Shown here: piece after piece, positions 1-64,000 of the stretch
Position numbering within the stretch: position 1 is the stretch's first letter
Layout: each line of letters opens with the position of its first letter
Assembly (NCBI RefSeq): GCF_000241525.1
Contig: NZ_AHIL01000055.1
Coordinates: forward strand, 62,001-126,000
Direction: 5' to 3'
Length of the DNA stretch: 64,000 bases
Source: Comamonas testosteroni ATCC 11996
GTDB taxonomy: Bacteria > Pseudomonadota > Gammaproteobacteria > Burkholderiales > Burkholderiaceae_C
Notes under the pieces: generated by a model
The model's input: the letters and a program-made list of their open reading frames with translations, nothing else
Database searches by the model: none
What the model was told of the DNA's origin: nothing
Made by a program: the position numbers and the translations under genes

Positions 1-1
1 C

Positions 2-166
2 CTGCGCTTCGCTCTCAAGGGCATTGCACCCGAAGAGATCGAGAAGATGTGCGCCGCCATCGGCCTGACGGTGGTCAGCATGCGCCGGCTGCGCCTTGGC
101 CGCGTCTCTCTGGCCAAAGTGCCCGAGGGACAGTGGCGCTATCTGATGCCCTGGGAAAGGTTCTGA
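2..166 (+). CDS. C-terminal fragment of an RluF/RsuA-type rRNA pseudouridine synthase
   Basis: Only the last 54 codons are in the window; the reading frame is open from base 2 to the TGA at 164-166. The peptide ends with a segment reading MRRLRLGRVSLAKVPEGQWR followed by YL. This resembles the conserved C-terminus of the RsuA/RluB/RluE/RluF pseudouridine synthases, which isomerise uridine in ribosomal RNA. The catalytic Asp and any S4 domain lie outside the window, so the exact subfamily (RluF-like is my guess) cannot be decided. The next gene, on the other strand, ends 57 bp further on. Confidence 0.6.
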   Translation: MRFALKGIAPEEIEKMCAAIGLTVVSMRRLRLGRVSLAKVPEGQWRYLMPWERF

Positions 167-223
167 GCGGATCGACCTTCGCGCGCCTCGAACCGGACTC
201 GGCTGCGGCGCGCTCCGGTCCGC

Positions 224-1252
224 TCAATCCGCCTTGAAGCCCGTCGCTGCCACCGCCTTGCCCCATTTGACGGTATCGGCAGCAATGATGTCGGCAAACT
301 GCTGCGCGCTGGTGCCCGTGACCCTGAAGCCGGCCTCCTGCAGCCGCGCCCTGCCGTCTCTCGATTGCAGGACCCTGAGCAGATCGGCATTGAGCTTGCT
401 CACCACCTCCGCAGGTGTCCTTGCTGGCGCCACGATGCCGAACCAGGAGCTGAACTCCAGGCTGCCAAAGCCCTGCTCCTTCATGGTCGGCAGCTCGGGC
501 AACTGCTCCACGCGCGCGCTGCCCGTGCTTCCCAGGGCCACCAGCTTGCCGGCACGCACCTGCGGGATCGCCATGCCGGAGGAAGCGAACACGCCCTGCA
601 CATCGCCGCTGAAAATGCCGCTCAAGGCATCCGAAGTGCTCTTGTAGTGCACCACCTCGGGTTTGGACTGCACGGCATCGCCAAACATATAGGCCCCGAA
701 ATGCCCCGGCGTGCCCGCTCCGAAAGTGGCCATGAACAAGCCGTTTTGCAGCCGGGTCCAGGCCACGAAGTCCCTGACATTGCGCGCCTTGACCTTTTCG
801 GGATTGACCAGCAGCACGAAGTCGGAGCTCACCACCTGGCTGACGGGAACGAAATCCTTGCGCGGCTGGTAGGCAAGCCGTTGGTAGGTATTGGGCGCGA
901 TGCTGAGCTGTCCGGTCTCGGCCAGCATGATGGTGTAGCCGTCGGCCGGTGCACGCGCCGCCTCGCTGGCTGCGATCAGGCCGGCGGCACCGGGCTTGTT
1001 GTCCACCACCACGCCCACGCCACCCCAGGCTTCAGAGAGCTTCTGAGCCAGCAGCCGGGCCACTACATCGGGTCCCGTGCCTGCTGGAAATCCCACAATC
1101 ATGCGCACCGTCTTGCTCGGATAAGCCGTCTGGGCCTGCGCGACTCCTACGGCTGCGCCGCCGCCAGCCAACAGCGCCAGGGCCATCAGCCGACGTCGCC
1201 AGGTGCGTGCTAAAGCGGGTCCGGGCAGGTTCCGGGCTTGCAGTACTTTCAT
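224..1252 (-). CDS. Bug-family (TctC-like) periplasmic solute-binding protein
   Basis: A 342-residue protein with an N-terminal basic stretch, a hydrophobic core around residues 22-36 and an AQAQ cleavage region, so it should be exported. The mature part opens with YPSKTVRMIVGFPAGTGPDV and then VVDNKPGAAGLIAA, the two ligand-binding loops typical of the TctC/Bug family of tripartite tricarboxylate transporter receptors. Many betaproteobacterial Bug proteins are orphans without TctAB partners, and none are seen here. An AAGGAG ribosome site sits 6 bp before the ATG. It lies 27 bp downstream of the DUF3237 gene on the same strand, so the two are probably cotranscribed. The ligand is unknown. 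Confidence 0.88.
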   Translation of the reverse strand: MKVLQARNLPGPALARTWRRRLMALALLAGGGAAVGVAQAQTAYPSKTVRMIVGFPAGTGPDVVARLLAQKLSEAWGGVGVVVDNKPGAAGLIAASEAARAPADGYTIMLAETGQLSIAPNTYQRLAYQPRKDFVPVSQVVSSDFVLLVNPEKVKARNVRDFVAWTRLQNGLFMATFGAGTPGHFGAYMFGDAVQSKPEVVHYKSTSDALSGIFSGDVQGVFASSGMAIPQVRAGKLVALGSTGSARVEQLPELPTMKEQGFGSLEFSSWFGIVAPARTPAEVVSKLNADLLRVLQSRDGRARLQEAGFRVTGTSAQQFADIIAADTVKWGKAVAATGFKAD

Positions 1253-1279
1253 GTTTTGTCTCCTTGTTGCGATGCTGTT

Positions 1280-1765
1280 TCACAGCACTTCGAAAAACCG
1301 CATGACGACCTGCTCCGGAAAGCGCGCCCCCGCGCCCACGAACAGGCGCTGCCCTAGCCAGGCAAAGCGCTTGGAGGCCGTTTCAAAGCGGGGTGCACAG
1401 CGAAAGTAGATCGCCGAGGGATCGACGGTCTCGCCGCGGCGCAGGCGCTGCATCAGCTCGGCCGGCCCGGTTCGCAATGCCTGGTTGCTCACATAGATCA
1501 GATCGCCACCGTCGGTTTCGATGACGTAGCGCGCGTCCAGCTCGGCAACTTCCTCACTGACCAGCAGCTGGAAGTCGGCCCCGCCCGGCAGCACACGCGC
1601 CGACCAGTCCTCTCCCTGCACCTGCCCGCCGACGATGGGAATCACACGCCGCAAGCCGCGCGTTGTCGCGCCCACCTCCTGCGCCGGCCCCACCTGTACG
1701 CGAAATTCGGCAAAGTGGCGCAGCCCTGGAGCGGCAATCTGGAAATCATGGTTTGGCGACAGCAT
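1280..1765 (-). CDS. DUF3237 domain protein
   Basis: The 161-residue product shows the DUF3237 pattern: an N-terminal FRVQVGPAQEVGATTRGLRR segment, a central YVIETDGGDLIYVSNQALR strand, and a C-terminal FETASKRFAWLGQRLFVG segment. DUF3237 proteins are small beta-barrel-like proteins of unknown activity found in catabolic operons. I chose the ATG at 1765 because AAGGAG precedes it by 6 bp and the conserved domain starts right after it; the frame is open upstream but that part overlaps the divergent regulator and looks non-coding. It heads a two-gene unit with the Bug protein gene and is divergent from the LuxR-type gene, which may regulate it. Confidence 0.8.
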   Translation of the reverse strand: MLSPNHDFQIAAPGLRHFAEFRVQVGPAQEVGATTRGLRRVIPIVGGQVQGEDWSARVLPGGADFQLLVSEEVAELDARYVIETDGGDLIYVSNQALRTGPAELMQRLRRGETVDPSAIYFRCAPRFETASKRFAWLGQRLFVGAGARFPEQVVMRFFEVL

Positions 1766-1796
1766 GGCTCTCCTTGCGATGTCCAAGCACAGGAAC

Positions 1797-2684
1797 ATGA
1801 GCGTAAGCACTGTTGAAGATTTCTCTGTCCCCCAAGAAGATGACAGCCCACACCAAGACACACTGATGAGAACCTGGACGCTCCCTTCGACGACTGACGC
1901 CATGCCGGCCAGTGATATGGCCCAAGCCAGCGGCATGGCCCAGGCCAGCATCTTGCTGGCCGGTCTGGTGGAGCATCTGGGGCAGAGCCGTTTTGCCCAG
2001 GCCGCACTGGAGCAGCTGAGCGCCATCGCGCCCACGGCCTCGCTGTCGGTGTATCGCATCGGCAACTGCCGGCCGCGGCTGTTTCTCTCGGCCTCCCAGG
2101 GCGTTGCGGACACCACACGCCAGTGCTGGAGCGCCTATCTCTCGGGACCCCAGCACGAGGACAGAAGCTGGGGCCAGGAATGGCCCGGGCATATGCGCAC
2201 GCCAGGCGCCCGCAATCTGGTCCATGTGCAGGCCAACGAGGTCACGCCCTTGCATCGCCAGTGCGTGTATGACGCGCATGGCGTGGCAGAGCGCATCTCG
2301 ATTGCCGAGCCCGGTGCCGATGGCTCGGTGTTTGCCGTCAACCTCTATCGCCATGCGCACCAGAAACCCTTTGCTGACCGGCATCTGAGCGACTTCGCGG
2401 ACCTGTCCAGCGCCCTGATGGCTCTGACGCACAAGCACCTGGCGCTGACGGTGGACATGGCTGGCGGCGATGAGAGGTGGCCGGCTCGACTGCGGGAGCT
2501 GGCACCGGGTCTGACGGCGCGCGAACTCGAGGTCTGCCTGCGCCTGCTGCGCGGCATGACCCAGGACGGCATTGCTGCCGATCTCGGGTTGAGCGCAGCC
2601 ACCGTGAAGACCTATCGCAACCGCGCCTTTGCGCGGCTCGATATCCACCACCGCCATCAGCTGTTCGCGCTGATGGTGGAGTGA
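1797..2684 (+). CDS. LuxR-type transcriptional regulator
   Basis: The C-terminal ~65 residues contain a LuxR/NarL helix-turn-helix: LTARELEVCLRLLRGMTQDG followed by IAADLGLSAATVKTYRNRAF. The N-terminal ~200 residues form an undefined sensor region with no receiver Asp pattern, so this is a single-component regulator. I took the ATG at 1797 because an AGGA lies about 5 bp upstream; ATGs at 1866 and 1905 are possible and would leave more room for promoters between this gene and the divergent DUF3237 gene. The arrangement suggests control of the DUF3237-Bug unit. The stop is 46 bp short of the 3' end of convergent rnpB. Confidence 0.82.
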   Translation: MSVSTVEDFSVPQEDDSPHQDTLMRTWTLPSTTDAMPASDMAQASGMAQASILLAGLVEHLGQSRFAQAALEQLSAIAPTASLSVYRIGNCRPRLFLSASQGVADTTRQCWSAYLSGPQHEDRSWGQEWPGHMRTPGARNLVHVQANEVTPLHRQCVYDAHGVAERISIAEPGADGSVFAVNLYRHAHQKPFADRHLSDFADLSSALMALTHKHLALTVDMAGGDERWPARLRELAPGLTARELEVCLRLLRGMTQDGIAADLGLSAATVKTYRNRAFARLDIHHRHQLFALMVE

Positions 2685-2729
2685 ATGCAGTGGATTCGCC
2701 GGACTGTGTCCGGCCGAGAAAGAAAGTGT

Positions 2730-3086
2730 GAAGTGCGCCGATAAGCCGGATTCTGTGCACAACGGTTGCCCGCCATGTGACCGCCATTAATCTTGGCCAT
2801 CAGTCGCCTGATGGCTCGGTGCTACCTACCCGCACACTCCGGGGGCCCCGTCAACGTGTGCCTACTTGGTATTGCTGCGCGTAGAGATTGCCCGTTTCAC
2901 CCTGGTTGGTCTGCCTTGCGGCACTCCTGCCAGACTCGTCTCTGTTGCTCTGATCCTCACCTCACGGTGGACAGCTGTTAGCTGCTACGCCGCCCTATGC
3001 AGTCCGGACGTTCCTCCAGTACGGTCTTTCGACCCAACGCAAGCGTTGGCCTTTCGGCTAGTACCAGCGGCGGTCTGGCGCACTTC
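2730..3086 (-). ncRNA. rnpB: RNase P RNA (bacterial class A)
   Basis: Read on the minus strand, the segment begins GAAGTGCGCCAGACCGCCGC and ends with GGCGCACTTC, so the ends pair perfectly to form helix P1. Inside are the hallmark blocks GGAGGAACGTCCGGAC, CATAGGGC, CAACAGAGAC, GGGTGAAACGGGCAATC and the 3' AGAATCCGGCTTATCGG. These correspond to the conserved core of type A RNase P RNA, the catalytic subunit that removes the 5' leader from tRNA precursors. The roughly 357-nt length is normal. The ends are set from the P1 pairing and may be off by a few bases. Confidence 0.96.
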
Positions 3087-3107
3087 ACGGCGCGCATTAT
3101 CCCGCGT

Positions 3108-3932
3108 TCAGAAAGAACTTGCACAGAACTCGCGCCTGAACTGCTCGGGCGGCAGGCCTGACTCGCGCTGGAACATGGCAATAAAGGCCGAAGGCGTGCT
3201 GTAACCCAGGTCGTAGGCGATGCGCTGCACGGTATGACCGGCCTCCAGCGCGTCGATCGCCTGCAGATAACGCATGCGCTGGCGCCATTCCCCCAGACTC
3301 ATGCCCAGCTCTCGCTGGCAGTGGCGCGCCAGGGTTCGTTCCGTCATGTGCACGGTCTCGGCCCATTCGGCCAGACTGCGGTGGTCGTCGGGGCGCGACT
3401 GCATGGCATCCAGCACCTGCACCAGAGCAGGATGCCGGGCCACGGGCAGAAAGCTCAACTCCAGCGGCGTGGCTCGCAACTGGTCATGCACCACCCGGGC
3501 CAGCCGCAGGTCTGCATCAGTCACCGGGACCTGCACGCCCCTGGCGCCGAAGTCCGCCAGCACGGCTTTGACAATCGGCCCCAGGCGCATGCAGCCCGCC
3601 GTCTGCGGCAGATCCGCACACAGATCGGGGGCCAGATAGACGGAGCGGTACTGCACCGCATGCTGCAGATAACAGCTGTGCACCACGCCCGGCGGAATCC
3701 ACACCCCGTGCTGCGGCGGGCACAGGATATGACCCGTGGGCACATCCATGCTCAGGCTGCCGTGGGCCGCATAGTTCAGATGCCCCCAGCGGTGGCTGTG
3801 CGGCGGAGCCTCGCTGTGTTCGCCGAACTCGTCATAGCGGAAGTAATAGCTGCCAGGCACCTTGTCGGTGTCCAGTATCTGTACGGCATGGCGCTTGGCG
3901 ACCGGACCGGGAGTCGGGGCAGAGACGGGCAT
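3108..3932 (-). CDS. AraC-family transcriptional regulator with N-terminal cupin domain
   Basis: A 274-residue protein. The N-terminal half has a cupin sensor pattern (APPHSHRWGHLNYAAHGSLS, then a PPGVVHS turn). The C-terminal ~100 residues carry the double helix-turn-helix of AraC/XylS proteins, including MTERTLARHCQRELGMSLGE and VQRIAYDLGYSTPSAFIAMF. This cupin-AraC arrangement is common next to transporters. The gene is divergent from an EamA-family exporter with 91 bp between the starts, and an 8-bp inverted repeat in that gap is a candidate operator. No strong ribosome site precedes the ATG at 3932. Confidence 0.9.
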   Translation of the reverse strand: MPVSAPTPGPVAKRHAVQILDTDKVPGSYYFRYDEFGEHSEAPPHSHRWGHLNYAAHGSLSMDVPTGHILCPPQHGVWIPPGVVHSCYLQHAVQYRSVYLAPDLCADLPQTAGCMRLGPIVKAVLADFGARGVQVPVTDADLRLARVVHDQLRATPLELSFLPVARHPALVQVLDAMQSRPDDHRSLAEWAETVHMTERTLARHCQRELGMSLGEWRQRMRYLQAIDALEAGHTVQRIAYDLGYSTPSAFIAMFQRESGLPPEQFRREFCASSF

Positions 3933-3973
3933 GGGTTCGTCCGGCTTGAGTTATGAAATGTCTGAAATCAGCA

Positions 3974-3999
3974 ATGCGCTTCAAATACGTCAAGCGCAT
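3974..3999. promoter_or_regulatory. Inverted repeat in the AraC/EamA divergent promoter
   Basis: ATGCGCTT (3974-3981) and AAGCGCAT (3992-3999) are a perfect 8-bp inverted repeat with a 10-bp spacer. It lies 25 bp before the EamA start and about 40 bp before the AraC start. Its position suggests an operator for the AraC protein; there is no uridine run, so it is not a terminator. Confidence 0.4.
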
Positions 4000-4023
4000 C
4001 ATAAGCACCTCAAGGAGTTTCAT

Positions 4024-4938
4024 ATGGGTGCATACCTATTACCACTGGGCGCGGTGCTGATCTGGTCGGTCAACACCGTGGTCAGCAAGCTGGCCGCAGA
4101 CAGCATCAGCGCGGCCGAGATCGGGTTCTTCCGCTGGCTGGTGGCCGCCGTGCTTTTCACGCCCTTCGTTCTGCCCTCGATCTGGCGCCAGCGCGCCGAC
4201 ATCAGGCCCCTGCTGCCACGGATCGTCGTGCTGGGCGTGCTGGGCATGGTCATCTACCAAAGCCTGGCCTATTACGCCGCCCACTTCACCACGGCCACGC
4301 ACATGGGCATCATCGGCTCTCTCACGCCCATGCTGGTGCTGGCCCTGGCCGTGTTCATGCTGGGCCAGCCGCTCACGCATGGCGGCATCTGGGGCTCACT
4401 GCTGGCAATTGTGGGAGTCGCGCTGGTGGTTTCCTCGGGCCGGCTCAGCCATCTGGCCTCCGAGGGCCTGAACCTGGGCGACGCCATGATGTTCCTGGCC
4501 ATGCTGGCCTATGCGGTCTACAACATCCTGCTCAAGCGCTGGCCCATGCCGCGCCTGGCCACGGTGCAGCTGCTGTATCTGCAGGTGCTGGTTGCCGTGG
4601 TCGTGCAGTTCCCGCTCTATATCTTCTCGTCCAAGACAGGGCTTGACGCCAGCAACCTGCCGCTGGTGGGCTACGCCGGCATCATGGCCTCCATCGCCGC
4701 ACCGCTGCTGTGGATGAAGGCGGTGCAGACGCTGGGGCCCGGGCGATCGAGCATGTTCTTCAATCTGATCCCGGTCTTCACCGCCCTGATCGCGGCATTC
4801 GCCCTGAACGAGCCCCTGGCGGCCTACCACGCCGTGGGCGGCGTCATGACGATTGCCGGCCTGCTGCTGGCCGAGCTGTGGAAGGCCCCGCTGCGCGCAC
4901 GACCTGCCTTGGCCTGCGGTGCTAAAGCAGCAGATTGA
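4024..4938 (+). CDS. EamA/DMT-superfamily transporter
   Basis: A 304-residue protein made almost wholly of hydrophobic helices, consistent with the 10-helix, two-repeat EamA (RhaT/YdcZ-like) fold. The first helix reads LLPLGAVLIWSVNTVVSKLA, a typical EamA start, and the second repeat begins near LNLGDAMMFLAMLAYAVYNI. DMT carriers usually export metabolites or amino acids; the substrate here cannot be read from sequence. AAGGAG lies 7 bp before the ATG at 4024, which excludes the longer upstream reading. The divergent AraC gene is the likely regulator. The 3' end overlaps a convergent small gene by 17 bp. Confidence 0.9.
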   Translation: MGAYLLPLGAVLIWSVNTVVSKLAADSISAAEIGFFRWLVAAVLFTPFVLPSIWRQRADIRPLLPRIVVLGVLGMVIYQSLAYYAAHFTTATHMGIIGSLTPMLVLALAVFMLGQPLTHGGIWGSLLAIVGVALVVSSGRLSHLASEGLNLGDAMMFLAMLAYAVYNILLKRWPMPRLATVQLLYLQVLVAVVVQFPLYIFSSKTGLDASNLPLVGYAGIMASIAAPLLWMKAVQTLGPGRSSMFFNLIPVFTALIAAFALNEPLAAYHAVGGVMTIAGLLLAELWKAPLRARPALACGAKAAD

Positions 4939-5119
4939 GAATCGCGTAGCTCATCAGCGACAGCAGACTCACCACGAACACCAGCATGACCCAGGGGCCC
5001 CAGCGCTGCTCGCGCCAGGAAAAACCGACCAGCAGGCCTACGCAGCAGGCCCCCAGCAGCATCAAAATTGTGTTGAACGTGAGCAAGAACAGTCCTCCCT
5101 CAAACAGACTTCGTTCCAT
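4922..5119 (-). CDS. Small two-helix membrane protein, function unknown
   Basis: A 65-residue product with two clear hydrophobic segments (about residues 9-31 and 43-64) separated by a short basic loop, FSWREQRWGPW. It overlaps the end of the convergent EamA gene by 17 bp. I do not recognise a family. Support for it being real comes from the two well-formed transmembrane segments and from an FNR/Anr-like box centred about 53 bp upstream of the start codon. That would fit an oxygen-controlled small inner-membrane protein, but this is inference. Confidence 0.5.
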   Translation of the reverse strand: MERSLFEGGLFLLTFNTILMLLGACCVGLLVGFSWREQRWGPWVMLVFVVSLLSLMSYAILNLLL

Positions 5120-5490
5120 TGTTCCCGATTGCAGGCCCCAGGGGAAACACCATCGCCCCTAGGCTTGACCTGAATCAAGCACAAGCCTTGCAGGCCCGGG
5201 CCATCAGCCTGCCCGGTGCCGCCAGCGGCCGCGCGCAGACCCTAGGGTTTTCCCGCGCTTTATCGGTGCACGCCTGCCTCATGCCGGTGCACAGCCCGCA
5301 CCACCTCTGCTCATAAGAATTTGCATTCAGGGCCGCTCAGAATTTCTTGTTGGACAGCCCCTCGCTGCCTTTCGATACTGCCGCCACAGGAACACCGGCC
5401 CGCGCCGCATCCCCATGTTCCAAGACACACAGGAGCGCCAGCAAAAGCGCCCCATGTGCCCGCTGCACTTTCGCATACAGGAGACTCCCC
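5120..5490. other. Intergenic promoter region, 371 bp
   Basis: This gap separates the small membrane protein gene (minus) from the MFS gene (plus), so it should hold two divergent promoters. Apart from the FNR-like box at 5165-5178 I see no RNA structure or repeat. The frame of the MFS gene is open back to about 5347, but that part lacks the family's sequence and the real start has its own ribosome site. Confidence 0.5.
5165..5178. promoter_or_regulatory. FNR/Anr-like operator
   Basis: TTGACCTGAATCAA matches the FNR/Anr consensus TTGAT-N4-ATCAA at nine of ten defined positions. It is centred about 53 bp upstream of the small membrane protein start. One site alone can arise by chance, but the dyad form and promoter position make it plausible. 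Confidence 0.45.
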
Positions 5491-6810
5491 ATGAGCAGCC
5501 CGGCTTCCGCCACCCACCCTCTTGCCGGCCATGCCGGTGCGCACGCGCACCCCGACATGGACGCCACCTACCGCAAGATCACCTGGCGCCTGATCCCCTT
5601 TCTGGTCTTTCTCTTTGTCCTGGCCTGGATAGACCGCGTCAACGTCGGCTTCGCCAAGCTGCAGATGCTGCAGGACCTGCAGTTCAGCGAGGCCGTCTAC
5701 GGCCTGGGTGCCGGCATCTTCTTCATCGGCTATTTCCTGTTCGAAGTGCCCAGCAACCTGCTGCTGGAGAAGATCGGCGCACGCAAGACGCTGGCGCGCA
5801 TCACCATCCTCTGGGGCGCGGCCTCCATGGCCATGGCCTATGTGACCACGCCCACCATGTTCTATGTGCTGCGCTTCATCCTGGGGGTGGTCGAGGCGGG
5901 CTTCTTCCCCGGCGTGGTGCTGTATCTGACCTACTGGTTCCCGGCCCGCCACCGCGCGCGCATCAACGGCTTGTTCATGACCTCGTTCGCCATCGCCGGC
6001 GCCGTGGGCGGCCCGATCGCGGGCGCCATCATGAACGGCATGCAGGACGTGGGCCATCTGGCCAACTGGCAATGGCTGTTCATCCTTGAAGGCATTCCCT
6101 CGGTGATCGCCGGCTTCTTCGTGCTGGCCTGGCTGCCCGAGAAGCCCGAGAACGCCAAGTGGCTGAGCGCCGCCGAGCAGCGCGCCGTCACCGCCGCCGT
6201 CGCCCAGGAGAGCCAGCAAGGCCACAAGCAGCACTCCTTCGCCGATGCCTGCCGCAACTACCGTGTCTGGCTGTGCGCCGCCGTGTACTTCTGCATCGTC
6301 AGCGGCAACGCCACGATCGCCTTCTGGTCACCGTCCATCATCAAGGAGATCGGCATCCAGAACAATCTGCAGATCGGTCTGATCTCGGCCATTCCCTTTC
6401 TCGCCGGCACGCTGGCCATGGTCTGGAACGGCATGCATTCGGACAAGACCGGCGAGCGCCGCATGCACAGCGCCATCCCCGCGCTGATCGCTGCCACAGG
6501 CCTGATCCTGACAGGCATGTTCCTGCACAACGCCGTGCTGGCCCTGTGCGCGCTGACGCTGGCCTCCGTCGGCATCCTCGCCGCCTTCCCCGTGTTCTGG
6601 TCCATTCCCTCGGCCTTTCTGGCCGGCACGGCGGCCGCTGGCGGCATCGCCCTCATCAACTCCATCGGCAACCTGGCCGGCTTTGTGGCGCCCTACATGA
6701 TCGGCGCGCTCAAGACCAGCACCGGCTCGCTGTCCTCGGGGCTGTACTTCGTGGCCGCGCTGGAGTTCCTCGCCGCCTTCCTGGTCGTGCTCTTCGTCAA
6801 GAAGCAGTGA
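5491..6810 (+). CDS. MFS transporter, anion:cation symporter type
   Basis: A 439-residue, 12-helix major facilitator protein. Residues 24-60 read YRKITWRLIPFLVFLFVLAW then IDRVNVGFAKLQM, the start typical of the anion:cation symporter group that includes phthalate, glucarate and hydroxyphenylacetate permeases. The loop after helix 2 has the family's LLLEKIGARKTLARITILWG segment. The start at 5491 is preceded by ACAGGAGA. It begins a three-gene cluster with a DUF2848 gene and an amidase gene, so it probably imports the compound those enzymes process, likely an organic acid or amide. Confidence 0.9.
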   Translation: MSSPASATHPLAGHAGAHAHPDMDATYRKITWRLIPFLVFLFVLAWIDRVNVGFAKLQMLQDLQFSEAVYGLGAGIFFIGYFLFEVPSNLLLEKIGARKTLARITILWGAASMAMAYVTTPTMFYVLRFILGVVEAGFFPGVVLYLTYWFPARHRARINGLFMTSFAIAGAVGGPIAGAIMNGMQDVGHLANWQWLFILEGIPSVIAGFFVLAWLPEKPENAKWLSAAEQRAVTAAVAQESQQGHKQHSFADACRNYRVWLCAAVYFCIVSGNATIAFWSPSIIKEIGIQNNLQIGLISAIPFLAGTLAMVWNGMHSDKTGERRMHSAIPALIAATGLILTGMFLHNAVLALCALTLASVGILAAFPVFWSIPSAFLAGTAAAGGIALINSIGNLAGFVAPYMIGALKTSTGSLSSGLYFVAALEFLAAFLVVLFVKKQ

Positions 6811-6841
6811 TCGCCTGACGCTGCCCGCGCAGCGCCGCTTT

Positions 6842-6872
6842 GCGGGGCCCACGGCCCCGCCTTCCCCTTTTT
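6842..6872 (+). terminator. Hairpin with T run between MFS and DUF2848 genes
   Basis: GCGGGGCC (6842-6849) pairs with GGCCCCGC (6853-6860) around a 3-base loop and is followed by CTTCCCC and five T. It resembles a rho-independent terminator, possibly a partial one, since the next gene starts only 13 bp later on the same strand. Confidence 0.45.
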
Positions 6873-6884
6873 GAGCTTTCCGCC

Positions 6885-7562
6885 ATGCAACTGCAATTCA
6901 CCACCCCCGAAGGCCAGACCCTGGCCCCCATCTTCGACACCCTGATCGTCGCCGGCTGGGCCGGACGCGACCATGCGGCCATCGAGCACCATATCGAGGA
7001 GCTGGCCGCGCTCGGCATTCCGCGCCCCAGCGCCGTGCCGCTGTACTACCGCATCGCCAGCAACCAGCTGAGCCAGAGCAGCCTGCTACAGGTGCTGGGC
7101 CCGGACTCCTCGGGCGAGGCCGAGGTCTTCGTCTTCAGCCATGACGGCGAGATGTTCGTGAGCCTGGCCTCGGACCACACCGACCGCAAGCTCGAAGCCT
7201 ATAGCGTGGCCTTCTCCAAGCAGGCCTGCATCAAGCCCGTGGCCACCCAGGCCTGGCGCTTTGCCGATGTGGCCGGCCACTGGGATGAGCTGGTCCTGCG
7301 CTCGTGGATCGTGGAGGACGGCCGCGAAGTGCTGTACCAGGAAGGCACGCTGGCCAGCCTGCGCACGCCCCAGGACCTGATCGCAGGCTACACCGGCGGC
7401 CAGAGCCAGCTGCCCGAAGGCAGCGGCATGACCTGCGGCACCATGGCCGCCATCGGCGGCATACGCCCTGCCACGCAGTTCGCCATGGAGCTGTACGACC
7501 CGCGCAGCCAGCGCAGCATCCGCCACCGCTACCGCAGCGAGCTGCTGGACATCGTCGCCTGA
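6885..7562 (+). CDS. DUF2848 family protein
   Basis: A 225-residue soluble protein. The pattern LIVAGWAGRDHAAIEHHIEE near the N-terminus, PLYYRIASNQLSQ at about residues 50-62 and an acidic DSSGEAEVFVF segment match DUF2848, a family of unknown function often encoded beside amidases and hydratases. Conserved glycines near the C-terminus (SGMTCGTMAAIGGIRP) suggest a fumarylacetoacetate-hydrolase-like fold, which I cannot confirm. The ATG at 6885 begins the conserved domain. It is 14 bp upstream of the amidase gene, so the two enzymes are probably cotranslated parts of one pathway. Confidence 0.8.
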   Translation: MQLQFTTPEGQTLAPIFDTLIVAGWAGRDHAAIEHHIEELAALGIPRPSAVPLYYRIASNQLSQSSLLQVLGPDSSGEAEVFVFSHDGEMFVSLASDHTDRKLEAYSVAFSKQACIKPVATQAWRFADVAGHWDELVLRSWIVEDGREVLYQEGTLASLRTPQDLIAGYTGGQSQLPEGSGMTCGTMAAIGGIRPATQFAMELYDPRSQRSIRHRYRSELLDIVA

Positions 7563-7576
7563 ACACGGAGCTACCC

Positions 7577-8941
7577 ATGACTTCAGTCTCTCCCCGCCTG
7601 GACCAGGTCTCCGAGCGCCTGACCCAAGGCCAGAGCAGCGCCGTGCAACTGGCCGAGCAGGCCCTGGAGCGCGCCGCCCAAGGCGAAGGCCCGCGCGTGT
7701 TCACGCGCGTGCTGCGCGAGCAGGCCCTGGCCGAAGCCCGCGCCAGCGACGTGCTGCGCGCAGCCGGCCTGGCACGCTCGCCCCTCGAAGGCCTGCCCAT
7801 CTCGGTCAAGGATCTGTTCGACATCGCCGGCCACCCCACGCTGGGCGGCTCCAGGCTGCTGGCCGATGCCGCACCCGCCACGCAGACGGCCGAAGTCGTG
7901 CAGCGTCTGCGCCGCGCGGGCGCGGTCATCGTGGGCACGACCAATATGACCGAGTTCGCCTACTCGGGCCTGGGGCTGAATCCGCACTACGGCACGCCGC
8001 GCAATCCCTGGCAGCGTGATATCGACGGCGGCCGCATTCCCGGCGGCTCGTCCTCGGGCGCGGCCATTTCGGTGACCGACGGCATGGCGCTGGCCGCCAT
8101 CGGCTCGGACACCGGTGGCTCGGTGCGTATTCCCTCGGCGCTGTGCGGCCTGACCGGCTTCAAGCCCACGGCGCGGCGCGTTTCCATGCAGGGCGTACTG
8201 CCGCTGTCTGCCAACCTCGACTCCATCGGACCGCTGGCGCCCAGCGTGCGCTGCTGCGCCGCGCTGGACGCGGTGCTGTCGGGCCAATCGCATGGTGAGC
8301 TGCGCGCGGCCTCGCTGCAGGGCCTGCGCCTGCTGGCGCCCACGAATGTGGTGCTGGACGGCATGGACAGCGCCGTGGCCGCTGCCTGGCAGCGTGCGCT
8401 GTCGCTGCTGTACGCGGCCGGCGTGCAGATCACCGAGGCCGTGGTGCAGCCGTTTTCCGAGCTTGCGCAGATCAATTCCAAGGGCGGCTTCACCGCCGCC
8501 GAGGCCTGGGCCTGGCACCGCAGCCATATCGACGGTGCCGGGCGCCTCGCCGAATACGATCCGCGCGTGGGCACACGCATTCTGCGCGGCAAGGACATCA
8601 GTGCGGCCGACTATATCGAGCTGCTGGCACTCCGCCAGCAGTGGATTGCCCGCGTCCAGGCGCAGATGGCCGATCACGACCTGATGCTCATGCCCACGGT
8701 GCCCGTGATCGCGCCGAAGATTGCCGAGTTGCAGGCCAGCGACGAAGCCTATTTCGCGGCCAACGGGCTGATGCTGCGCAATCCCACGCTGATCAACTTC
8801 CTCGACGGCTGCGCGGTGTCTCTACCCTGCCACCGCGCGGGTGAAGCGCCCGTGGGCCTGAGCCTGGCCGGCACGGCCGGTCAGGACCAACGCCTGCTGT
8901 CGGTGGCATTGGCCGTAGAGGACTTGCTGGCCTGGGCCTGA
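7577..8941 (+). CDS. Amidase (amidase signature family)
   Basis: A 454-residue enzyme that should hydrolyse a C-N amide bond. The Ser-cisSer-Lys triad is visible: Lys78 in ISVKDLFD, the cis-Ser near residue 158 in the PGGSSSGAA signature, and nucleophile Ser182 in SDTGGSVRIPS, with the 24-residue spacing between serines usual for the family. Its length is normal. A GGAG site precedes the ATG at 7577. It resembles GatA-like and allophanate-hydrolase-like amidases, but no GatBC partners are nearby and the MFS-DUF2848 context points to catabolism of an imported amide. Substrate unknown. Confidence 0.9.
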   Translation: MTSVSPRLDQVSERLTQGQSSAVQLAEQALERAAQGEGPRVFTRVLREQALAEARASDVLRAAGLARSPLEGLPISVKDLFDIAGHPTLGGSRLLADAAPATQTAEVVQRLRRAGAVIVGTTNMTEFAYSGLGLNPHYGTPRNPWQRDIDGGRIPGGSSSGAAISVTDGMALAAIGSDTGGSVRIPSALCGLTGFKPTARRVSMQGVLPLSANLDSIGPLAPSVRCCAALDAVLSGQSHGELRAASLQGLRLLAPTNVVLDGMDSAVAAAWQRALSLLYAAGVQITEAVVQPFSELAQINSKGGFTAAEAWAWHRSHIDGAGRLAEYDPRVGTRILRGKDISAADYIELLALRQQWIARVQAQMADHDLMLMPTVPVIAPKIAELQASDEAYFAANGLMLRNPTLINFLDGCAVSLPCHRAGEAPVGLSLAGTAGQDQRLLSVALAVEDLLAWA

Positions 8942-8950
8942 TTGCGGAGC

Positions 8951-9045
8951 AAAAAAACAGGAGCTGCAAGCGCTTGACTGCAATCGATTTCAGATAGAAA
9001 ACACTCTGAAATCGATATGTATCAGGCGCTAGCAGCTCCTTTTTT
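8951..9045. repeat. Palindromic intergenic repeat, family 1 copy A
   Basis: A 95-bp element with nested inverted repeats: GGAGCTGCAAGCGCT against GGCGCTAGCAGCTCC at the ends, and a perfect inner pair ATCGATTTCAGA (8983-8994) and TCTGAAATCGAT (9005-9016). It is bounded by A7 and T6 runs, so it could end transcription in both directions between the amidase gene and the convergent LysR gene. Related elements occur at 30141, 43934 and 52488. Confidence 0.8.
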
Positions 9046-9117
9046 ATTCAGTATAGAAGCCCACCCTAATGCACGGCAGGCATTGGCGCCCGCACCATCT
9101 GTGCCTGCTCCTGCGCT

Positions 9118-10059
9118 CTATGCATCTCCTGCCAGACGGGTGCCCGGCAGCCGCGCCACGGCCTGGCCATGGTTCAGAGCAAACGCCGTGGCCACCTCTT
9201 CGGCGGCGCGCACCACGGTTTCGGCCAGCGGGTTCTGGTGATCGTTGCGCCAGCAGGCCACCAGCGGCAGCGAGGGGAACTCGCGATCCACGCGCAGCAG
9301 GCGCAGACGCTGCTCGGCCAGCTCGCGCTGGATGATGGCCGGCGGCACAGCCGCCACGCCCAGACCGTCGCAGACCACGCGGATCATGGTCGCCACCGAG
9401 GCAATGCAGTTCATGTGCGGCGTGGCGTTACCTTCGGCGCTGAACAGCTGCTCGATCACCGCATACGGCTCGGAGCCGCGTGCAAAGCTCATGATGGGAA
9501 AAGCCGCCAGCTCGGCCAGGCTCAGGGTCTCGTCGCCTATGCCCAGCTTGGGGCTGCCCACCCAGGCCATGGCGAACTCGCCCAGCGACAGATTGGCAAT
9601 GGCGCCGCCGGATACAGGCTTGGCCTGCAGCGAGACATCGAGCTGACCCTTGAGCAATTGCTCCGACATGTGGATGGTGGTGTCGCAGGCAATCTCCACC
9701 TGCAGCCTCGGATAGCGCTGCTGCAGCAGCGCGAGAAAGTCGGGGAACCAGCTGTGCACGATAGATTCGATGGCGCCGATGCGGATCACGCCCGCATAGG
9801 CCTGCTTGTCCAGCATGTCCTCGCGCATCTCGCGCATCAGCCTGAGCATGCGCTCGGCATGCACCAGGGCCTTGGCGCCGTCGGCCGTGAGCGTGACCTC
9901 GCGCACGCCACGGTCGAACAGGCGCACGCCGAACTCCTGCTCCAGCGTCGCGATGCGGCTGGAGACGGCGGCCTGTGTGGTGAACAGCCGCTCGGCCGTC
10001 ATGCGGAAGTTGCGCAGCTCGGCCAGCAGCACAAAGGTTTCCAGAAACCGTAGATTCAT
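9118..10059 (-). CDS. LysR-family transcriptional regulator
   Basis: A 313-residue protein starting [20 protein letters not shown] with the LysR winged helix-turn-helix in residues 1-60 ([20 protein letters not shown]) and a periplasmic-binding-like effector domain after residue 90. It is convergent with the amidase cluster and divergent from cysK, with 156 bp between the two starts. The cysK side contains a palindromic ATATCGATAT at 10106-10115. It may control the amidase cluster, cysK or itself; the sequence does not decide. Confidence 0.9.
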
Positions 10060-10215
10060 GGGCCGATGTTAATCATCGCCCGGGGCCTTGCCCACTTTTC
10101 GGGTCATATCGATATAGCCCATTCGCACAACGCTTGCGTGCACAATGCTCTGTGTCTGCGCAGACCGCCTGCGCTGCGATCCACTGTCCCACCATCCCTT
10201 ATTCGCGGAGGTCCG

Positions 10216-11136
10216 ATGAGAGCTGACAACATTCTGCAAACGATTGGCGACACGCCCGTCATTCACATCAACCGTCTGTTCGGCAGCAATACCAACGTCT
10301 GGATCAAGTCCGAGCGCAGCAACCCCGGCGGCTCCATCAAGGATCGTATTGCGCTGTCCATGGTGGAAGACGCCGAGAAATCCGGTGCACTCAAGCCCGG
10401 TGGCGTCATCATCGAGCCCACCAGCGGCAACACCGGCGTGGGCCTGGCCCTGGTCGCGGCCGTCAAGGGCTACAAGCTGATCCTGGTCATGCCCGAGAGC
10501 ATGAGCATCGAGCGCCGCCGCCTGATGCTGGCCTATGGCGCATCCTTTGACCTGACCCCCAAGGAAAAAGGCATGAAGGGCGCCATCGCCCGCGCCCAGG
10601 AACTGGCCGCCCAGACGCCCGGCTCCTGGATTCCCCAGCAGTTCGAAAACCCCGCCAACGTGGCCGTGCATGAGGCCACCACGGCCCAGGAAATCCTGCG
10701 CGACTTCCCCGACGGCATCGATGCCTTCATCACCGGCGTGGGCACGGGCGGTCACCTGTCCGGCGTGGCCAAGGTGCTCAAGGCCAAGTTTCCCAACCTC
10801 AAGGTCTATGCGGTGGAGCCCGCGGCATCGCCCGTGATCTCCGGCGGTCAGCCCGCGCCCCACCCGATCCAGGGTATTGGCGCCGGCTTTGTGCCCAAGA
10901 ATCTGGACGTCAGCCTGCTCGACGGCGTGATTCAGGTGGAGGCCGAGCCCGCACGCGAATACGCGCGCCGCGCCGCTCGCGAGGAAGGCCTGCTGGTCGG
11001 CATCTCCTCGGGCGCCACGCTGGCCGCCATTGCCCAGAAGCTGCCCGAGCTGCCGCCCAGCGCCAGGGTGCTGGGCTTTGCCTACGACACGGGCGAGCGC
11101 TATCTGTCGGTGGAAGGTTTCCTGCCCAACGCCTGA
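10216..11136 (+). CDS. cysK: Cysteine synthase A (O-acetylserine sulfhydrylase)
   Basis: A 306-residue PLP enzyme that makes L-cysteine from O-acetyl-L-serine and sulfide. The PLP lysine is in [13 protein letters not shown] (about residue 41), the substrate loop in [12 protein letters not shown], the phosphate-binding glycines in [11 protein letters not shown], and the C-terminal [12 protein letters not shown] is typical of CysK rather than CysM. The length matches the family. CGGAGG sits 5 bp before the ATG at 10216. It is monocistronic, followed by a terminator, and divergent from a LysR gene. Confidence 0.93.
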
Positions 11137-11158
11137 TCGCGCCGCGCGCTTTCCTGCC

Positions 11159-11183
11159 ACGCCGCACAAGATGCGGCGTTTTT
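11159..11183 (+). terminator. Rho-independent terminator of cysK
   Basis: ACGCCGCA (11159-11166) pairs with TGCGGCGT (11172-11179) around CAAGA and is followed by four T. It is 22 bp after the cysK stop. Confidence 0.8.
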
Positions 11184-11352
11184 CATGCCCGTCGCGCACC
11201 TTGCGCCTAGCCCGAGTTCGCCGCCCGGTCATCGGCCCATGCCAATGGCCCATGGGACAAGCGGTCATCGAGTCCGCTTGACACCAAACCAGGGCACTCC
11301 CATACCATGGGGACAAGATATGCCACAAGCATGACACGGGAGTATTTCCATC

Positions 11353-13197
<1,845 letters not shown>

Positions 13198-13242
13198 GCC
13201 AGTGTTGTCGTGCGCTCAGGCCACCATCGCCGGCAGCGCCTG

Positions 13243-13273
13243 GCGCACGGGCGCACGGGCGCACGGGCGCACG
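13243..13273. repeat. Short tandem repeat, 8-bp unit
   Basis: Almost four head-to-tail copies of GCGCACGG lie 46 bp after the ABC exporter stop. This is a simple-sequence tract that could vary in copy number by slippage. Confidence 0.75.
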
Positions 13274-13450
13274 CCGCTCATTGCATGAGTGCGCCAGAGA
13301 TCACAAAGGGGCGCGTTGAATTGGTTGCTGGACAGGTTCACCGCACATTCGATGCTCGGTTTGCTGGAACATGTACTACACACCGCTCCGTTCAAGAGCT
13401 GCCAGATGGCTTTGTGTCGTTCACACGACGGCATTGAAAGAGGCAAGCCG

Positions 13451-14734
13451 ATGACGGGCACTGATAATGCAAGACAGCAAGAGGTCAATGCAATGAGCCC
13501 CACCTACGGCAAACTGAAACCCATCGATTACGCACAAGCCTCAATGACTTTTGCAATCAAGGATGGCTCGACATCCGAGATCCCGAACCCAGAGGCAACA
13601 GAGCTGATCAGTGCGGAGCGCTTCAGCGAATTCATCAACCACCTCTACGATGCGGCTTCTTTGCCGGAGGCCTGGGTTCCCTGCCTGGAGGTAATTCGCA
13701 CACATATGCGCAGCAATTTTGCGGTGCTGATCATCCGCCAGACCGAGGGGGACAATATCGGTTTGGTGGTCACCGCATCCGGAGGGCTCGAGGGCTTGCT
13801 TACGCACGATGTCTACAGCGAGCACAGTCCATTCCTTGGCATGCCCAAGGAGCAATTCAAGACCATTCCCGACCTGATGTCCGAGAGCGAATGGCGCAGC
13901 AGCGTCTATTACAAGGACTGGTGCCGTGTGCACAATATTTTCCATGTAATGGCTGCCGATATCGTGACCACCGATGGCAGTGTCTACGGCCTGCGGATCA
14001 CGCGCCCCGAATCAGAACCGGCCTTCAGCCAGCGGGATCTGGATCTGGGGCGCATGATCATGCCGCATATCCGCCGTGCGCTGAACATGCATCTGGCGCT
14101 GCACCATGATCGCCAGGTCATGTCGCTGTACAGCACTGTCACGGCTCGCTTGATGGTGGGTGTCGTCATCCTGGACCAGAATGGCCAAGTGCTGGAAAGC
14201 AATCCTGCGGCCAAAGGCATTCTCGATGCTCAGGATGGACTCAGGATCTCCGGCGGCATGCTGGAGGCTGAATATGCCAGCGACAACCGAAAGCTCCAGC
14301 GACTGGTCAAGGATGCCTTGCTGTCCTCCCTGGCATCGGCGTCCGTCATGACCGAAGGCATCTCGATTGCCCGTCCTTCGGGTCAGCTCAATTGGGGGCT
14401 TGTCGTCCAGAGCATTTCCTCGGGTGACAACGCAGAGGCCAAGAGCCGTCCCTGCGTCGCGGTGTTCATGCGCAACACCGATGACAAGGCCGATCCGTCA
14501 GCGCACCTGGCCCAGCAGCTGTTTCAGCTCACATCTTCGGAGACCGCGCTGGTGATCCAGCTGACCCATGGCCTGACGCTGGAGGAAGCAGCCAAAGCGC
14601 TGGGCATTCGCCTCAATACTGCAAGAGCTCACCTGCGCTCCATCTTCTCCAAGACCGGCGCCCGCCGTCAAAGCGAGCTGGTACGCTTCTTTCTCAATAG
14701 CGCTGCCTGGCTGGGAAGCAAGAGCGGCTCCTGA
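13451..14734 (+). CDS. LuxR-type regulator with PAS-like middle region
   Basis: A 427-residue protein. The last ~65 residues form a LuxR-type helix-turn-helix (LTSSETALVIQLTHGLTLEE, then AAKALGIRLNTARAHLRSIF). The middle contains GVVILDQNGQVLESNPAAKG, a PAS-like start that often binds a small ligand. The N-terminal ~180 residues are unrecognised. The ATG at 13451 has GAGG upstream; the frame is open further back to a start at 13289. It resembles stand-alone LuxR regulators of aromatic and steroid catabolism in Comamonadaceae, but no obvious target operon adjoins it. Confidence 0.82.
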   Translation: MTGTDNARQQEVNAMSPTYGKLKPIDYAQASMTFAIKDGSTSEIPNPEATELISAERFSEFINHLYDAASLPEAWVPCLEVIRTHMRSNFAVLIIRQTEGDNIGLVVTASGGLEGLLTHDVYSEHSPFLGMPKEQFKTIPDLMSESEWRSSVYYKDWCRVHNIFHVMAADIVTTDGSVYGLRITRPESEPAFSQRDLDLGRMIMPHIRRALNMHLALHHDRQVMSLYSTVTARLMVGVVILDQNGQVLESNPAAKGILDAQDGLRISGGMLEAEYASDNRKLQRLVKDALLSSLASASVMTEGISIARPSGQLNWGLVVQSISSGDNAEAKSRPCVAVFMRNTDDKADPSAHLAQQLFQLTSSETALVIQLTHGLTLEEAAKALGIRLNTARAHLRSIFSKTGARRQSELVRFFLNSAAWLGSKSGS

Positions 14735-14812
14735 TCCTCGCGCGGCAACCGCGTCCCAGACATTGGGCGGTCCGTCCTCATCGCCCTGAAACCGCGGGAC
14801 AGGCAGGGATCC

Positions 14813-15757
14813 TCAGCGGTCTGCGGGTCGCCAGGGCGCTGCCGCAAAGGCCTCGGTCACCCATTGCTTGAACGCCTTCATGGCGCCCGTGTTGTACTGC
14901 CCCGATGGGCGCACCAGGTAGATGCCTCCGGCTTCCCCCAATGTCCATTGCGGCAATATACGGACCAGCTCTCCAGCATGGATGGAAGGCATGAGGTGCC
15001 AGTCACTGCCGGCGATGATGCCCACACCTTTGATTGCAGCATGCAGCAAAGCTTCGTTGTCGTTGCTGAGGATGGAGCCGCTGACCCGCACCGATTCGGC
15101 AACACTGGCGACCTTCTTTCCTGCCGGCTGAACCAGCCGCCATTGCGGAAAATCCAGCAAGCCGGTGTAGCCCAGGCAGTTGTGACGGACGAGATCTGCA
15201 GGCCTGTCTGGCGCTTCATGGCGCTCGAGATAGCTCGAGGATGCACACAGAAGGCGGTACTGATCGCACAGCCGCGTGGCCACCAGCCGGCTGTCCGACA
15301 GATGGCCGATGCGTATGGCGGCATCAAAACGCTCTCCCACGATGTCCACGATGCGGTCGCTGTACTCCACCTCGAGCACGACCTCCGGATAGGCCAGGGA
15401 AAAATCTGCCAGCATGGGACTGATCCAGCGCCGCCCCATCGAAGCGGGTATGGACAGGCGCAGGCGTCCTTGCGTTTCCTGAGCACCCTGCGCCGCTTCC
15501 TGCTCCGCCTCCCGAATCAGGTCGCTGGCCTGACGCACCTTCTCGACCAGCCGCAGGCCTTCACTGGTGAAATGCAGCTGACGCGTGGTGCGCTCCACCA
15601 GCCGCACGCCCAGTCTTCGCTCGAGAGCCTGCATGCGCTTGGAAAGCACCGAAGGATGACGCCCGAGAGACCGTCCCGCAGCGGCAAATGAACCCTGCTC
15701 TGCCAGTGCGAGCAACGTGGCGAGCTCATCCGTGCGCTGACTGTCGAGTATGTCCAT
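14813..15757 (-). CDS. LysR-family transcriptional regulator
   Basis: A 314-residue protein with the LysR helix-turn-helix in residues 10-65 (GSFAAAGRSLGRHPSVLSKR) and the CrgA-like effector domain (LSIPASMGRRWISPMLADFS). It follows the quinone oxidoreductase gene by 15 bp on the same strand, so both are probably on one transcript, and it may regulate that transcript through the dyad upstream of the oxidoreductase. Confidence 0.9.
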   Translation of the reverse strand: MDILDSQRTDELATLLALAEQGSFAAAGRSLGRHPSVLSKRMQALERRLGVRLVERTTRQLHFTSEGLRLVEKVRQASDLIREAEQEAAQGAQETQGRLRLSIPASMGRRWISPMLADFSLAYPEVVLEVEYSDRIVDIVGERFDAAIRIGHLSDSRLVATRLCDQYRLLCASSSYLERHEAPDRPADLVRHNCLGYTGLLDFPQWRLVQPAGKKVASVAESVRVSGSILSNDNEALLHAAIKGVGIIAGSDWHLMPSIHAGELVRILPQWTLGEAGGIYLVRPSGQYNTGAMKAFKQWVTEAFAAAPWRPADR

Positions 15758-15772
15758 GGTGTCTGTGGCGAT

Positions 15773-16747
15773 TCAGGGAGTGAGGATGATCGATCCTTGC
15801 GAGCGTCCTTGCTCCAGGTCTGCGTGCGCCAGGGCTGCGTCCTTGAGCGCGTAGCTTTTCCATATGCGAGGCGTGAGTATGCCGGCTGCGATGGCATCCA
15901 GCACGTCCTGCGCACGGCTCTGATACTCCTCTGTCGTTGCCGTATGCGCGGCCAGAGACGGACGGGTCAGAAACAGCGAGCCCTTGGCATTGAGCACGCC
16001 TACCTCGACGGCAGGCGGCAGGCCCGATGTGGCACCAAACGACACCATCAGCCCTCTGGGTCGCAGGCAGTCCAGCGAAGCGAAGAAAGTGTCTTTTCCG
16101 ATGGAATCGTAGACCACATCCACCTTTTGGCCCTGCGTGGCCTGCAGCACCTGGGATGGCAGCGACTGCGCCTCGAAGACAAACACATGGTCGCAGCCTG
16201 CCGCCTTGGCGCGTTCCACGCTGGCGGGCTTGGAGACGACGCCCAGAACCTGGGCGCCCAGATGCTTTGCCCACGCGCACATCAGTTGCCCCAGAGCCCC
16301 CGCAGCGCCATAGATCAGCACGCGGCTGCCCTGCTTCACCTGGCCGGTGGTCTTGAGCAGGTACTGGGCCGTGATGCCCTTGAACAGGACCGACGCCGCA
16401 GCTTCGTCCCCCAGTGCGTCCGGAAGCCTGATCAGGCGATCAGCCGGAAACAGGCGCGCACTGGCATACGCGCCCAAGGGACCGGTGGCGTAGCCGACCC
16501 GATCTCCTGACTTCAGACCCGACACCCCCGAGCCCACTGCGGCCACGATACCCGCGCCCTCCAGGCCCAAACCCGAAGGCAATGCAATCGGGACCATGCC
16601 CTTGCGCTGATTGACATCCAGAGGATTGACACCGATGGCGGTCTGCTCGAGCAGAACCTCGCCCGGCCCTGGCAACGGCAGATCCAGCTCTTCGAGCTGC
16701 ATCACTTCGGGTGCACCTGAGCTGTAGATTCGAATGGCGAGGGCCAT
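15773..16747 (-). CDS. NADPH:quinone oxidoreductase (zeta-crystallin type MDR)
   Basis: A 324-residue medium-chain reductase. The N-terminal GroES-like half reads IGVNPLDVNQRKGMVPIALP then SGLGLEGAGIVAAVG, typical of quinone oxidoreductase 1. The Rossmann fold has the family form VLIYGAAGALGQL in place of a strict GxGxxG. No zinc-binding cysteines are present. It should reduce quinones with NADPH and protect against redox cycling. The start at 16747 has AAGGAAAAG in front; an in-frame upstream start would add 15 unusual residues. A LysR gene follows in the same transcript. Confidence 0.88.
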   Translation of the reverse strand: MALAIRIYSSGAPEVMQLEELDLPLPGPGEVLLEQTAIGVNPLDVNQRKGMVPIALPSGLGLEGAGIVAAVGSGVSGLKSGDRVGYATGPLGAYASARLFPADRLIRLPDALGDEAAASVLFKGITAQYLLKTTGQVKQGSRVLIYGAAGALGQLMCAWAKHLGAQVLGVVSKPASVERAKAAGCDHVFVFEAQSLPSQVLQATQGQKVDVVYDSIGKDTFFASLDCLRPRGLMVSFGATSGLPPAVEVGVLNAKGSLFLTRPSLAAHTATTEEYQSRAQDVLDAIAAGILTPRIWKSYALKDAALAHADLEQGRSQGSIILTP

Positions 16748-16814
16748 GGCTTTTCCTTGCGAATGATGAAGCAGCCATCGTATTCGTGCCATCTACGTGC
16801 ATCAACATGAGCGC

Positions 16815-16835
16815 ATGCACATAATAAGTGCATGT
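16815..16835. promoter_or_regulatory. Dyad upstream of the quinone oxidoreductase gene
   Basis: CATGCAC (16815-16821) and GTGCATG (16829-16835) form a perfect 7-bp inverted repeat with a 7-bp AT-only spacer, 68 bp upstream of the oxidoreductase start. Size and AT-rich centre fit a LysR-type binding site, perhaps for the regulator encoded downstream. Confidence 0.4.
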
Positions 16836-16989
16836 GGTGCAGCAATATCCGCCTCAAACCCTGAGCTTGTTCCGAAGTCTCGAAGCAGAGTGCCACTGTC
16901 ACGCCGCCTGTTGCGAGACAGGATAGCCAGTCAGCTGAAACGAAATCAGACGCCTGAAGCGAAAGAAGTTTTACAAGAAAGCTTGATCG

Positions 16990-17256
16990 ATGAGCATAGA
17001 ACTCCCCAAACACGCACAGCAGCAGGCCATTGCCTCCATAGAACGCTATTTCCGCGAAAACATGGACGAGCCCATAGGCAATATGCAATCCGGTGCCCTG
17101 CTGAATTTCTTTCTCGCGGAAATAGGCCCCAGCATCTACAACCGTGCCGTGGCCGATGTGCAGGAGAGCCTGCAGGCCCGGCTGCAGGAGCTGGACTATG
17201 AAGTGGGCAAGGAAGAATTCAGCTACTGGACGGCCAAGCGCACAGGCAAGCGCTGA
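16990..17256 (+). CDS. DUF2164 family protein
   Basis: An 88-residue soluble protein. The pattern ELPKHAQQQAIASIERYFRE then MDEPIGNMQSGALLNFFLAE and IGPSIYNRAVADVQ matches DUF2164, a small family without assigned activity. The stop at 17254-17256 is one base before the ATG of the next gene, so the two are probably translated together. Confidence 0.8.
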   Translation: MSIELPKHAQQQAIASIERYFRENMDEPIGNMQSGALLNFFLAEIGPSIYNRAVADVQESLQARLQELDYEVGKEEFSYWTAKRTGKR

Positions 17257-17257
17257 A

Positions 17258-17536
17258 ATGATTCCTTCCAGACGCCTGCAAGCAGCTTTGCAGCCAGGTC
17301 AGCCGGCTCCGACTGCGGCGGCGTTGGAGAAACTGGCTCATGCCCTCAGGGATGAAGGCATGAGCCAGGCCGCGCTCTACCGCCTGTTCCAGGCCGAGCA
17401 TGCACGCAGCGACCTCGACGAACTGCGCCTGGAGGCGCTGGCCGAGACCATGGATCTGGTCTGGGGTGGCGGCTGGGCCAAGGGCCATGCATTGTTCGAA
17501 CAAGAGCTGTCGCAAGCACGGCTGGATAGCGAATAA
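17258..17536 (+). CDS. Conserved small protein, family not recognised
   Basis: A 92-residue protein without signal peptide or membrane helix. It is rich in Ala and Leu and predicted largely helical; its core reads LAHALRDEGMSQAALYRLFQ and then a LAETMDLVWGGGWAKG end. I do not recognise a named family. It is nearly continuous with the DUF2164 gene (start one base after that stop) and lies 48 bp before sbcD, so it may be part of the same transcript. Confidence 0.6.
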   Translation: MIPSRRLQAALQPGQPAPTAAALEKLAHALRDEGMSQAALYRLFQAEHARSDLDELRLEALAETMDLVWGGGWAKGHALFEQELSQARLDSE

Positions 17537-17584
17537 GACAGCGCCTGCACCCGCCAGTCGGCCCGTCTGGCATACCATCGCCGC

Positions 17585-18829
17585 ATGCGTCTTCTCCATA
17601 CCTCCGACTGGCATCTGGGCCAGCACTTCATGGGCCGCAGCCGCCAGACCGAGCATCAGGCCCTGATCGACTGGTTGCTCACCCAGGTCCAGACCCATTG
17701 CGTGGATGCCGTGCTGATCGCCGGCGACATCTTCGACACCGGAGCCCCGCCCAGCTATGCGCGCGAGCTGTACAACCAGCTCATCGTGCGCCTGCACGAC
17801 GCAGGCGCGGCCTTGCTGATACTGGCGGGCAATCATGACTCGGTCAGCGTGCTCGATGAAAGCCGCGAGCTGCTGACCTACCTGGGCGCCCAGGTGGTCA
17901 GCTCGACCGGCGACGAAGCCCGGCATGTGGTCACGTTGCCGCAGCGCGGCACGGCGCGCAGGCCGGGCTGCATCGTCTGCGCCCTGCCCTTCATCCGCCC
18001 GCGTGATGTGCAGCAAAGCCAGGCCGGGCAAAGCGCACAGGACAAGCAGCAGACACTGCAAACCGCGATAGCTGCCACCTACCAGCGCGTATATGCCGCA
18101 GCCCTGCAGCAGCAACAGGCGATGCAGGCCAGCCAGGGCGAACTGCTGCCCATCATTGCCACCGGCCATCTGACCACGGTGGGCGCCAGCAGCAATGAAT
18201 CGGTACGTGAAATCTATGTGGGCGCACTGGAGGCTTTTCCGACCAATGCTTTCCCGCCAGCCTGCTATATCGCCCTTGGCCATATCCACAAGCCACAGCT
18301 CGTCGGCGGGCTCGATCACATTCGCTACAGCGGCTCTCCCATCGCCCTGGGCTTTGACGAAGCCAGGCAGACCAAGCAGGTACTGCTGGTGGATCTGAAT
18401 GCCGACGGACTGCAGACCGTCACCGCCCTGCCCGTGCCGGTGTTCCAGCCCATGGCCTCCATCGCCGGCACTCTGGCGCAGATGTCTGCCTTGCTGGAAT
18501 CTGCCTCGGCCCTGGCACAAGCCGATCGGCCGGTCTGGCTGGAGGTGACGGTGCAGGAAGACGACTACCTGTCCGACCTCACGGCGCGCGTGCAGGCCAT
18601 GGCCGAGTCACTGCCCGTGGAGATTCTGCGCATCAAGCGCCAGCGCGGCCAGGCTGCGGCACTGCTGTCCGGCGAGGCCCGCGAGTCACTGGATGAACTC
18701 ACTCCGCTCGATGTGTTTGCGCGTCGACTGGCCCAGGAGAGCCTGGAGCCGCCGCTGCAATCGGCGCTGACCGAGCGCTATCAACAGGTGCTGCACGGCC
18801 TCCACGACGAGCAAGGAGCAGCGGCATGA
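17585..18829 (+). CDS. sbcD: SbcCD nuclease subunit D
   Basis: A 414-residue Mre11-like phosphoesterase. Metal-binding motifs appear in order: DWHLG at residues 9-13, GDIFD near 49, GNHDS near 83, and later ATGHLTT and LGHIHKPQ. SbcD gives the SbcCD complex its manganese-dependent 3'-5' exonuclease and hairpin endonuclease activity. The stop overlaps the start of sbcC by 4 bp (ATGA), which indicates translational coupling. Confidence 0.95.
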
Positions 18830-21800
18830 GAATTCTCAAACTGCGCCTGAAGAATCTGAACTCGCTCAAGGGCGAGTGGAGCGTGGACTTCACCGTCGCC
18901 CCCTTTGCCGACAACGGCCTGTTTGCCATCACCGGAGCCACGGGCGCGGGCAAGTCCACGCTGCTCGATGCCATCTGCCTTGCTCTCTACCACCAGACGC
19001 CACGCCTCGACACCATCAGCGGCAGCAACGACATCATGACGCGCCACACCGGCGAGTGCGAAGCCGAGGTGGAGTTCGAAGTCAAGGGCGTGGCCTACCG
19101 CGCCTTCTGGAGTCAGCGCCGCGCGCGCGGCAAGCCCGACGCAGCCCTGCAAGCGCCCAGGGTGGAGCTGGCACTGGTGGCGGACGGCAGCATACTCACC
19201 ACCCACGTCAAGGACAAAACCCGGCGCATCGCCGAGATCACCGGGCTGGACTTTGCGCGCTTTACCAAGTCCATGCTGTTGGCCCAGGGCGGCTTTGCCG
19301 CCTTCTTGCAGGCCACGGCCAATGAGCGTGCCGAGCTGCTCGAAGAGCTGACCGGCACCGATATCTACGGCCGCATCTCGCAGTCCGTGTTCGAGAGAGC
19401 GCGCGACGCCCGCCAGGCCCTGGAAAAGCAACAGGCCCAGGCACAGGGCATGCAGTTGCTGGATGCAGGCACGCGCGAGCAGCTGCAATCCCAGGCGGCA
19501 CTGCTGCAAACCGGCTTGACGGATCTGCAGGCACGCCACCAGCAGCTGCAAACCGTACAACGCTGGCAGGCGCAAACCATGCAGGCCATGCAGGCAGTGC
19601 AAGAGGCTCGCAGTGAACAAGAGAAAGCCCGGCAAGCGCTGAATGATGCCGCGCACGATTTACTGCGCCTGCAGGCCCACGGACCTGCGCAGGCAATCCA
19701 GCCCATGCACCATCGCTGGCAACTGGCACAAGACCAGCAAAGCGAACAGGCCGCGCGATTGCAGCAACTGCACACCCTGCGGCTGCAAGCCCAAAGCGCG
19801 CAATGGCACCAACACCAACAGGCCCGGCAATTGGCTGACGCGCAGCGGCAGCAGTCAAGGCTGCAGCTGGAGTCTGCACAGAATCAGCAGGCTGATCTGG
19901 CCGCATGGCTGCAGGTCCATGCCAGCCACGCCCTGCTGGGCGAGAACCTCAGCGGCTGGCGCGAGCAGCTGCAGCAAGGCCAGCAACTGCAGCAGCAAGC
20001 CGCTCAGACAAAAGCGCAGGCAATGCAGTTGCAGCAGGTCGCCCTGCAGCTGCAGCAGCAAGCCGAGGCACAGACACAGCAAGGCACGCAGTCGACACGG
20101 CAAGCCGCCCTGGCGCTGCAACAGCAACAGGCCGCTGAACAAGACCTGCAGCAGCAGCTGGCCATGCATGGCAGTCTGCCTCAGCTGCGCAGCCACTGGC
20201 AAAACGCACAGCGCCAACTGCATCACTGGCAGCTGTTGCAGGAGCATGCGGCGCTGCGCCAGCCCCTGGACGTGCAGCAGCAGCGCAATGCGCAGGCGCT
20301 GAGCTCCGTTGAAGCCCGCATTCAGCAGCAGCTTGAACAGCGCGATGACTTGCGTGCGCAGTACAAGGCGCTCAAGGACAAGGTGGCCGACAAGCAAACC
20401 CTGCTTGACCAGGAGCGCCTCATCCAAAGCCTTCAAGAGCACCGCGCCGCGCTGCAGCCCGGCGAAGCCTGCCCGCTGTGCGGATCGCACGAGCACCCAG
20501 CCATCACCGAATACGCCACGCTGGATGTATCGGCCACTGCCGCTGCGCTGCAGCAAGCACATAGCGAACTCGAGTTGCTGCAGCGCCAGGGCGAGCAGCT
20601 GAACACCGCGCTGGCCACTGCCCAGGGTCAGCGGCACCAGCAGCAGGAGCAGCACCAGGTCATTGCCCAGCAGATCGAGAAATGGCTGGCACGCTGGGCT
20701 GACTTGCGCGCGCAGAGCGCAGTGCCGCTGGATGAGGCCGCATGGCAACAGCCCGATGCACTGCGCACCGCTTGCGCTGAAGCCGGGCAGCAGATTGCGC
20801 AGCTGCAGCAGAGCCTGGCCGATGCCGAGGCCGCCGAACGTCAGCTGCAACAGGCCAAGGACGCCTGCCAGGCGGCTGTGCAACACCAGCGGCAGATCGA
20901 GCATGCACAGGCCAGCACCCAGCAGGCTCTGCAGAACAATCTGACGCAGCAGCAGCAGACCGACCAGGCACTGCAAGCCTTGATACAGCAGGCCGGCGAC
21001 CTGCAAAATCGCTTGCAGCTTGCTCTGCAAACGACAGGCTACGCATTGCCCGACAGCGCGGACACCGCTCACTGGCTGGCTGCACGACAGCAGGAATGGC
21101 AGCAATGGCAGCGCCAGCAACAGGCAATGCAAGAGCTGACCCAGCAGATCGACCTGCTGCAACGCCAGGTCGTGCAGGCCGCAGAGGATGCCGAGCACTG
21201 GCAGCAACGCAGCCAGGCCCTGCCCGATCTGCCCGCCGAAGCCACCGCCTGTACAGCGCCACCCGCCGCCACGCTGCAGGACTGCAGAGTTCTGCTCGAG
21301 CAGACTGCGCAGCAACTGGCCACGCTGCAAGGTCAGGAAAGCCAGGCACAAGCCACGCTCGAGCAGTTGCAGCAATCCACTCAGCAGACCCTGCTCGAAT
21401 GGCAGCAGGCGCTGCAGGCCAGCCCGTTCTCCGACGAAGCGCAGTACAGCGCAGCCCTGCTGTCCGATGCCGAACAGCAAGGTCTGCAGGCACTGAGCGA
21501 CCAGCTTCAGGGCGCGGCACAACGCGCGGCCACCTTGCAGGCCGACGCCAGCCAGCGCCTGGCCGAGCTGCAGGCCCAGGCGCTCAGCGCCGAAGCGCCC
21601 GAGAGCATCAGCGATCAGATCACGCAACTGGAGGCCGAACGCACCCAGCAGGCCGAACAACTGGGCGCACACCGCGCCCGCCTCAAAGATGACGATGACC
21701 GCCGCGCTGGCCAGCAGGCCTTGCTGGCCCAGATTGCCGAGCAGGAAAAAGACAGCGACCTGTGGCAGCGGCTGGACAGCCTGATCGGCTCCGCCAAGGG

Positions 21801-22257
21801 CGACAAGTTCCGCAAATTTGCACAGGGGCTGACGCTAGACCATCTGCTGCATCTGGCCAACCGGCACCTGGAGCGCCTGCACGGTCGCTATCTGCTGCGG
21901 CGCAAGCCCACGGGCGAGCTGGAGCTGGACATCGTGGACGGCTGGCAGGGCGATGTGGCGCGCGACACGCGCACGCTCTCCGGCGGCGAGGCCTTTCTCG
22001 TCAGCCTGGCACTGGCACTGGCACTGTCCGATCTGGTCAGCAGCAAGACCTCGATCGATTCGCTATTCCTGGACGAAGGCTTCGGCACGCTGGACGGCGA
22101 CACGCTGGAGATGGCCCTGGCCGCGCTAGACGCACTCAACGCCAGCGGCAAGATGATTGGCGTCATCAGCCATGTGGAAGCCCTCAAGGAGCGCATTCCG
22201 GCGCAGATCCGCGTGGAAAAAGCGGCCGGAATCGGCTACTCCAGACTGGTGATCTAA
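18826..22257 (+). CDS. sbcC: SbcCD nuclease subunit C (SMC-like ATPase)
   Basis: An 1143-residue Rad50-like protein. Walker [10 protein letters not shown] is near residues 37-45, the zinc hook CPLCG near residue 548, the ABC signature [16 protein letters not shown] near 1051 and Walker [13 protein letters not shown] near 1080. The arms on both sides of the hook (roughly 190-530 and 570-990) are long coiled coils strikingly rich in glutamine, for example [20 protein letters not shown]. The complex opens DNA hairpins and processes double-strand ends. It ends 8 bp before a convergent gene. Confidence 0.95.
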
Positions 22258-22265
22258 AGCCTGGT

Positions 22266-23267
22266 TCAGGTGCCGGGCGGAGGTGGCGGCATCATGCCCG
22301 GGCGCGGAGGCCGCATGCCGCCGGGCCGCCCCGGGCCTCCAGGCCCACCTGGGCCGCCCGGCGGCATGGAGCCCTTGACCTGGCAGAGCTTGTCGGCACT
22401 GTCGCTGCGCACCACCACGGTCTTCGATGCCAGCATCACCCCGCCCAGGTTCTGCACATCGAAGACATAAGGCGTCTTGTCCGGCTCCTGCCCGACCACG
22501 TTGTCCACATCCAGGCGGGTATCGGGCTGGCCCTTGTCCTTGTAGAGTGGCGCCTGCGCAAAGATTTCGCTGTTGAGCGCATCGCTGAACAACAGCTGGC
22601 TGGTCAGCCACGATGCAGCGCTGTCCGCCGGGTCGTAGCTGCCTTGCAGAATGCGAAAGTGCACATGCACGGCACGGCCTCGATACCAGCCGGGGTAGCA
22701 GCTGTCGAAGCGCGCCACGCCATTGCCGTCGGTGCGCTGATAGCCGCGAAAGAACTGCTTGTTCACATCGGCGGCATCGTTGTTGCACATGCGGTGAATC
22801 TGGCCCGAGTAACCGCCCGTGTGATTGGTATGCCAGATCTCCACAATCGTGCCCGCCACCGGCTCACAGCGCTCGTTGACCACGCGAATCTGCATATGCA
22901 GCGGCAGGCCATTCCATCCATCGCTGACATCCATGCGCTCAGGCGACAACGTATGACAGGGGCCTATGGTGGCCTCGCAGGTCAGGCGGCAACCGCCCGC
23001 CAGCCCGGCGGCAGCAAATGGATTGATGCCGCGCACGGCAGCGGTGATGGCCTTGGTACCGCCGCTGAGCCAGGGAGCAGCGGCTTTCGCCGCGCTGGCC
23101 GCGGCCGGCGCTGCTGCCGCACCGATTGCAGCGGGCGCGGCACGACCGGGCAATGGCATGAAGGGCAGTGCCCCCAGCAGGGCTGCGGATTGCCGCAGCC
23201 AGCTTCTGCGCGAGGTTGTGCACGCGGCTGGTACAAGCGTTTCTGATGAGGAGTGCAGCTGGGTCAT
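22266..23267 (-). CDS. Exported intradiol dioxygenase-like protein with Gly/Pro-rich tail
   Basis: With the ATG at 23267 the product has 333 residues. The N-terminus carries TSRRSWLRQSAALLG, a twin-arginine-like signal. Residues ~105-270 match the intradiol ring-cleavage dioxygenase core: candidate iron ligands are Tyr in HTNHTGGYSGQ, Tyr in CYPGWYRGR and both His in AVHVHF. Three cysteines in GGCRLTCEATIGPC suggest disulfides in the periplasm. The C-terminal 30 residues are a collagen-like run of GGP and GRP repeats ending in PPPPPGT. Earlier in-frame starts at 23300 and 23360 (TTG) are possible. Substrate unknown; related exported members act on aromatic polymers or remain uncharacterised. 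Confidence 0.78.
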   Translation of the reverse strand: MTQLHSSSETLVPAACTTSRRSWLRQSAALLGALPFMPLPGRAAPAAIGAAAAPAAASAAKAAAPWLSGGTKAITAAVRGINPFAAAGLAGGCRLTCEATIGPCHTLSPERMDVSDGWNGLPLHMQIRVVNERCEPVAGTIVEIWHTNHTGGYSGQIHRMCNNDAADVNKQFFRGYQRTDGNGVARFDSCYPGWYRGRAVHVHFRILQGSYDPADSAASWLTSQLLFSDALNSEIFAQAPLYKDKGQPDTRLDVDNVVGQEPDKTPYVFDVQNLGGVMLASKTVVVRSDSADKLCQVKGSMPPGGPGGPGGPGRPGGMRPPRPGMMPPPPPGT

Positions 23268-23508
23268 GGGCGATAAGGACTCGTCTGTGAATCGCACCAT
23301 GCTAGCGCCGCAGCCGCCTACGCAGCCAGCGGCTGCCGCATCTTTACCGATGCTATACAAAAATGCTCTCCATGCCTTTTCTGTAAAGCGTCATACGCTA
23401 CGGTTTCTGATAGTTTCACCGATCAGGCGCCAAGGTCACCCAGCCCGCGCCAAGCCGGCCCAAAGGCTTTGGCTTACCATCCAGACCCTTGCTTGATAGG
23501 TACAAGCC

Positions 23509-25293
23509 ATGATCCGGATCGCAGAACTCAAACTCCCTCTCTCGGCGGTTGAATACCATCCCGAGAACCACACCGAATACCAGCCCACGGACAAGCTCAC
23601 GCAGCTTGCGGCCGAGCGTCTGGGGATTCCATCCTCCGCCATTGCCAAGCTGCATGTGCACAAGCGCAGCTTCGATGCGCGCAAGGCGGAACTGCTGGCC
23701 GTCTACATCGTCGACATCACGTTGGCCGACGAAAGCCAGGAGGCCGCGCTGCTGACGCAGTTTGCCGACCATCCCCATGTCAATCCCACGCCCGACATGA
23801 GCTGGAAGCCCGTGGGCCAGGCCCCGGCGGATATGAACGAGCGCCCCGTGGTCGTGGGCTTTGGCCCCTGCGGCATGTTTGCCGGGCTGGTGCTGGCCCA
23901 GATGGGCTTCAAGCCCATCGTGCTGGAACGCGGCAAGACCGTGCGCGAGCGCACCAAGGACACCTGGCGGCTGTGGCGCAAGCGCGAGCTGACGCCCGAG
24001 TCCAATGTGCAGTACGGCGAAGGCGGCGCCGGCACCTTCTCCGACGGCAAGCTCTACAGCCAGATCAAGGACCCGCGCCATCTGGGCCGCAAGGTGCTCA
24101 CCGAGTTCGTGACCTATGGTGCGCCGCCCGAAATTCTCTATGCGGCTCACCCCCACATCGGCACTTTCAAGCTGGTCAAGCTGGTCGAAGGCATTCGCGA
24201 GGAAATCGTGCGCCTGGGCGGCGAAATCCGCTTCGAGCAGCGCGTGACCGACGTACAGATCGAAGAAGTCGACGGCCAGCGCCAGCTGGTCGGCCTGCAG
24301 GTGCTCGACCAGGCCACGGGCCAAAGCTATGCGCTGCCCACCCACCATGCCGTGATGGCTCTGGGCCACAGCTCGCGCGACACTTTTGCCATGTTCTACG
24401 AGCGCGGCGTGGCCATGGAGGCCAAGCCCTTCTCTGTGGGCTTTCGCATCGAACATCCGCAAAGCGTGATCGACCGCGCCCGCTGGGGCAAGGATGCCGG
24501 CCACCCGCTGCTGGGCGCTGCCGACTACAAGCTGGTGCACCATGCCAAAAACGGCCGCGCCGTCTATAGCTTTTGCATGTGCCCGGGCGGCACCGTGGTG
24601 GCAGCGACCAGCGAACCCGGGCGCGTCGTCACCAACGGCATGAGCCAGTATTCACGCGCCGAGCGCAATGCCAATGCCGGCATGGTCTGCGCCATCAGCC
24701 CCGAGGACTACCCGCAGGATGCCGAGAGCTTTGCCTGGGCCTTCGACGGCAAGACCTTCGGCGTCGAAAAGCTGCAAAAGGGTGAACATCACCCGCTCTC
24801 CGGCATTGTGCTGCAGCGCCAGCTGGAATCCCAAGCCTATGTGCTCGGGGGCCAGAACTACAGCGCGCCCGGCCAGCTCGTTGGCGACTTTGTGACTGGC
24901 AAGCCATCCACCGAATTTGGCGAAGTTCAGCCCTCCTACAAGCCCGGCATCAGCCTCGGCGATCTGCACCAGGCCCTGCCCGCCTATGCGATCGAAGCCA
25001 TGCGCGAGGCCCTGCCCGCCTTTGGCAAGAAGATTCGCGGCTACGACATGAAGGATGCAGTGCTGACCGGTGTGGAAACCCGCACCTCGTCCCCCGTCAA
25101 GATCGGCCGCGGAGCAGACTTCCAGAGCGACAACACGCGCGGCCTGTACCCAGCTGGCGAAGGTGCCAGCTACGCGGGCGGTATTCTGTCGGCCGGTGTG
25201 GACGGCATCAAGGTCGGCGAAGCCGTGGCGGCGGCGATTCTCGGAGTCGAAGTCCCCTCCTCGGGCGCCCGCGGCTCGGGCGGAGCCCTGTAA
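23509..25293 (+). CDS. FAD-dependent oxidoreductase (COG2509-type)
   Basis: A 594-residue flavoprotein. After an N-terminal ~110-residue region, the FAD-binding Rossmann motif reads VVVGFGPCGMFAGLVLAQMG with the ribose-binding Glu at VLERG. Downstream YGEGGAGTFSDGKLYSQIKD and MALGHSSRDTF are typical of the uncharacterised COG2509 dehydrogenases, and GLYPAGEGASYAGGI closes the FAD site. The length is usual. The biological reaction of this group is unknown. It appears monocistronic. Confidence 0.85.
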   Translation: MIRIAELKLPLSAVEYHPENHTEYQPTDKLTQLAAERLGIPSSAIAKLHVHKRSFDARKAELLAVYIVDITLADESQEAALLTQFADHPHVNPTPDMSWKPVGQAPADMNERPVVVGFGPCGMFAGLVLAQMGFKPIVLERGKTVRERTKDTWRLWRKRELTPESNVQYGEGGAGTFSDGKLYSQIKDPRHLGRKVLTEFVTYGAPPEILYAAHPHIGTFKLVKLVEGIREEIVRLGGEIRFEQRVTDVQIEEVDGQRQLVGLQVLDQATGQSYALPTHHAVMALGHSSRDTFAMFYERGVAMEAKPFSVGFRIEHPQSVIDRARWGKDAGHPLLGAADYKLVHHAKNGRAVYSFCMCPGGTVVAATSEPGRVVTNGMSQYSRAERNANAGMVCAISPEDYPQDAESFAWAFDGKTFGVEKLQKGEHHPLSGIVLQRQLESQAYVLGGQNYSAPGQLVGDFVTGKPSTEFGEVQPSYKPGISLGDLHQALPAYAIEAMREALPAFGKKIRGYDMKDAVLTGVETRTSSPVKIGRGADFQSDNTRGLYPAGEGASYAGGILSAGVDGIKVGEAVAAAILGVEVPSSGARGSGGAL

Positions 25294-25467
25294 GCCACGC
25301 GGCTTGCCTCTCGTTGCTCCCCAGGTATGTCAGCCCCCGGCTGGCTGCCTTTGAGGGGCGTGAGCACACCGGAGGTCATGGCTCTTACAAGTTTTTGGAC
25401 GCTGACTGACAGTGCACCAGGCTTGGCATCGGTACGCTGAGGGCTTCATCGCACGCCAAGCGTCACC

Positions 25468-26043
25468 ATGAAACCTCTGCCTCTGCGACTCGCACCTGCT
25501 TCTGCAGCCCTGGGACTGGCCTGCTGGCTGGCTGCCGCCAGTGCCGGCGCACAAACCAGTGATCTAGCTGCTGCGGCAGACACTGCCGCCGACAAGCCCT
25601 CTGCACTGTCGGGCTGGATGTTTGGCTACGCGCCCCTGGACTGGCATTTCTCCGATGCCAAAAAGGAAAACGATTTCGAGCCTGACGAACAAAAGCATGC
25701 CTATGTCTGGCTGATCCAGGCCGAGAAGGAGCTGGACGAACGCCATATCGCAGGCTTTGCCTATTTCAGGAATTCATTCGGTCAGCCCAGCCAGTACGCC
25801 TATTACGGCTGGCGCTTCAGGCCGTTTGACAGCACACCGGGCCTGTTCTTCAAGGTCACGGGCGGCATCATTCACGGCTACAAGTTTCCGTACAACAAGA
25901 AGATCCCGTTCAACAACCGGCATGGCTGGGGCATCACGGCCATTCCGGCCGTGGGCTATGACTTCAATCGGAACTGGGGAGCCCAGATCAATGTGCTGGG
26001 CAATGCCGGCGTGATGTTCCAGCTCAACTACACGGTTCGCTAA
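25468..26043 (+). CDS. Predicted outer-membrane beta-barrel protein, PagP-like
   Basis: A 191-residue protein with a clear signal peptide (hydrophobic core to residue 27, cut after SAGAQ). The mature part has alternating aromatic and polar residues and ends in QLNYTVR, close to an outer-membrane barrel end. AYFRNSFGQPSQYAYYGWRF and TGGIIHGYKFPYNKKIPFNN recall a family whose members are annotated either as PagP-like (lipid A palmitoyltransferase fold) or, doubtfully, as glycerol-3-phosphate transporters. I support outer-membrane location more than any enzymatic activity. Confidence 0.6.
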   Translation: MKPLPLRLAPASAALGLACWLAAASAGAQTSDLAAAADTAADKPSALSGWMFGYAPLDWHFSDAKKENDFEPDEQKHAYVWLIQAEKELDERHIAGFAYFRNSFGQPSQYAYYGWRFRPFDSTPGLFFKVTGGIIHGYKFPYNKKIPFNNRHGWGITAIPAVGYDFNRNWGAQINVLGNAGVMFQLNYTVR

Positions 26044-26061
26044 GCTGCTGGGAACGACCTG

Positions 26062-26856
26062 TCAGGCTCCACGCAGCCTGGCAAAGTCGGGCGCACGCTT
26101 TTCCAGAAAGGCCGCAATGCCCTCGCGGGACTCCTCGCTGCCCTGGGCCTCGACCATATGGTCGGCCTCCAGCGCCAGCTGCTGCTCCAGGCTGTGGCTG
26201 TGAGCTACCCGGCACAGTGCCTTGATACGCGCAGTCGCGACCTCCGGCCCCTGGGCCAGTTGCTGGGCCAGCTCCAGCGCCTGGGCCAAGGCCTGGCCCG
26301 GCTCCGTCAAACGGTTGATGCAGCCATACGCATGCATGCGCTCGCCGCTGATGCGCTCGCCCGTCAGGCAAAGCTCGGTCAGCAACTGGCGGGACATGAA
26401 CTCGGCCAGAAACGACGTCGCCCCACCGTCGGGGGTGAGGCCGACCTTCACATAGGCCACCGAGAAAACCGCCGACCTTGCCGCCACCAGCATGTCGCAA
26501 GCCATGGCCAGAGACAGGCCCGCACCCGCAGCAGCGCCCTCCACCGCCGCGATCACGGGCTTGGGGCAGTCGCGTATGGCACGCATCAGATGGTTGAGAT
26601 CCTCGAGCCTGAGACGGCGTTCGGCCAGCGGCATCTCGCGCCGCGTCGCCAGCTGGTTCAGATCGCCGCCAGCGCAGAAATGACCACCCTCGCCCGTGAG
26701 GATCACGGCGGCCACCGAGGCATCGGTGCCGGCCGCACGCAGCGCTTCCATGACCGCGTGGTAATACTCGGGCGACAGCGCATTGCGCGCGGCCTGATTG
26801 TTGTTGGAGAGAACAAGAACAGCGCCTTCGCGGCGGGTGACAAGAGCAGGATTCAC
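26062..26856 (-). CDS. Enoyl-CoA hydratase/isomerase family protein
   Basis: A 264-residue crotonase-fold enzyme. The first oxyanion-hole motif appears as GGHFCAGGDLNQL and the second as AAVEGAAAGAGLSLAMACDM. The acidic catalytic position is followed through LTPDGGATSFL, similar to PaaG/oxepin-CoA hydrolase and FadB-like enzymes. Paa-type enzymes act in phenylacetate degradation, but no other paa genes are here, so the substrate is open. The gene is convergent with the outer-membrane protein gene. Confidence 0.85.
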   Translation of the reverse strand: MNPALVTRREGAVLVLSNNNQAARNALSPEYYHAVMEALRAAGTDASVAAVILTGEGGHFCAGGDLNQLATRREMPLAERRLRLEDLNHLMRAIRDCPKPVIAAVEGAAAGAGLSLAMACDMLVAARSAVFSVAYVKVGLTPDGGATSFLAEFMSRQLLTELCLTGERISGERMHAYGCINRLTEPGQALAQALELAQQLAQGPEVATARIKALCRVAHSHSLEQQLALEADHMVEAQGSEESREGIAAFLEKRAPDFARLRGA

Positions 26857-26942
26857 GGCAAACCTCCTGCATCCGACTCTAGCGATGCCGGCATGGCCCG
26901 CCTAGCGGGCTTGTGCCATCTCTTGTCACCTAGCGGACGCCC

Positions 26943-27311
26943 TCAGCGGCGCGGCCCCCAATGACCACCGCCATGATGCCAGCCGCCAGGGCCATGGTTC
27001 CAGCCCCCGTCATGCCAGCCGTAGCCGGGACGTGGCGGCATGGCCCAGCGACCGGGACGCCAGTTGTAGCGTCCGCCGCCCCAGCCCCAGGAGCCGCCGA
27101 TCCAGACATAGGCCGGCGAGGGAGCCACCGGAATCACCTCGTTGATCAGGGGAGGCGGGGCCATGGGTGCATAGACGTCGCCCGCGACCACCTCGGTTCC
27201 ATAAGCCGGATAGGCCGGGGCCACCACACAGCCCGTAAGCAGGGCCGCCGAGCCGCCCAGCAGCAAGGCCGGCAGCAGACGGCGGGTCATGGTTTGAGAG
27301 ATGAAGGACAT
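26943..27311 (-). CDS. YXWGXW-repeat lipoprotein
   Basis: A 122-residue protein with a type II signal peptide; the lipobox is LLTGC near residue 28. The mature part has the YxWGxW-like block YVWIGGSWGWGGGRYNWRPG and then a Trp/Gly/His-rich tail (GWNHGPGGWHHGGGHWG). Such lipoproteins are common in betaproteobacteria, of unknown role, and probably face the periplasm. CAGGAG precedes the ATG at 27311. The histidine-rich tail might bind metals. Confidence 0.8.
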   Translation of the reverse strand: MSFISQTMTRRLLPALLLGGSAALLTGCVVAPAYPAYGTEVVAGDVYAPMAPPPLINEVIPVAPSPAYVWIGGSWGWGGGRYNWRPGRWAMPPRPGYGWHDGGWNHGPGGWHHGGGHWGPRR

Positions 27312-27355
27312 CACAACTCCTGAAAGTCCGGGGGACATGTAGATGCTCCTACAAC

Positions 27356-27388
27356 GCAAAAGCCCCTGCCAGTTGTTGACAGGGGCTT
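27356..27388 (-). terminator. Terminator hairpin downstream of htpX
   Basis: On the minus strand AAGCCCCTG (27388-27380) pairs with CAGGGGCTT (27368-27360), followed by a short TTT run. It sits 49 bp after the htpX stop and before the lipoprotein gene, so it separates the two. Confidence 0.7.
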
Positions 27389-27436
27389 GTGAAGCAGCGG
27401 TAAAGACCGGCTACTGCCGTTTACACATGTGTACGC

Positions 27437-28309
27437 TTATCGGGCGTTTTGCAGTGCAGCAATGCGCTGCTCGATGGGCGGGTGGGTGGAGAACAGCTGG
27501 CCGATGCCGCCGGCAATACCCATGGCAGCTACGCTCTTGGGCAGCTCGCCCGGATGCATGCCGCCCAGACGGGCCAGCGCATTCATCATGGGCTGCTTGC
27601 GACCCATGAGCTGTGCGGCACCCGCGTCGGCACGGAACTCGCGCTGGCGCGAGAACCAGGCCACGATCATGGCGGCGACAAAGCCCAGCAAGATATCCAG
27701 CACCACGGTGGTGATCATGTAGCCAATGCCGGGGCCGGAGCTTTGCTCGTCGTTGCGGCGCAGGAAGGAGTCGACCGCATAGCCGATCACACGCGAGAGG
27801 AAGACCACAAAGGTGTTCATCACGCCCTGGATCAGCGTCATGGTCACCATGTCGCCATTGGCGATGTGGGCCACTTCGTGACCGATCACGGCCTCGACCT
27901 CTTCACGCGTCATGCCTTCGAGCAGCCCTGTGGACACGGCCACCAGGGCCGAGTTCTTGAAGGCGCCGGTCGCAAAGGCGTTGGGCTCGCCTTCATAGAT
28001 GCCGACCTCTGGCATGCCGATACCGGCCTTCTCGGCAAAGCCGCGCACGGTATTGACGATCCATGCCTCATCGGCGTTGCGCGGCTCGTTGATGACCTGC
28101 ACGCCCGATGTCCACTTGGCCATGGGTTTGGAGATCAGCAGCGAGATGATGGCGCCGCCAAAGCCCATGATGAAGGCAAAGCCCAGCAGGGCGCCCAGAT
28201 TGAGGCCGTTGGCAGTGAGGTAGCGGTTGACGCCCAGCAAGCTGGCGACGATGCCCAATACCGCCACCACGGCGATATTGGTCAATAGAAATAAGGCAAT
28301 ACGTTTCAT
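27437..28309 (-). CDS. htpX: Membrane zinc protease HtpX
   Basis: A 290-residue M48 metalloprotease. Two N-terminal helices ([20 protein letters not shown] and a second near residues 35-55) precede the zinc motif HEVAH in [17 protein letters not shown]. Two further helices follow ([17 protein letters not shown]) and the third zinc ligand region is [14 protein letters not shown]. HtpX degrades damaged inner-membrane proteins together with FtsH. The ATG at 28309 gives the standard N-terminus. Confidence 0.95.
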
Positions 28310-28382
28310 CGAGGGTGTACTCCACACAGGGGACAAAATGGCCAGAACCCCTGAGGCACCGCCTGTGCAGGACGAATGCGCA

Positions 28383-29201
28383 TCAAGCCAGTTCTCTTTC
28401 TGGCAGTACCCGTTGTTGTGTTGTTTGTGCGGTACGTGGGGCTCGGAAAACTAGAGAGTCATCATAGAAGGAAAAGTTCTGGTTCTGCAGGCACCAGTCC
28501 GGGATTCCCAATATGGGAATTGGTAGATAGGGCTTGCTGGCCAGATTACAAGACTGGGTCCGCAACTGATCGTCCAGCCAGCCGTCGGCCTCGGCCGGCG
28601 ATGCCAGGCGCGGCGCCTGCTCCAGCGGCACGCAGATCACATGTGCGGTGATGGCCTTGCGCGGCTGAACCAGCTTTTCCAGCAGGGCATGGCCTATGGG
28701 AAGGAAGCGCGCCTGCTGCCATAGCGCACGCCGGGCCACGAACAGCTCCTGCCAGCGCTTGTCGCGCAGCGCATCGCACAGTGCCTGAGGCGCCAGCAGC
28801 AGGCCGCCGTTTTCGTCCAACACCGTGATCGAGTCGCGCAATCGCCCGCGCTGCGCCCCCACGCCCTGGCGCGCTATCTCGGCCGCCTGCAGCGCGTTGA
28901 GCCGTTGCTTGAGCAGCGGCCAGTGCAGCCAGATCAGGCCGTTGAAGAAGTCGTGCAGATTGTCGCGCGTGGGAATGCTGCGCTGGCTGTGGATAAATGC
29001 CTCATAGGCCTGACCGGCAGGCAGCTGCAGCTGATCGACGAACTGCCAGCCCGGCAGCAGTCCGTGAGCGGCAGCCACCTCCTGCAAGGCCCGGGCCACG
29101 CCGACACCGCCCTGCACCCGGTCATGCACCTGACGGCCCAGCACCTGCAGCGAGGCCAGCCAGGGCGCCTGCCAGTCAATGGCCCAATCCGCTGACTGCA
29201 T
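28383..29201 (-). CDS. DUF3025 family protein
   Basis: A 272-residue soluble protein with the DUF3025 hallmark blocks [20 protein letters not shown], then [19 protein letters not shown], and a late IGHALLEKL. The function is unknown. Its ATG at 29201 shares one base with the TGA stop of the NYN-domain gene (TGATG), so translation of the two is coupled. Confidence 0.85.
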
Positions 29202-30082
29202 CAAGGCAGCACCTCGTCCTGATGCCCACGCAGATCGCGCACCGCCACGCGGGCCGTGCCTTCGTCGCGCAGCTCGAACACCTGGGTCGCGGCCATGAGC
29301 TTGGTCAGCGAGGCATAGCCATAGTTGCGTGCATCAAACGACAGCTTGTTGCCGATATGCGTACCCACCGCAGCCACACGCGCCCAGCCGGCCTCGTCCT
29401 GGGTGGCCTTGACGGCATCGCGCAGCATGGCAATGAGCTGCCTGTCTTCCTTGAGCATGTGCGAAGGCACGCGCAGCGTGGTGCAGGCGGGTGCGGCCAC
29501 ACCGGTGCCGCCAGCCACCCGGCCATTGCCGGCGTTGGGGTTCGATCCCTGCGGCTGGCTTGCCGCGGGAACGGCACGCGGCACGGCTTCGGCCTCCAGA
29601 GCCTCGCGGCGTTCGCTGCGGCTGACAATGCCGTCGCCCAGCTCCTTGAGCGCATCGAAATACAGAAAGCGCGAGCAGGCATTGACGAAAGCCCTGGGCG
29701 TCTGCTCCGCCCCGAATCCATAGACAGCAGCGCCCTTGGCGCGCAAATGCATGACCAGCGGGGTGAAGTCGGCATCCGAGGAGACGATGCCGAAGGCATC
29801 GGGCTTTTCGGTATAGAGCAGCTCCATGGCATCCACCGTCATGGCCATATCGGTCGCGTTCTTGCCCTTGGAGTAATCGAACTGCTGCATGGGCCGCACG
29901 GCATATTCGAGCAGCTTGCTCTGCCAGCCATGCAGACCGGCCTTGGTCCAGTTGCCATAGGCACGGCGGATATTGATCAGGCCGAAGGTGGACAGCTCGG
30001 TCAATATCTCGTCAATCATCTCTGCGGGCGCGTTGTCCGCATCGATCAGCAAGGCAATCTTGGGCTGGACATCGTTGGGCAT
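29201..30082 (-). CDS. NYN-domain protein (LabA/PIN-like) with C-terminal OST-HTH-like region
   Basis: A 293-residue protein. Residues 8-150 form a NYN domain (PIN-like RNase fold) with acidic residues in LLIDADNAPAEMIDEIL, NATDMAMTVDAMELLY and VSSDADFTPLVMHLRAKGA, which together would bind magnesium. The C-terminal ~80 residues (MLKEDRQLIAMLRDAVKATQ through NYGYASLTKLMAA) look like an OST-HTH/LOTUS RNA-binding domain. It is therefore a likely RNA-processing nuclease. AGGAG precedes the ATG at 30082. Confidence 0.85.
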   Translation of the reverse strand: MPNDVQPKIALLIDADNAPAEMIDEILTELSTFGLINIRRAYGNWTKAGLHGWQSKLLEYAVRPMQQFDYSKGKNATDMAMTVDAMELLYTEKPDAFGIVSSDADFTPLVMHLRAKGAAVYGFGAEQTPRAFVNACSRFLYFDALKELGDGIVSRSERREALEAEAVPRAVPAASQPQGSNPNAGNGRVAGGTGVAAPACTTLRVPSHMLKEDRQLIAMLRDAVKATQDEAGWARVAAVGTHIGNKLSFDARNYGYASLTKLMAATQVFELRDEGTARVAVRDLRGHQDEVLP

Positions 30083-30140
30083 GCAATCTCCTGAGCGCTG
30101 TTTGGCCAAGCCTAACCGAGGCCATGCTCAAAGCCAAATT

Positions 30141-30234
30141 AAAAAAGGAGCAGCTTGCGCAACTCCTTTATTGATTTCAGACCGAAAACACCTGTGATTC
30201 AAGTGAACACAGGCGCTTGCAGCTACTGTTTTTA
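30141..30234. repeat. Palindromic intergenic repeat, family 1 copy C
   Basis: A 94-bp element starting with A6 and GGAGCAGCTTGCGC and ending AGGCGCTTGCAGCTACTG then T5. Its core GATTTCAGACCGAAAACAC closely matches the core of the copy at 8951. It lies between the NYN gene and pyrC and its last bases overlap the pyrC stop codon, so it could end pyrC transcription. Confidence 0.75.
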
Positions 30235-31278
30235 ATCCAGCATCTTCCAGGGCAGGGCTTCGCCAAAGCGCAGAGGCTTGAGCTGCGCCCCTTCGCCGTA
30301 TTCAAAGCTCACTGGTGGCGTCCAGCTTTCCTTGACCAGGGTGATGGTGTCGGTGTTGCGGGGCAGGCCGTAGAAGTCGGCTCCGTTGAAGGACGCAAAG
30401 GCTTCGAGCTTGTCCAGGGCGCCGACGCCGTCGAACACCTCGGCATACATCTCGATGGCGGCGTGGGCGCTGTAGCAGCCGGCGCAGCCGGTCGCGGCTT
30501 CCTTCAGATGAGCGGCGTGAGGAGCGCTGTCCGTGCCCAGGAAGAACTTGCGGCTGCCGCTGGTGGCGGCCTGCACCAGTGCCAGGCGATGGGTTTCGCG
30601 CTTCAGAACCGGAAGGCAATAGAAGTGCGGACGCACGCCGCCCAGGAAGATGGCGTTGCGGTTGAACAGCAAATGCTGGGGCGTGATGGTCGCAGCCAGG
30701 AAATCATCGGCTGCGGCCACGTACTCGGCGGCTTCCTTGGTCGTCACATGCTCCATGACGATCTTGAGCTCGGGGAAATCCTGGCGCAGAGGCTTGAGCT
30801 GCTGCTCGATGAACACGGCTTCGCGGTCGAAAAGGTCGATGCTCTGGTCGGTCACTTCACCGTGCACCAGCAGCACCAGGCCTTCGCGCTGCATGGCCTG
30901 CAGCGTCGGGTAGATCTTGCGCAGATCGGTCACGCCATGGTCGGAGTTGGTCGTGGCACCTGCGGGATAAAGCTTGCAGGCCACCACGCCGGCCGCCTTG
31001 GCTCGCACGATTTCCTGAGGCCCCAGGTTGTCTGTCAGATACAGCGTCATCAGCGGCTGGAACTGGCTGCCTGCAGGCACGGCCGACAGAATGCGGGCGC
31101 GGTAGTCCTGCGCCATCTCTGCCGTGGTGACCGGGGGCTTGAGGTTGGGCATGATGATGGCACGGCCCATCTGGCGGGCAGTGTGCGGCACCACGCAGCG
31201 CATGGCATCGCCATCGCGCACATGCAAGTGCCAGTCATCGGGGCGGGTAATCGTGATGGTCTGAGTCATGGCCGACAT
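30232..31278 (-). CDS. pyrC: Dihydroorotase
   Basis: A 348-residue class II dihydroorotase, the same length as E. coli PyrC; it closes N-carbamoyl-aspartate to dihydroorotate in pyrimidine synthesis. Zinc ligands are seen in [11 protein letters not shown] near the N-terminus, the carboxylated lysine in [17 protein letters not shown], further histidines in LVHGEVTD and [10 protein letters not shown], and the catalytic Asp in [11 protein letters not shown] chose the ATG at 31278 on length; 31269 is an alternative three codons inside. Confidence 0.95.
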
Positions 31279-31440
31279 TGTCCCATCTTCGCTGTCGACA
31301 GGCCCGCACTCAAACCCATTCGTGCCCTGCCCCGGACCTGCGCACAGCGCAGTCATGGGTCCACCTCTTGGGTATTTCCCAGGCATTTCTCTGGCATTTG
31401 GCGCTGAAATCCTCAAAAATGAAGCCAAGGAGGAGGTCTC

Positions 31441-32547
31441 ATGTCTGTTCCTCAAGCTCTCGCCGGCACACCATTGCGCACCGACTTTCTCAGCGCCAGC
31501 GACGCTGCCCGGCTGGTCGCGCGCATCGGCATCACCCAGGTGCTACGCCTGATCAGCCAAGCCCTGGAGGCCGACTTCGGCCGCTGGCAGGACTTCGACA
31601 AAAGCGCGCGCACAGCCGCCCATTCCGCCAGCGGCGTGATCGAGCTGATGCCGGTGGCCGATGCGCGGGACTACGCCTTCAAATACGTCAACGGCCACCC
31701 GCACAATCCGCGTCTGGGACTGCCTACGGTGATGGCCTTCGGCGCGCTGGCCGATGTCGCCACCGGCATGCCGCGCTTTGTCAGCGAGCTGACGCTGACC
31801 ACGGCCTTGCGCACTGCCGCCACATCCGCCATGGCCGCGCGCCATCTGGCGCGCGCCGGCAACCGCAGCATGGCACTGATCGGCAATGGCTCGCAAAGTG
31901 AATTTCAGGCTCTGGCCTTCATGGAGCTGCTGGGCGTGCGCGAGCTGCGCCTGTTCGACATCGACCCGGCCGCCTCGCAAAAGCTGCTGCGCAACCTGCA
32001 GCCGTTTCTGCCCGGCTTCTCTGCCACGGCCATCGTCTGCACCAGCGTGCGGGACGCAGTGGCCGGCACCGACATCGTGACCACCGCCACCGCCGACAAG
32101 ACCCGCGCCACCATCATCCCCGGCCACCTGCTGGAGCCCGGCATGCATATCAATGCGGTGGGCGGAGATTGCCCCGGCAAGACTGAGTTCGATGCCAGCG
32201 CCCTGCAGCGCGCGCAGGTCTTTGTCGAGTACGAGCCGCAGACGCGCATCGAGGGCGAGCTGCAGCAAATGCCGACCGACTTTGCCGTGACCGAGCTGTG
32301 GCGCGTGCTGCAGAAGCTGGCGCCGGGCCGGACATCGGACGCCCAGATCACCTTGTTCGACTCCGTGGGCTTCGCACTGGAGGACTACTCGGCGCTGCGC
32401 ACCATGCACAGCCTGGCGCAAGGCGCGGGCCTGCTGTCTCAGATCGAGCTGGTGCCGGAGCTCGCCGACCCCAAGGATCTGTTTGCCATGGTGAGGCAGG
32501 CATCGAATCCCCAGATCATCAATCTTGCGGCCCGTAAGACGGCCTGA
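31441..32547 (+). CDS. Ornithine cyclodeaminase
   Basis: A 368-residue enzyme of the OCD/mu-crystallin family that converts L-ornithine to L-proline and ammonia with bound NAD. The substrate lysine lies in [13 protein letters not shown], the nucleotide-binding turn in [16 protein letters not shown], and the catalytic Asp in [13 protein letters not shown] strong AAGGAGGAGGT precedes the ATG. Arginase is encoded 13 bp downstream, so the pair gives arginine to ornithine to proline, releasing urea and ammonia. Confidence 0.9.
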
Positions 32548-32560
32548 AGCGGAGCGGCTC

Positions 32561-33514
32561 ATGGCATACACATCGTCCACACTGATCGGTCTGCCCACCG
32601 ATATCGGTGCCTCGCGCCTTGGCGCGGCCATGGGGCCCGATGCCCTGCGTGTGGCCCAGCTCGGGCCAGCCCTTGAACGGCTGGGCGTGCAGGTCAGCGA
32701 TCTGGGCAATCTGAGCGGCCCCGCCAACCCGCGTGGCGCGCGCGATGCCCAGGGTCTGCGCAATCTGGCCGAATGCCTGAGCTGGAACCGGATCGCCCAT
32801 GACGCGGTACTGCAGGTGCTGCAGCAAAACCGGCTGCCCATACTGCTGGGTGGCGACCATACGCTTGCCACAGGCTCCATCAGCGCCGTGGCCCGCCATT
32901 GTCGCGCCACGGGCAAGCAGCTGCGCGTGCTCTGGCTGGATGCTCACTCGGACTGCAACACCCCCGAAAGCTCGCCCACGGGCAATCTGCACGGCATGCC
33001 GGTGTCAAGCCTCTGCGGACTGGGGCCGACGGAGCTGGCCTCGCTGTCGGGCACGACTCCCGCTCTGCCCGCCTCATCGTTCTGTCAGATTGGCCTGCGC
33101 AGCGTGGACGAGAGCGAAAAGCACATGATCCGAGAGCTGGGGCTGGAGGTCTACGACATGCGGGCCATCGACGAGCTGGGAATGCGTGAAGTGATGCGCA
33201 GGGCACTGCTCACCTTGCTGGGACGCAACGACAGGGACATCCACCTGCATCTGAGCTTTGATGTGGACTTTCTCGATCCTGACATTGCTCCCGGCACCGG
33301 CACGCCGGTACGCGGCGGCCCCACCTATCGCGAGGCCCAGCTGTGCATGGAAATGATTGCCGATACCGGCCGTCTTGCCTCACTGGACATTGTGGAGCTC
33401 AACCCGGCGCTGGACCTGCGCAACCAGACGGCGGAGCTGGTGGTGGACCTGGTGCAAAGCCTGTTCGGCCAGAGCACGCTGATGCGCCCCGCGCCGCAAG
33501 CGGCACCCCGCTGA
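32561..33514 (+). CDS. Arginase
   Basis: A 317-residue ureohydrolase. The manganese site is complete: GGDHTLATGS, WLDAHSDCNTPESSPTGNLH and SFDVDFLDP. TGNLHGMP and the DAHSDCN form are typical of true arginase (RocF-like) rather than agmatinase. It hydrolyses L-arginine to ornithine and urea. GGAG lies 7 bp before the ATG at 32561. It shares a transcript with ornithine cyclodeaminase. A Crp/Fnr-type gene converges on it from the right. Confidence 0.9.
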   Translation: MAYTSSTLIGLPTDIGASRLGAAMGPDALRVAQLGPALERLGVQVSDLGNLSGPANPRGARDAQGLRNLAECLSWNRIAHDAVLQVLQQNRLPILLGGDHTLATGSISAVARHCRATGKQLRVLWLDAHSDCNTPESSPTGNLHGMPVSSLCGLGPTELASLSGTTPALPASSFCQIGLRSVDESEKHMIRELGLEVYDMRAIDELGMREVMRRALLTLLGRNDRDIHLHLSFDVDFLDPDIAPGTGTPVRGGPTYREAQLCMEMIADTGRLASLDIVELNPALDLRNQTAELVVDLVQSLFGQSTLMRPAPQAAPR

Positions 33515-33542
33515 GGCCGGCACAGCACGCGCCACAGGCGGA

Positions 33543-34262
33543 TCAGCCGCCGGCCGCCTGGCGCAGGGCTTCGAGGTCGTGGATGGTCACGCGCCCGTAG
33601 GCCGCTTTGATCACGCCCATCTGCTCCAGCGTGCGCAACTCCTTGTTCACGGTCTGGCGCGAGACCGCCACCATGGCCGCCAGATCGCCCTGCGAGATGC
33701 GCAGGCTCACGGCCTGCCCGCCTTCGACGGCCTTGCCGTGGATCAGCGCCAGCCGCGCCAGCGCATCGGCCACATGGTTGGCGGTATGGCCCAGAGCCCG
33801 GCGCTGCTGGGTGGCGATCTGCTCATGCAGGCGCTCCAGTACCAGCATGCAGACATCGCGCCACAGCGCCGGATGCGCATCCAGCACGGTCATGAACGCC
33901 CCTCCCGGCAGGTGCACGAGCACCGTGCCCTCCTGCACCACGAAGTGATAGACGAAGCAGGTGTTGCCCAGCATGCGCACCAGGCTCACGATCTCTCCGG
34001 GGCCGTGCAGCGACAGCACGAAGCGCACGCCCGCCGCATCCACGCCCTCCACCGCCAGACGCCCCGAAGCCACCACCAGCACCTCGCGGCGCGATCGCTC
34101 GCCGACCATGAGAGGCGTTCGCTTGTCATAGCGCCTCAGCCGCGCCACGGCCACCACTTCGTCCAGCACGTCATCCGGCCAGTGCCTCATCAGCGGGCAC
34201 AGCCTCAGGGCACGCCGTATCAGCGCCACGGAATTGTCTGCGGGGTGGTGTTTGCGAGGCAT
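33543..34262 (-). CDS. Crp/Fnr-family transcriptional regulator
   Basis: A 239-residue protein. An N-terminal cyclic-nucleotide-binding-like fold (LMVGERSRREVLVVASGRLA, LSLHGPGEIVSLVRMLG) precedes a Crp-type winged helix (ISQGDLAAMVAVSRQTVNKE). No cysteine cluster for a 4Fe-4S centre is seen at the N-terminus, so it is not a classic FNR. A longer start (TTG, 34319) is open. It is divergent from the porin-led catabolic cluster, with a perfect dyad in the gap, and is the likely regulator of that cluster. Confidence 0.88.
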   Translation of the reverse strand: MPRKHHPADNSVALIRRALRLCPLMRHWPDDVLDEVVAVARLRRYDKRTPLMVGERSRREVLVVASGRLAVEGVDAAGVRFVLSLHGPGEIVSLVRMLGNTCFVYHFVVQEGTVLVHLPGGAFMTVLDAHPALWRDVCMLVLERLHEQIATQQRRALGHTANHVADALARLALIHGKAVEGGQAVSLRISQGDLAAMVAVSRQTVNKELRTLEQMGVIKAAYGRVTIHDLEALRQAAGG

Positions 34263-34320
34263 GGATCTGTGTGCGCGGGAAACAGGCTCCGGGTTAGTCC
34301 CGGGCTCGAGTGCCGCCAAT

Positions 34321-34336
34321 TGTCAAAGCGTTGACA
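34321..34336. promoter_or_regulatory. Crp-like dyad in the divergent Crp/Fnr-porin promoter
   Basis: TGTCAAAGCGTTGACA is a perfect inverted repeat and can be read as TGTCA-N6-TGACA, the same architecture as the Crp site TGTGA-N6-TCACA. The right half TTGACA also equals a consensus -35 box toward the porin gene. It lies 59 bp from the regulator start and 92 bp from the porin start. Confidence 0.55.
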
Positions 34337-34427
34337 GAGTGCCAACCGCACTGGTTCGGATAGTAGCAGTCACACCGCAGCGCAAGGCTGTGCGCCCGTG
34401 CAAAAGCACAAACACAGGAGACATATC

Positions 34428-35492
34428 GTGAAGCACAAGCAACGGCTGGCCGCCGCAGGCTGGGCCATATTCGGCAGTGCCGCCTGGGCGCAGAGCAGCG
34501 TGGAGATCTTCGGCGTCATGGACGTCCATCTCAACAGCGCCCGATCGGGGGCCACGCGGCTGACACGCCTGGAGGACGGCGGCAGCGCCGCCTCGCGCAT
34601 AGGCCTTCGCGGCGTCGAGGAGCTGGGCGGCGGCTGGCGCGCCCGCTTCCTGCTCGAGGCAGGCGTCACTCCGGACACCGGCATGGGCACCATTCCCGGT
34701 CCTTCCCTGGCCTTCACCCGCCAGTCCTTCATCGGCCTGAGCGCACCCTGGGGCCACGTCGATATGGGCCGCATGTACACGCCCATGTTCAGTGCCCTGT
34801 TCCGCGCCGATCCGTTCGGCATGAATTCGCTGTTCTCTCCCACCAACCTCGGCTATAGCACCGACGGCCAGCCGCTCCTGAAGGCCTTTGCAGCGCGCGG
34901 CAGCAATCTCGTGCGCTACCGCCTTCCCGAGGGCCAGCCCTGGGTGCTGGACCTGGCCTACTCCTTCGGCGAGGTGCCCTCGCCCAACAGCAACAACGCC
35001 CGGCTCTACGGCGGCACCGTGGGCTGGAACCAGAAGCCCTTCTTCATGGCCTACAGCGTCCAGAACTCCACAGAAGGCAGCGCTGCAGCGCCCGTGGCCA
35101 CGCCGCGCACCAGCCGCTACCAGACGCTGGTGGCCAGCTGGGAGGCCATGCCTCAGCTGCGCCTGAGCGGCAGCTACAGCCGCGCCAGCGTGAACCAGGC
35201 CGGTACGGGCGACGCCCGCCTCCTGCAGCTGGGCACGGAGTGGAGCGCGACCTTCACCTCCAGGGCGCTGCTGTCGGTGGCACGCCGCAAGGTCGACGGC
35301 TCCCAACGCCGCCAGACCGCCTGGACCCTGGGCTACGACCACTACCTGAGCAAGCGCACCACGCTGTACGCGCGCTGGCTGCAACTGAGCAACGCGGGCG
35401 GCTCCTCGGTATCCATCGCCAATGTGCCCGTGGTGGCTGATAGCGGCAACGGCGTGCGTTCGCTGGCACTGGGCGTTCGCCACAACTTCTGA
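34428..35492 (+). CDS. Gram-negative porin
   Basis: A 354-residue outer-membrane porin. A signal peptide ends in GSAAWAQSS, and the mature part begins VEIFGVMDVHLNSARS, the usual first strand of betaproteobacterial trimeric porins. The protein ends in LALGVRHNF with the terminal Phe needed for barrel assembly. The start is GTG at 34428, with AGGAG 7 bp upstream. It opens the seven-gene cluster and would let a small, probably anionic, compound cross the outer membrane. Confidence 0.9.
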   Translation: MKHKQRLAAAGWAIFGSAAWAQSSVEIFGVMDVHLNSARSGATRLTRLEDGGSAASRIGLRGVEELGGGWRARFLLEAGVTPDTGMGTIPGPSLAFTRQSFIGLSAPWGHVDMGRMYTPMFSALFRADPFGMNSLFSPTNLGYSTDGQPLLKAFAARGSNLVRYRLPEGQPWVLDLAYSFGEVPSPNSNNARLYGGTVGWNQKPFFMAYSVQNSTEGSAAAPVATPRTSRYQTLVASWEAMPQLRLSGSYSRASVNQAGTGDARLLQLGTEWSATFTSRALLSVARRKVDGSQRRQTAWTLGYDHYLSKRTTLYARWLQLSNAGGSSVSIANVPVVADSGNGVRSLALGVRHNF

Positions 35493-35504
35493 CAGAGGAA
35501 CTTC

Positions 35505-37643
35505 ATGCAACCATCAATGGACTTCGATTTCGCCGGGCTGGATGCCCTGTTCTCGCCACGCTCCATCGCCGTCGTCGGCGCCACCGACTCGCCGCAGCGC
35601 ATAGGCGGCATTCCTCTCGACTACCTGCTGCGCTTCGGCTACGCGGGCCGCCTGCATGCCGTGAACCCACGCGCAGACACGGTGCAGGGCCTGTCCGCCC
35701 ACGCGCGGCTGACCGACATCCCCGAGCCCGTGGATCTGGCCATCGTGGCCGTGCCCCAGGCCCATGTGACTGCGGTACTCGAGGACGCGGCTGCGGCCCG
35801 CGTGCGCTCCATGGTGCTGTTCTCGTCGGGCTTTGCCGAGACCGGCGCTGAAGGCGCGGAGGCTCAGCAGGCCCTGCAGGAACGCGCCCGCGCAGCCGGC
35901 ATACGTCTCATAGGCCCCAACTGCCTGGGCTTCATGCGCCCCGGCCACCAGACCTATGCCACCTTCTCGCCCGCCCCCAATGCAGGCCGCGTCAAACCCG
36001 GGCGCATAGGCCTGGTCAGTCAGTCCGGGGCCTTTGGAGCCTATGCCTACAGCATGGCGCGCGAGCGCGGTCTGGGCCTGTCCCTGTGGGCGACCACGGG
36101 CAACGAAGCCGACGTGCAGCTGGCCGACGGCCTGGCCTGGCTGGCCCGCGATCCGGAGACCGATGTCATCATGGCCTACATGGAGGGCTGCCGCGACGGC
36201 GAGCGCCTGCGCGCGGCCCTGGCGCTGGCGCGCGAGCGCGGCAAGCCCGTGATCATGTTCAAGGTGGGCACCAGCGAGCTGGGCGCGGCTGCGGCCGCCT
36301 CGCATACGGCATCGCTGGCCGGCAACGATGCCGTCTATGACGCCGTGTTCCGCCAGTACGGCGTGCTGCGCGCACACACCATCAGCGACTTCTTCGCGCT
36401 GGCGGCCAGCGCCTCCATCGCGCCGATTCCGCGCAACCGCTCCCTGGGCCTGCTCACCGTCTCTGGCGGCGTGGGAGCCATGATGGCCGACGACGCCAGC
36501 GCCGCCGGTCTCGACGTGCAGCCCCTGTCCGAGGCCGCACAGCGCCAGTTGCTCGAATGGGTGCCGTTTGCCGCGCCACGCAACCCCGTGGACATCACGG
36601 GCCAGGTCACCAACGACGTCACCCTGCTCGAGCGCAGCGCCGAGCTGATGATGCACGACCGGAACTTCGCGAGCTGGCTGGGATTTTTCGCCGCGGGCGG
36701 CCTGTCCGACGCGTTCTGGGCCGTGCTGCGCTGCCTGGTGGAAAAGCTGCGCGCCGCCCACCCCGACACGCTGCTGGCCATCTGCACGCTGTGCTCCGAC
36801 GCGCGCCGCGCCGAGATGGAAGCCCTGGGCTGCCTGGTGTTCTCGGACCCCAGCGCGGCCATACGCTGCATAGGCGCCCTGGCCTCGCTGGCCGATGCGC
36901 CGCGCGCCGCGCCGCTGCCGTCGGCTTGCCCGGCCCAGCCCGCGCTGCAGCTGCCCGCGGGCAGCCTGTCCGAAGCCCGCAGCATGGAACTGCTGGCCAA
37001 GGCCGGCATGCCCGTGGTGCCCCACCAGCTGGTGCGCACCCAGCAGCAGGCGGCGCAGGCCGTGCAGGCCCTGGGCGGCACCATTGCGCTGAAGGTGGCC
37101 AGCGCCGACATCGCGCACAAGTCCGAGGTCGGCGGCGTGGCGCTGAACCTGCGCACGGCCATGGATGCGGGCGCCGCCTTCGAGCGCATTCTCGCCAGTG
37201 CGCGCCAGGCACGACCCGAAGCGCAGCTGGACGGAGCGCTGGCCGCGCGCATGGTGCACGGCGGCGTCGAATGCATTGCCGGCGTGCACCGCGATCCGGT
37301 GTTCGGCCCGGTGCTGATGTTCGGCCTGGGCGGCATCCACGTCGAAATCCTGCGCGACGTGTCGCTGCGCGCACTGCCCATCACCAGGGACGATGCCCTG
37401 GCCATGGTGCAGGAGCTGCGCACCTTCCCCATCCTGGCCGGCGCGCGCGGCAAGCCGCCCGCGGACCTGCAGGCGCTGGCCGATGCGCTGGTGGCCCTGG
37501 CCGACTTTGCCCAGCGCTGCGGCGACACCCTGTCCAGCGCCGAGATCAACCCGCTGATCGCCCTGCCCCGGGAGCAGGGCGGCTGCGTGGCGGTCGATGC
37601 GCTGGTGATAGGCGCCGACCGCTGCACAGTCCCAGCCCGCTGA
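35505..37643 (+). CDS. NDP-forming acyl-CoA synthetase (acetate-CoA ligase family)
   Basis: A 712-residue fusion of the alpha and beta parts. Residues 1-130 form a CoA-binding Rossmann domain (PRSIAVVGATDSPQRIGGIP); the middle succinyl-CoA-synthetase-like region carries the phosphohistidine in AAASHTASLAGND; the C-terminal ATP-grasp has KVASADIAHKSEVGGVALNL with the second histidine. No GNAT domain is attached, so it is not a protein acetyltransferase. It should activate an organic acid with CoA and ATP (or GTP). Sphingomonad FerA (feruloyl-CoA synthetase) is of this type, but the substrate here is unknown. It lies 12 bp after the porin gene. Confidence 0.9.
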   Translation: MQPSMDFDFAGLDALFSPRSIAVVGATDSPQRIGGIPLDYLLRFGYAGRLHAVNPRADTVQGLSAHARLTDIPEPVDLAIVAVPQAHVTAVLEDAAAARVRSMVLFSSGFAETGAEGAEAQQALQERARAAGIRLIGPNCLGFMRPGHQTYATFSPAPNAGRVKPGRIGLVSQSGAFGAYAYSMARERGLGLSLWATTGNEADVQLADGLAWLARDPETDVIMAYMEGCRDGERLRAALALARERGKPVIMFKVGTSELGAAAAASHTASLAGNDAVYDAVFRQYGVLRAHTISDFFALAASASIAPIPRNRSLGLLTVSGGVGAMMADDASAAGLDVQPLSEAAQRQLLEWVPFAAPRNPVDITGQVTNDVTLLERSAELMMHDRNFASWLGFFAAGGLSDAFWAVLRCLVEKLRAAHPDTLLAICTLCSDARRAEMEALGCLVFSDPSAAIRCIGALASLADAPRAAPLPSACPAQPALQLPAGSLSEARSMELLAKAGMPVVPHQLVRTQQQAAQAVQALGGTIALKVASADIAHKSEVGGVALNLRTAMDAGAAFERILASARQARPEAQLDGALAARMVHGGVECIAGVHRDPVFGPVLMFGLGGIHVEILRDVSLRALPITRDDALAMVQELRTFPILAGARGKPPADLQALADALVALADFAQRCGDTLSSAEINPLIALPREQGGCVAVDALVIGADRCTVPAR

Positions 37644-37683
37644 GCGCGGCCCGCATGTCCTCTGCCCCAACCCAAGGATTCGC

Positions 37684-38796
37684 ATGAAGACCCATCACAC
37701 CCAAGCCCCGGCCGCTGGCGGCCGCAACGACGGCGCCATGCAGGGCCTGCCTGCAGGCAGCTGCGCAGCCGGTTCCACCACCGGCAACACAGGCCTGTCC
37801 CGGCGCAGCTGCCTGCTGCATCTGGCGGGCCTGGCTCCCGCACTTGCTCCCGTATTCGCCCTGGCTCCGGCCGCCGCACGCGCCCAGGGCAGCTACCCCA
37901 GCCGGCCCGTGCGCATCATCGTGCAGTTCGCGGCCGGCGGCTCCTCCGACATCCTCGCGCGCACCCTGGGCGACGGCCTGTCCAAGCGCCTGGGCCAGCC
38001 CGTCATCGTGGAAAACCGCAGCGGCGCGGGCGGCATCATTGGCACGGACTACGTGGTCAAGAGCGCTGCCGACGGCTACACCCTGCTGCTGACCGTGCCC
38101 GGCCCCATCGCCGCCAACCTGGTGCTGTACAAGAAGCTGCCCTACGACCCGCGCACCGACCTGCGCATGGTCTCGGACGTGGCCGGCCAGCGCACCGTCA
38201 TGGCCGTGCACTCCTCCGTGCCTGCCAGGACCTTTGCCGAGCTGATCGAGCTGGTGCGCAAGGCGCCCGGCGACTACGCCATGGGCTCCTGGGGCGCGGG
38301 CACGCAGCCGCACCAGATACAGGCCTTCATGGAGCGCAAGTACGGCGTCAAGGTACTTCACGCCGCCTACAAGGGCGAAAGCCCCATGGTCTCCGACCTC
38401 ATCAGCGGCATGATCCAGATGACCTCGGCCTCCATCTCCACGCTCAAGCCCTATATCGAGTCCGGCCGGCTGCGCGCCCTGGCCGTGCCCGGCACCAGCC
38501 GCGCCACCGCCCTGCCCGACGTCCCCACCTTTGCCGAACAGGGCTTCAGGGACGACGTCTACACCTTCATGGCGCCCACCTCGCTGATGGCTCCGGCCAA
38601 GACGCCCGACGCCATCGTCGAGCGCATAGGCCGCGAAGTGGCCGTGGTGGTCCGACAGCCCGAGATGCTGCGCCGCCTGCAGGAAATGGGGGCCGACCCC
38701 ATAGGCAACACGCCCGCCCAGGCCGCCAGCGACTACCAGTCCTACCTGCCCGTCGCCATTGCGCTGACCCAGTCCACCGGCGTGCAGCCGAACTGA
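37684..38796 (+). CDS. Bug-family solute-binding protein, Tat-like signal
   Basis: A 370-residue TctC/Bug protein with an unusually long N-terminus. LSRRSCLLHLAGLAPALAPV near residues 39-58 looks like a twin-arginine signal, cut near AAARAQG. The binding loops YPSRPVRIIVQFAAGGSSDI and VENRSGAGGIIGTDYV are canonical. An AAGG site precedes the ATG at 37684. A second Bug gene closes the cluster, so the pathway may use two ligands or two affinities. No TctAB membrane subunits are encoded nearby. Confidence 0.88.
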   Translation: MKTHHTQAPAAGGRNDGAMQGLPAGSCAAGSTTGNTGLSRRSCLLHLAGLAPALAPVFALAPAAARAQGSYPSRPVRIIVQFAAGGSSDILARTLGDGLSKRLGQPVIVENRSGAGGIIGTDYVVKSAADGYTLLLTVPGPIAANLVLYKKLPYDPRTDLRMVSDVAGQRTVMAVHSSVPARTFAELIELVRKAPGDYAMGSWGAGTQPHQIQAFMERKYGVKVLHAAYKGESPMVSDLISGMIQMTSASISTLKPYIESGRLRALAVPGTSRATALPDVPTFAEQGFRDDVYTFMAPTSLMAPAKTPDAIVERIGREVAVVVRQPEMLRRLQEMGADPIGNTPAQAASDYQSYLPVAIALTQSTGVQPN

Positions 38797-38851
38797 AGCC
38801 CCGCACTCTTTCCCCGAACGCCTTCCTGTTCCTTTTGCAAAGGTAGATTCC

Positions 38852-40243
38852 ATGACACAGTCCACCACGACCCTGCAGCAGACGCGCCAGGCCCTGGCCC
38901 GCTCCATAGGCCAGGCCGCCTTCGTCTACGGCTACCCGCTCACCGAGACCTACCGCACCTGCGCCCTGCAGACCGCCGAGCAGGCGCGGCTGCGCCCCGG
39001 CAGCTCGGCCGGCTCGGATGTGCGCGCGCCCATGAACACGCTGCACCATGCGCCGCGCCCCTCCACCCACGAGGACCGCGACGTGGTCACTCCGGCCAAC
39101 GACCTGCTGTATTCCATGGCCTGGCTGAACCTGGAAGGCGGCCCCATGCTGCTGACCATTCCGTCCTCGGCCCGCCATCCGGGGCGCTACTTCGTGCTGC
39201 CGCTGTACGACGCCTATACCGAGAACTTCGAGAACCTGGGTCCGCGCAACTGCAATCCCGAAGGCGAGACCGTGGTCCTGCTCGGCCCCGGCGGCCAGGT
39301 GCCGGCATCGATGTCCCATCTGCGCGCGGTGCACTGCCCCACCCACCTGGTCTGGCTGATAGGCCGCATCCTCGCAGGCGACGAGAGCGACTGGCCCGCA
39401 GCGCGCGCTCTGCAGTCGGAGATACGCCTGGAGCCCGCGCCCGGCACCGTGCCCCAAGGACGCCCCGCTGCCATCGAGCACTGGTGCGGCGATCCCGTGG
39501 ACGCCATGGCCGCAGCCTTCGAGAACGGCGAGCCCGCGCAGCAGGTGGCGCCGCGCTTTTTCACCAATCTCTGCCAGGCGCTGGCCGAGGCCCCCGGCCG
39601 CATCGAGGACCGCGGCCTGCTCGCCTGGCTGGGCCAGGCCGGCCTGGTGCCCGGCGTGCCTTTTTCCTGGGAGGCGCTGGACGATCCCACGCGCGCCGGC
39701 CTCATCGAAGGCTTTGCCGACGGCGTGCAGACCGTGGCGGCCATGGGCAGCAACCGCCGTCCCCGGCCGTGGACCATGACGACCAATACCGGCCGCTACG
39801 GCAGCCACTTCCTGATCCGCGCCCGCACCGCCTACCTGGGCCTGGGCGCACTGGCCACCACCGAGGCCATCTACTCCGCCTCGCACTACGACACCGACCT
39901 CGAGCCGCTCAACGGCCAGCAGCGCTATGTGATGCGCTTCGAAGCGGGCGACCTGCCTCCGGCCGATGCCTTCTGGTCCGTGACGCTGTATGACAGCGAC
40001 CGCTTTCTCTACCCCAACGACATCCGCCGCCACGCCATCGGCGACCGCACGCCAGACCTTCAGTTCGGCGCCGACGGCAGCCTGGAGATCGGGATAGGCC
40101 ACGAGCGCCCTGACAACAGCACTGCCAACTGGCTGCCCGCCCCCTCCGGCCGCTTCTATCTGATACTGCGCATGTACTACCCGCGCGACGGCGTGCAGAG
40201 CTGGCGCATTCCCGCCCTGCAGGTACAGGCGGTGCACGCATGA
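38852..40243 (+). CDS. DUF1254/DUF1214 protein, first of a tandem pair
   Basis: A 463-residue protein. The N-terminal region (FVYGYPLTETYRTCA, then DVVTPANDLLYSMAWLNLEG) matches DUF1254 and the C-terminal part (PPADAFWSVTLYDSDRFLYP and NWLPAPSGRFYLILRMYYP) matches DUF1214. Most members carry a signal peptide; none is visible here, so it is probably cytoplasmic. The biochemical role of the family is unknown. AAGGTAG lies before the ATG. Its stop overlaps the start of its paralogue by 4 bp, suggesting a heteromeric partnership. Confidence 0.87.
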   Translation: MTQSTTTLQQTRQALARSIGQAAFVYGYPLTETYRTCALQTAEQARLRPGSSAGSDVRAPMNTLHHAPRPSTHEDRDVVTPANDLLYSMAWLNLEGGPMLLTIPSSARHPGRYFVLPLYDAYTENFENLGPRNCNPEGETVVLLGPGGQVPASMSHLRAVHCPTHLVWLIGRILAGDESDWPAARALQSEIRLEPAPGTVPQGRPAAIEHWCGDPVDAMAAAFENGEPAQQVAPRFFTNLCQALAEAPGRIEDRGLLAWLGQAGLVPGVPFSWEALDDPTRAGLIEGFADGVQTVAAMGSNRRPRPWTMTTNTGRYGSHFLIRARTAYLGLGALATTEAIYSASHYDTDLEPLNGQQRYVMRFEAGDLPPADAFWSVTLYDSDRFLYPNDIRRHAIGDRTPDLQFGADGSLEIGIGHERPDNSTANWLPAPSGRFYLILRMYYPRDGVQSWRIPALQVQAVHA

Positions 40244-41604
40244 CAGCCATCACCGCCACCTCAACGGCCGCCGAACTGCAGGCCCTGGCCGAGCAAGCCG
40301 TGACCTGGGCCTACCCGCTCTACGAGATGCGCCGCATGCGCGCGGCCACCTCGCCCCGGCGCACCGAGGCGGGCCTGGCCGCGCCCGAAGGCATGCGCTG
40401 GTGCAACCTGTTCGCCCACGCGCGCCAGCTGCTGCGCGCCGGCACCAGCCGCGTGGTCACACCCAACAACGACACGCTCTACACCAATGCCTGGCTGGAC
40501 CTGGGCGCAGGACCGCTGGTCATCGACGTGCCCGACACCGCGGGGCGCTACTACGTGCTGGGCCTGCTGGACTTCTACACCAATCCCTTCGCCCACATAG
40601 GCCCACGCCTGACCGGCACCCAGGCGCGCTCCTTCCTGGTTACGCCGCCGGGCTGGAGTGGCGCGCTGCCCGCGGGCTTCGATGCGCCCGGCGCCCACAT
40701 CCAGGCGCCCACGCGCTGGCTCTGGATCATAGGCCGCATCCTGGTGGACGGCCCCCGGGACCTGGCGGCCGTGCATGCGCTGCAGGACGGCTTCAGCATG
40801 GCCCCGCTGGCCGACTGGCTGGCCGGCCAGGCGGCAGTCGCGCCCGCACCCCACGCCTTTGCGCCGGACTGCGACCCCCAGGCCCCGGCCACGGCAGCCC
40901 ACTTCGCTGCCCAGGTCAACGCCGCGCTGCGGGAGAATCCGCCGCCCGCGGCGCAGCGCGAACTGGTGGAGCGCTTTGCAGCCGTGGGCCTGGGCAGCGG
41001 CTGCACCGGGCCGCACGAGGAGCAGGCCCCGGTCCTGCAACAGGCACTGGACGCCGTGCTGCCGCAGCTGCGCAGCGCACAGTCCGGCACGAGCCAGGCC
41101 TCGGGCTGGATCATGCCGCCGCTGGTGATGGACAGCTTCGGCGACGACTACGCCACCCGCGCCCAGGTAGCGCTCAAGTACATAGGCATGCTGGACGGGC
41201 GCGAAGCCGTCTACCCCATGGCCTGGACCGATGCCCGGGGCCAGCCCCTGGACGGCGGCTCGCGCTACTGCCTGCGCTTCGCACCCGGGGCCCTGCCGCC
41301 CGTGGACGCGTTCTGGTCCATCACCCTGTACGACGCGCGCAGCTACATGCTGGTGGACAACCCGCTGGACCGCTACGCCATAGGCGACCGCAGCACGGGC
41401 CTTCGCCGCGACGCCGACGGCGGCCTGAGCCTGCACATACAGCACGCCGCGCCGCACAGTGAAACCGCGCGCGCCAACTGGCTGCCCGCGCCCGAAGGCC
41501 GCTTCTACCTCTGCCTGCGCGCCTACCTGCCGCGCACCGACATGCTGAACGGGCGCTACGCACTGCCGCCGCTGCAGCGCCTGAACGATGAACAGGAGAC
41601 CTGA
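40240..41604 (+). CDS. DUF1254/DUF1214 protein, second of a tandem pair
   Basis: A 454-residue paralogue of the preceding protein. It shares the marks WAYPLYEMRRM, VVTPNNDTLYTNAWLDLGAG, PVDAFWSITLYDARSYMLVD and NWLPAPEGRFYLCLRAYLP. The spacing of the blocks is nearly the same in both, so a duplication is likely. There is no signal peptide. It starts inside the stop of the previous gene (ATGA) and ends one base before the next start, so three proteins are made from one tightly coupled message. Confidence 0.87.
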   Translation: MTAITATSTAAELQALAEQAVTWAYPLYEMRRMRAATSPRRTEAGLAAPEGMRWCNLFAHARQLLRAGTSRVVTPNNDTLYTNAWLDLGAGPLVIDVPDTAGRYYVLGLLDFYTNPFAHIGPRLTGTQARSFLVTPPGWSGALPAGFDAPGAHIQAPTRWLWIIGRILVDGPRDLAAVHALQDGFSMAPLADWLAGQAAVAPAPHAFAPDCDPQAPATAAHFAAQVNAALRENPPPAAQRELVERFAAVGLGSGCTGPHEEQAPVLQQALDAVLPQLRSAQSGTSQASGWIMPPLVMDSFGDDYATRAQVALKYIGMLDGREAVYPMAWTDARGQPLDGGSRYCLRFAPGALPPVDAFWSITLYDARSYMLVDNPLDRYAIGDRSTGLRRDADGGLSLHIQHAAPHSETARANWLPAPEGRFYLCLRAYLPRTDMLNGRYALPPLQRLNDEQET

Positions 41605-41605
41605 C

Positions 41606-42859
41606 ATGGACAGCAAAGACGACGACAAGCCCTTCCTGCTCGTGGGCACGGGCAGCGAAACCGTGGCCCCTGGCCTGCACATGCTGCGCGGCCAGGGCCA
41701 GTCCTTCGTGGCCGAGACGGACGCCGGCCTGGTGGTCGTGGACGCCGGACCCGGCGGCTCCGTCACCCAGGGCATGATCGACAGCCTGCGCGCGCTCAGC
41801 GACGCCCCCGTGCATGCGCTGTGCTACAGCCACGGCCACATCGGCTACAACGCCGGCGTGCCTCAGTGGCTGGAGCATGCGCGCCAGCGCGGCGAGCCCG
41901 CGCCCCGCCTCATCGCCCACCGCAACGTGCTGCGCCGCCACGCACGCTACCGCGAGACCGAGGCCCTGCAGCACCGCATGGCCGAAGTGCAGTTCAACCG
42001 CTCACCCGGCTTCTTCGAGCGCCGGCTGGCCATGCACGAACCCACCGAGACCTTTGACCAGCGCCTGGTCATAGGCAGCGGCGAGCAGCGCATCGAACTG
42101 CTGTGGGCTCCGTCCGAGACCGACGACGCCATCGCCCTGTGGAGCCCCGCGCAGCGCGTGATCTACGGCGGCGCGGCGCTGCTGGACTCCATTCCCAACA
42201 TCGGCACGCCGTTTCGCACGCTGCGCGACACCGTGCGCTGGGCCGGAACGCTCGAAGCCCTGGCCGCGCTTGATCCGCGCATCGCCGTGCGCGAATTCGG
42301 CCCCCTGATCGAGGGCGAGGCCGAAGTGCAGAAGGTGCTCACCCACACGGCCCGCGCGCTGCGCTGGCTGCGCGCCGAAGTGGTCAGCCTCATGAACCAG
42401 GGTCTGGGCGAGCAGCAGGTGCTGGCCCGGATGCACTACCCCGAGGAGCTGTTCGGCGTGCCCTGGATGAAACCCACCTATGGCGACCCCAGCTACATCG
42501 TGCGCGACATCTACCGCTCGGAAAACGGCTGGTGGGACCGCAATCCCACCACCCTGCACCCCGAGCCGCCCGAAGCCGTGGGCGCCGCCGTGGCCCGGGC
42601 CATCACCGACAAGCCAGCCGTCATCGCCAGCGCCCAGGCCCTGGCCGACGCCGGCCAGTGGCAACTGGCCCTGCACGTCATCGACCTGCTGGCCACCGCC
42701 CATGGCGACGCGCCCGAACTCGCCCAGGCGCGTGCCCTCAAGGCCGCCTGGCTGCGCGAGCGCGCGGCCCAGGTCGCCAGCTATGTATCGCGCAATCTCT
42801 ACAAAGTCAGCGCCGACATGATCGAGCAAGGCACGCAGGGCCGCTTCGGCATCCGCTAG
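41606..42859 (+). CDS. Alkylsulfatase-like metallo-beta-lactamase-fold protein with degenerate metal motif
   Basis: A 417-residue protein. The N-terminal half has the MBL fold and the C-terminal half an alkylsulfatase-dimerisation region (YGDPSYIVRDIYRSENGWWD, then ARAITDKPAVIASAQALADA). The usual HxHxDH appears as SHGHIGYN: the first two His remain while the Asp-His pair is replaced. The block normally read as HAPGETDD is WAPSETDD, and the usual AGD is YGGA. Either the metal site is altered or the enzyme is inactive. CAGGAG precedes the ATG at 41606. It has no signal peptide, unlike SdsA-type secreted alkylsulfatases. Confidence 0.8.
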   Translation: MDSKDDDKPFLLVGTGSETVAPGLHMLRGQGQSFVAETDAGLVVVDAGPGGSVTQGMIDSLRALSDAPVHALCYSHGHIGYNAGVPQWLEHARQRGEPAPRLIAHRNVLRRHARYRETEALQHRMAEVQFNRSPGFFERRLAMHEPTETFDQRLVIGSGEQRIELLWAPSETDDAIALWSPAQRVIYGGAALLDSIPNIGTPFRTLRDTVRWAGTLEALAALDPRIAVREFGPLIEGEAEVQKVLTHTARALRWLRAEVVSLMNQGLGEQQVLARMHYPEELFGVPWMKPTYGDPSYIVRDIYRSENGWWDRNPTTLHPEPPEAVGAAVARAITDKPAVIASAQALADAGQWQLALHVIDLLATAHGDAPELAQARALKAAWLRERAAQVASYVSRNLYKVSADMIEQGTQGRFGIR

Positions 42860-42894
42860 CCCTCCCGCTAGCCAGTCCCATCCAGGAGACATCC

Positions 42895-43890
42895 ATGCAC
42901 CCTCAACCGTACCACCTGCGCCGCTGCCTGGCCCTCGCCGCAGCGCTGGCCTCCGCCACCTGCGGCACCGCCCATGCGCAAGGCACCGCCGGCTACCCCA
43001 GCCGGCCCGTGACCCTGATCGTGCCCACGGCGGCGGCCGGCGGCACCGACACCATTGCCCGCCTGTTCGCCGACGCGCTGGGCAAGGCCATGAAGCAGCC
43101 CTTCGTGGTGGACAATCGCCCCGGCGCCAACGGCATCATCGGCGTCGATTCCGTGGCCAAGGCCCCGGCCGACGGCTACCGCCTGCTGTTCACCTACGCG
43201 GCCACCATGGCGGTCAACCCCAGCCTCTACCGCAAGCTGCCCTACGACCCGCTCAGGGACTTCGTCCCCATCGCCCAGATCGGGCGCGGCGGCAACCTGC
43301 TGCTGGTCAGAAAGGACCTGCCCGTCAAAACGCTGCAGGAATTCGTGAGCTATGCCAAGGCTCATCCCGACACGCTCAACTACTGCTCCTGGGGCCTGGG
43401 CTCGGGCGGCCACCTGACCATGGAAAGCCTGAAGAAGCAGGCCGGCATCACCATGACCCACATCCCCTACAAGGGCTCCAGCCCCTGCGTGCAGGACATC
43501 ATGGGCGGGCAGGTGGATGCGGGCTTCGGCGACACCTCCTCCACCGTGGAACTGGTCAAGGCCGGCCGCGTGAAGGCGCTGGCCCACAGCAGCTCGGGGC
43601 GGCTGCCGTCCCTGCCCGAGGTGCCCTCCATGACCGAGGCCGGCTACCCATTCAAGAACTACTCGTGGTACGGCATCTTCGCGCCGGCCAAGACCCCGCC
43701 GGCCATCGTCGCGCGGCTCAACGAGCAGGTGCTGCGCGCGCTGCGCGACCCGGCCCTGATCCAGCGCATGCGCGAACTCAACTTCTCGGACCTGCCGCTG
43801 ACCACGCCCGAGCAATTCACCCAGACCCTGCGCCAGGACCTGGACGACTGGAGCCAGCTGGTCAAGGAAACCGGCGTGCAGCTCGACTAG
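42895..43890 (+). CDS. Bug-family solute-binding protein closing the cluster
   Basis: A 331-residue exported receptor: a Sec signal peptide ends at GTAHAQG, then the canonical loops YPSRPVTLIVPTAAAGGTDT and VDNRPGANGIIGVDSV. The C-terminal part is complete and ends ETGVQLD. CAGGAGACATCC precedes the ATG at 42895, only 35 bp after the previous stop. It probably captures the substrate, or a related one, of the enzymes encoded upstream. A family 1 repeat 43 bp downstream marks the end of the unit. Confidence 0.9.
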   Translation: MHPQPYHLRRCLALAAALASATCGTAHAQGTAGYPSRPVTLIVPTAAAGGTDTIARLFADALGKAMKQPFVVDNRPGANGIIGVDSVAKAPADGYRLLFTYAATMAVNPSLYRKLPYDPLRDFVPIAQIGRGGNLLLVRKDLPVKTLQEFVSYAKAHPDTLNYCSWGLGSGGHLTMESLKKQAGITMTHIPYKGSSPCVQDIMGGQVDAGFGDTSSTVELVKAGRVKALAHSSSGRLPSLPEVPSMTEAGYPFKNYSWYGIFAPAKTPPAIVARLNEQVLRALRDPALIQRMRELNFSDLPLTTPEQFTQTLRQDLDDWSQLVKETGVQLD

Positions 43891-43933
43891 CGCGCGCCAG
43901 CCAGGCCGCGCCTGATGCAGACAAATTCACATT

Positions 43934-44029
43934 AAAAATAGGAGCTGTCATCGCTCACCAGTCAATAAATCTGAATACTTTCATGTCTATATTTGTTGAT
44001 TGACAAGCGATGTCAGCTCATCTTTTTTT
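43934..44029. repeat. Palindromic intergenic repeat, family 1 copy D
   Basis: A 96-bp element with A5 at the left and T7 at the right. The arms AGCTGTCATCGCT and AGCGATGTCAGCT are near-perfect inverted repeats; the core is AT-rich and diverged. It separates the catabolic cluster from the convergent glt operon and may terminate transcription. Confidence 0.7.
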
Positions 44030-44054
44030 CAAACCTTCTCATGACCGGAGCATG

Positions 44055-44081
44055 AAAAAAGGCGCTCACGAGGAGCGCCTT
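44055..44081 (-). terminator. Terminator of the glt operon
   Basis: On the minus strand AAGGCGCT (44081-44074) pairs with AGCGCCTT (44066-44059) and runs into six T. It lies 20 bp after the gltL stop. Confidence 0.85.
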
Positions 44082-44101
44082 GGGCCCAGAGGGCAGCAGC
44101 A

Positions 44102-44839
44102 TCAATGCTGCAGGATCTTGTTGAGGAATTCCTTGGTTCGCGGCTGGCGGTTTTCGGGATGGCCGAAGAACTCTTCCTTGCTGCAGTCTTCCAGAATCTT
44201 GCCGCCCACGTCCATGAAGATCACACGGCTGGCCACCTTGCGCGCAAATCCCATTTCGTGGGTCACGCACATCATGGTCATGCCTTCGTTGGCCAGGCCC
44301 ATCATCACGTCCAGCACTTCGCCGACCATTTCGGGATCCAGTGCCGAAGTGGGTTCGTCGAACAGCATGACGATGGGATCCATCGACAGAGCGCGCGCAA
44401 TGGCCACGCGCTGCTGCTGACCACCGGAGAGCTGGCCGGGGAACTTGTCCTTGTGAGCGGTCAGGCCCACGCGGTCCAGCATCTTGAGGCCACGGGTCTT
44501 GGCGTCGGCAGCACTGCGGCCCAGCACCTTCATCTGTGCGATGGTCAGGTTCTCTGTCACCGACAGGTGGGGGAACAGCTCAAAGTGCTGGAACACCATG
44601 CCCACGCGGCTGCGCAGCTTGGGCAGATTGGTCTTAGGATCGTGCACTGCCGTGCCGTCCACAAAGATCTCGCCCTTCTGGAAAGGCTCCAGCGCATTGA
44701 TGGTCTTGATCAGCGTGGACTTGCCGGAGCCCGAAGGGCCGCACACCACCACCACCTCGCCCTTGTTGATATTGGTGGAGCAATCGGACAGCACCTGAAA
44801 GCTGCCGTACCACTTGGAAACGTTCTTGAGTTCAATCAT
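44102..44839 (-). CDS. gltL: Glutamate/aspartate ABC transporter ATP-binding protein
   Basis: A 245-residue ATPase of the polar amino acid uptake family. Walker A is GPSGSGKST near residue 34, the Q-loop [16 protein letters not shown], the signature [13 protein letters not shown], Walker [15 protein letters not shown], and the switch His THEMGFAR. It energises the GltJK channel with substrate from GltI. It is the last gene of the four-gene minus-strand operon and is separated from gltK by a family 2 repeat of about 80 bp. Confidence 0.93.
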
Positions 44840-44898
44840 TTTTCACTCCGACTTTTGTCAGTGATCCATCGCAGCGCCTGCAACGGGCTCGGTCAGGC

Positions 44899-44978
44899 CA
44901 GGGACGGCCAGCAAGGGCCGCCCCGCAGCCGAGGCCGTCGTCCCCCTTGAGGGGGAGGGCGCGAAGCGACTCAGGGGG
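44899..44978 (-). repeat. Family 2 intergenic repeat, copy E1
   Basis: On the minus strand it reads CCCCCTGAGTCGCTTCGCGC, then CCTCCCCCTCAAGGGGGACGACGG and GCTGCGGGGCGGCCCTTGC as overlapping landmarks (CCCCCTCAAGGGGG is a hairpin). It begins 4 bp after the gltK stop in the same orientation. Copies E2 and E3 share the blocks CCCTGAG, GGGGACGAC and GGGGCGGCCCTTGC. Confidence 0.75.
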
Positions 44979-44982
44979 TGTT

Positions 44983-45654
44983 TCATCGAATAATGGCAAT
45001 CTTCTTGTGCAGACGCTTGACGAACCAAGACAGTGCAAAGCAGATCACAAAATAGGTCACGGCAGCCGCCAGATAGGATTCGATGGGTCGGCCGAAGTTC
45101 TTGCCGGCGATTTCGAAGCCCTTGAGCATGTCGTAGGCACCGATCGCATAGACCAGCGAGGTATCCTGAAACAGGATGATGGTCTGGGTCAGCAGAACGG
45201 GCAGCATGTTGCGGAAGGCCTGAGGCAGCACCACCAGACGCATGTTCTGACCATAGGTCATGCCCAGCGCCTGGCCGGCAAACACCTGTCCACGTGGAAT
45301 GGACTGAATGCCGGCACGCATGATTTCAGAGAAATATGCTGCTTCGAACGCCACAAAGGTGATGATGGCCGAAGTCTCCGCACCGATGGGCTTGCCGATC
45401 AGCATGGGCATCAGCAGGAAGAACCACAGAATCACCATCACCAGCGGGATGGAGCGCATGCCGTTGACATAGATGGTGGCAGGCAGGTCCAGCCACTTCT
45501 TGCCCGACAGGCGCATCAGCGCCAGCAAGGTGCCGAAGAAGATGCCGCCCAGCGTGGCGATCACGGTCAGGGACACGCTGAAATACAGCCCCTTCAGCAC
45601 AAAGTTGCTGAACAGGTCCCACGAGAAAAACGACCAGTCGAGGTTGAGATTCAT
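44983..45654 (-). CDS. gltK: Glutamate/aspartate ABC transporter permease GltK
   Basis: A 223-residue inner-membrane permease of the HisM/GltK type with about five helices, and the EAA loop EIMRAGIQSIPRGQVFAGQA that contacts the ATPase. The ATG at 45654 is one base beyond the gltJ stop region, consistent with coupling. I preferred it to a longer in-frame start that would overlap gltJ. It forms the channel with GltJ. Confidence 0.92.
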   Translation of the reverse strand: MNLNLDWSFFSWDLFSNFVLKGLYFSVSLTVIATLGGIFFGTLLALMRLSGKKWLDLPATIYVNGMRSIPLVMVILWFFLLMPMLIGKPIGAETSAIITFVAFEAAYFSEIMRAGIQSIPRGQVFAGQALGMTYGQNMRLVVLPQAFRNMLPVLLTQTIILFQDTSLVYAIGAYDMLKGFEIAGKNFGRPIESYLAAAVTYFVICFALSWFVKRLHKKIAIIR

Positions 45655-45655
45655 A

Positions 45656-46408
45656 TCAGTGGCCTCCACCGCTGGCTGCAATCAGGCCGGGAACGCGAGA
45701 ACGCTTCTCGATGAAGGCCATGATGCGGTTGATGATGAAGGCAGAAATCACATACAGACCTGTCACAGCCATATAAATTTCGACGCCACGGGCTGTCTCT
45801 TCCTGGGCCTGCATGGCGAACATGGTCAGTTCGGCCACGGACACCGCAAACGCCACGGACGAGTTCTTGAACACGTTCATGGCCTCGCTGGTCAGCGGCG
45901 GAATGATGATGCGAAACGCCATCGGCAGCAGCACATAGCGGTAGGTCTGGAAGGTCGTGAACCCCACGGCCATGCCGGCATACCGCTGGCCCCGCGGCAA
46001 AGCCTGAATACCGGAGCGCACCTGCTCGGCAATACGGGCAGAGGTGAAGAAACCGATCGCAAACACCACCAGCACAAAGCCCGGCAGGGACTTCATTGCA
46101 GGGAAAATGGCCGGAACCACGTGGTACCAGATGAACACCTGGACCAGCAACGGAATATTGCGGAACAACTCCACCCAGGCATTGCCCAGGCGCACTATCC
46201 ACGGACGATCGGGCAAGGTACGCAAGGTACCAATGACTGCGCCCAGCACCAGAGCGATGACCAGCGACAGCAATGCCACCGACACGGTCCAGCCCCAGGC
46301 CGACATCATCCAATCCAGATAGGTGATGTCACCGTTCTTGCCAAAACAACTCTGCCCGACCTCTTGGGTAATGGTGTCCTGACAGAACACCTGCCAATCC
46401 CAACTCAT
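45656..46408 (-). CDS. gltJ: Glutamate/aspartate ABC transporter permease GltJ
   Basis: A 250-residue permease. A polar N-terminal part with two cysteines (FCQDTITQEVGQSCFG) precedes the helices, as is common in GltJ. The EAA loop reads EQVRSGIQALPRGQRYAGMA. It is encoded 113 bp downstream of gltI, across a terminator-like hairpin, and upstream of gltK. Confidence 0.92.
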   Translation of the reverse strand: MSWDWQVFCQDTITQEVGQSCFGKNGDITYLDWMMSAWGWTVSVALLSLVIALVLGAVIGTLRTLPDRPWIVRLGNAWVELFRNIPLLVQVFIWYHVVPAIFPAMKSLPGFVLVVFAIGFFTSARIAEQVRSGIQALPRGQRYAGMAVGFTTFQTYRYVLLPMAFRIIIPPLTSEAMNVFKNSSVAFAVSVAELTMFAMQAQEETARGVEIYMAVTGLYVISAFIINRIMAFIEKRSRVPGLIAASGGGH

Positions 46409-46467
46409 ACGAGCACCTCTTTCATTCTTGGTTTATGAGGGCAAACGCTCACACCGGCCCTCGCAAC

Positions 46468-46502
46468 AAAAAAGCCCCTTCTAACCGCTTGGCAGAAGGG
46501 GC
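46468..46502 (-). terminator. Hairpin with T run between gltI and gltJ
   Basis: On the minus strand GCCCCTTCT (46502-46494) pairs with AGAAGGGGC (46482-46474), followed by T6. It is 20 bp after the gltI stop but inside the operon, so it probably acts as a partial terminator or 3'-end stabiliser, giving more GltI than membrane subunits. Confidence 0.8.
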
Positions 46503-46521
46503 GGTACACCTATAGGCGGGA

Positions 46522-47421
46522 TTACTTGACTTCGTAAGCTTCCATGGGCTTGTCGTTGGGGTGAGCCCACGCATCCTTGGTCGCTGCCGACAGTGGCAGA
46601 CCCACCTTCACGTTGTTGGGAGGAATGGGCTGCAGGAACCACTTGTCGTACAGCTTGGTCAGAGAACCATCCTTGATCTGACGCACGATGGATTCGTCCA
46701 CAGCCTTCTTGAAGGCGGGATCGTCCTTGCGCATCATGCAGGCGATGGGTTCCACCGACAGCACTTCACCCACGATCTTGTAATCGTTGGGAGCCTTGGA
46801 CTTGGAGATATTGGCGGCCAGGATGGAGCCGTCCATGATGAAGGCATCGGCGCGGCCGGTTTCCAGCATCAGGAAGCTGTCGGCGTGGTCCTTGCCCATG
46901 ACTTCCTTGAAGGTCAGGCCGTCAGCGCGCTTGTTCTTGCGCAGGGTCTGCACGGAAGTCGTACCCGTCGTGGTCACGATGGTCTTGCCGTTCAGGTCCT
47001 TGATGCCGGTGATGCCGGAGTTGGCACGGGTGGCAATGCGCACTTCTTCCACATAGGTGGTGAAGGCGAAGGCTGCATCCTTCTGACGAGCCGTGTTGTT
47101 GGTGGTGGAGCCGCACTCGATGTCCACGGTGCCGTTCTGCACCAGAGGAATACGGTTTTGCGAGGTCACGGGCTGGTACTTCACTTCCAGCGCGGTCAGG
47201 CCCAGTTGCTTCTGGATGTCCTTGAGAATGCGCTCACCCATTTCGGTATGGAAGCCTACATATTTGCCATTGCCCAGCGTATAGCCCAGGCCGGACGATT
47301 CACGCACGCCCAGAGTGACGCTGCCGGAGGACTTGATCTTGGCCAGGGTGTCATTGGCCTGGGCAAACACGGTGCCAGTTGCCAGTGCGGTTACGGCGAT
47401 GGCCAACAAATGCTTCTTCAT
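46522..47421 (-). CDS. gltI: Glutamate/aspartate periplasmic binding protein
   Basis: A 299-residue binding protein of SBP family 3. The signal peptide ends at TVFAQAND. The mature part has SGSVTLGVRESSGLGYTLGN, the family signature VKYQPVTSQNRIPLVQNGTV and DIECGSTTNNTARQKDAAFA, characteristic of GltI. It delivers glutamate or aspartate to GltJKL. It is the first gene of the operon, with a promoter expected in the 430 bp upstream. Confidence 0.94.
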   Translation of the reverse strand: MKKHLLAIAVTALATGTVFAQANDTLAKIKSSGSVTLGVRESSGLGYTLGNGKYVGFHTEMGERILKDIQKQLGLTALEVKYQPVTSQNRIPLVQNGTVDIECGSTTNNTARQKDAAFAFTTYVEEVRIATRANSGITGIKDLNGKTIVTTTGTTSVQTLRKNKRADGLTFKEVMGKDHADSFLMLETGRADAFIMDGSILAANISKSKAPNDYKIVGEVLSVEPIACMMRKDDPAFKKAVDESIVRQIKDGSLTKLYDKWFLQPIPPNNVKVGLPLSAATKDAWAHPNDKPMEAYEVK

Positions 47422-47801
47422 ACGGATCTCCTATTGGTAAGGACCAAAAACGCTTGCCACTCCTTAACGCATCGCCCTTTGTGAGGGTGGACAGGTTGCG
47501 TTAACAAATGTACTGCACACATTGTGCAGTCATGAAGATGGCTGAAATGCAATCATTTCTAAGACTTTTCCCGTAGGTGATTCAGGAACGCAACCACCTA
47601 CTCACAGCCTCAATCTTGTGTTGCAAAGCAGCACCTCTTTTTGTGCAAGCTGCGAACTCTAATGCTTTCGTGATTTCACAAGCCAATGCCGATGGCAAAA
47701 ATCCTTATGCGCAACTTGCATATTCAGTATTAACCCGATGCATAACATTAGGGTTTTCACCAGTAAAACACCTGAAATCACGACAAGCTGGTCACACAAG
47801 C
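47422..47801. other. Intergenic region upstream of gltI
   Basis: This AT-richer stretch lies between gltI (minus) and the terminator of a LysR gene (also minus). It should contain the gltI promoter. A frame open on the plus strand across it does not resemble a protein family and lacks a ribosome site, so I see no gene here. Confidence 0.5.
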
Positions 47802-47826
47802 AAAAAAAGGGCCAATTGGCCCTTTT
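47802..47826 (-). terminator. Terminator of the LysR gene
   Basis: AAAAGGGCCAATTGGCCCTT TT spans 47805-47826 as one perfect 22-bp palindrome and is flanked by a run of seven A at the left, giving T7 on the minus strand. It is 26 bp after the LysR stop. Confidence 0.85.
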
Positions 47827-47851
47827 GGAAGAAAAGCAACACTCGATCAGG

Positions 47852-48802
47852 TTACACAGCCTTGACCTCGCCACCCGCAATCTCGCCCTGCTCCTTGAGG
47901 AAGTTCCAGAGCGCAGCCGCTCCTCCCTGCGGGGCATCACCCGTGGGTTTTTCCCGATAGGCCCGCACTTCCATGTCCATCTGAAAACCAGTCACACCTT
48001 CCGGCACTGCACGCACCAGTCGACCGGACTCCAGATCGCCGCGAACTGCGCTGTAGGGCAGAAAGGCCACGCCATGACCTTCCAGCGCCATGGCCTTGAG
48101 GCCTTCGGCCATATCGGTTTCATAGACGCGCTCCAGGTGCACGGCCTCGGCCGCCTCCTTGAGGATCAGCTCCGTCACCCGCCCCAGATAGGCACCAGCG
48201 GCATAGCCCAGGTATGGCAGCGGCTGACCCTGACGGCCGGGCAGGACAAAGATGGGGTTGCCGTTCTCGTCCGGCTTGGAGTAGGGAGCCAGCACCTCAT
48301 GCCCCAGGCTCACCATCTCATAGCGCGAAGGGTCCAGCTGGAAGGGCTGGGAAGAGTGGTAGTAGGCAATCAGCAGATCGCAGCCACCTTCCACGAGGCG
48401 CATCACCGCATCGTGCACATTGAGTGCGAACAGACGGCTGCGGAAGGGGCCGAACTTCTCGTGCACGGCCGAAACCCAGTTCGGGAAGAACGTGAACGCC
48501 AAAGTATGCGGAACGGCAAAGCCCACCATGCCCTTGCCCGCACTGACGTGGGCACGCAACATGGTTCGGGTGCTCTGCAAGGACTGCAGTATCTCCAGCG
48601 CCTGCTCGTACATGGTCTTGCCTGCTGGCGTCAGGCGCGTCGGATACGAGCTTCTGTCGACCAGATCGGTTCCCGCCCAGGCCTCCAGCGCCTGGATACG
48701 GCGCGAGAACGCAGGCTGCGTAACGTGGCGCAGCTGGGCCGAGCGGCTGAAACTGCGGGTTTCAGCAAGGCTGACAAAATCTTCAAGCCATTTGGTTTCC
48801 AT
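47852..48802 (-). CDS. LysR-family transcriptional regulator
   Basis: A 316-residue protein starting METKWLEDFVSLAETRSFSR with the LysR helix-turn-helix in residues 1-62 (QLRHVTQPAFSRRIQALEAW). The effector domain is normal. It is encoded upstream of the glt operon on the same strand and could regulate it; the TRAP genes on the other side, beyond 425 bp, are the alternative target. Confidence 0.9.
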   Translation of the reverse strand: METKWLEDFVSLAETRSFSRSAQLRHVTQPAFSRRIQALEAWAGTDLVDRSSYPTRLTPAGKTMYEQALEILQSLQSTRTMLRAHVSAGKGMVGFAVPHTLAFTFFPNWVSAVHEKFGPFRSRLFALNVHDAVMRLVEGGCDLLIAYYHSSQPFQLDPSRYEMVSLGHEVLAPYSKPDENGNPIFVLPGRQGQPLPYLGYAAGAYLGRVTELILKEAAEAVHLERVYETDMAEGLKAMALEGHGVAFLPYSAVRGDLESGRLVRAVPEGVTGFQMDMEVRAYREKPTGDAPQGGAAALWNFLKEQGEIAGGEVKAV

Positions 48803-49227
48803 AGACTCTCATTATCCGCTGCCCTGCACCAAAGCTGTGCAACGGAGGTAATCCTTGTTGGCTAGTCAACGGGACCAATCACAGACTCGACGATGAGCCA
48901 TGCCTTGGTCGCCAGATCCTAGGGTAATGCCTGCCGCCGGACGTAAGCCCTGCGACATAGATACCTTGATAATATTTGTTCACATCTATCCGGTGTGTCT
49001 ACTCGCTCCAAGCCATCCCGGCGCACAACGCCGTGAAGGTCAAGGAACAACATAAGGACTTACGCAAACAAGAATGCAACAACGGCCTGCCTCCTGAGGC
49101 AATCGTCTTGCCTGAACCCGTTTTGCGTAAGTCGTGAACATAAGGGCATTCTCATCGAGTGCGCGCGGATCACGCCATTCAGGCGAGCTGCCCTGACTCC
49201 TGTGTGTTTTTCTGACTTTCCGCGTTC
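48803..49227. other. Intergenic region with MITE-like insertion, 425 bp
   Basis: This gap separates the LysR gene (minus) from the TRAP transporter genes (plus) and should hold both promoters. Its right half contains the inverted-repeat element at 49049-49145. I see no gene or RNA structure in the rest. Confidence 0.5.
49049..49145. mobile_element. MITE-like element or insertion-sequence remnant
   Basis: A 12-bp perfect inverted repeat, GACTTACGCAAA (49057-49068) and TTTGCGTAAGTC (49122-49133), bounds about 53 bp of interior sequence. It is flanked by an exact 9-bp direct repeat AACATAAGG at 49049-49057 and 49137-49145, which looks like a target-site duplication, although the left copy shares one base with the inverted repeat and the right copy is three bases outside it. 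The interior is far too short to code for a transposase, so mobility would depend on one supplied elsewhere. Confidence 0.6.
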
Positions 49228-49791
49228 ATGTCCTCCACTCCTCCCGAGACCGATGGTGCAGCCGATACCGGCGCGCGCCCGGACGAGCCTCGCTCCCTGC
49301 GCATTGAAGACTGGCTGACCGTGATCATCATGGCCGCTCTGGCCCTGATCACGTTTGCCAATGTGCTGGTGCGCTACTTCACCAACTCCTCATTCGCCTG
49401 GACGGAGGAAATCTCCGTCTTTCTGATGATTTTGCTGGCCCTGGTCGCAGGCTCTGCCGCCGTGGCGCGCAATCAGCATATCCGCATCGAGTTCTTCTCG
49501 GACAGCGGCTCCGTCCAGCGCCGCAAGGCTCTGGCCCGGTTTGGCTCTCTGATGGTGGCGCTGCTGTTTGCCATCATCGCCGTGCTCAGCGTGCGCGTGG
49601 TCTGGGACGACTTCCGTTTCGAGGAGACCTCGCCCGGCATTGGCGTACCGCAGTGGTGGTATTCGATCTGGCTGCCCGTGGTATCGGCACTGATCACGCT
49701 GCGCGCCATCGGCCTGTTCATCCGCCAGGGCAGGCCCGGTGCCTTCCCTGACGTGCCCGTGGAAAAAGACCACAGCAAGGAGATCGCATGA
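49228..49791 (+). CDS. TRAP transporter small membrane subunit (DctQ type)
   Basis: A 187-residue protein with a polar N-terminal 25 residues and four helices. LTVIIMAALALITFANVLVR then FAWTEEISVFLMILLALVAG is the DctQ signature. It links the binding protein to the large subunit. The stop overlaps the start of the DctM gene by 4 bp. The ribosome site is weak. Confidence 0.92.
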   Translation: MSSTPPETDGAADTGARPDEPRSLRIEDWLTVIIMAALALITFANVLVRYFTNSSFAWTEEISVFLMILLALVAGSAAVARNQHIRIEFFSDSGSVQRRKALARFGSLMVALLFAIIAVLSVRVVWDDFRFEETSPGIGVPQWWYSIWLPVVSALITLRAIGLFIRQGRPGAFPDVPVEKDHSKEIA

Positions 49792-51086
49792 TCGCCACCT
49801 TGCTGTTTGTGGCCTTTCTGGGCCTGATGTTCATCGGCGTGCCCATAGGTGCGGCCCTCGGTCTGGCCGGTGCTGCGGCGATCGCCCTTGCCAATGCCGA
49901 TACGCAGTGGTTCGGCCTGCTGGCCGTGCCGCAGAATTTCTATGCCGGGCTGGGCAAATATCCGCTGCTGGCCATTCCCATGTTCGTGCTGGTGGGCTCC
50001 ATCTTCGACCGCTCGGGCGTTGCCCTGCGCCTGGTGAACTTTGCCGTGGCCATCGTGGGCCGCGGCCCCGGCATGCTGCCGCTGGTGGCGATTGCTGTGG
50101 CCATGTTCCTGGGCGGTATCTCCGGCTCCGGGCCGGCCAATGCAGCGGCTGTGGGCGGCGTGATGATTGCCGCCATGAGCCGCGCCGGCTATCCCAAGAG
50201 CTTCTCGGCCAGCGTGGTCGGAGCGGCCGCAGCGACGGACATCCTGATTCCGCCTTCGGTGGCTTTCATCATCTACTCGGTGCTGGTGCCAGGCGCTTCG
50301 GTGCCGGCCCTGTTCGCGGCCGGCATGATTCCCGGCGTGCTGGCCGGTATCGCGCTCATCATTCCCGCCGTGTGGATGTCGCGCAAGCACAAGATGGGCG
50401 CGCTCGAAGCCTCCATGCCGCGCCCGCCGTTCTGGAAGAGCCTGCGCGAGGCCTCCTGGGGTCTGGCAGCTCCGGTGCTGATTCTGGGCGGCATGCGCAT
50501 GGGCTGGTTCACCCCCACCGAAGCCGCCGTGGTCGCCGTGTTCTACGGGCTGTTCGTCGGCATGGTGATTCACCGCACCATCGGCGTGCGCGACCTCTTT
50601 CCGATTCTGCGCGAAGCGGGGGAGCTGTCGGCAGTGATCCTGCTGGTGGTGTCGCTGGCCGGCATTTTTGCCTTCTCGCTGTCCACCCTGGGCGTGATCG
50701 ATCCGGTGGCCAATGCCATCGTGAATTCCGGTCTCGGCGAATACGGCGTGCTGGGCCTTTTGATTCTGCTGCTGATCACCGTGGGCATGTTCCTGGACGG
50801 AATCTCCATCTTCCTGATCTTTGTGCCGCTGCTGCTGCCCATCATGAATCACTACCAGTGGGATCCCGTCTGGTTTGGCGTGATCCTCACGCTCAAGGTG
50901 GCACTGGGCCAGTTCACGCCGCCGCTGGCCGTGAACCTGATGGTCAGCTGCCGCATTGCGGGCGTGCGCATGGAGTCCACCGTGCGCTGGGTGGGCTGGA
51001 TGCTGCTGTCCATGTTCGCCGTGATGATTCTGGTCATTGCCTTCCCGCAGCTCGCACTGTGGCTGCCCGCAAAGATGGGGTACTAG
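49788..51086 (+). CDS. TRAP transporter large permease subunit (DctM type)
   Basis: A 432-residue protein with about 12 helices. It has the DctM blocks GVPIGAALGLAGAAAIALAN, GGISGSGPANAAAVGGVMIA and GMFLDGISIFLIFVPLLLPI. Sodium-driven uptake of a carboxylate is expected. The binding-protein gene follows after a family 2 repeat, an order (Q-M-P) less common than P-Q-M. Confidence 0.93.
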   Translation: MIATLLFVAFLGLMFIGVPIGAALGLAGAAAIALANADTQWFGLLAVPQNFYAGLGKYPLLAIPMFVLVGSIFDRSGVALRLVNFAVAIVGRGPGMLPLVAIAVAMFLGGISGSGPANAAAVGGVMIAAMSRAGYPKSFSASVVGAAAATDILIPPSVAFIIYSVLVPGASVPALFAAGMIPGVLAGIALIIPAVWMSRKHKMGALEASMPRPPFWKSLREASWGLAAPVLILGGMRMGWFTPTEAAVVAVFYGLFVGMVIHRTIGVRDLFPILREAGELSAVILLVVSLAGIFAFSLSTLGVIDPVANAIVNSGLGEYGVLGLLILLLITVGMFLDGISIFLIFVPLLLPIMNHYQWDPVWFGVILTLKVALGQFTPPLAVNLMVSCRIAGVRMESTVRWVGWMLLSMFAVMILVIAFPQLALWLPAKMGY

Positions 51087-51088
51087 CA

Positions 51089-51170
51089 CCCCTGAGCGGC
51101 TTTGCCGCTTCCCCTCTCTCTTCGGGAGGGGACGACACCAGCGCGGCGGGGCGGCCCTTGCGCGGTGTCT
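51089..51170 (+). repeat. Family 2 intergenic repeat, copy E2
   Basis: An 82-bp element starting 3 bp after the DctM stop. It contains CCCCTGAGCGGC, the hairpin CCCCTCTCTCTTCGGGAGGGG, then GACGACACC and GGGGCGGCCCTTGC. Orientation is the same as the preceding gene, as with E1 and E3. Confidence 0.75.
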
Positions 51171-51253
51171 GCTGAGATGGGCCGTGCTTATTCAATGTGC
51201 AATGCATCTAACAAGCAAAGCATTTTTTCGTTTCTAAAAGGGAGACAAACCAA

Positions 51254-52291
51254 ATGAAACTTCGTACCTTCCTCGCATCCGCCGTGGCCACCGCCGCCGC
51301 ACTGGCTTTTGCATCGCCCATGGCTATGGCCCAGGCCAAGTACAAGAGCGAATACCGCATGTCCCTGGTGCTGGGCACGGCCTTCCCCTGGGGCAAGGGC
51401 GGCGAGCTTTGGGCCGACAAGGTGCGCGAGCGCACCCAGGGCCGCATCAACATCAAGCTCTACCCCGGCACCTCGCTGGTGCAGGGCGACCAGACGCGTG
51501 AGTTCTCCGCGCTGCGCCAGGGCGTGATTGACATGGCCGTGGGCTCGACCATCAACTGGTCGCCCCAGGTCAAGTCGCTGAACCTGTTCTCCATGCCCTT
51601 TCTCTTCCCCAACTTCAAGGCCGTGGATGCCGTGACCCAGGGCGAAGTGGGCCAGGAAATCTTCAAGACCCTGGAAAAAGGAGGCGTGGTGCCTCTGGCC
51701 TGGGGTGAGAACGGCTACCGCGAAATCTCCAACTCCAAGCACGCCATCAAGACGCCTGCCGACCTCAAGGGCATGAAGATCCGCGTCGTGGGCTCGCCCC
51801 TGTTCCTGGACACCTTCACGGCCCTGGGCGCCAACCCCACGCAGATGAGCTGGGCCGATGCCCAGCCAGCCATGGCCAGCGGCGCCGTGGACGGCCAGGA
51901 GAACCCCATCGGCGTGTACATGGCGGCCAAGCTGCAGTCCGTGGGCCAGAAGCATCTGACCATGTGGGGCTACATGAACGATCCGCTGATCTTCGTCGTC
52001 AACAAGGACGTGTGGGCCAGCTGGACACCGGCTGACCAAGCCATCGTCAAGCAAGCCGCGCTGGATGCCGCCAAGGAAGAAATCGCCATCGCTCGCAAGG
52101 GCCTGGTCGAGGCAGACAAGCCCCTGCTCAAGGACCTGACCGGCCTGGGCGTGACCGTGACCACGCCTAACGCTGCCGAGCGCGAAGCCTTTGTCAAGGC
52201 CACGCGCCCCGTCTACGACAAGTGGAAGAGCCAGATCGGCGCACCGCTGGTCGACAAGGCCGAAAAGGCCATTGCAGCCAGCCAGAAATAA
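51254..52291 (+). CDS. TRAP transporter substrate-binding protein (DctP type)
   Basis: A 345-residue periplasmic receptor with a Sec signal cut after AMAQA. The mature part shows YRMSLVLGTAFPWGKGGELW, the DctP turn FSALRQGVIDMAVGSTINWS, DLKGMKIRVVGSPLFLDTFT with the substrate-binding Arg, and MASGAVDGQENPIGVY. These fit the carboxylate receptors; the ligand is not assignable. The convergent 2-hydroxyacid dehydrogenase gene suggests a hydroxy or keto acid. GGGAG is close to the start. Confidence 0.93.
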   Translation: MKLRTFLASAVATAAALAFASPMAMAQAKYKSEYRMSLVLGTAFPWGKGGELWADKVRERTQGRINIKLYPGTSLVQGDQTREFSALRQGVIDMAVGSTINWSPQVKSLNLFSMPFLFPNFKAVDAVTQGEVGQEIFKTLEKGGVVPLAWGENGYREISNSKHAIKTPADLKGMKIRVVGSPLFLDTFTALGANPTQMSWADAQPAMASGAVDGQENPIGVYMAAKLQSVGQKHLTMWGYMNDPLIFVVNKDVWASWTPADQAIVKQAALDAAKEEIAIARKGLVEADKPLLKDLTGLGVTVTTPNAAEREAFVKATRPVYDKWKSQIGAPLVDKAEKAIAASQK

Positions 52292-52294
52292 GCT

Positions 52295-52392
52295 CCCCCT
52301 GAGCCGCTACGCCTAGGCGGCCCCGCGGCTTCCCCCTCTCTCTTCGGGAGGGGGACGACACCCTCGCTGCGGGGCGGCCCTTGCTTGGTGTC
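52295..52392 (+). repeat. Family 2 intergenic repeat, copy E3
   Basis: A 98-bp element beginning 4 bp after the DctP stop. It has CCCCCTGAGCCGC, the hairpin CCCCTCTCTCTTCGGGAGGGG (one base longer on each side), GACGACACC, and GCTGCGGGGCGGCCCTTGC. It is nearly the same as E2 except for an internal insertion. Confidence 0.75.
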
Positions 52393-52435
52393 ACTGGTTT
52401 GGTCCGCGCCAGCTTCATGGCGCCGCAGATAGTAA

Positions 52436-52468
52436 AAATCCCCGCCAGAGCGATCTGCGCGGGGATTT
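52436..52468 (+). terminator. Terminator hairpin after the TRAP genes
   Basis: AAATCCCCGC (52436-52445) pairs with GCGGGGATTT (52459-52468), with A residues on the left and CTTATT on the right. It can function toward the right and perhaps toward the left. Confidence 0.7.
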
Positions 52469-52487
52469 CTTATTGCTACGTATATCG

Positions 52488-52566
52488 AAGCTGATAGCGC
52501 TTATTACCAAATGGTTTCAATAAAGAAGTTATCTGAAATACCTAAGAATTAAGCGCAGGCAGCTTT
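52488..52566. repeat. Palindromic intergenic repeat, family 1 copy B (diverged)
   Basis: The arms AAGCTGATAGCGCTT (52488-52502) and AAGCGCAGGCAGCTT (52551-52565) form an imperfect inverted repeat like those of the other family 1 copies. The interior keeps ATCTGAAAT. It lacks the flanking homopolymer runs. Confidence 0.55.
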
Positions 52567-52580
52567 CAATTCAATAGCAC

Positions 52581-53522
52581 TCAGATCGGCGAAACCAAGG
52601 GCTTGCCATCCAGATGGCAGCGCATATTGGCGATGAAGCGGTCCACCGAGTTCTGCACCGCCTCGGGCGACCAGCCGCCCACATGGGGCGTCAGCACCAC
52701 GGCGTCCAGATCGATGAGCTGCTGCGGCGGCAGCGGCTCGCTTTCGTAGACATCCAGCCCGGCACCGGCCAGACGGCCTGCGCGCACGGCTTCGGCCAGC
52801 GCCTCGGTATCGACCACCGAGCCGCGCGCGATATTTACCAGCACGCCTTTCTCGCCCAATGCCTCGAGCACCTCGGCATTGATCAGATGGCGGGTGCCAG
52901 CGCCTCCGGGCGTGGCCACCAGCAGCACATCGGCCCAGGCAGCCAGCGCCAGCAGATCGTCAAAGTAGCGGTAGTCAACGCCCTCGCGCGGCTTGCGGTT
53001 GTGATAGCCGACGGGCATGTCGAAGGCGGCCGCGCGCCTGGCGATCTTGGCGCCGATTTGGCCCAGCCCCACGATGCCCAGGCGCTTGCCCGAGACATTG
53101 GCCGGCAGCGGCAGGGCCGAGCGCCAGATGCCGGCACGCGTGGCCTTGTCCAGCTTGACGATGCCGCGCACCGCAGCGATCAGCAGACCCATGGCGTGGT
53201 CAGCCACGCAGTCGTCGTTGGTGCCCACGCCGTTGCCGACGGCAATCCCGTGCGCCTTGGCATAGGCCACATCGATGTTCTCGTAGCCCGCGCCCATGGC
53301 GCAGACCAGCGAAAGCCCGGGCATGCGCTGCATCTGCGCGGCCGACAGGCCCGTCGCGCCAATCGTGCACACACATTGCACGCGCGCGCCGTGGGCGGCG
53401 ATTGCGGCCTCGGCCTGATCGGCCTCGGGCGCATAGATCACATCAAAGTCGGCAAAGGTCTGCTCCATCTGCTGCAGATGGGCGGGGACCTGGAGATTCA
53501 GAACTAGCAGGGCAGGCTTCAT
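52581..53522 (-). CDS. D-isomer-specific 2-hydroxyacid dehydrogenase
   Basis: A 313-residue NAD(P)-linked reductase of the hydroxypyruvate/glyoxylate reductase type. The Rossmann motif is GIVGLGQIGAKIARRA; the catalytic Arg is in NIARGSVVD, Glu in DVYESEPLP and His in LTPHVGGWS, so it should be active. It interconverts a 2-ketoacid and a D-2-hydroxyacid. It is on the same strand as ivaB, 93 bp downstream, and convergent with the TRAP operon; either could be its pathway partner. Confidence 0.9.
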   Translation of the reverse strand: MKPALLVLNLQVPAHLQQMEQTFADFDVIYAPEADQAEAAIAAHGARVQCVCTIGATGLSAAQMQRMPGLSLVCAMGAGYENIDVAYAKAHGIAVGNGVGTNDDCVADHAMGLLIAAVRGIVKLDKATRAGIWRSALPLPANVSGKRLGIVGLGQIGAKIARRAAAFDMPVGYHNRKPREGVDYRYFDDLLALAAWADVLLVATPGGAGTRHLINAEVLEALGEKGVLVNIARGSVVDTEALAEAVRAGRLAGAGLDVYESEPLPPQQLIDLDAVVLTPHVGGWSPEAVQNSVDRFIANMRCHLDGKPLVSPI

Positions 53523-53615
53523 GGCGGGAACGCGGCGCTTTCATGGAAAACGCCTATTTTGAGCAGGCTGCGCCAGCCCTGCCCGCGCATGGTCAAAGCC
53601 TGCCCGATCCGCGGG

Positions 53616-54584
53616 TCACAGATCCAGCACCAGGCGGCCGGACCTGGCACGCGAGCAGCAAGGCAGGAACTGGTCGTTGGCCGCCTGCTCGTCTTCTGTC
53701 AGATACATATCGCGGTGATCAGGCTGGCCCGAGATGACGCGCGTCAGGCAGGTGCCGCAGACGCCCTGTTCGCACGAGGTCTGAACGCAGACGCCGATGG
53801 ACTCCAGCGCCTGCACCACGGTCTGCGCCGGCGTGACGCGCACCACCTGGCCGCTGCTGGCGACCTCCACCTCGAAGCTTTCGTCGTCGGCCCGGTGCTC
53901 CACCTCGGCGGCAAAGAACTCGTAGTGCAGCTGCTCGGCAGGCCAGCCCGCCTCTCGCGCTGTGTCGAGCACGGCGTCCATGAAGCCCTTGGGTCCGCAC
54001 ACATACAGATGCTGACCCTGCTCTCTTTGCTGCAGCAATTCGCTCAAACCCAGCGACGACTTTCCATTCACGTCATCCACATGGATCTGCGCCTTGTCAG
54101 CCCATTGCGCAGTCTCGATGGTCTGGGCAAACGCCATGCGCTCGCGCGAGCGGCCGCAGTAGTGCAAGGAGAAATCTGCACCATCACGCGCCAGCTTGCG
54201 CGCCATGGCAAGAATCGGCGTGATGCCGATGCCGCCTGCCAGCAGCAAATGCTTGCGGGCCGGCGCATGCAGCTCGAAATGGTTGCGCGGGAGGCTGATG
54301 GTGATCTGCTGGCCGGCCTGCAACTGCTCGTGCACAGCGGCCGAGCCACCGCGCGAGGCAGGCTCGCGCAGCACGGCAATCACATAGCGATCCAGCTCTG
54401 CCGGATCGTTGCTCAGCGAATACTGGCGCACCAGCCCACCAGGCAGGTGCACATCGATGTGCGCACCCGCACTGAACGGAGCCAGGCTGCTGCCTTCCAG
54501 AGCCCGCAACTCCAGGCTGCAGATACCGGCTGCCTGCTCCTGCTTGTGCGCAATGCGCACCTCGAACGTGGTTTCACTCTTCAT
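53616..54584 (-). CDS. ivaB: Class IA oxidoreductase of the isovanillate/vanillate O-demethylases
   Basis: A 322-residue VanB/phthalate-dioxygenase-reductase-like protein. The order is flavin domain (RQYSLSND near residue 54), NAD domain (LLLAGGIGITPILAMARKLA and YVCGPKGFM) and C-terminal plant-type [2Fe-2S] domain with Cys ligands in CEQGVCGTC and a later Cys in FLPCCS. It passes electrons from NAD(P)H to Rieske oxygenases. It is the only such reductase in the locus and lies 30 bp after the isovanillate-type oxygenase gene. Published work on C. testosteroni BR6020, as I recall it, calls this shared reductase IvaB. Confidence 0.85.
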   Translation of the reverse strand: MKSETTFEVRIAHKQEQAAGICSLELRALEGSSLAPFSAGAHIDVHLPGGLVRQYSLSNDPAELDRYVIAVLREPASRGGSAAVHEQLQAGQQITISLPRNHFELHAPARKHLLLAGGIGITPILAMARKLARDGADFSLHYCGRSRERMAFAQTIETAQWADKAQIHVDDVNGKSSLGLSELLQQREQGQHLYVCGPKGFMDAVLDTAREAGWPAEQLHYEFFAAEVEHRADDESFEVEVASSGQVVRVTPAQTVVQALESIGVCVQTSCEQGVCGTCLTRVISGQPDHRDMYLTEDEQAANDQFLPCCSRARSGRLVLDL

Positions 54585-54614
54585 CTCGGATACTTCTCTT
54601 TTGCTTGTGCGGTG

Positions 54615-55694
54615 CTAGGCCAGCGCCTGCGAGGCTTGCGCGCCGGCCTTGCGCAAGCGCTCGATCACGCGCCGCGCACGATTGGGACCCACATCCACGT
54701 GGATATCCACCACGGCGCGTGAGCCAAAGCGTTGCTGGTTGCGGAACTGGGCTTCGATGACCACCTTGTCTTCTTCGAAAGTGGCCGCCGTCTGATCGAT
54801 CACCAACTGTGTCGTGTCCTGCATCTGCGGATGCGGATTGGTCGCAATCGTCCAGAAGTAATGCGCGCTGGTCTCCGTCTCCGGCGTCACGCCGTGAAAG
54901 CCGCGCATATGGAATCCTTCGCGCGCCGGGTTGTCCAGCCTGTCCTGGCCCGCATCCATGGCACCGGTCCAGATACGCACATGCGAGGGGTGGAACTCCA
55001 CTTCCTGCCAGCGGTCGATGCGGCCCTGAAAAGGCCAGGCCTGTGCATAGGTGGGCGGGGGATCGGAATCCGGCATCCAGCGCACCACCTTCACGCTGTC
55101 CCCGTCCTGGCTGACCTTGAGATCCGCGTTCATATGTACCCTGGCGTTGCCGCCGATGGTCTTGAGGTGCACATAGCCCAGATGGCTCAGATCCAGCAGG
55201 TTGTCGTGGATCAGCTGATACGGTGCGTCGTAGTGATAGACGCCACCGCCAAAACGATATTGCGGGTCGCTGTGCACGGCATAGGCAGGCGGCTCCGTGT
55301 CCGGCACGGAGTCCGGTGTCGCGCCCATCCATATCCAGAGAATCTGGTCGCGCTCGCGCAGCTCGAAGGACTTCACGCAGGCCTTGGCTGGAATCCTTTC
55401 CTGGCCCGGTATTTCGAGGCACTGCCCCTCATGGCTGAAGAGCAGGCCATGGTAGCCGCAGCGCAGACCCGCAGCTTCCACCGTGCCGCAGGACAGCGGC
55501 AACTCGCGGTGGCAGCAGCGATCCTCAAGCGCAGCGACCCGGCCATCTGCCGTGCGGAACAGGACCACCGGCTGACCCAGCAAGGTGCGCGCCACCGGCT
55601 GGTCCTTCAGTTCCCAGGCAAAGCCCGCTACATACCATTGATCCAGCGGAAAGGCCGGAGCAGTTGCGCTCATGGTTTGAGAAATCTGGTTCAT
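54615..55694 (-). CDS. ivaA: Rieske oxygenase, probable isovanillate O-demethylase
   Basis: A 359-residue phthalate-family oxygenase. The Rieske cluster ligands are Cys60, His62, Cys79 and His82 (DRCCHRELPL and CGYHGLLF). The mononuclear iron site follows as DNLLDLSHLGYVH. It is only distantly similar to the VanA encoded at 57.8 kb. From gene order and from what I recall of the C. testosteroni isovanillate locus, it should convert isovanillate to protocatechuate, and veratrate to vanillate, giving formaldehyde. GGGAG precedes the ATG at 55694. It lies between ivaB and an MFS gene. Confidence 0.75.
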   Translation of the reverse strand: MNQISQTMSATAPAFPLDQWYVAGFAWELKDQPVARTLLGQPVVLFRTADGRVAALEDRCCHRELPLSCGTVEAAGLRCGYHGLLFSHEGQCLEIPGQERIPAKACVKSFELRERDQILWIWMGATPDSVPDTEPPAYAVHSDPQYRFGGGVYHYDAPYQLIHDNLLDLSHLGYVHLKTIGGNARVHMNADLKVSQDGDSVKVVRWMPDSDPPPTYAQAWPFQGRIDRWQEVEFHPSHVRIWTGAMDAGQDRLDNPAREGFHMRGFHGVTPETETSAHYFWTIATNPHPQMQDTTQLVIDQTAATFEEDKVVIEAQFRNQQRFGSRAVVDIHVDVGPNRARRVIERLRKAGAQASQALA

Positions 55695-55708
55695 CGAAGT
55701 CTCCCTGC

Positions 55709-57064
55709 TCAATGAGCGGCCACTGTTTCGGACGTGACGCGACTGTGCGCGACCTGCGGACCGGCAATGCGGTGCATGGACACGATGACGGCAGCCAGGA
55801 CAAACGCCACGCCATAACCCAGGTACAGCTGATCGGGCGACCAGGACGCATCCAGCAGGCCGCCGGCCACCAGCGGCGACACAATCGCACCGATGCGGCC
55901 GATACCGATGCCCCAGCCCACACCGGTGGCGCGCACATCGCTGCCGTAGACCACTGGCGCAATCGCATAGAGGCCGGCCACGCAGGCATTCACGAACACG
56001 CCGATCAGGAAGGCCAGCGTGTACGACATCCACAGCGCACCGGAGCTGCCAACCAGAAAGCACAGCAGCACTGCCGTCACCAGCATGAAGACTGCCAGCG
56101 CACGGTGAATCGCAAAGCGCGCCGCCAGCAGGCCCAGCAAGGTCGCGCCCAGAATGCCGCCCAGGCTCAGCAGCACGCCCGTGGTCACGCCCTGCTCAGG
56201 CGTCAGGCCCGAGGCCGCCAGCAGCTTGGGAGTCCAGCTCATCACGAAATAGAAGCCGAACATCACCGAGAAGAAGGACAGCCAGACCAGCACCGTGGGG
56301 CGCAGCAGCTTGGGAGACAGCAGCTGCAAAGGCCCCATGCGCTTGCTTTCACCGCTGCCTGCCACCACGGCCTGAGGCAGGGAGCCCAGTGCGGGCAGGC
56401 CCATCTTGCGGATCAGTGCATTGAGACGCTGCAGCGCATTGGCGGGCCGCTTGACCAGCAGAAAGTCCATGGACTCCGGCAAGGCAAACCAGGCCAGAAC
56501 CAGCACCGCCAGCGTGGAGAAGCCGCCGAACATGAAGACGGAACGCCAGCCATGGTGGGCCAGCAGCCAGACCGCGATACTGCCGCCAATGGTCGCGCCC
56601 AGCGCGTAGCCGGTCGATTGCAGCGTGACCGCCAGACTGCGCCAGCGCAGCGAGGCATATTCGCTGGCAATCACGTTGCTGCACGCCAGAATGCCGCCCA
56701 CGCCCAGGCCCGTGATCACGCGCAGCACCGCCAGCTGCGTCGGCGTCTGGCTCCAGGCTGAAGCCAGCATGCCCAGCCCTGACACTGCAAGGCACAGCAG
56801 TATCAGGGGACGACGCCCCAGCTTGTCGGCCATGGGCGCCAGCAGCAGCGAACCTGCGGCCATGCCGAAGAGGCCGGCACTGAGCAAAAAACCCAGCTCC
56901 GAGCCGCTGAGCTTCCAGTGCCCGGACACCGCCGAAGCCGTGAAGGCCATCACCAGCACGTCAAAACCATCGATCATGTTCAGGGCCATGCATACCGCGA
57001 TGACCGACCATTGGAAGGTCGTCATGGGCCGCTGGTCCAGATGCGCGCGCAAATCCTGTTCCAT
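55709..57064 (-). CDS. MFS transporter, aromatic acid:H+ symporter type
   Basis: A 451-residue, 12-helix carrier of the PcaK/BenK/VanK type. The first helix region has MALNMIDGFDVLVMAFTASA with the family's DGFD motif, and the loop after helix 2 is the MFS signature DKLGRRPLILLC. It probably imports vanillate-type acids. AAGGAG precedes the ATG at 57064. It is the first gene of the MFS-ivaA-ivaB transcript, behind two MarR-type operators. Confidence 0.9.
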   Translation of the reverse strand: MEQDLRAHLDQRPMTTFQWSVIAVCMALNMIDGFDVLVMAFTASAVSGHWKLSGSELGFLLSAGLFGMAAGSLLLAPMADKLGRRPLILLCLAVSGLGMLASAWSQTPTQLAVLRVITGLGVGGILACSNVIASEYASLRWRSLAVTLQSTGYALGATIGGSIAVWLLAHHGWRSVFMFGGFSTLAVLVLAWFALPESMDFLLVKRPANALQRLNALIRKMGLPALGSLPQAVVAGSGESKRMGPLQLLSPKLLRPTVLVWLSFFSVMFGFYFVMSWTPKLLAASGLTPEQGVTTGVLLSLGGILGATLLGLLAARFAIHRALAVFMLVTAVLLCFLVGSSGALWMSYTLAFLIGVFVNACVAGLYAIAPVVYGSDVRATGVGWGIGIGRIGAIVSPLVAGGLLDASWSPDQLYLGYGVAFVLAAVIVSMHRIAGPQVAHSRVTSETVAAH

Positions 57065-57090
57065 CGTTGTCTCCTTGTTTTTTATCATTC

Positions 57091-57125
57091 ATTCAGCATA
57101 CTGAATCACATTCAGTTTACTGAAT
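57091..57125. promoter_or_regulatory. Two tandem MarR-type operators
   Basis: ATTCAGCATACTGAAT (57091-57106) and ATTCAGTTTACTGAAT (57110-57125) are perfect ATTCAG-N4-CTGAAT dyads whose centres are 19 bp apart. They lie 27-61 bp upstream of the carrier start and downstream of the MarR gene. Form and place fit operators for that regulator. Confidence 0.8.
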
Positions 57126-57236
57126 GAACTCTTGATCCAGCACAAGTAAATTCCCTAGTCGTGCCGGTTCACCGCCTGTTCACCGCCGACTCTGGCCAGC
57201 GTGATCGTGGTGAAGCCGCCGCGCCAGAACGGGCTG

Positions 57237-57716
57237 CTAGCCGTTGATCGCCGCTTGCTCGCCGGCTTCAGTGCTGTCGTGCAACTGCACGAACTTGCGC
57301 AGCAGACGCTTGAACTCCGCCTGCTCCTCGGGCTCCAGCGCGGAAAGCATGCGCTGCTGCAGCTCGTAGACATTGGGCACGAACGCGGCCAGCATGGCTT
57401 CGCCCTCGGTGGTCAGACTCAAACGGCGCTGACGCCTTGGCAGCAGCTCGCGATGAATCCAGCCCTTGCTTTCCAGACGCGCAGCGATATCGGCTGTGGT
57501 CGAGTTGTCCAGCGCGACAAGACGCGCCAGCGTCACCTGGTCGATGCCCGGAGACTCCTGCAGCATGCGCAGGATGGCGTATTGAACCGGCGTCACATCG
57601 GGTCCCAGCACTTCTCGAAACAGCAGCGCAGCAATCTGCTGGGCTCGTCGAATCAGATGACCTGGCTGGTCGTAGAGATCCAGGGAAAGCGGGTTGGGTG
57701 TGGTGGGCGATTCCAT
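57237..57716 (-). CDS. MarR-family transcriptional regulator
   Basis: A 159-residue winged-helix protein: DQPGHLIRRAQQIAALLFRE, then TPVQYAILRMLQESPGIDQV and the recognition region LVALDNSTTADIAARLESKG. The N-terminal form is typical of aromatic-responsive MarR proteins. It is encoded just upstream of the MFS-ivaA-ivaB unit, on the same strand, and would repress it until bound by an aromatic acid or its CoA or hydroxylated product. Confidence 0.9.
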   Translation of the reverse strand: MESPTTPNPLSLDLYDQPGHLIRRAQQIAALLFREVLGPDVTPVQYAILRMLQESPGIDQVTLARLVALDNSTTADIAARLESKGWIHRELLPRRQRRLSLTTEGEAMLAAFVPNVYELQQRMLSALEPEEQAEFKRLLRKFVQLHDSTEAGEQAAING

Positions 57717-57824
57717 GCAGCAGCGTAGCAAGGGCAGCGCTGACTATGGACAGCGCTGACTCCGATTCGGGGAGCTGCAAGATTACTCCATCTACAGACA
57801 TGATCTGCCCCTACCTGCCGCCGC

Positions 57825-58901
57825 TCAAGCCAGCGCTGCAACGCGCGACTCGTTTTTCTCTTCGTCGATCAGGCGCTCGATGATCTTGCGCGACTGCACA
57901 CCGCCGGCATCGATATTGAGCTTGAGCAGCTGACGCTGCGGATAGTCCTCAAGATTGCGCTGCTGCAACTCCAGCATCTCCAGGTCTTCGCTGAAGATCT
58001 TGTGCTGGCCCTGCTTGATGGCCGCCGTCACCGATGCATCGCCGGGGTTGAACTTGCGCGCCATGCCCCAGAAGTACCACATGCTGCCATCGGTCTCCGG
58101 AGTGATGAAGTCCACCACCATGCTGTAGACCTTGTGCTCGTCCGCGGCGTCATAGCCGCCCTTGCCGGCATGCGCCACACCGACTTCGATCAGCACATGG
58201 CTGGGAGGGGTGAAACGGCAGACCTGCCAGCGGTCCACAGGCACGTCATCGGCCAGGCCATTGCTGCGCAATGCCATCTTCCAGAACGGAGGCGCCTCGA
58301 TGTTCTCCATGAAGCGGCTGGTGACCACTTCGCTGTCGCCTATGACCTCGGTCTTGCAGGGCGTCTCGTCGATCTCGGCCTGACCAATGCTGCTGGCATG
58401 CACATAGGTCTCATGGGTCAGGTCCATGAGGTTGTCGATCATCAGGCGATAGTCGGCCTTGATGTGAAACAGCCCGCCGTCATAGGCCCACTCGGGGTTG
58501 TCATGCCATTGCAGATCCGGGATCAGCGCTGCATCGGCCGCATCCTTGTCACCCGGCCAGACCCAGACAAAGCCGTAACGCTCCTCCACCGGGTAGCTCT
58601 TGATGGCAGGAAAGCCGCGCACGCGCTGGCCGGGCATGGCAACCGTCTTGCCGTCGCAGCCCATCTCCAGCCCGTGATAGCCGCAGACCAGCTTACCTTC
58701 GCAGACGCGGCCCAGCGATAGCGGCGCTCCGCGGTGCGGGCAGAAGTCTTCGACGGCGGCCATCTTGCCTTCCAGGGCGCGGTAGAAAACCATGCGCTCA
58801 CCACAGATCTGGCGCCCCAGCGGCTTGTCCGTGACTTCGGCCGCCGTGGCAGCGACGTACCAGGTGTTGCGAGGATAGGTAGGCTGTGCTTGCTTGCTCA
58901 T
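57825..58901 (-). CDS. vanA: Vanillate O-demethylase oxygenase subunit
   Basis: A 358-residue Rieske oxygenase. The [2Fe-2S] ligands are Cys54, His56, Cys73 and His76 (DFCPHRGAPLSL and CGYHGLEM), and the mononuclear iron motif is DNLMDLTHETYVHASSIG. Length and motifs are those of VanA, which converts vanillate to protocatechuate and formaldehyde. No VanB is beside it, so it presumably uses the reductase encoded at 53.6 kb. AAGGAG lies in front of the ATG at 58901. Confidence 0.9.
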   Translation of the reverse strand: MSKQAQPTYPRNTWYVAATAAEVTDKPLGRQICGERMVFYRALEGKMAAVEDFCPHRGAPLSLGRVCEGKLVCGYHGLEMGCDGKTVAMPGQRVRGFPAIKSYPVEERYGFVWVWPGDKDAADAALIPDLQWHDNPEWAYDGGLFHIKADYRLMIDNLMDLTHETYVHASSIGQAEIDETPCKTEVIGDSEVVTSRFMENIEAPPFWKMALRSNGLADDVPVDRWQVCRFTPPSHVLIEVGVAHAGKGGYDAADEHKVYSMVVDFITPETDGSMWYFWGMARKFNPGDASVTAAIKQGQHKIFSEDLEMLELQQRNLEDYPQRQLLKLNIDAGGVQSRKIIERLIDEEKNESRVAALA

Positions 58902-58970
58902 CGTGGAGTCTCCTTGTATTTATCGATCGGGGTCGGGTCCGGGCACCGCCTGCTGCGCCACGGACCGGCA

Positions 58971-59735
58971 TCAGCGACTGGCGCGAATCAGTTGCGCACC
59001 GGGCACACGCGTGGTCTCGGGCGAGCGCATGGCTTCGCGCAGATTGCGCCGCGCAATGCGCGAGTGCTCTTTCATCAGCGCCTCGGCACGCGCGCCTTCG
59101 CGGTGCTCGATGGCGTCTATCACTTCGCGGTGCTGCTCCTGCGCCAGGACCAGGCTGCGCAGCGCACGCGGCGACTCGGAGTCGGCCACCACAAAGCCCG
59201 AGGGGGAGGCAAAGGGCAGGCGCTTGACCCGTTCCAGCTCGCGCTGCATGAAGCTGCTGCCCGACATCTCCAGCAAGATGTCGTGAAATTCGGAGTTCAA
59301 GGCCACATAGGCTGAAAACGCCTCGTCGCCCCAGTTCTGGGCATCCAGCACACGGTCGATGGCATCCAGACAGCGTGCGGCTCTCGCCAGCAGGGCTTCA
59401 TCGACCCCGCGCTCGGCCGCCATGCGCGCAGCCAGACCTTCCAGCGTACCGCGCAGCTCGATGGCGTCCGACACATCGGCTTCGGACAGCACGCGCACCT
59501 TGTAGCCGCGCCCGCCGGACGTGGCCTCCAGCATGCCCTCCTGCTCAAGCCGCATCAGCGCTGCACGTATGGGAGTGCGGGAGATGCCCAGACGCTCGGC
59601 CAGCACCAGCTCGGAGATGCGCTCTCCGGCCGCCATCTCGCCGGCAAGAATCATTTCGCGCAGCTGCAGCTGCGCCTTCACGACCTGGGAATGGTTTTCT
59701 TCCGCTGCAGCAGCGGTGGCAATGGAGGGTGGCAT
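58971..59735 (-). CDS. GntR-family (FCD) transcriptional regulator
   Basis: A 254-residue protein. The N-terminal winged helix reads ERISELVLAERLGISRTPIR then AALMRLEQEGMLE; the C-terminal all-helical FCD domain (IELRGTLEGLAARMAAERGV, NSEFHDILLEMSG) would bind a carboxylate with a metal. It is upstream of vanA on the same strand (69 bp), so it is the likely VanR-type regulator. Two identical ATGTATACAT palindromes lie upstream of its own start. Confidence 0.9.
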   Translation of the reverse strand: MPPSIATAAAAEENHSQVVKAQLQLREMILAGEMAAGERISELVLAERLGISRTPIRAALMRLEQEGMLEATSGGRGYKVRVLSEADVSDAIELRGTLEGLAARMAAERGVDEALLARAARCLDAIDRVLDAQNWGDEAFSAYVALNSEFHDILLEMSGSSFMQRELERVKRLPFASPSGFVVADSESPRALRSLVLAQEQHREVIDAIEHREGARAEALMKEHSRIARRNLREAMRSPETTRVPGAQLIRASR

Positions 59736-59772
59736 GTCTCGCGGGGCATTTAGTTCTTGGTAGACGGAAGAA

Positions 59773-59782
59773 ATGTATACAT
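59773..59782. promoter_or_regulatory. GntR-type palindrome, proximal copy
   Basis: ATGTATACATAAAA begins here; its first ten bases are a perfect palindrome. It is 38 bp upstream of the GntR gene start. The same 14 bases recur at 59837, 64 bp away. Confidence 0.55.
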
Positions 59783-59836
59783 AAAAATCAAAAAACAGCG
59801 AATTAATTGCAAATTAGAGGGTAAACACCTATCAAC

Positions 59837-59846
59837 ATGTATACAT
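59837..59846. promoter_or_regulatory. GntR-type palindrome, distal copy
   Basis: Second copy of ATGTATACAT, again followed by AAAA. The 64-bp centre spacing is close to six helical turns, so two dimers could loop the DNA. It would also lie near any promoter of the gntR-vanA transcript. Confidence 0.55.
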
Positions 59847-59861
59847 AAAAGCAAGACGGCC

Positions 59862-59886
59862 AAAAAAAGCCACCCGAAGGTGGCTT
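59862..59886 (-). terminator. Terminator of the Atm1-type ABC gene
   Basis: On the minus strand AAGCCACC (59886-59879) and GGTGGCTT (59874-59867) pair around a TTCG tetraloop and run into a T7 tract. It is 29 bp after the ABC gene stop. Confidence 0.88.
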
Positions 59887-59915
59887 GTCGAACGTCTGGC
59901 GAAAGGTGACCGCAC

Positions 59916-61745
59916 TCAGGCGGGTATCTCCGATGACTCCGCCTGGTTGAGCTGCATATTCCACATGCTGGAGTAACGCCCGCCAGCGGCCAGCAGCTCC
60001 TCGTGCGTGCCGCGCTCGATGATTCGGCCGCTGTCCATGACCAGGATTTCATGCGCTTCGACCACGGTGGACAGGCGGTGGGCAATGACCAGAGAGGTCT
60101 TGCCCTGCGCCGCGCTGCGCAGCTCGTTCTGGATGGCGCGCTCGTTGGCGCTGTCCAGTGCCGAAGTCGCTTCGTCGAAGATCAGAATCGGCGGGTTCTT
60201 GAGCAGGGTGCGCGCAATCGCCACACGCTGCTTTTCACCGCCCGAGAGCTTGAGGCCGCGCTCGCCCACTCGCGTGGCATAGCCCTGGGGCGTGCGCTCG
60301 ATGAAGTCATGGATGCGCGCAGCCTTGGCCGCTGCAACCACCTGTTCCTGCGTGGCGCCCGGTTGCCCATAGGCAATGTTGTAGGCCACCGTGTCGTTGA
60401 ACAGCACCGTGTCTTGCGGAACGATGCCCACACAGTGCCGCACACTGCTCTGAGTCACCGTGCGGATGTCCTGTCCGGCAATGCGCACATGGCCGCCCTG
60501 CACGTCATAGAAGCGAAACAGCAGACGTGCCAGCGTGCTCTTGCCCGAACCCGAGGGACCGACCACTGCCACGGTCTTGCCCGCAGGAATGGTGAAGCTC
60601 ACATCGTGCAGGATGGGGCGCGCGCTATCGTAGGCGAACTGCACGTTTTCAAAGCGCACTTCGGGCGGCGGATTGTCGATCTGCAAGGGCTGAGCGCCAG
60701 GCGCATCGGCCACTTCGCGCTCCTTGTCCATGAGCGTGAACATGCGGTTCAGGTCAGTCAGGCTCTGCTTGATCTCGCGGTAGATCACGCCCAGGAAATT
60801 CAGCGGAATGTAGAGCTGAATCATGAAGGCATTGATCATGACCAGATCGCCCAGCGTCAGCCTGCCGTCGACCACGCCCTGCGTGGCCCGCCACAGAATG
60901 GCCACCAGCGCGGCACCGATGATGAGCTGCTGGCCGCAGTTGAGCATGGACAGCGTGGTCTGGCTCTTGAGCCGCACGCGGCGCAGGTTCTCGAGGTTCT
61001 CGTCATAGCGCGCTGACTCGAACTGCTCGTTGTTGAAGTACTTGACGGTCTCGTAGTTCAGCAACGAGTCAATGGCCTTGGTATGGGCCGCCGACTCCTG
61101 GGCATTGGCCTCTTTTCTGAAGCGGGTGCGCCATTCCGTCACGGTGACCGTGAAGCCGATATAGAACACCAGCGCGGCCAACGTGATGACGGCAAACCAG
61201 ATGTCGAAACGCACGGCCAGAATGCCCAGCACCAGCGCCATTTCAATCAGCGTGGGCAAGATGGAGTAGAGCGAATACGAGATCAGCGACTCGGTGCTGC
61301 GCACGCCGCGCTCGATGTCGCGCGTCATGCCACCGGTCTGGCGCTCCAGATGAAAACGCAGGCTCAGGGCATGCAGATGCTCGAAGGTCGACAGCGCGAT
61401 CGAGCGCGATGCCCCTTGCGTGGCCTTGGAAAAGACCAGATCCCGCAGCTCGGTGAACATGGTGGAGGAAAAGCGCAGCAATCCATAGGCCGCCAGCAGA
61501 CCCACGGGGACCACCAGCACGGCCTGTGCCTGCCCAGGCTTGATATCCAGCGCATCGACCAAGTGCTTGAGCAAGATGGGCACGCCCACATTGGCCAGCT
61601 TGGCGCAGATCATGAACGCCAGCGCCGCCAGCGCATGCCATTTGTAGCGCCAGATATAGGGAAAGAGGCGACGCAGCGTGGCGCCGTCTGACTGGTTTGC
61701 CGCTACTGCGGCTTCTTCTGGGGTTGCAGGTAACTGTGAACGCAT
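59916..61745 (-). CDS. Atm1-type ABC exporter, fused permease and ATPase
   Basis: A 609-residue half-transporter. The membrane part (residues ~25-330) has the Atm1/HMT1 pattern NYETVKYFNNEQFESARYDE and LRFHLERQTGGMTRDIERG. The ATPase has Walker [10 protein letters not shown], signature LSGGEKQRVAIAR, Walker B ILIFDEATSALD and switch IAHRLSTV. Bacterial Atm1 relatives export glutathione-bound metals or sulfur species. The start overlaps the lipoprotein gene's 3' end by 43 bp and has no clear ribosome site, so translation may depend on the upstream gene. Confidence 0.9.
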   Translation of the reverse strand: MRSQLPATPEEAAVAANQSDGATLRRLFPYIWRYKWHALAALAFMICAKLANVGVPILLKHLVDALDIKPGQAQAVLVVPVGLLAAYGLLRFSSTMFTELRDLVFSKATQGASRSIALSTFEHLHALSLRFHLERQTGGMTRDIERGVRSTESLISYSLYSILPTLIEMALVLGILAVRFDIWFAVITLAALVFYIGFTVTVTEWRTRFRKEANAQESAAHTKAIDSLLNYETVKYFNNEQFESARYDENLENLRRVRLKSQTTLSMLNCGQQLIIGAALVAILWRATQGVVDGRLTLGDLVMINAFMIQLYIPLNFLGVIYREIKQSLTDLNRMFTLMDKEREVADAPGAQPLQIDNPPPEVRFENVQFAYDSARPILHDVSFTIPAGKTVAVVGPSGSGKSTLARLLFRFYDVQGGHVRIAGQDIRTVTQSSVRHCVGIVPQDTVLFNDTVAYNIAYGQPGATQEQVVAAAKAARIHDFIERTPQGYATRVGERGLKLSGGEKQRVAIARTLLKNPPILIFDEATSALDSANERAIQNELRSAAQGKTSLVIAHRLSTVVEAHEILVMDSGRIIERGTHEELLAAGGRYSSMWNMQLNQAESSEIPA

Positions 61746-62293
61746 TGTGGGGCTGTGTCGCCCTGCAGGCAGTCGGAGCCGCGGTAGAGGGCGTCTATTT
61801 CTATGACGGGAATCTGGGTACCCACGAATTCTGCCTGTCCCGTCACTTTTGCGCTCACCCAGACCAAGGTGAAGGGCTGCAGCAGCTGTCTGTCATACGG
61901 GCCGGCACCGCAGGCCTTGAAGAAGCTTGCCTCGCGCGGCCAGGACAGAAAGCCCTGCTCGCTGAACTCGGCATGCAGCACAACCATGCAATCGCGCTGC
62001 TCACTGACCGACTCTATGGTACGCAGCCCGCCAGCCCAGCAGACACGCGCATTCAGTGCTCCGGCCTGCAAGGCCTGAGCGGGCGTCATTGACGTGAAAG
62101 GCCCGGCCAGCGCTGCCGCGCCGGTCAAGGGTTCCGGATGGCAAGAGGGCTGCACAGCCTGTACAAGTGGCTTGAGCGACGTTGCAGATGTCACATCATC
62201 TCTACCCGATACTGGGGCTTTTACCGGATGGCTGCTGCAAGCCGACAGCAGCACACTCAGACCCACACCCATCCACCACAAACACCGTCCCAT
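61703..62293 (-). CDS. Outer-membrane lipoprotein, distantly Slp-like
   Basis: A 196-residue protein with a lipobox LLSACSS near residue 19. The mature part is soluble, with five further cysteines. NARVCWAGGLRTIE near residue 82, then GPYDRQLLQPFTLVWVSAKV, faintly resemble the Slp/YeaY starvation lipoproteins, but I would not assign the family firmly. It is upstream of the Atm1-type exporter on the same strand and overlaps it by 43 bp. Confidence 0.65.
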   Translation of the reverse strand: MGRCLWWMGVGLSVLLSACSSHPVKAPVSGRDDVTSATSLKPLVQAVQPSCHPEPLTGAAALAGPFTSMTPAQALQAGALNARVCWAGGLRTIESVSEQRDCMVVLHAEFSEQGFLSWPREASFFKACGAGPYDRQLLQPFTLVWVSAKVTGQAEFVGTQIPVIEIDALYRGSDCLQGDTAPQCVHSYLQPQKKPQ

Positions 62294-62406
62294 AGTTACT
62301 CCCTACTTACTTGCCCGAACCGTCGTTAGTGGCTTTCTCTGGCCAACATGGTAGAAACCCGATGTTGAGGGACAATTCAATCTTTCCATTCGTGTCACAG
62401 ATTTCC

Positions 62407-62877
62407 ATGCCCCCCCGTTCGCCCGACCTTCCCAGCGTTGCCCTGCCCGCCGACAAGGAACTGGTTCTCAAAGTCGTGCCCATGCCTGCCGATGTCAATG
62501 CCAATGGCGACATCTTCGGTGGCTGGGTGATGGCTCAGGTGGATCTGGCCGGCTCGGTGCTGCCTCAGCGCATCAGCCACACCCGCATGGTGACCGTGGC
62601 CGTCAACGAATTCATCTTCAAACAGCCCGTGCGTGTGGGCGACATTCTGTCCTTTTATGCCGGCGTGCAGCATGTGGGTCGCACCTCGGTCGCCGTGGAT
62701 GTGGAAGTCTTTGCCGAGCGCTTTTCCGACCAGGGCAAATATGTCAAGGTGACCGAGGCCCGCCTGACCTATGTGGCCATAGACGCCACCGGCAAGCCCC
62801 AGTCTCTGCCTGATACAGAGCAGACACGCGCCTGGCGCGAGAAACTCCAGGCTCAGGCCGCCGCCGCCAAGAGCTGA
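62407..62877 (+). CDS. Acyl-CoA thioesterase (YciA-type hotdog)
   Basis: A 156-residue single-hotdog protein. The catalytic region reads MPADVNANGDIFGGWVMAQV with the Asp of NANGDIFGG, followed by VAVNEFIFKQPVRVGDILSF. It hydrolyses acyl-CoA to free acid and CoA, as YciA does. I chose the ATG at 62407; an ATG at 62362 is also in frame. It is divergent from the lipoprotein gene and followed by a strong terminator. Confidence 0.88.
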   Translation: MPPRSPDLPSVALPADKELVLKVVPMPADVNANGDIFGGWVMAQVDLAGSVLPQRISHTRMVTVAVNEFIFKQPVRVGDILSFYAGVQHVGRTSVAVDVEVFAERFSDQGKYVKVTEARLTYVAIDATGKPQSLPDTEQTRAWREKLQAQAAAAKS

Positions 62878-62891
62878 CATTGTTCAGGCAT

Positions 62892-62922
62892 AAAAAAAGC
62901 GACCTCTGAAGGTCGCTTTTTT
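62892..62922. terminator. Bidirectional terminator between thioesterase and bactofilin genes
   Basis: AAAAAAGCGACCT (62893-62905) and AGGTCGCTTTTTT (62910-62922) pair perfectly around CTGA. Runs of A and T on the two sides allow it to end both convergent transcripts. Confidence 0.92.
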
Positions 62923-62942
62923 CATGGGCTGTGCGCAGAGAT

Positions 62943-63590
62943 TCAGACGACTGCAGCGCTACCCGTCGTTTCATTGCTGCTGGCCACAGCCGCCTGGCTG
63001 CTGGTGCTGCCGGCACCGCTCTTGCTCCAGGCGGAAGCGGAGGCATTGCTGGAACTGCTGGTGCCGGAACGGGTTCCCGCTTCGATCTGCCCCGTCAACT
63101 CGCCACCCTCTTCGATCACCACCTTGCCATAGCGGATCGTGCCGCTGACCTTGCCGGAGCCATAGATCACCAGCTTTTCGCGCACTGTGAGAGTGCCGTC
63201 GAACTTGCCGTGGATTTCTGCAATATCGATCTCGGCCGTACCGTGAAACGCACCCTGCTCGGCAATCTTGATGACGCGGGAGTTCATGGTCGCCTCAACC
63301 GTTCCTTCCACGACCAAGGTGTCGCAGTCCGTAATTTCCACGCCCTTGAGCTTGATGTTCGGGCCGACGGTCAGCTTGCTGCCACCGTTTTCCTCTGCAA
63401 GAGGCGCGGTGGGAGCTGCAGTCGAAGCCGCACGCATGGTGCCGGATGGTGCCGTGCCAAGGCCCGCGTTACTCAGAGAGCTGGCGCCAGATGTCGCAGC
63501 GGTATTCGCTGTCGAAAGCCCGGTGACGGAACTGCGTGAAGGAAAGTTATCGTTATCGCGTTTGCCGAAGAACGGGTTTTGCACAGCCAT
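62943..63590 (-). CDS. Bactofilin (polymer-forming cytoskeletal protein)
   Basis: A 215-residue protein. Ser/Thr/Ala-rich flexible tails (residues 1-70 and ~180-215) surround a right-handed beta-helix core with the bactofilin steps SKLTVGPNIKLKGVEITDCD, LVVEGTVEATMNSRVIKIAE and FDGTLTVREKLVIYGSGKVS. Bactofilins form membrane-associated filaments that guide cell-wall synthesis or protein localisation. AGGAG precedes the ATG. No peptidoglycan hydrolase gene of the usual M23 type is adjacent in the window. Confidence 0.92.
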   Translation of the reverse strand: MAVQNPFFGKRDNDNFPSRSSVTGLSTANTAATSGASSLSNAGLGTAPSGTMRAASTAAPTAPLAEENGGSKLTVGPNIKLKGVEITDCDTLVVEGTVEATMNSRVIKIAEQGAFHGTAEIDIAEIHGKFDGTLTVREKLVIYGSGKVSGTIRYGKVVIEEGGELTGQIEAGTRSGTSSSSNASASAWSKSGAGSTSSQAAVASSNETTGSAAVV

Positions 63591-63831
63591 GGCAGGAATC
63601 TCCTAGTCAGAAAGTGCCATCCTATGCAGCATAAGTAGCAACATTTACCGTCATCTCGCAATAACGGTAAGCAAAGCTTTCACAAGTTTCAGTTACTTGC
63701 ATGCATTGCCTGATCTCACACAATGAAAGATTTGGCTGCATCCGGGCAAGCGTTCACTTGCCTGTCTTTGAAGCACTTTTTGCTGCCAGTCCATATTTCA
63801 CTGGCGCTCTACGCGCTCGTTTCAGAGATCG

Positions 63832-64000
63832 TCAAGAGACGATATAGGCCGCTGTGCCGGTAGACAGCAGCTCGCCATCCATCGACAGAAACTCCATCTG
63901 GGTATTCGCCACCCGCGAGCCCAGGCGCAGAACTCTGGCAGTGAGCAGAAATTCCTTGCCGATGCCGGGGCGCATGTAGTCCACACGCAGATCGATTGTG
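63832..64000 (-). CDS. Thioesterase domain protein, C-terminal part (cut by window edge)
   Basis: The last 55 codons are present, read from 63999 to the TGA at 63834-63832. The peptide reads TIDLRVDYMRPGIGKEFLLT then ARVLRLGSRVANTQMEFLSM and ends GTAAYIVS, the C-terminal half of a PaaI-like or YiiD-like hotdog thioesterase. The active site is outside the window. The 241-bp gap to the bactofilin start shows nothing but a presumed bactofilin promoter. Confidence 0.7.
   Translation of the reverse strand, partial: TIDLRVDYMRPGIGKEFLLTARVLRLGSRVANTQMEFLSMDGELLSTGTAAYIVS

Follow-up and report, generated by a model that had tools for sequence, protein, structure and literature searches.

Several protein families of known structure or ligand bear on the locus described here. 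The Group III alkylsulfatases (SdsA1, Pisa1, SdsAP, YjcS) combine a metallo-beta-lactamase fold with a dimerisation domain, and the closest solved relatives of NDP-forming acyl-CoA synthetases of the present type include a 4-hydroxybutyrate-CoA ligase (8wzu), a 3-hydroxypropionate-CoA ligase (9y43) and a DMSP lyase (7cm9). In the TctC family of solute receptors, organic-acid ligands are known for TphC (terephthalate) and Bug27/69 (quinolinate). A DUF1254/DUF1214 structure has been available since 2007 (2p3y). The entries for VPA0106 (3u07) and VPA0735 (2p3y, 3vb9) are titled uncharacterised or hypothetical, and we have found no function for DUF1254/DUF1214 in open-licence PMC papers.

We have analysed a locus in which members or relatives of all these families are encoded together, within a stretch of 64,000 nucleotides from Comamonas testosteroni ATCC 11996 (the window, to which all positions refer). 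Our literature search, which covered open-licence PMC papers, agrees with the first-pass annotation that no described pathway has this gene set. Overall, we consider it probable that these genes form a catabolic operon devoted to a single organic acid, and that they are gained or lost as a block.

Layout of the locus and its regulator

All eight genes lie where the first-pass annotation had placed them and contain the domains it had assigned, that is, seven plus-strand genes behind a divergent Crp/Fnr-family regulator. The plus-strand order is porin, NDP-forming acyl-CoA synthetase, Bug1, DUF1254a, DUF1254b, alkylsulfatase-like metallo-beta-lactamase-fold protein (MBL) and Bug2. The tight packing is confirmed as well: DUF1254a and DUF1254b overlap by 4 bases, a single base separates DUF1254b from the MBL gene, and the widest intergenic gap within the run is 55 bases. 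The outer-membrane porin (34398-35492, plus strand; PF13609, E 5e-40) may alternatively start at the GTG at 34428, which lies behind AGGAGA.

The regulator (33543-34319, minus strand) has both a cNMP-binding and a Crp-type HTH domain (PF13545, E 3e-16; PF00027, E 2e-7), and judging from the sequence its start is more likely the ATG at 34262 than the TTG at 34319. In the gap between regulator and porin we have found an inverted repeat, TGTCAA-AGCG-TTGACA (34321-34336), a putative operator of this regulator. Of 28 gaps between regulator and porin, 21 contain TGTCAA-N4-TTGACA without a mismatch and the remaining seven have it with one or two mismatches; in 9 of 11 genomes it is the sole site genome-wide. 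The regulator is apparently local to the block, and through this palindrome it would control its own gene together with the operon. Members of the oxygen-sensing FNR subgroup are marked by an N-terminal cysteine cluster and a TTGAT-N4-ATCAA site. Assignment to this subgroup was rejected, as the regulator has no cysteine cluster and the site here is a different one.

The MBL protein and the DUF1254 pair

The MBL protein (41606-42859, plus strand) has the metallo-beta-lactamase fold followed by an alkyl-sulfatase dimerisation domain, and its closest solved relatives are alkylsulfatases, with 17-22% identity to the Group III enzymes in fold alignments. We have compared 35 aligned sequences, assuming for the metal ligands the roles of the corresponding residues in SdsA1. 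H76, H78, E171, D46, D173 and D174 are invariant in all 35, which means that zinc site 1 (H76, H78, E171) is kept throughout. On the other hand, the 32 orthologue-type rows have lost zinc site 2 (Asp to G80, His to Y81, no His at 230/231) and carry Ala, Pro, Asn or Cys at position 190 in place of the bridging acid, whereas the three canonical paralogues in the alignment keep both. In addition, no SCP-2 domain was detected (PF14864 gives no hit at E 0.001, and the match to the dimerisation domain runs to residue 409 of a 417-residue protein), and the N-terminus MDSKDDDKPF, read by eye, has no hydrophobic stretch. Since zinc site 2, the SCP-2 domain and a visible signal peptide are all missing, the MBL protein should not be a standard alkylsulfatase, although it shares fold, dimerisation domain and site 1 ligands with Group III.

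The kinship with alkylsulfatases still leads to a rather unlikely alternative, in which the acid is esterified with sulfate or a comparable oxyanion, and the MBL protein, alone or with DUF1254, removes this group before CoA activation. PF00884 sulfatases do adjoin MBL relatives at loci L096/L057 (the same place) and L136, and at L057 the two sulfatases, located within 17 kb, have the CxPxR motif. However, a PF00884 query finds such neighbours at no more than 2 of the 78 loci, one of which belongs to a genome (G142) that has 19 sulfatase matches, and the enzyme itself would have to work with its second zinc site and bridging acid lost. The missing SCP-2 domain also argues against this reading: a homologue lacking that domain is reported to be inactive on SDS, though its expression was also problematic (PMC6107682). 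The sulfo- or aryl-acid substrate suggested by the first-pass annotation is not established by these neighbours and by an MBL protein that lacks defining features of the SdsA1 type, and any sulfo link of the operon is weak.

DUF1254a (38852-40243; PF06863, PF06742) and DUF1254b (40240-41604), both on the plus strand, each contain DUF1254 and DUF1214 and have a VPA0735-like fold. Unlike VPA0106 and VPA0735, they form a tandem pair in a putative acid operon; the genome has four DUF1254 matches, two of them in this block. The ten a-type rows cluster together (support 100/100), apart from the paired b-type rows, and the two groups branch in closely matching order. Across 36 aligned sequences, 32 DUF1254 columns are invariant, many of them charged or aromatic.

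These columns also bear on the idea that the MBL protein and the DUF1254 pair act as sensors, scaffolds or binding proteins instead of pathway enzymes, adjusting uptake or shielding the cell against the acid or its CoA ester. Half of the MBL metal site is lost and DUF1254 has no function assigned in the papers searched, both in keeping with such a role. Yet the invariant MBL residues and the invariant DUF1254 columns are as expected of active sites, and we regard a non-enzymatic role as improbable.

Returning to an enzymatic role, we can propose, very tentatively, that the MBL protein is a single-metal enzyme on the metallo-beta-lactamase scaffold, with a 2-His-1-carboxylate site (H76, H78, E171) possibly holding Fe(II) rather than Zn. 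Its partners, the DUF1254/DUF1214 proteins, might in turn be enzymes of a new family, and together they would act in a route of acid degradation not yet described and common to beta- and gammaproteobacteria and, for the MBL protein alone, Acidimicrobia. If a single-metal MBL protein is active, it would represent a new kind of chemistry for a very large fold family.

CoA activation, transport and the proposed route

The synthetase (35505-37643, plus strand), a fused alpha-beta protein, carries CoA-binding, succinyl-CoA-ligase-like and ATP-grasp domains (PF13380, PF13607, PF13549). In this it resembles 8wzu, 9y43 and 7cm9, with which its active-site histidines align; in the comparison with 8wzu these are the histidines of SHT and HKS, which we take to be the catalytic ones of NDP-forming acyl-CoA synthetases. 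The genome has no second strong match of this kind, although one weaker PF13607 match occurs in a 307-aa frame. The synthetase stays under the cut-off of each of the six NCBIfam models listed (best score 380 bits, cut-offs 1200-1300; TIGR02717, 361 bits against 567), so that family membership does not point to a substrate.

ATP-dependent DMSP lyase ligates CoA to its substrate and then catalyses an elimination. By analogy, the synthetase could be of the lyase type, acting on a substituted propionate; the leaving group or product would then fall to the MBL and DUF1254 proteins. The score of 246 bits against 7cm9 speaks for this, but the scores against the two ligases, 339 bits for 8wzu and 315 bits for 9y43, are higher, and we judge a lyase very unlikely.

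Bug1 (37684-38796; PF03401, E 2e-61) and Bug2 (42895-43890; PF03401, E 4e-70), both on the plus strand, belong to the TctC family like TphC and Bug27/69, from which they differ in that the block encodes no TctAB permease. As the genome contains 98 TctC matches, Bug neighbours alone mean little.

The genes can be read as one functional unit, in line with the first-pass annotation: they would provide for entry through the outer membrane, capture in the periplasm and activation with CoA, and they encode three further proteins in which no signal peptide is seen by eye. In our preferred reading of a catabolic operon, the acid would cross the outer membrane through the porin and be captured by the Bug proteins, which would pass it to a membrane transporter whose genes lie elsewhere. 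The presumably cytoplasmic DUF1254 pair and MBL protein would then process it, most likely hydrolysing a bond of the ester, thioester or lactone type at the single-metal site, with DUF1254 acting as partner enzyme or substrate holder. Finally, the synthetase would form the CoA ester, to be degraded by beta-oxidation enzymes encoded elsewhere. A domain search of the eight block proteins found no dehydrogenase, hydratase, or TctA/TctB membrane partner. Relatives in Cupriavidus and Alcanivorax have genes for beta-oxidation enzymes next to members of this core, and this addition fits the organic-acid catabolism that had been suggested.

Conservation of the block and its wider relatives

We have defined a core group of 33 loci from the locus maps. 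Gene order is complete in all eight genus members that carry an MBL orthologue, in 7 of 9 further family genomes, and in 23 of the 33 core-type loci overall; five of the ten incomplete ones are cut by contig ends. Single core-type loci lack the porin, Bug1 or DUF1254b, which indicates that not every member is always needed. Among 12 examined relatives without the block, ten show a clean rocF|glnQ empty site, and one decayed copy was also found. Despite the abundance of Bug receptors, a chance assembly of unrelated neighbours is hardly credible and already refuted by conserved order and clean empty sites, besides the conserved palindrome.

When the neighbours were checked for the free variation that the first-pass annotation had named as refuting, their order thus proved conserved within the core group; beyond it this stability does not hold, and wider relatives rearrange and lose members. 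Of 78 loci, 49 have both synthetase and DUF1254 near the MBL gene, among them 12 of the 23 other beta loci and all six Alcanivorax-type loci. Within the fetched stretches, several on short contigs, the synthetase is absent from 9 of the 23 other beta loci, and synthetase and DUF1254 are absent near the MBL relative in all 14 actinobacterial loci (mostly Acidimicrobia). The partnership is not strict, since dehydrogenases adjoin the MBL gene in Cupriavidus loci even where the other two are absent from the stretch.

In relatives, the MBL neighbours comprise acyl-CoA dehydrogenases, CoA-transferase III, enoyl-CoA hydratases, a TRAP permease with receptors, and porins; where MBL, synthetase and DUF1254 recur together in other beta lineages and Alcanivorax, they adjoin acyl-CoA dehydrogenases and an enoyl-CoA hydratase. 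DUF1254 is here linked, in several lineages, with a single synthetase, a half-degenerate metallo-protein and a regulator that appears to be local. Given one putative promoter to induce, genes that can be deleted singly and near relatives with a natural empty site, the function becomes directly testable.

The gene block and the conservation of its order

In the window, the Crp/Fnr regulator gene (33543-34319, minus strand) is followed by a plus-strand run of seven genes (34398-43890), which encode a porin, the NDP-forming acyl-CoA synthetase, a Bug receptor (Bug1), DUF1254a, DUF1254b, the metallo-beta-lactamase-fold (MBL) protein and Bug2, with gaps of 12, 40, 55, -4, 1 and 35 bases. The frames, overlaps and domains described in the first-pass annotation are all confirmed by the window sequence and a domain search. 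The window belongs to contig C9 of a 5.41-Mb genome, in which the Succ_CoA_lig domain has one strong match, the block synthetase, and a second, weaker one in a 307-aa frame that is probably a succinyl-CoA ligase. The same genome shows four DUF1254 matches (two in the block), three MBL matches (one weak) and 98 TctC (Bug) matches, so the Bug neighbours by themselves carry little weight.

We have searched 61 genomes (37 of the genus, own included, and 24 of the order) and found an MBL orthologue of at least 82% identity in eight of them. The synteny check proposed at first reading bears out the cluster: the order Crp-porin-synthetase-Bug1-DUF1254a-DUF1254b-MBL-Bug2 is complete in 8/8 of these carriers, the window among them, in seven of the nine new family genomes with an orthologue, and in 23 of 33 core-type loci. 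The window MBL and its counterpart in genome G016 share 98% identity. In the family sample, 12 of 399 genomes carry an orthologue at E <= 1e-40; the block is truncated by a contig end at locus L055 and rearranged at L057. At L056 (9187-10481, genome G139) the DUF1254b match is split into two overlapping pieces, by either a frameshift or a sequencing error. Since only two of 369 class genomes pass E <= 1e-60, own genome being one, the system is patchy.

In the genome-contig scan, 102 stretches matched the pattern and 81 were confirmed, of which the best 80 gave 78 loci. Each stretch covers no more than 10 kb on each side of the MBL, less on some short contigs, so the absences counted are an upper limit. 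The 33 core loci, a group drawn up after the locus maps had been seen, come from Comamonas, Delftia, Variovorax, Pseudorhodoferax, Xenophilus, Pseudacidovorax and MAGs. In five of the ten incomplete ones (L075, L079, L087, L088, L133) a contig end truncates the locus; within the core group, the regulator-synthetase interval has no porin in L062, L063 and L086, DUF1254b is missing from L061 and L086, and Bug1 from L084. Among these best 80 of 81 stretches, 49 of 78 loci have both synthetase and DUF1254 close to the MBL, including 6/6 of Alcanivorax type and 12 of 23 other beta-proteobacterial ones (synthetase in 14, DUF1254 in 14); within the same 10 kb, neither occurs in the 14 actinobacterial loci (mostly Acidimicrobia), and DUF1254 occurs in one of two myxobacterial or delta MAGs. 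As a control, seven other MBL relatives of the genus (L032-L037, L039) have no synthetase nearby, and five have DUF1254. Overall, the cluster observation holds up, on stronger grounds than the first reading could tell.

Boundaries and the putative regulator site

The block is flanked by rocF (end 33514) and glnQ (44102-44839). Just upstream, at 31441-33514, are two frames assigned by eye as ornithine cyclodeaminase-like (OCD) and arginase-like, with an overlap of at most 23 bases; they remain beside glnQ in relatives without the block. We have viewed the glnQ neighbourhood in 12 of the 51 genus members with a glnQ match. In ten (L138-L147) rocF directly adjoins glnQ and the block is absent, and in L148 pyrC adjoins glnQ, with OCD, rocF and block all absent. 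A decayed block lies at L137 (6709-12757, genome G018). It retains the porin, the synthetase and, at 73% identity, a match to the regulator; Bug1 and DUF1254a are disrupted, Bug2 is reduced to its end, and a search for DUF1254b and MBL gave no match. G018 is a natural comparison strain. Judged from sequence, the block is a discrete unit with its own boundaries.

An inverted repeat, TGTCAA-AGCG-TTGACA (34321-34336), lies in the regulator-porin gap and is a putative regulator site. Among 28 such gaps, taken from the window, 26 named loci and the decayed L137, 21 contain the exact TGTCAA-N4-TTGACA pattern; a single mismatch separates one of the other seven from it, and two mismatches the remaining six. 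As the organisms are related, the gaps cannot be counted as 28 separate observations. The pattern never occurred in 200 rounds of letter-shuffled gaps. In whole-genome scans of 11 genomes it appears once in nine, at the block, and twice in G006 and G182, while the backward control pattern has zero occurrences in the same 11. The extra G182 site lies at the beginning of a further Crp/Fnr-type frame (L163, 724-1516, recognised by eye), an arrangement that would be consistent with autoregulation by such regulators. The extra G006 site lies on a 4.3-kb contig, and no frame of at least 110 aa crosses it. The Crp/Fnr-type frame at L163 is near HD-type and aldolase-II-type frames, also named by eye.

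Related clusters and the proposed role

The synthetase has CoA-binding, succinyl-CoA-ligase-like and ATP-grasp domains, and its alignment with 4-hydroxybutyrate-CoA ligase covers nearly the full length and retains the SHT and HKS histidines; it reaches the cut-off of none of the six NCBIfam models listed. As far as sequence can tell, the block combines a synthetase with its catalytic histidines and an MBL in which one metal site is intact.

The Alcanivorax-type order (e.g. L122) runs TRAP permease, NMT1-type receptor, synthetase, receptor, DUF1254, MBL, porin, two acyl-CoA dehydrogenases and enoyl-CoA hydratase, where Pfam named one representative per family and the dehydrogenases were assigned because they cluster with one from Cupriavidus. 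In several Cupriavidus loci there are two acyl-CoA dehydrogenases and a family III CoA-transferase, joined in three by an enoyl-CoA hydratase-type gene; in some loci with such dehydrogenases the stretch holds no synthetase or DUF1254. Plasmid pBB2 of Cupriavidus necator N-1 brings together synthetase, Bug receptors, a tandem MBL pair, an alpha/beta hydrolase and an IclR regulator, with no DUF1254 annotated. These related clusters point to an acid degraded through its CoA ester. Porin and Bug proteins would import one acid, MBL and DUF1254 would process it in the cytoplasm before or after the CoA step, the synthetase would form its CoA ester, and beta-oxidation enzymes encoded elsewhere would complete the degradation.

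Of the earlier proposal of an organic acid, possibly a sulfo- or aryl acid, the organic acid is likely and the sulfo or aryl part is not established. Sulfatases turned up beside the relatives in two of the 78 loci from the best 80 of 81 stretches (L096, L136), a sulfo link that is suggestive at most, because each of six genomes viewed has 3 to 19 sulfatase matches. Uptake and CoA activation of organic acids is an architecture already known, and the block is a variant of it that includes two unassigned protein types.

The DUF1254 pair and other MBL arrangements

DUF1254b of the window is 32-38% identical to the a-type proteins. In the midpoint-rooted tree, ten a-type proteins group together (100/100), as do 21 b-type proteins (100/97). 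Each group includes Verticiella, Cupriavidus, Noviherbaspirillum, Variovorax dokdonensis and Limnohabitans, with closely matching branching orders except for that of L129 and L131; Alcanivorax, L104 and L136 have single DUF1254 proteins that belong to neither group. An old duplication follows from this, and the two genes seem to have moved as a pair. Versions with a single DUF1254 occur in L061, L086, Alcanivorax and some Cupriavidus. Across 36 sequences, 32 columns are invariant, and Arg, Asp, Trp or Tyr fills many of these. The predicted structure of DUF1254b (pLDDT 93.2) has high fold-match scores to uncharacterised structures only, and we found no DUF1254 function in the open-licence PMC papers searched; the value of the block is that it renders this function testable.

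A second DUF1254-MBL pair is found on contig C21 of the own genome (L037, 8098-11087), with counterparts in L032-L035. It has hydrophobic N-termini and an HFHADH motif, and adjoins another MBL-fold gene; in L033 it lies behind what we take to be a DUF1329-like protein. The actinobacterial MBL relatives (L109-L112, L114-L118) are near a TauD-type dioxygenase, a HalD-like oxygenase, a P450, a Rieske oxygenase and a nitroreductase, names that rest on representatives. Tandem MBLs of the block type occur at L125 (7011-9529), L129 (8703-11179), L131 (8659-11167) and L150 (12562-15224); in the first three, the second-site D and H are absent from both copies.
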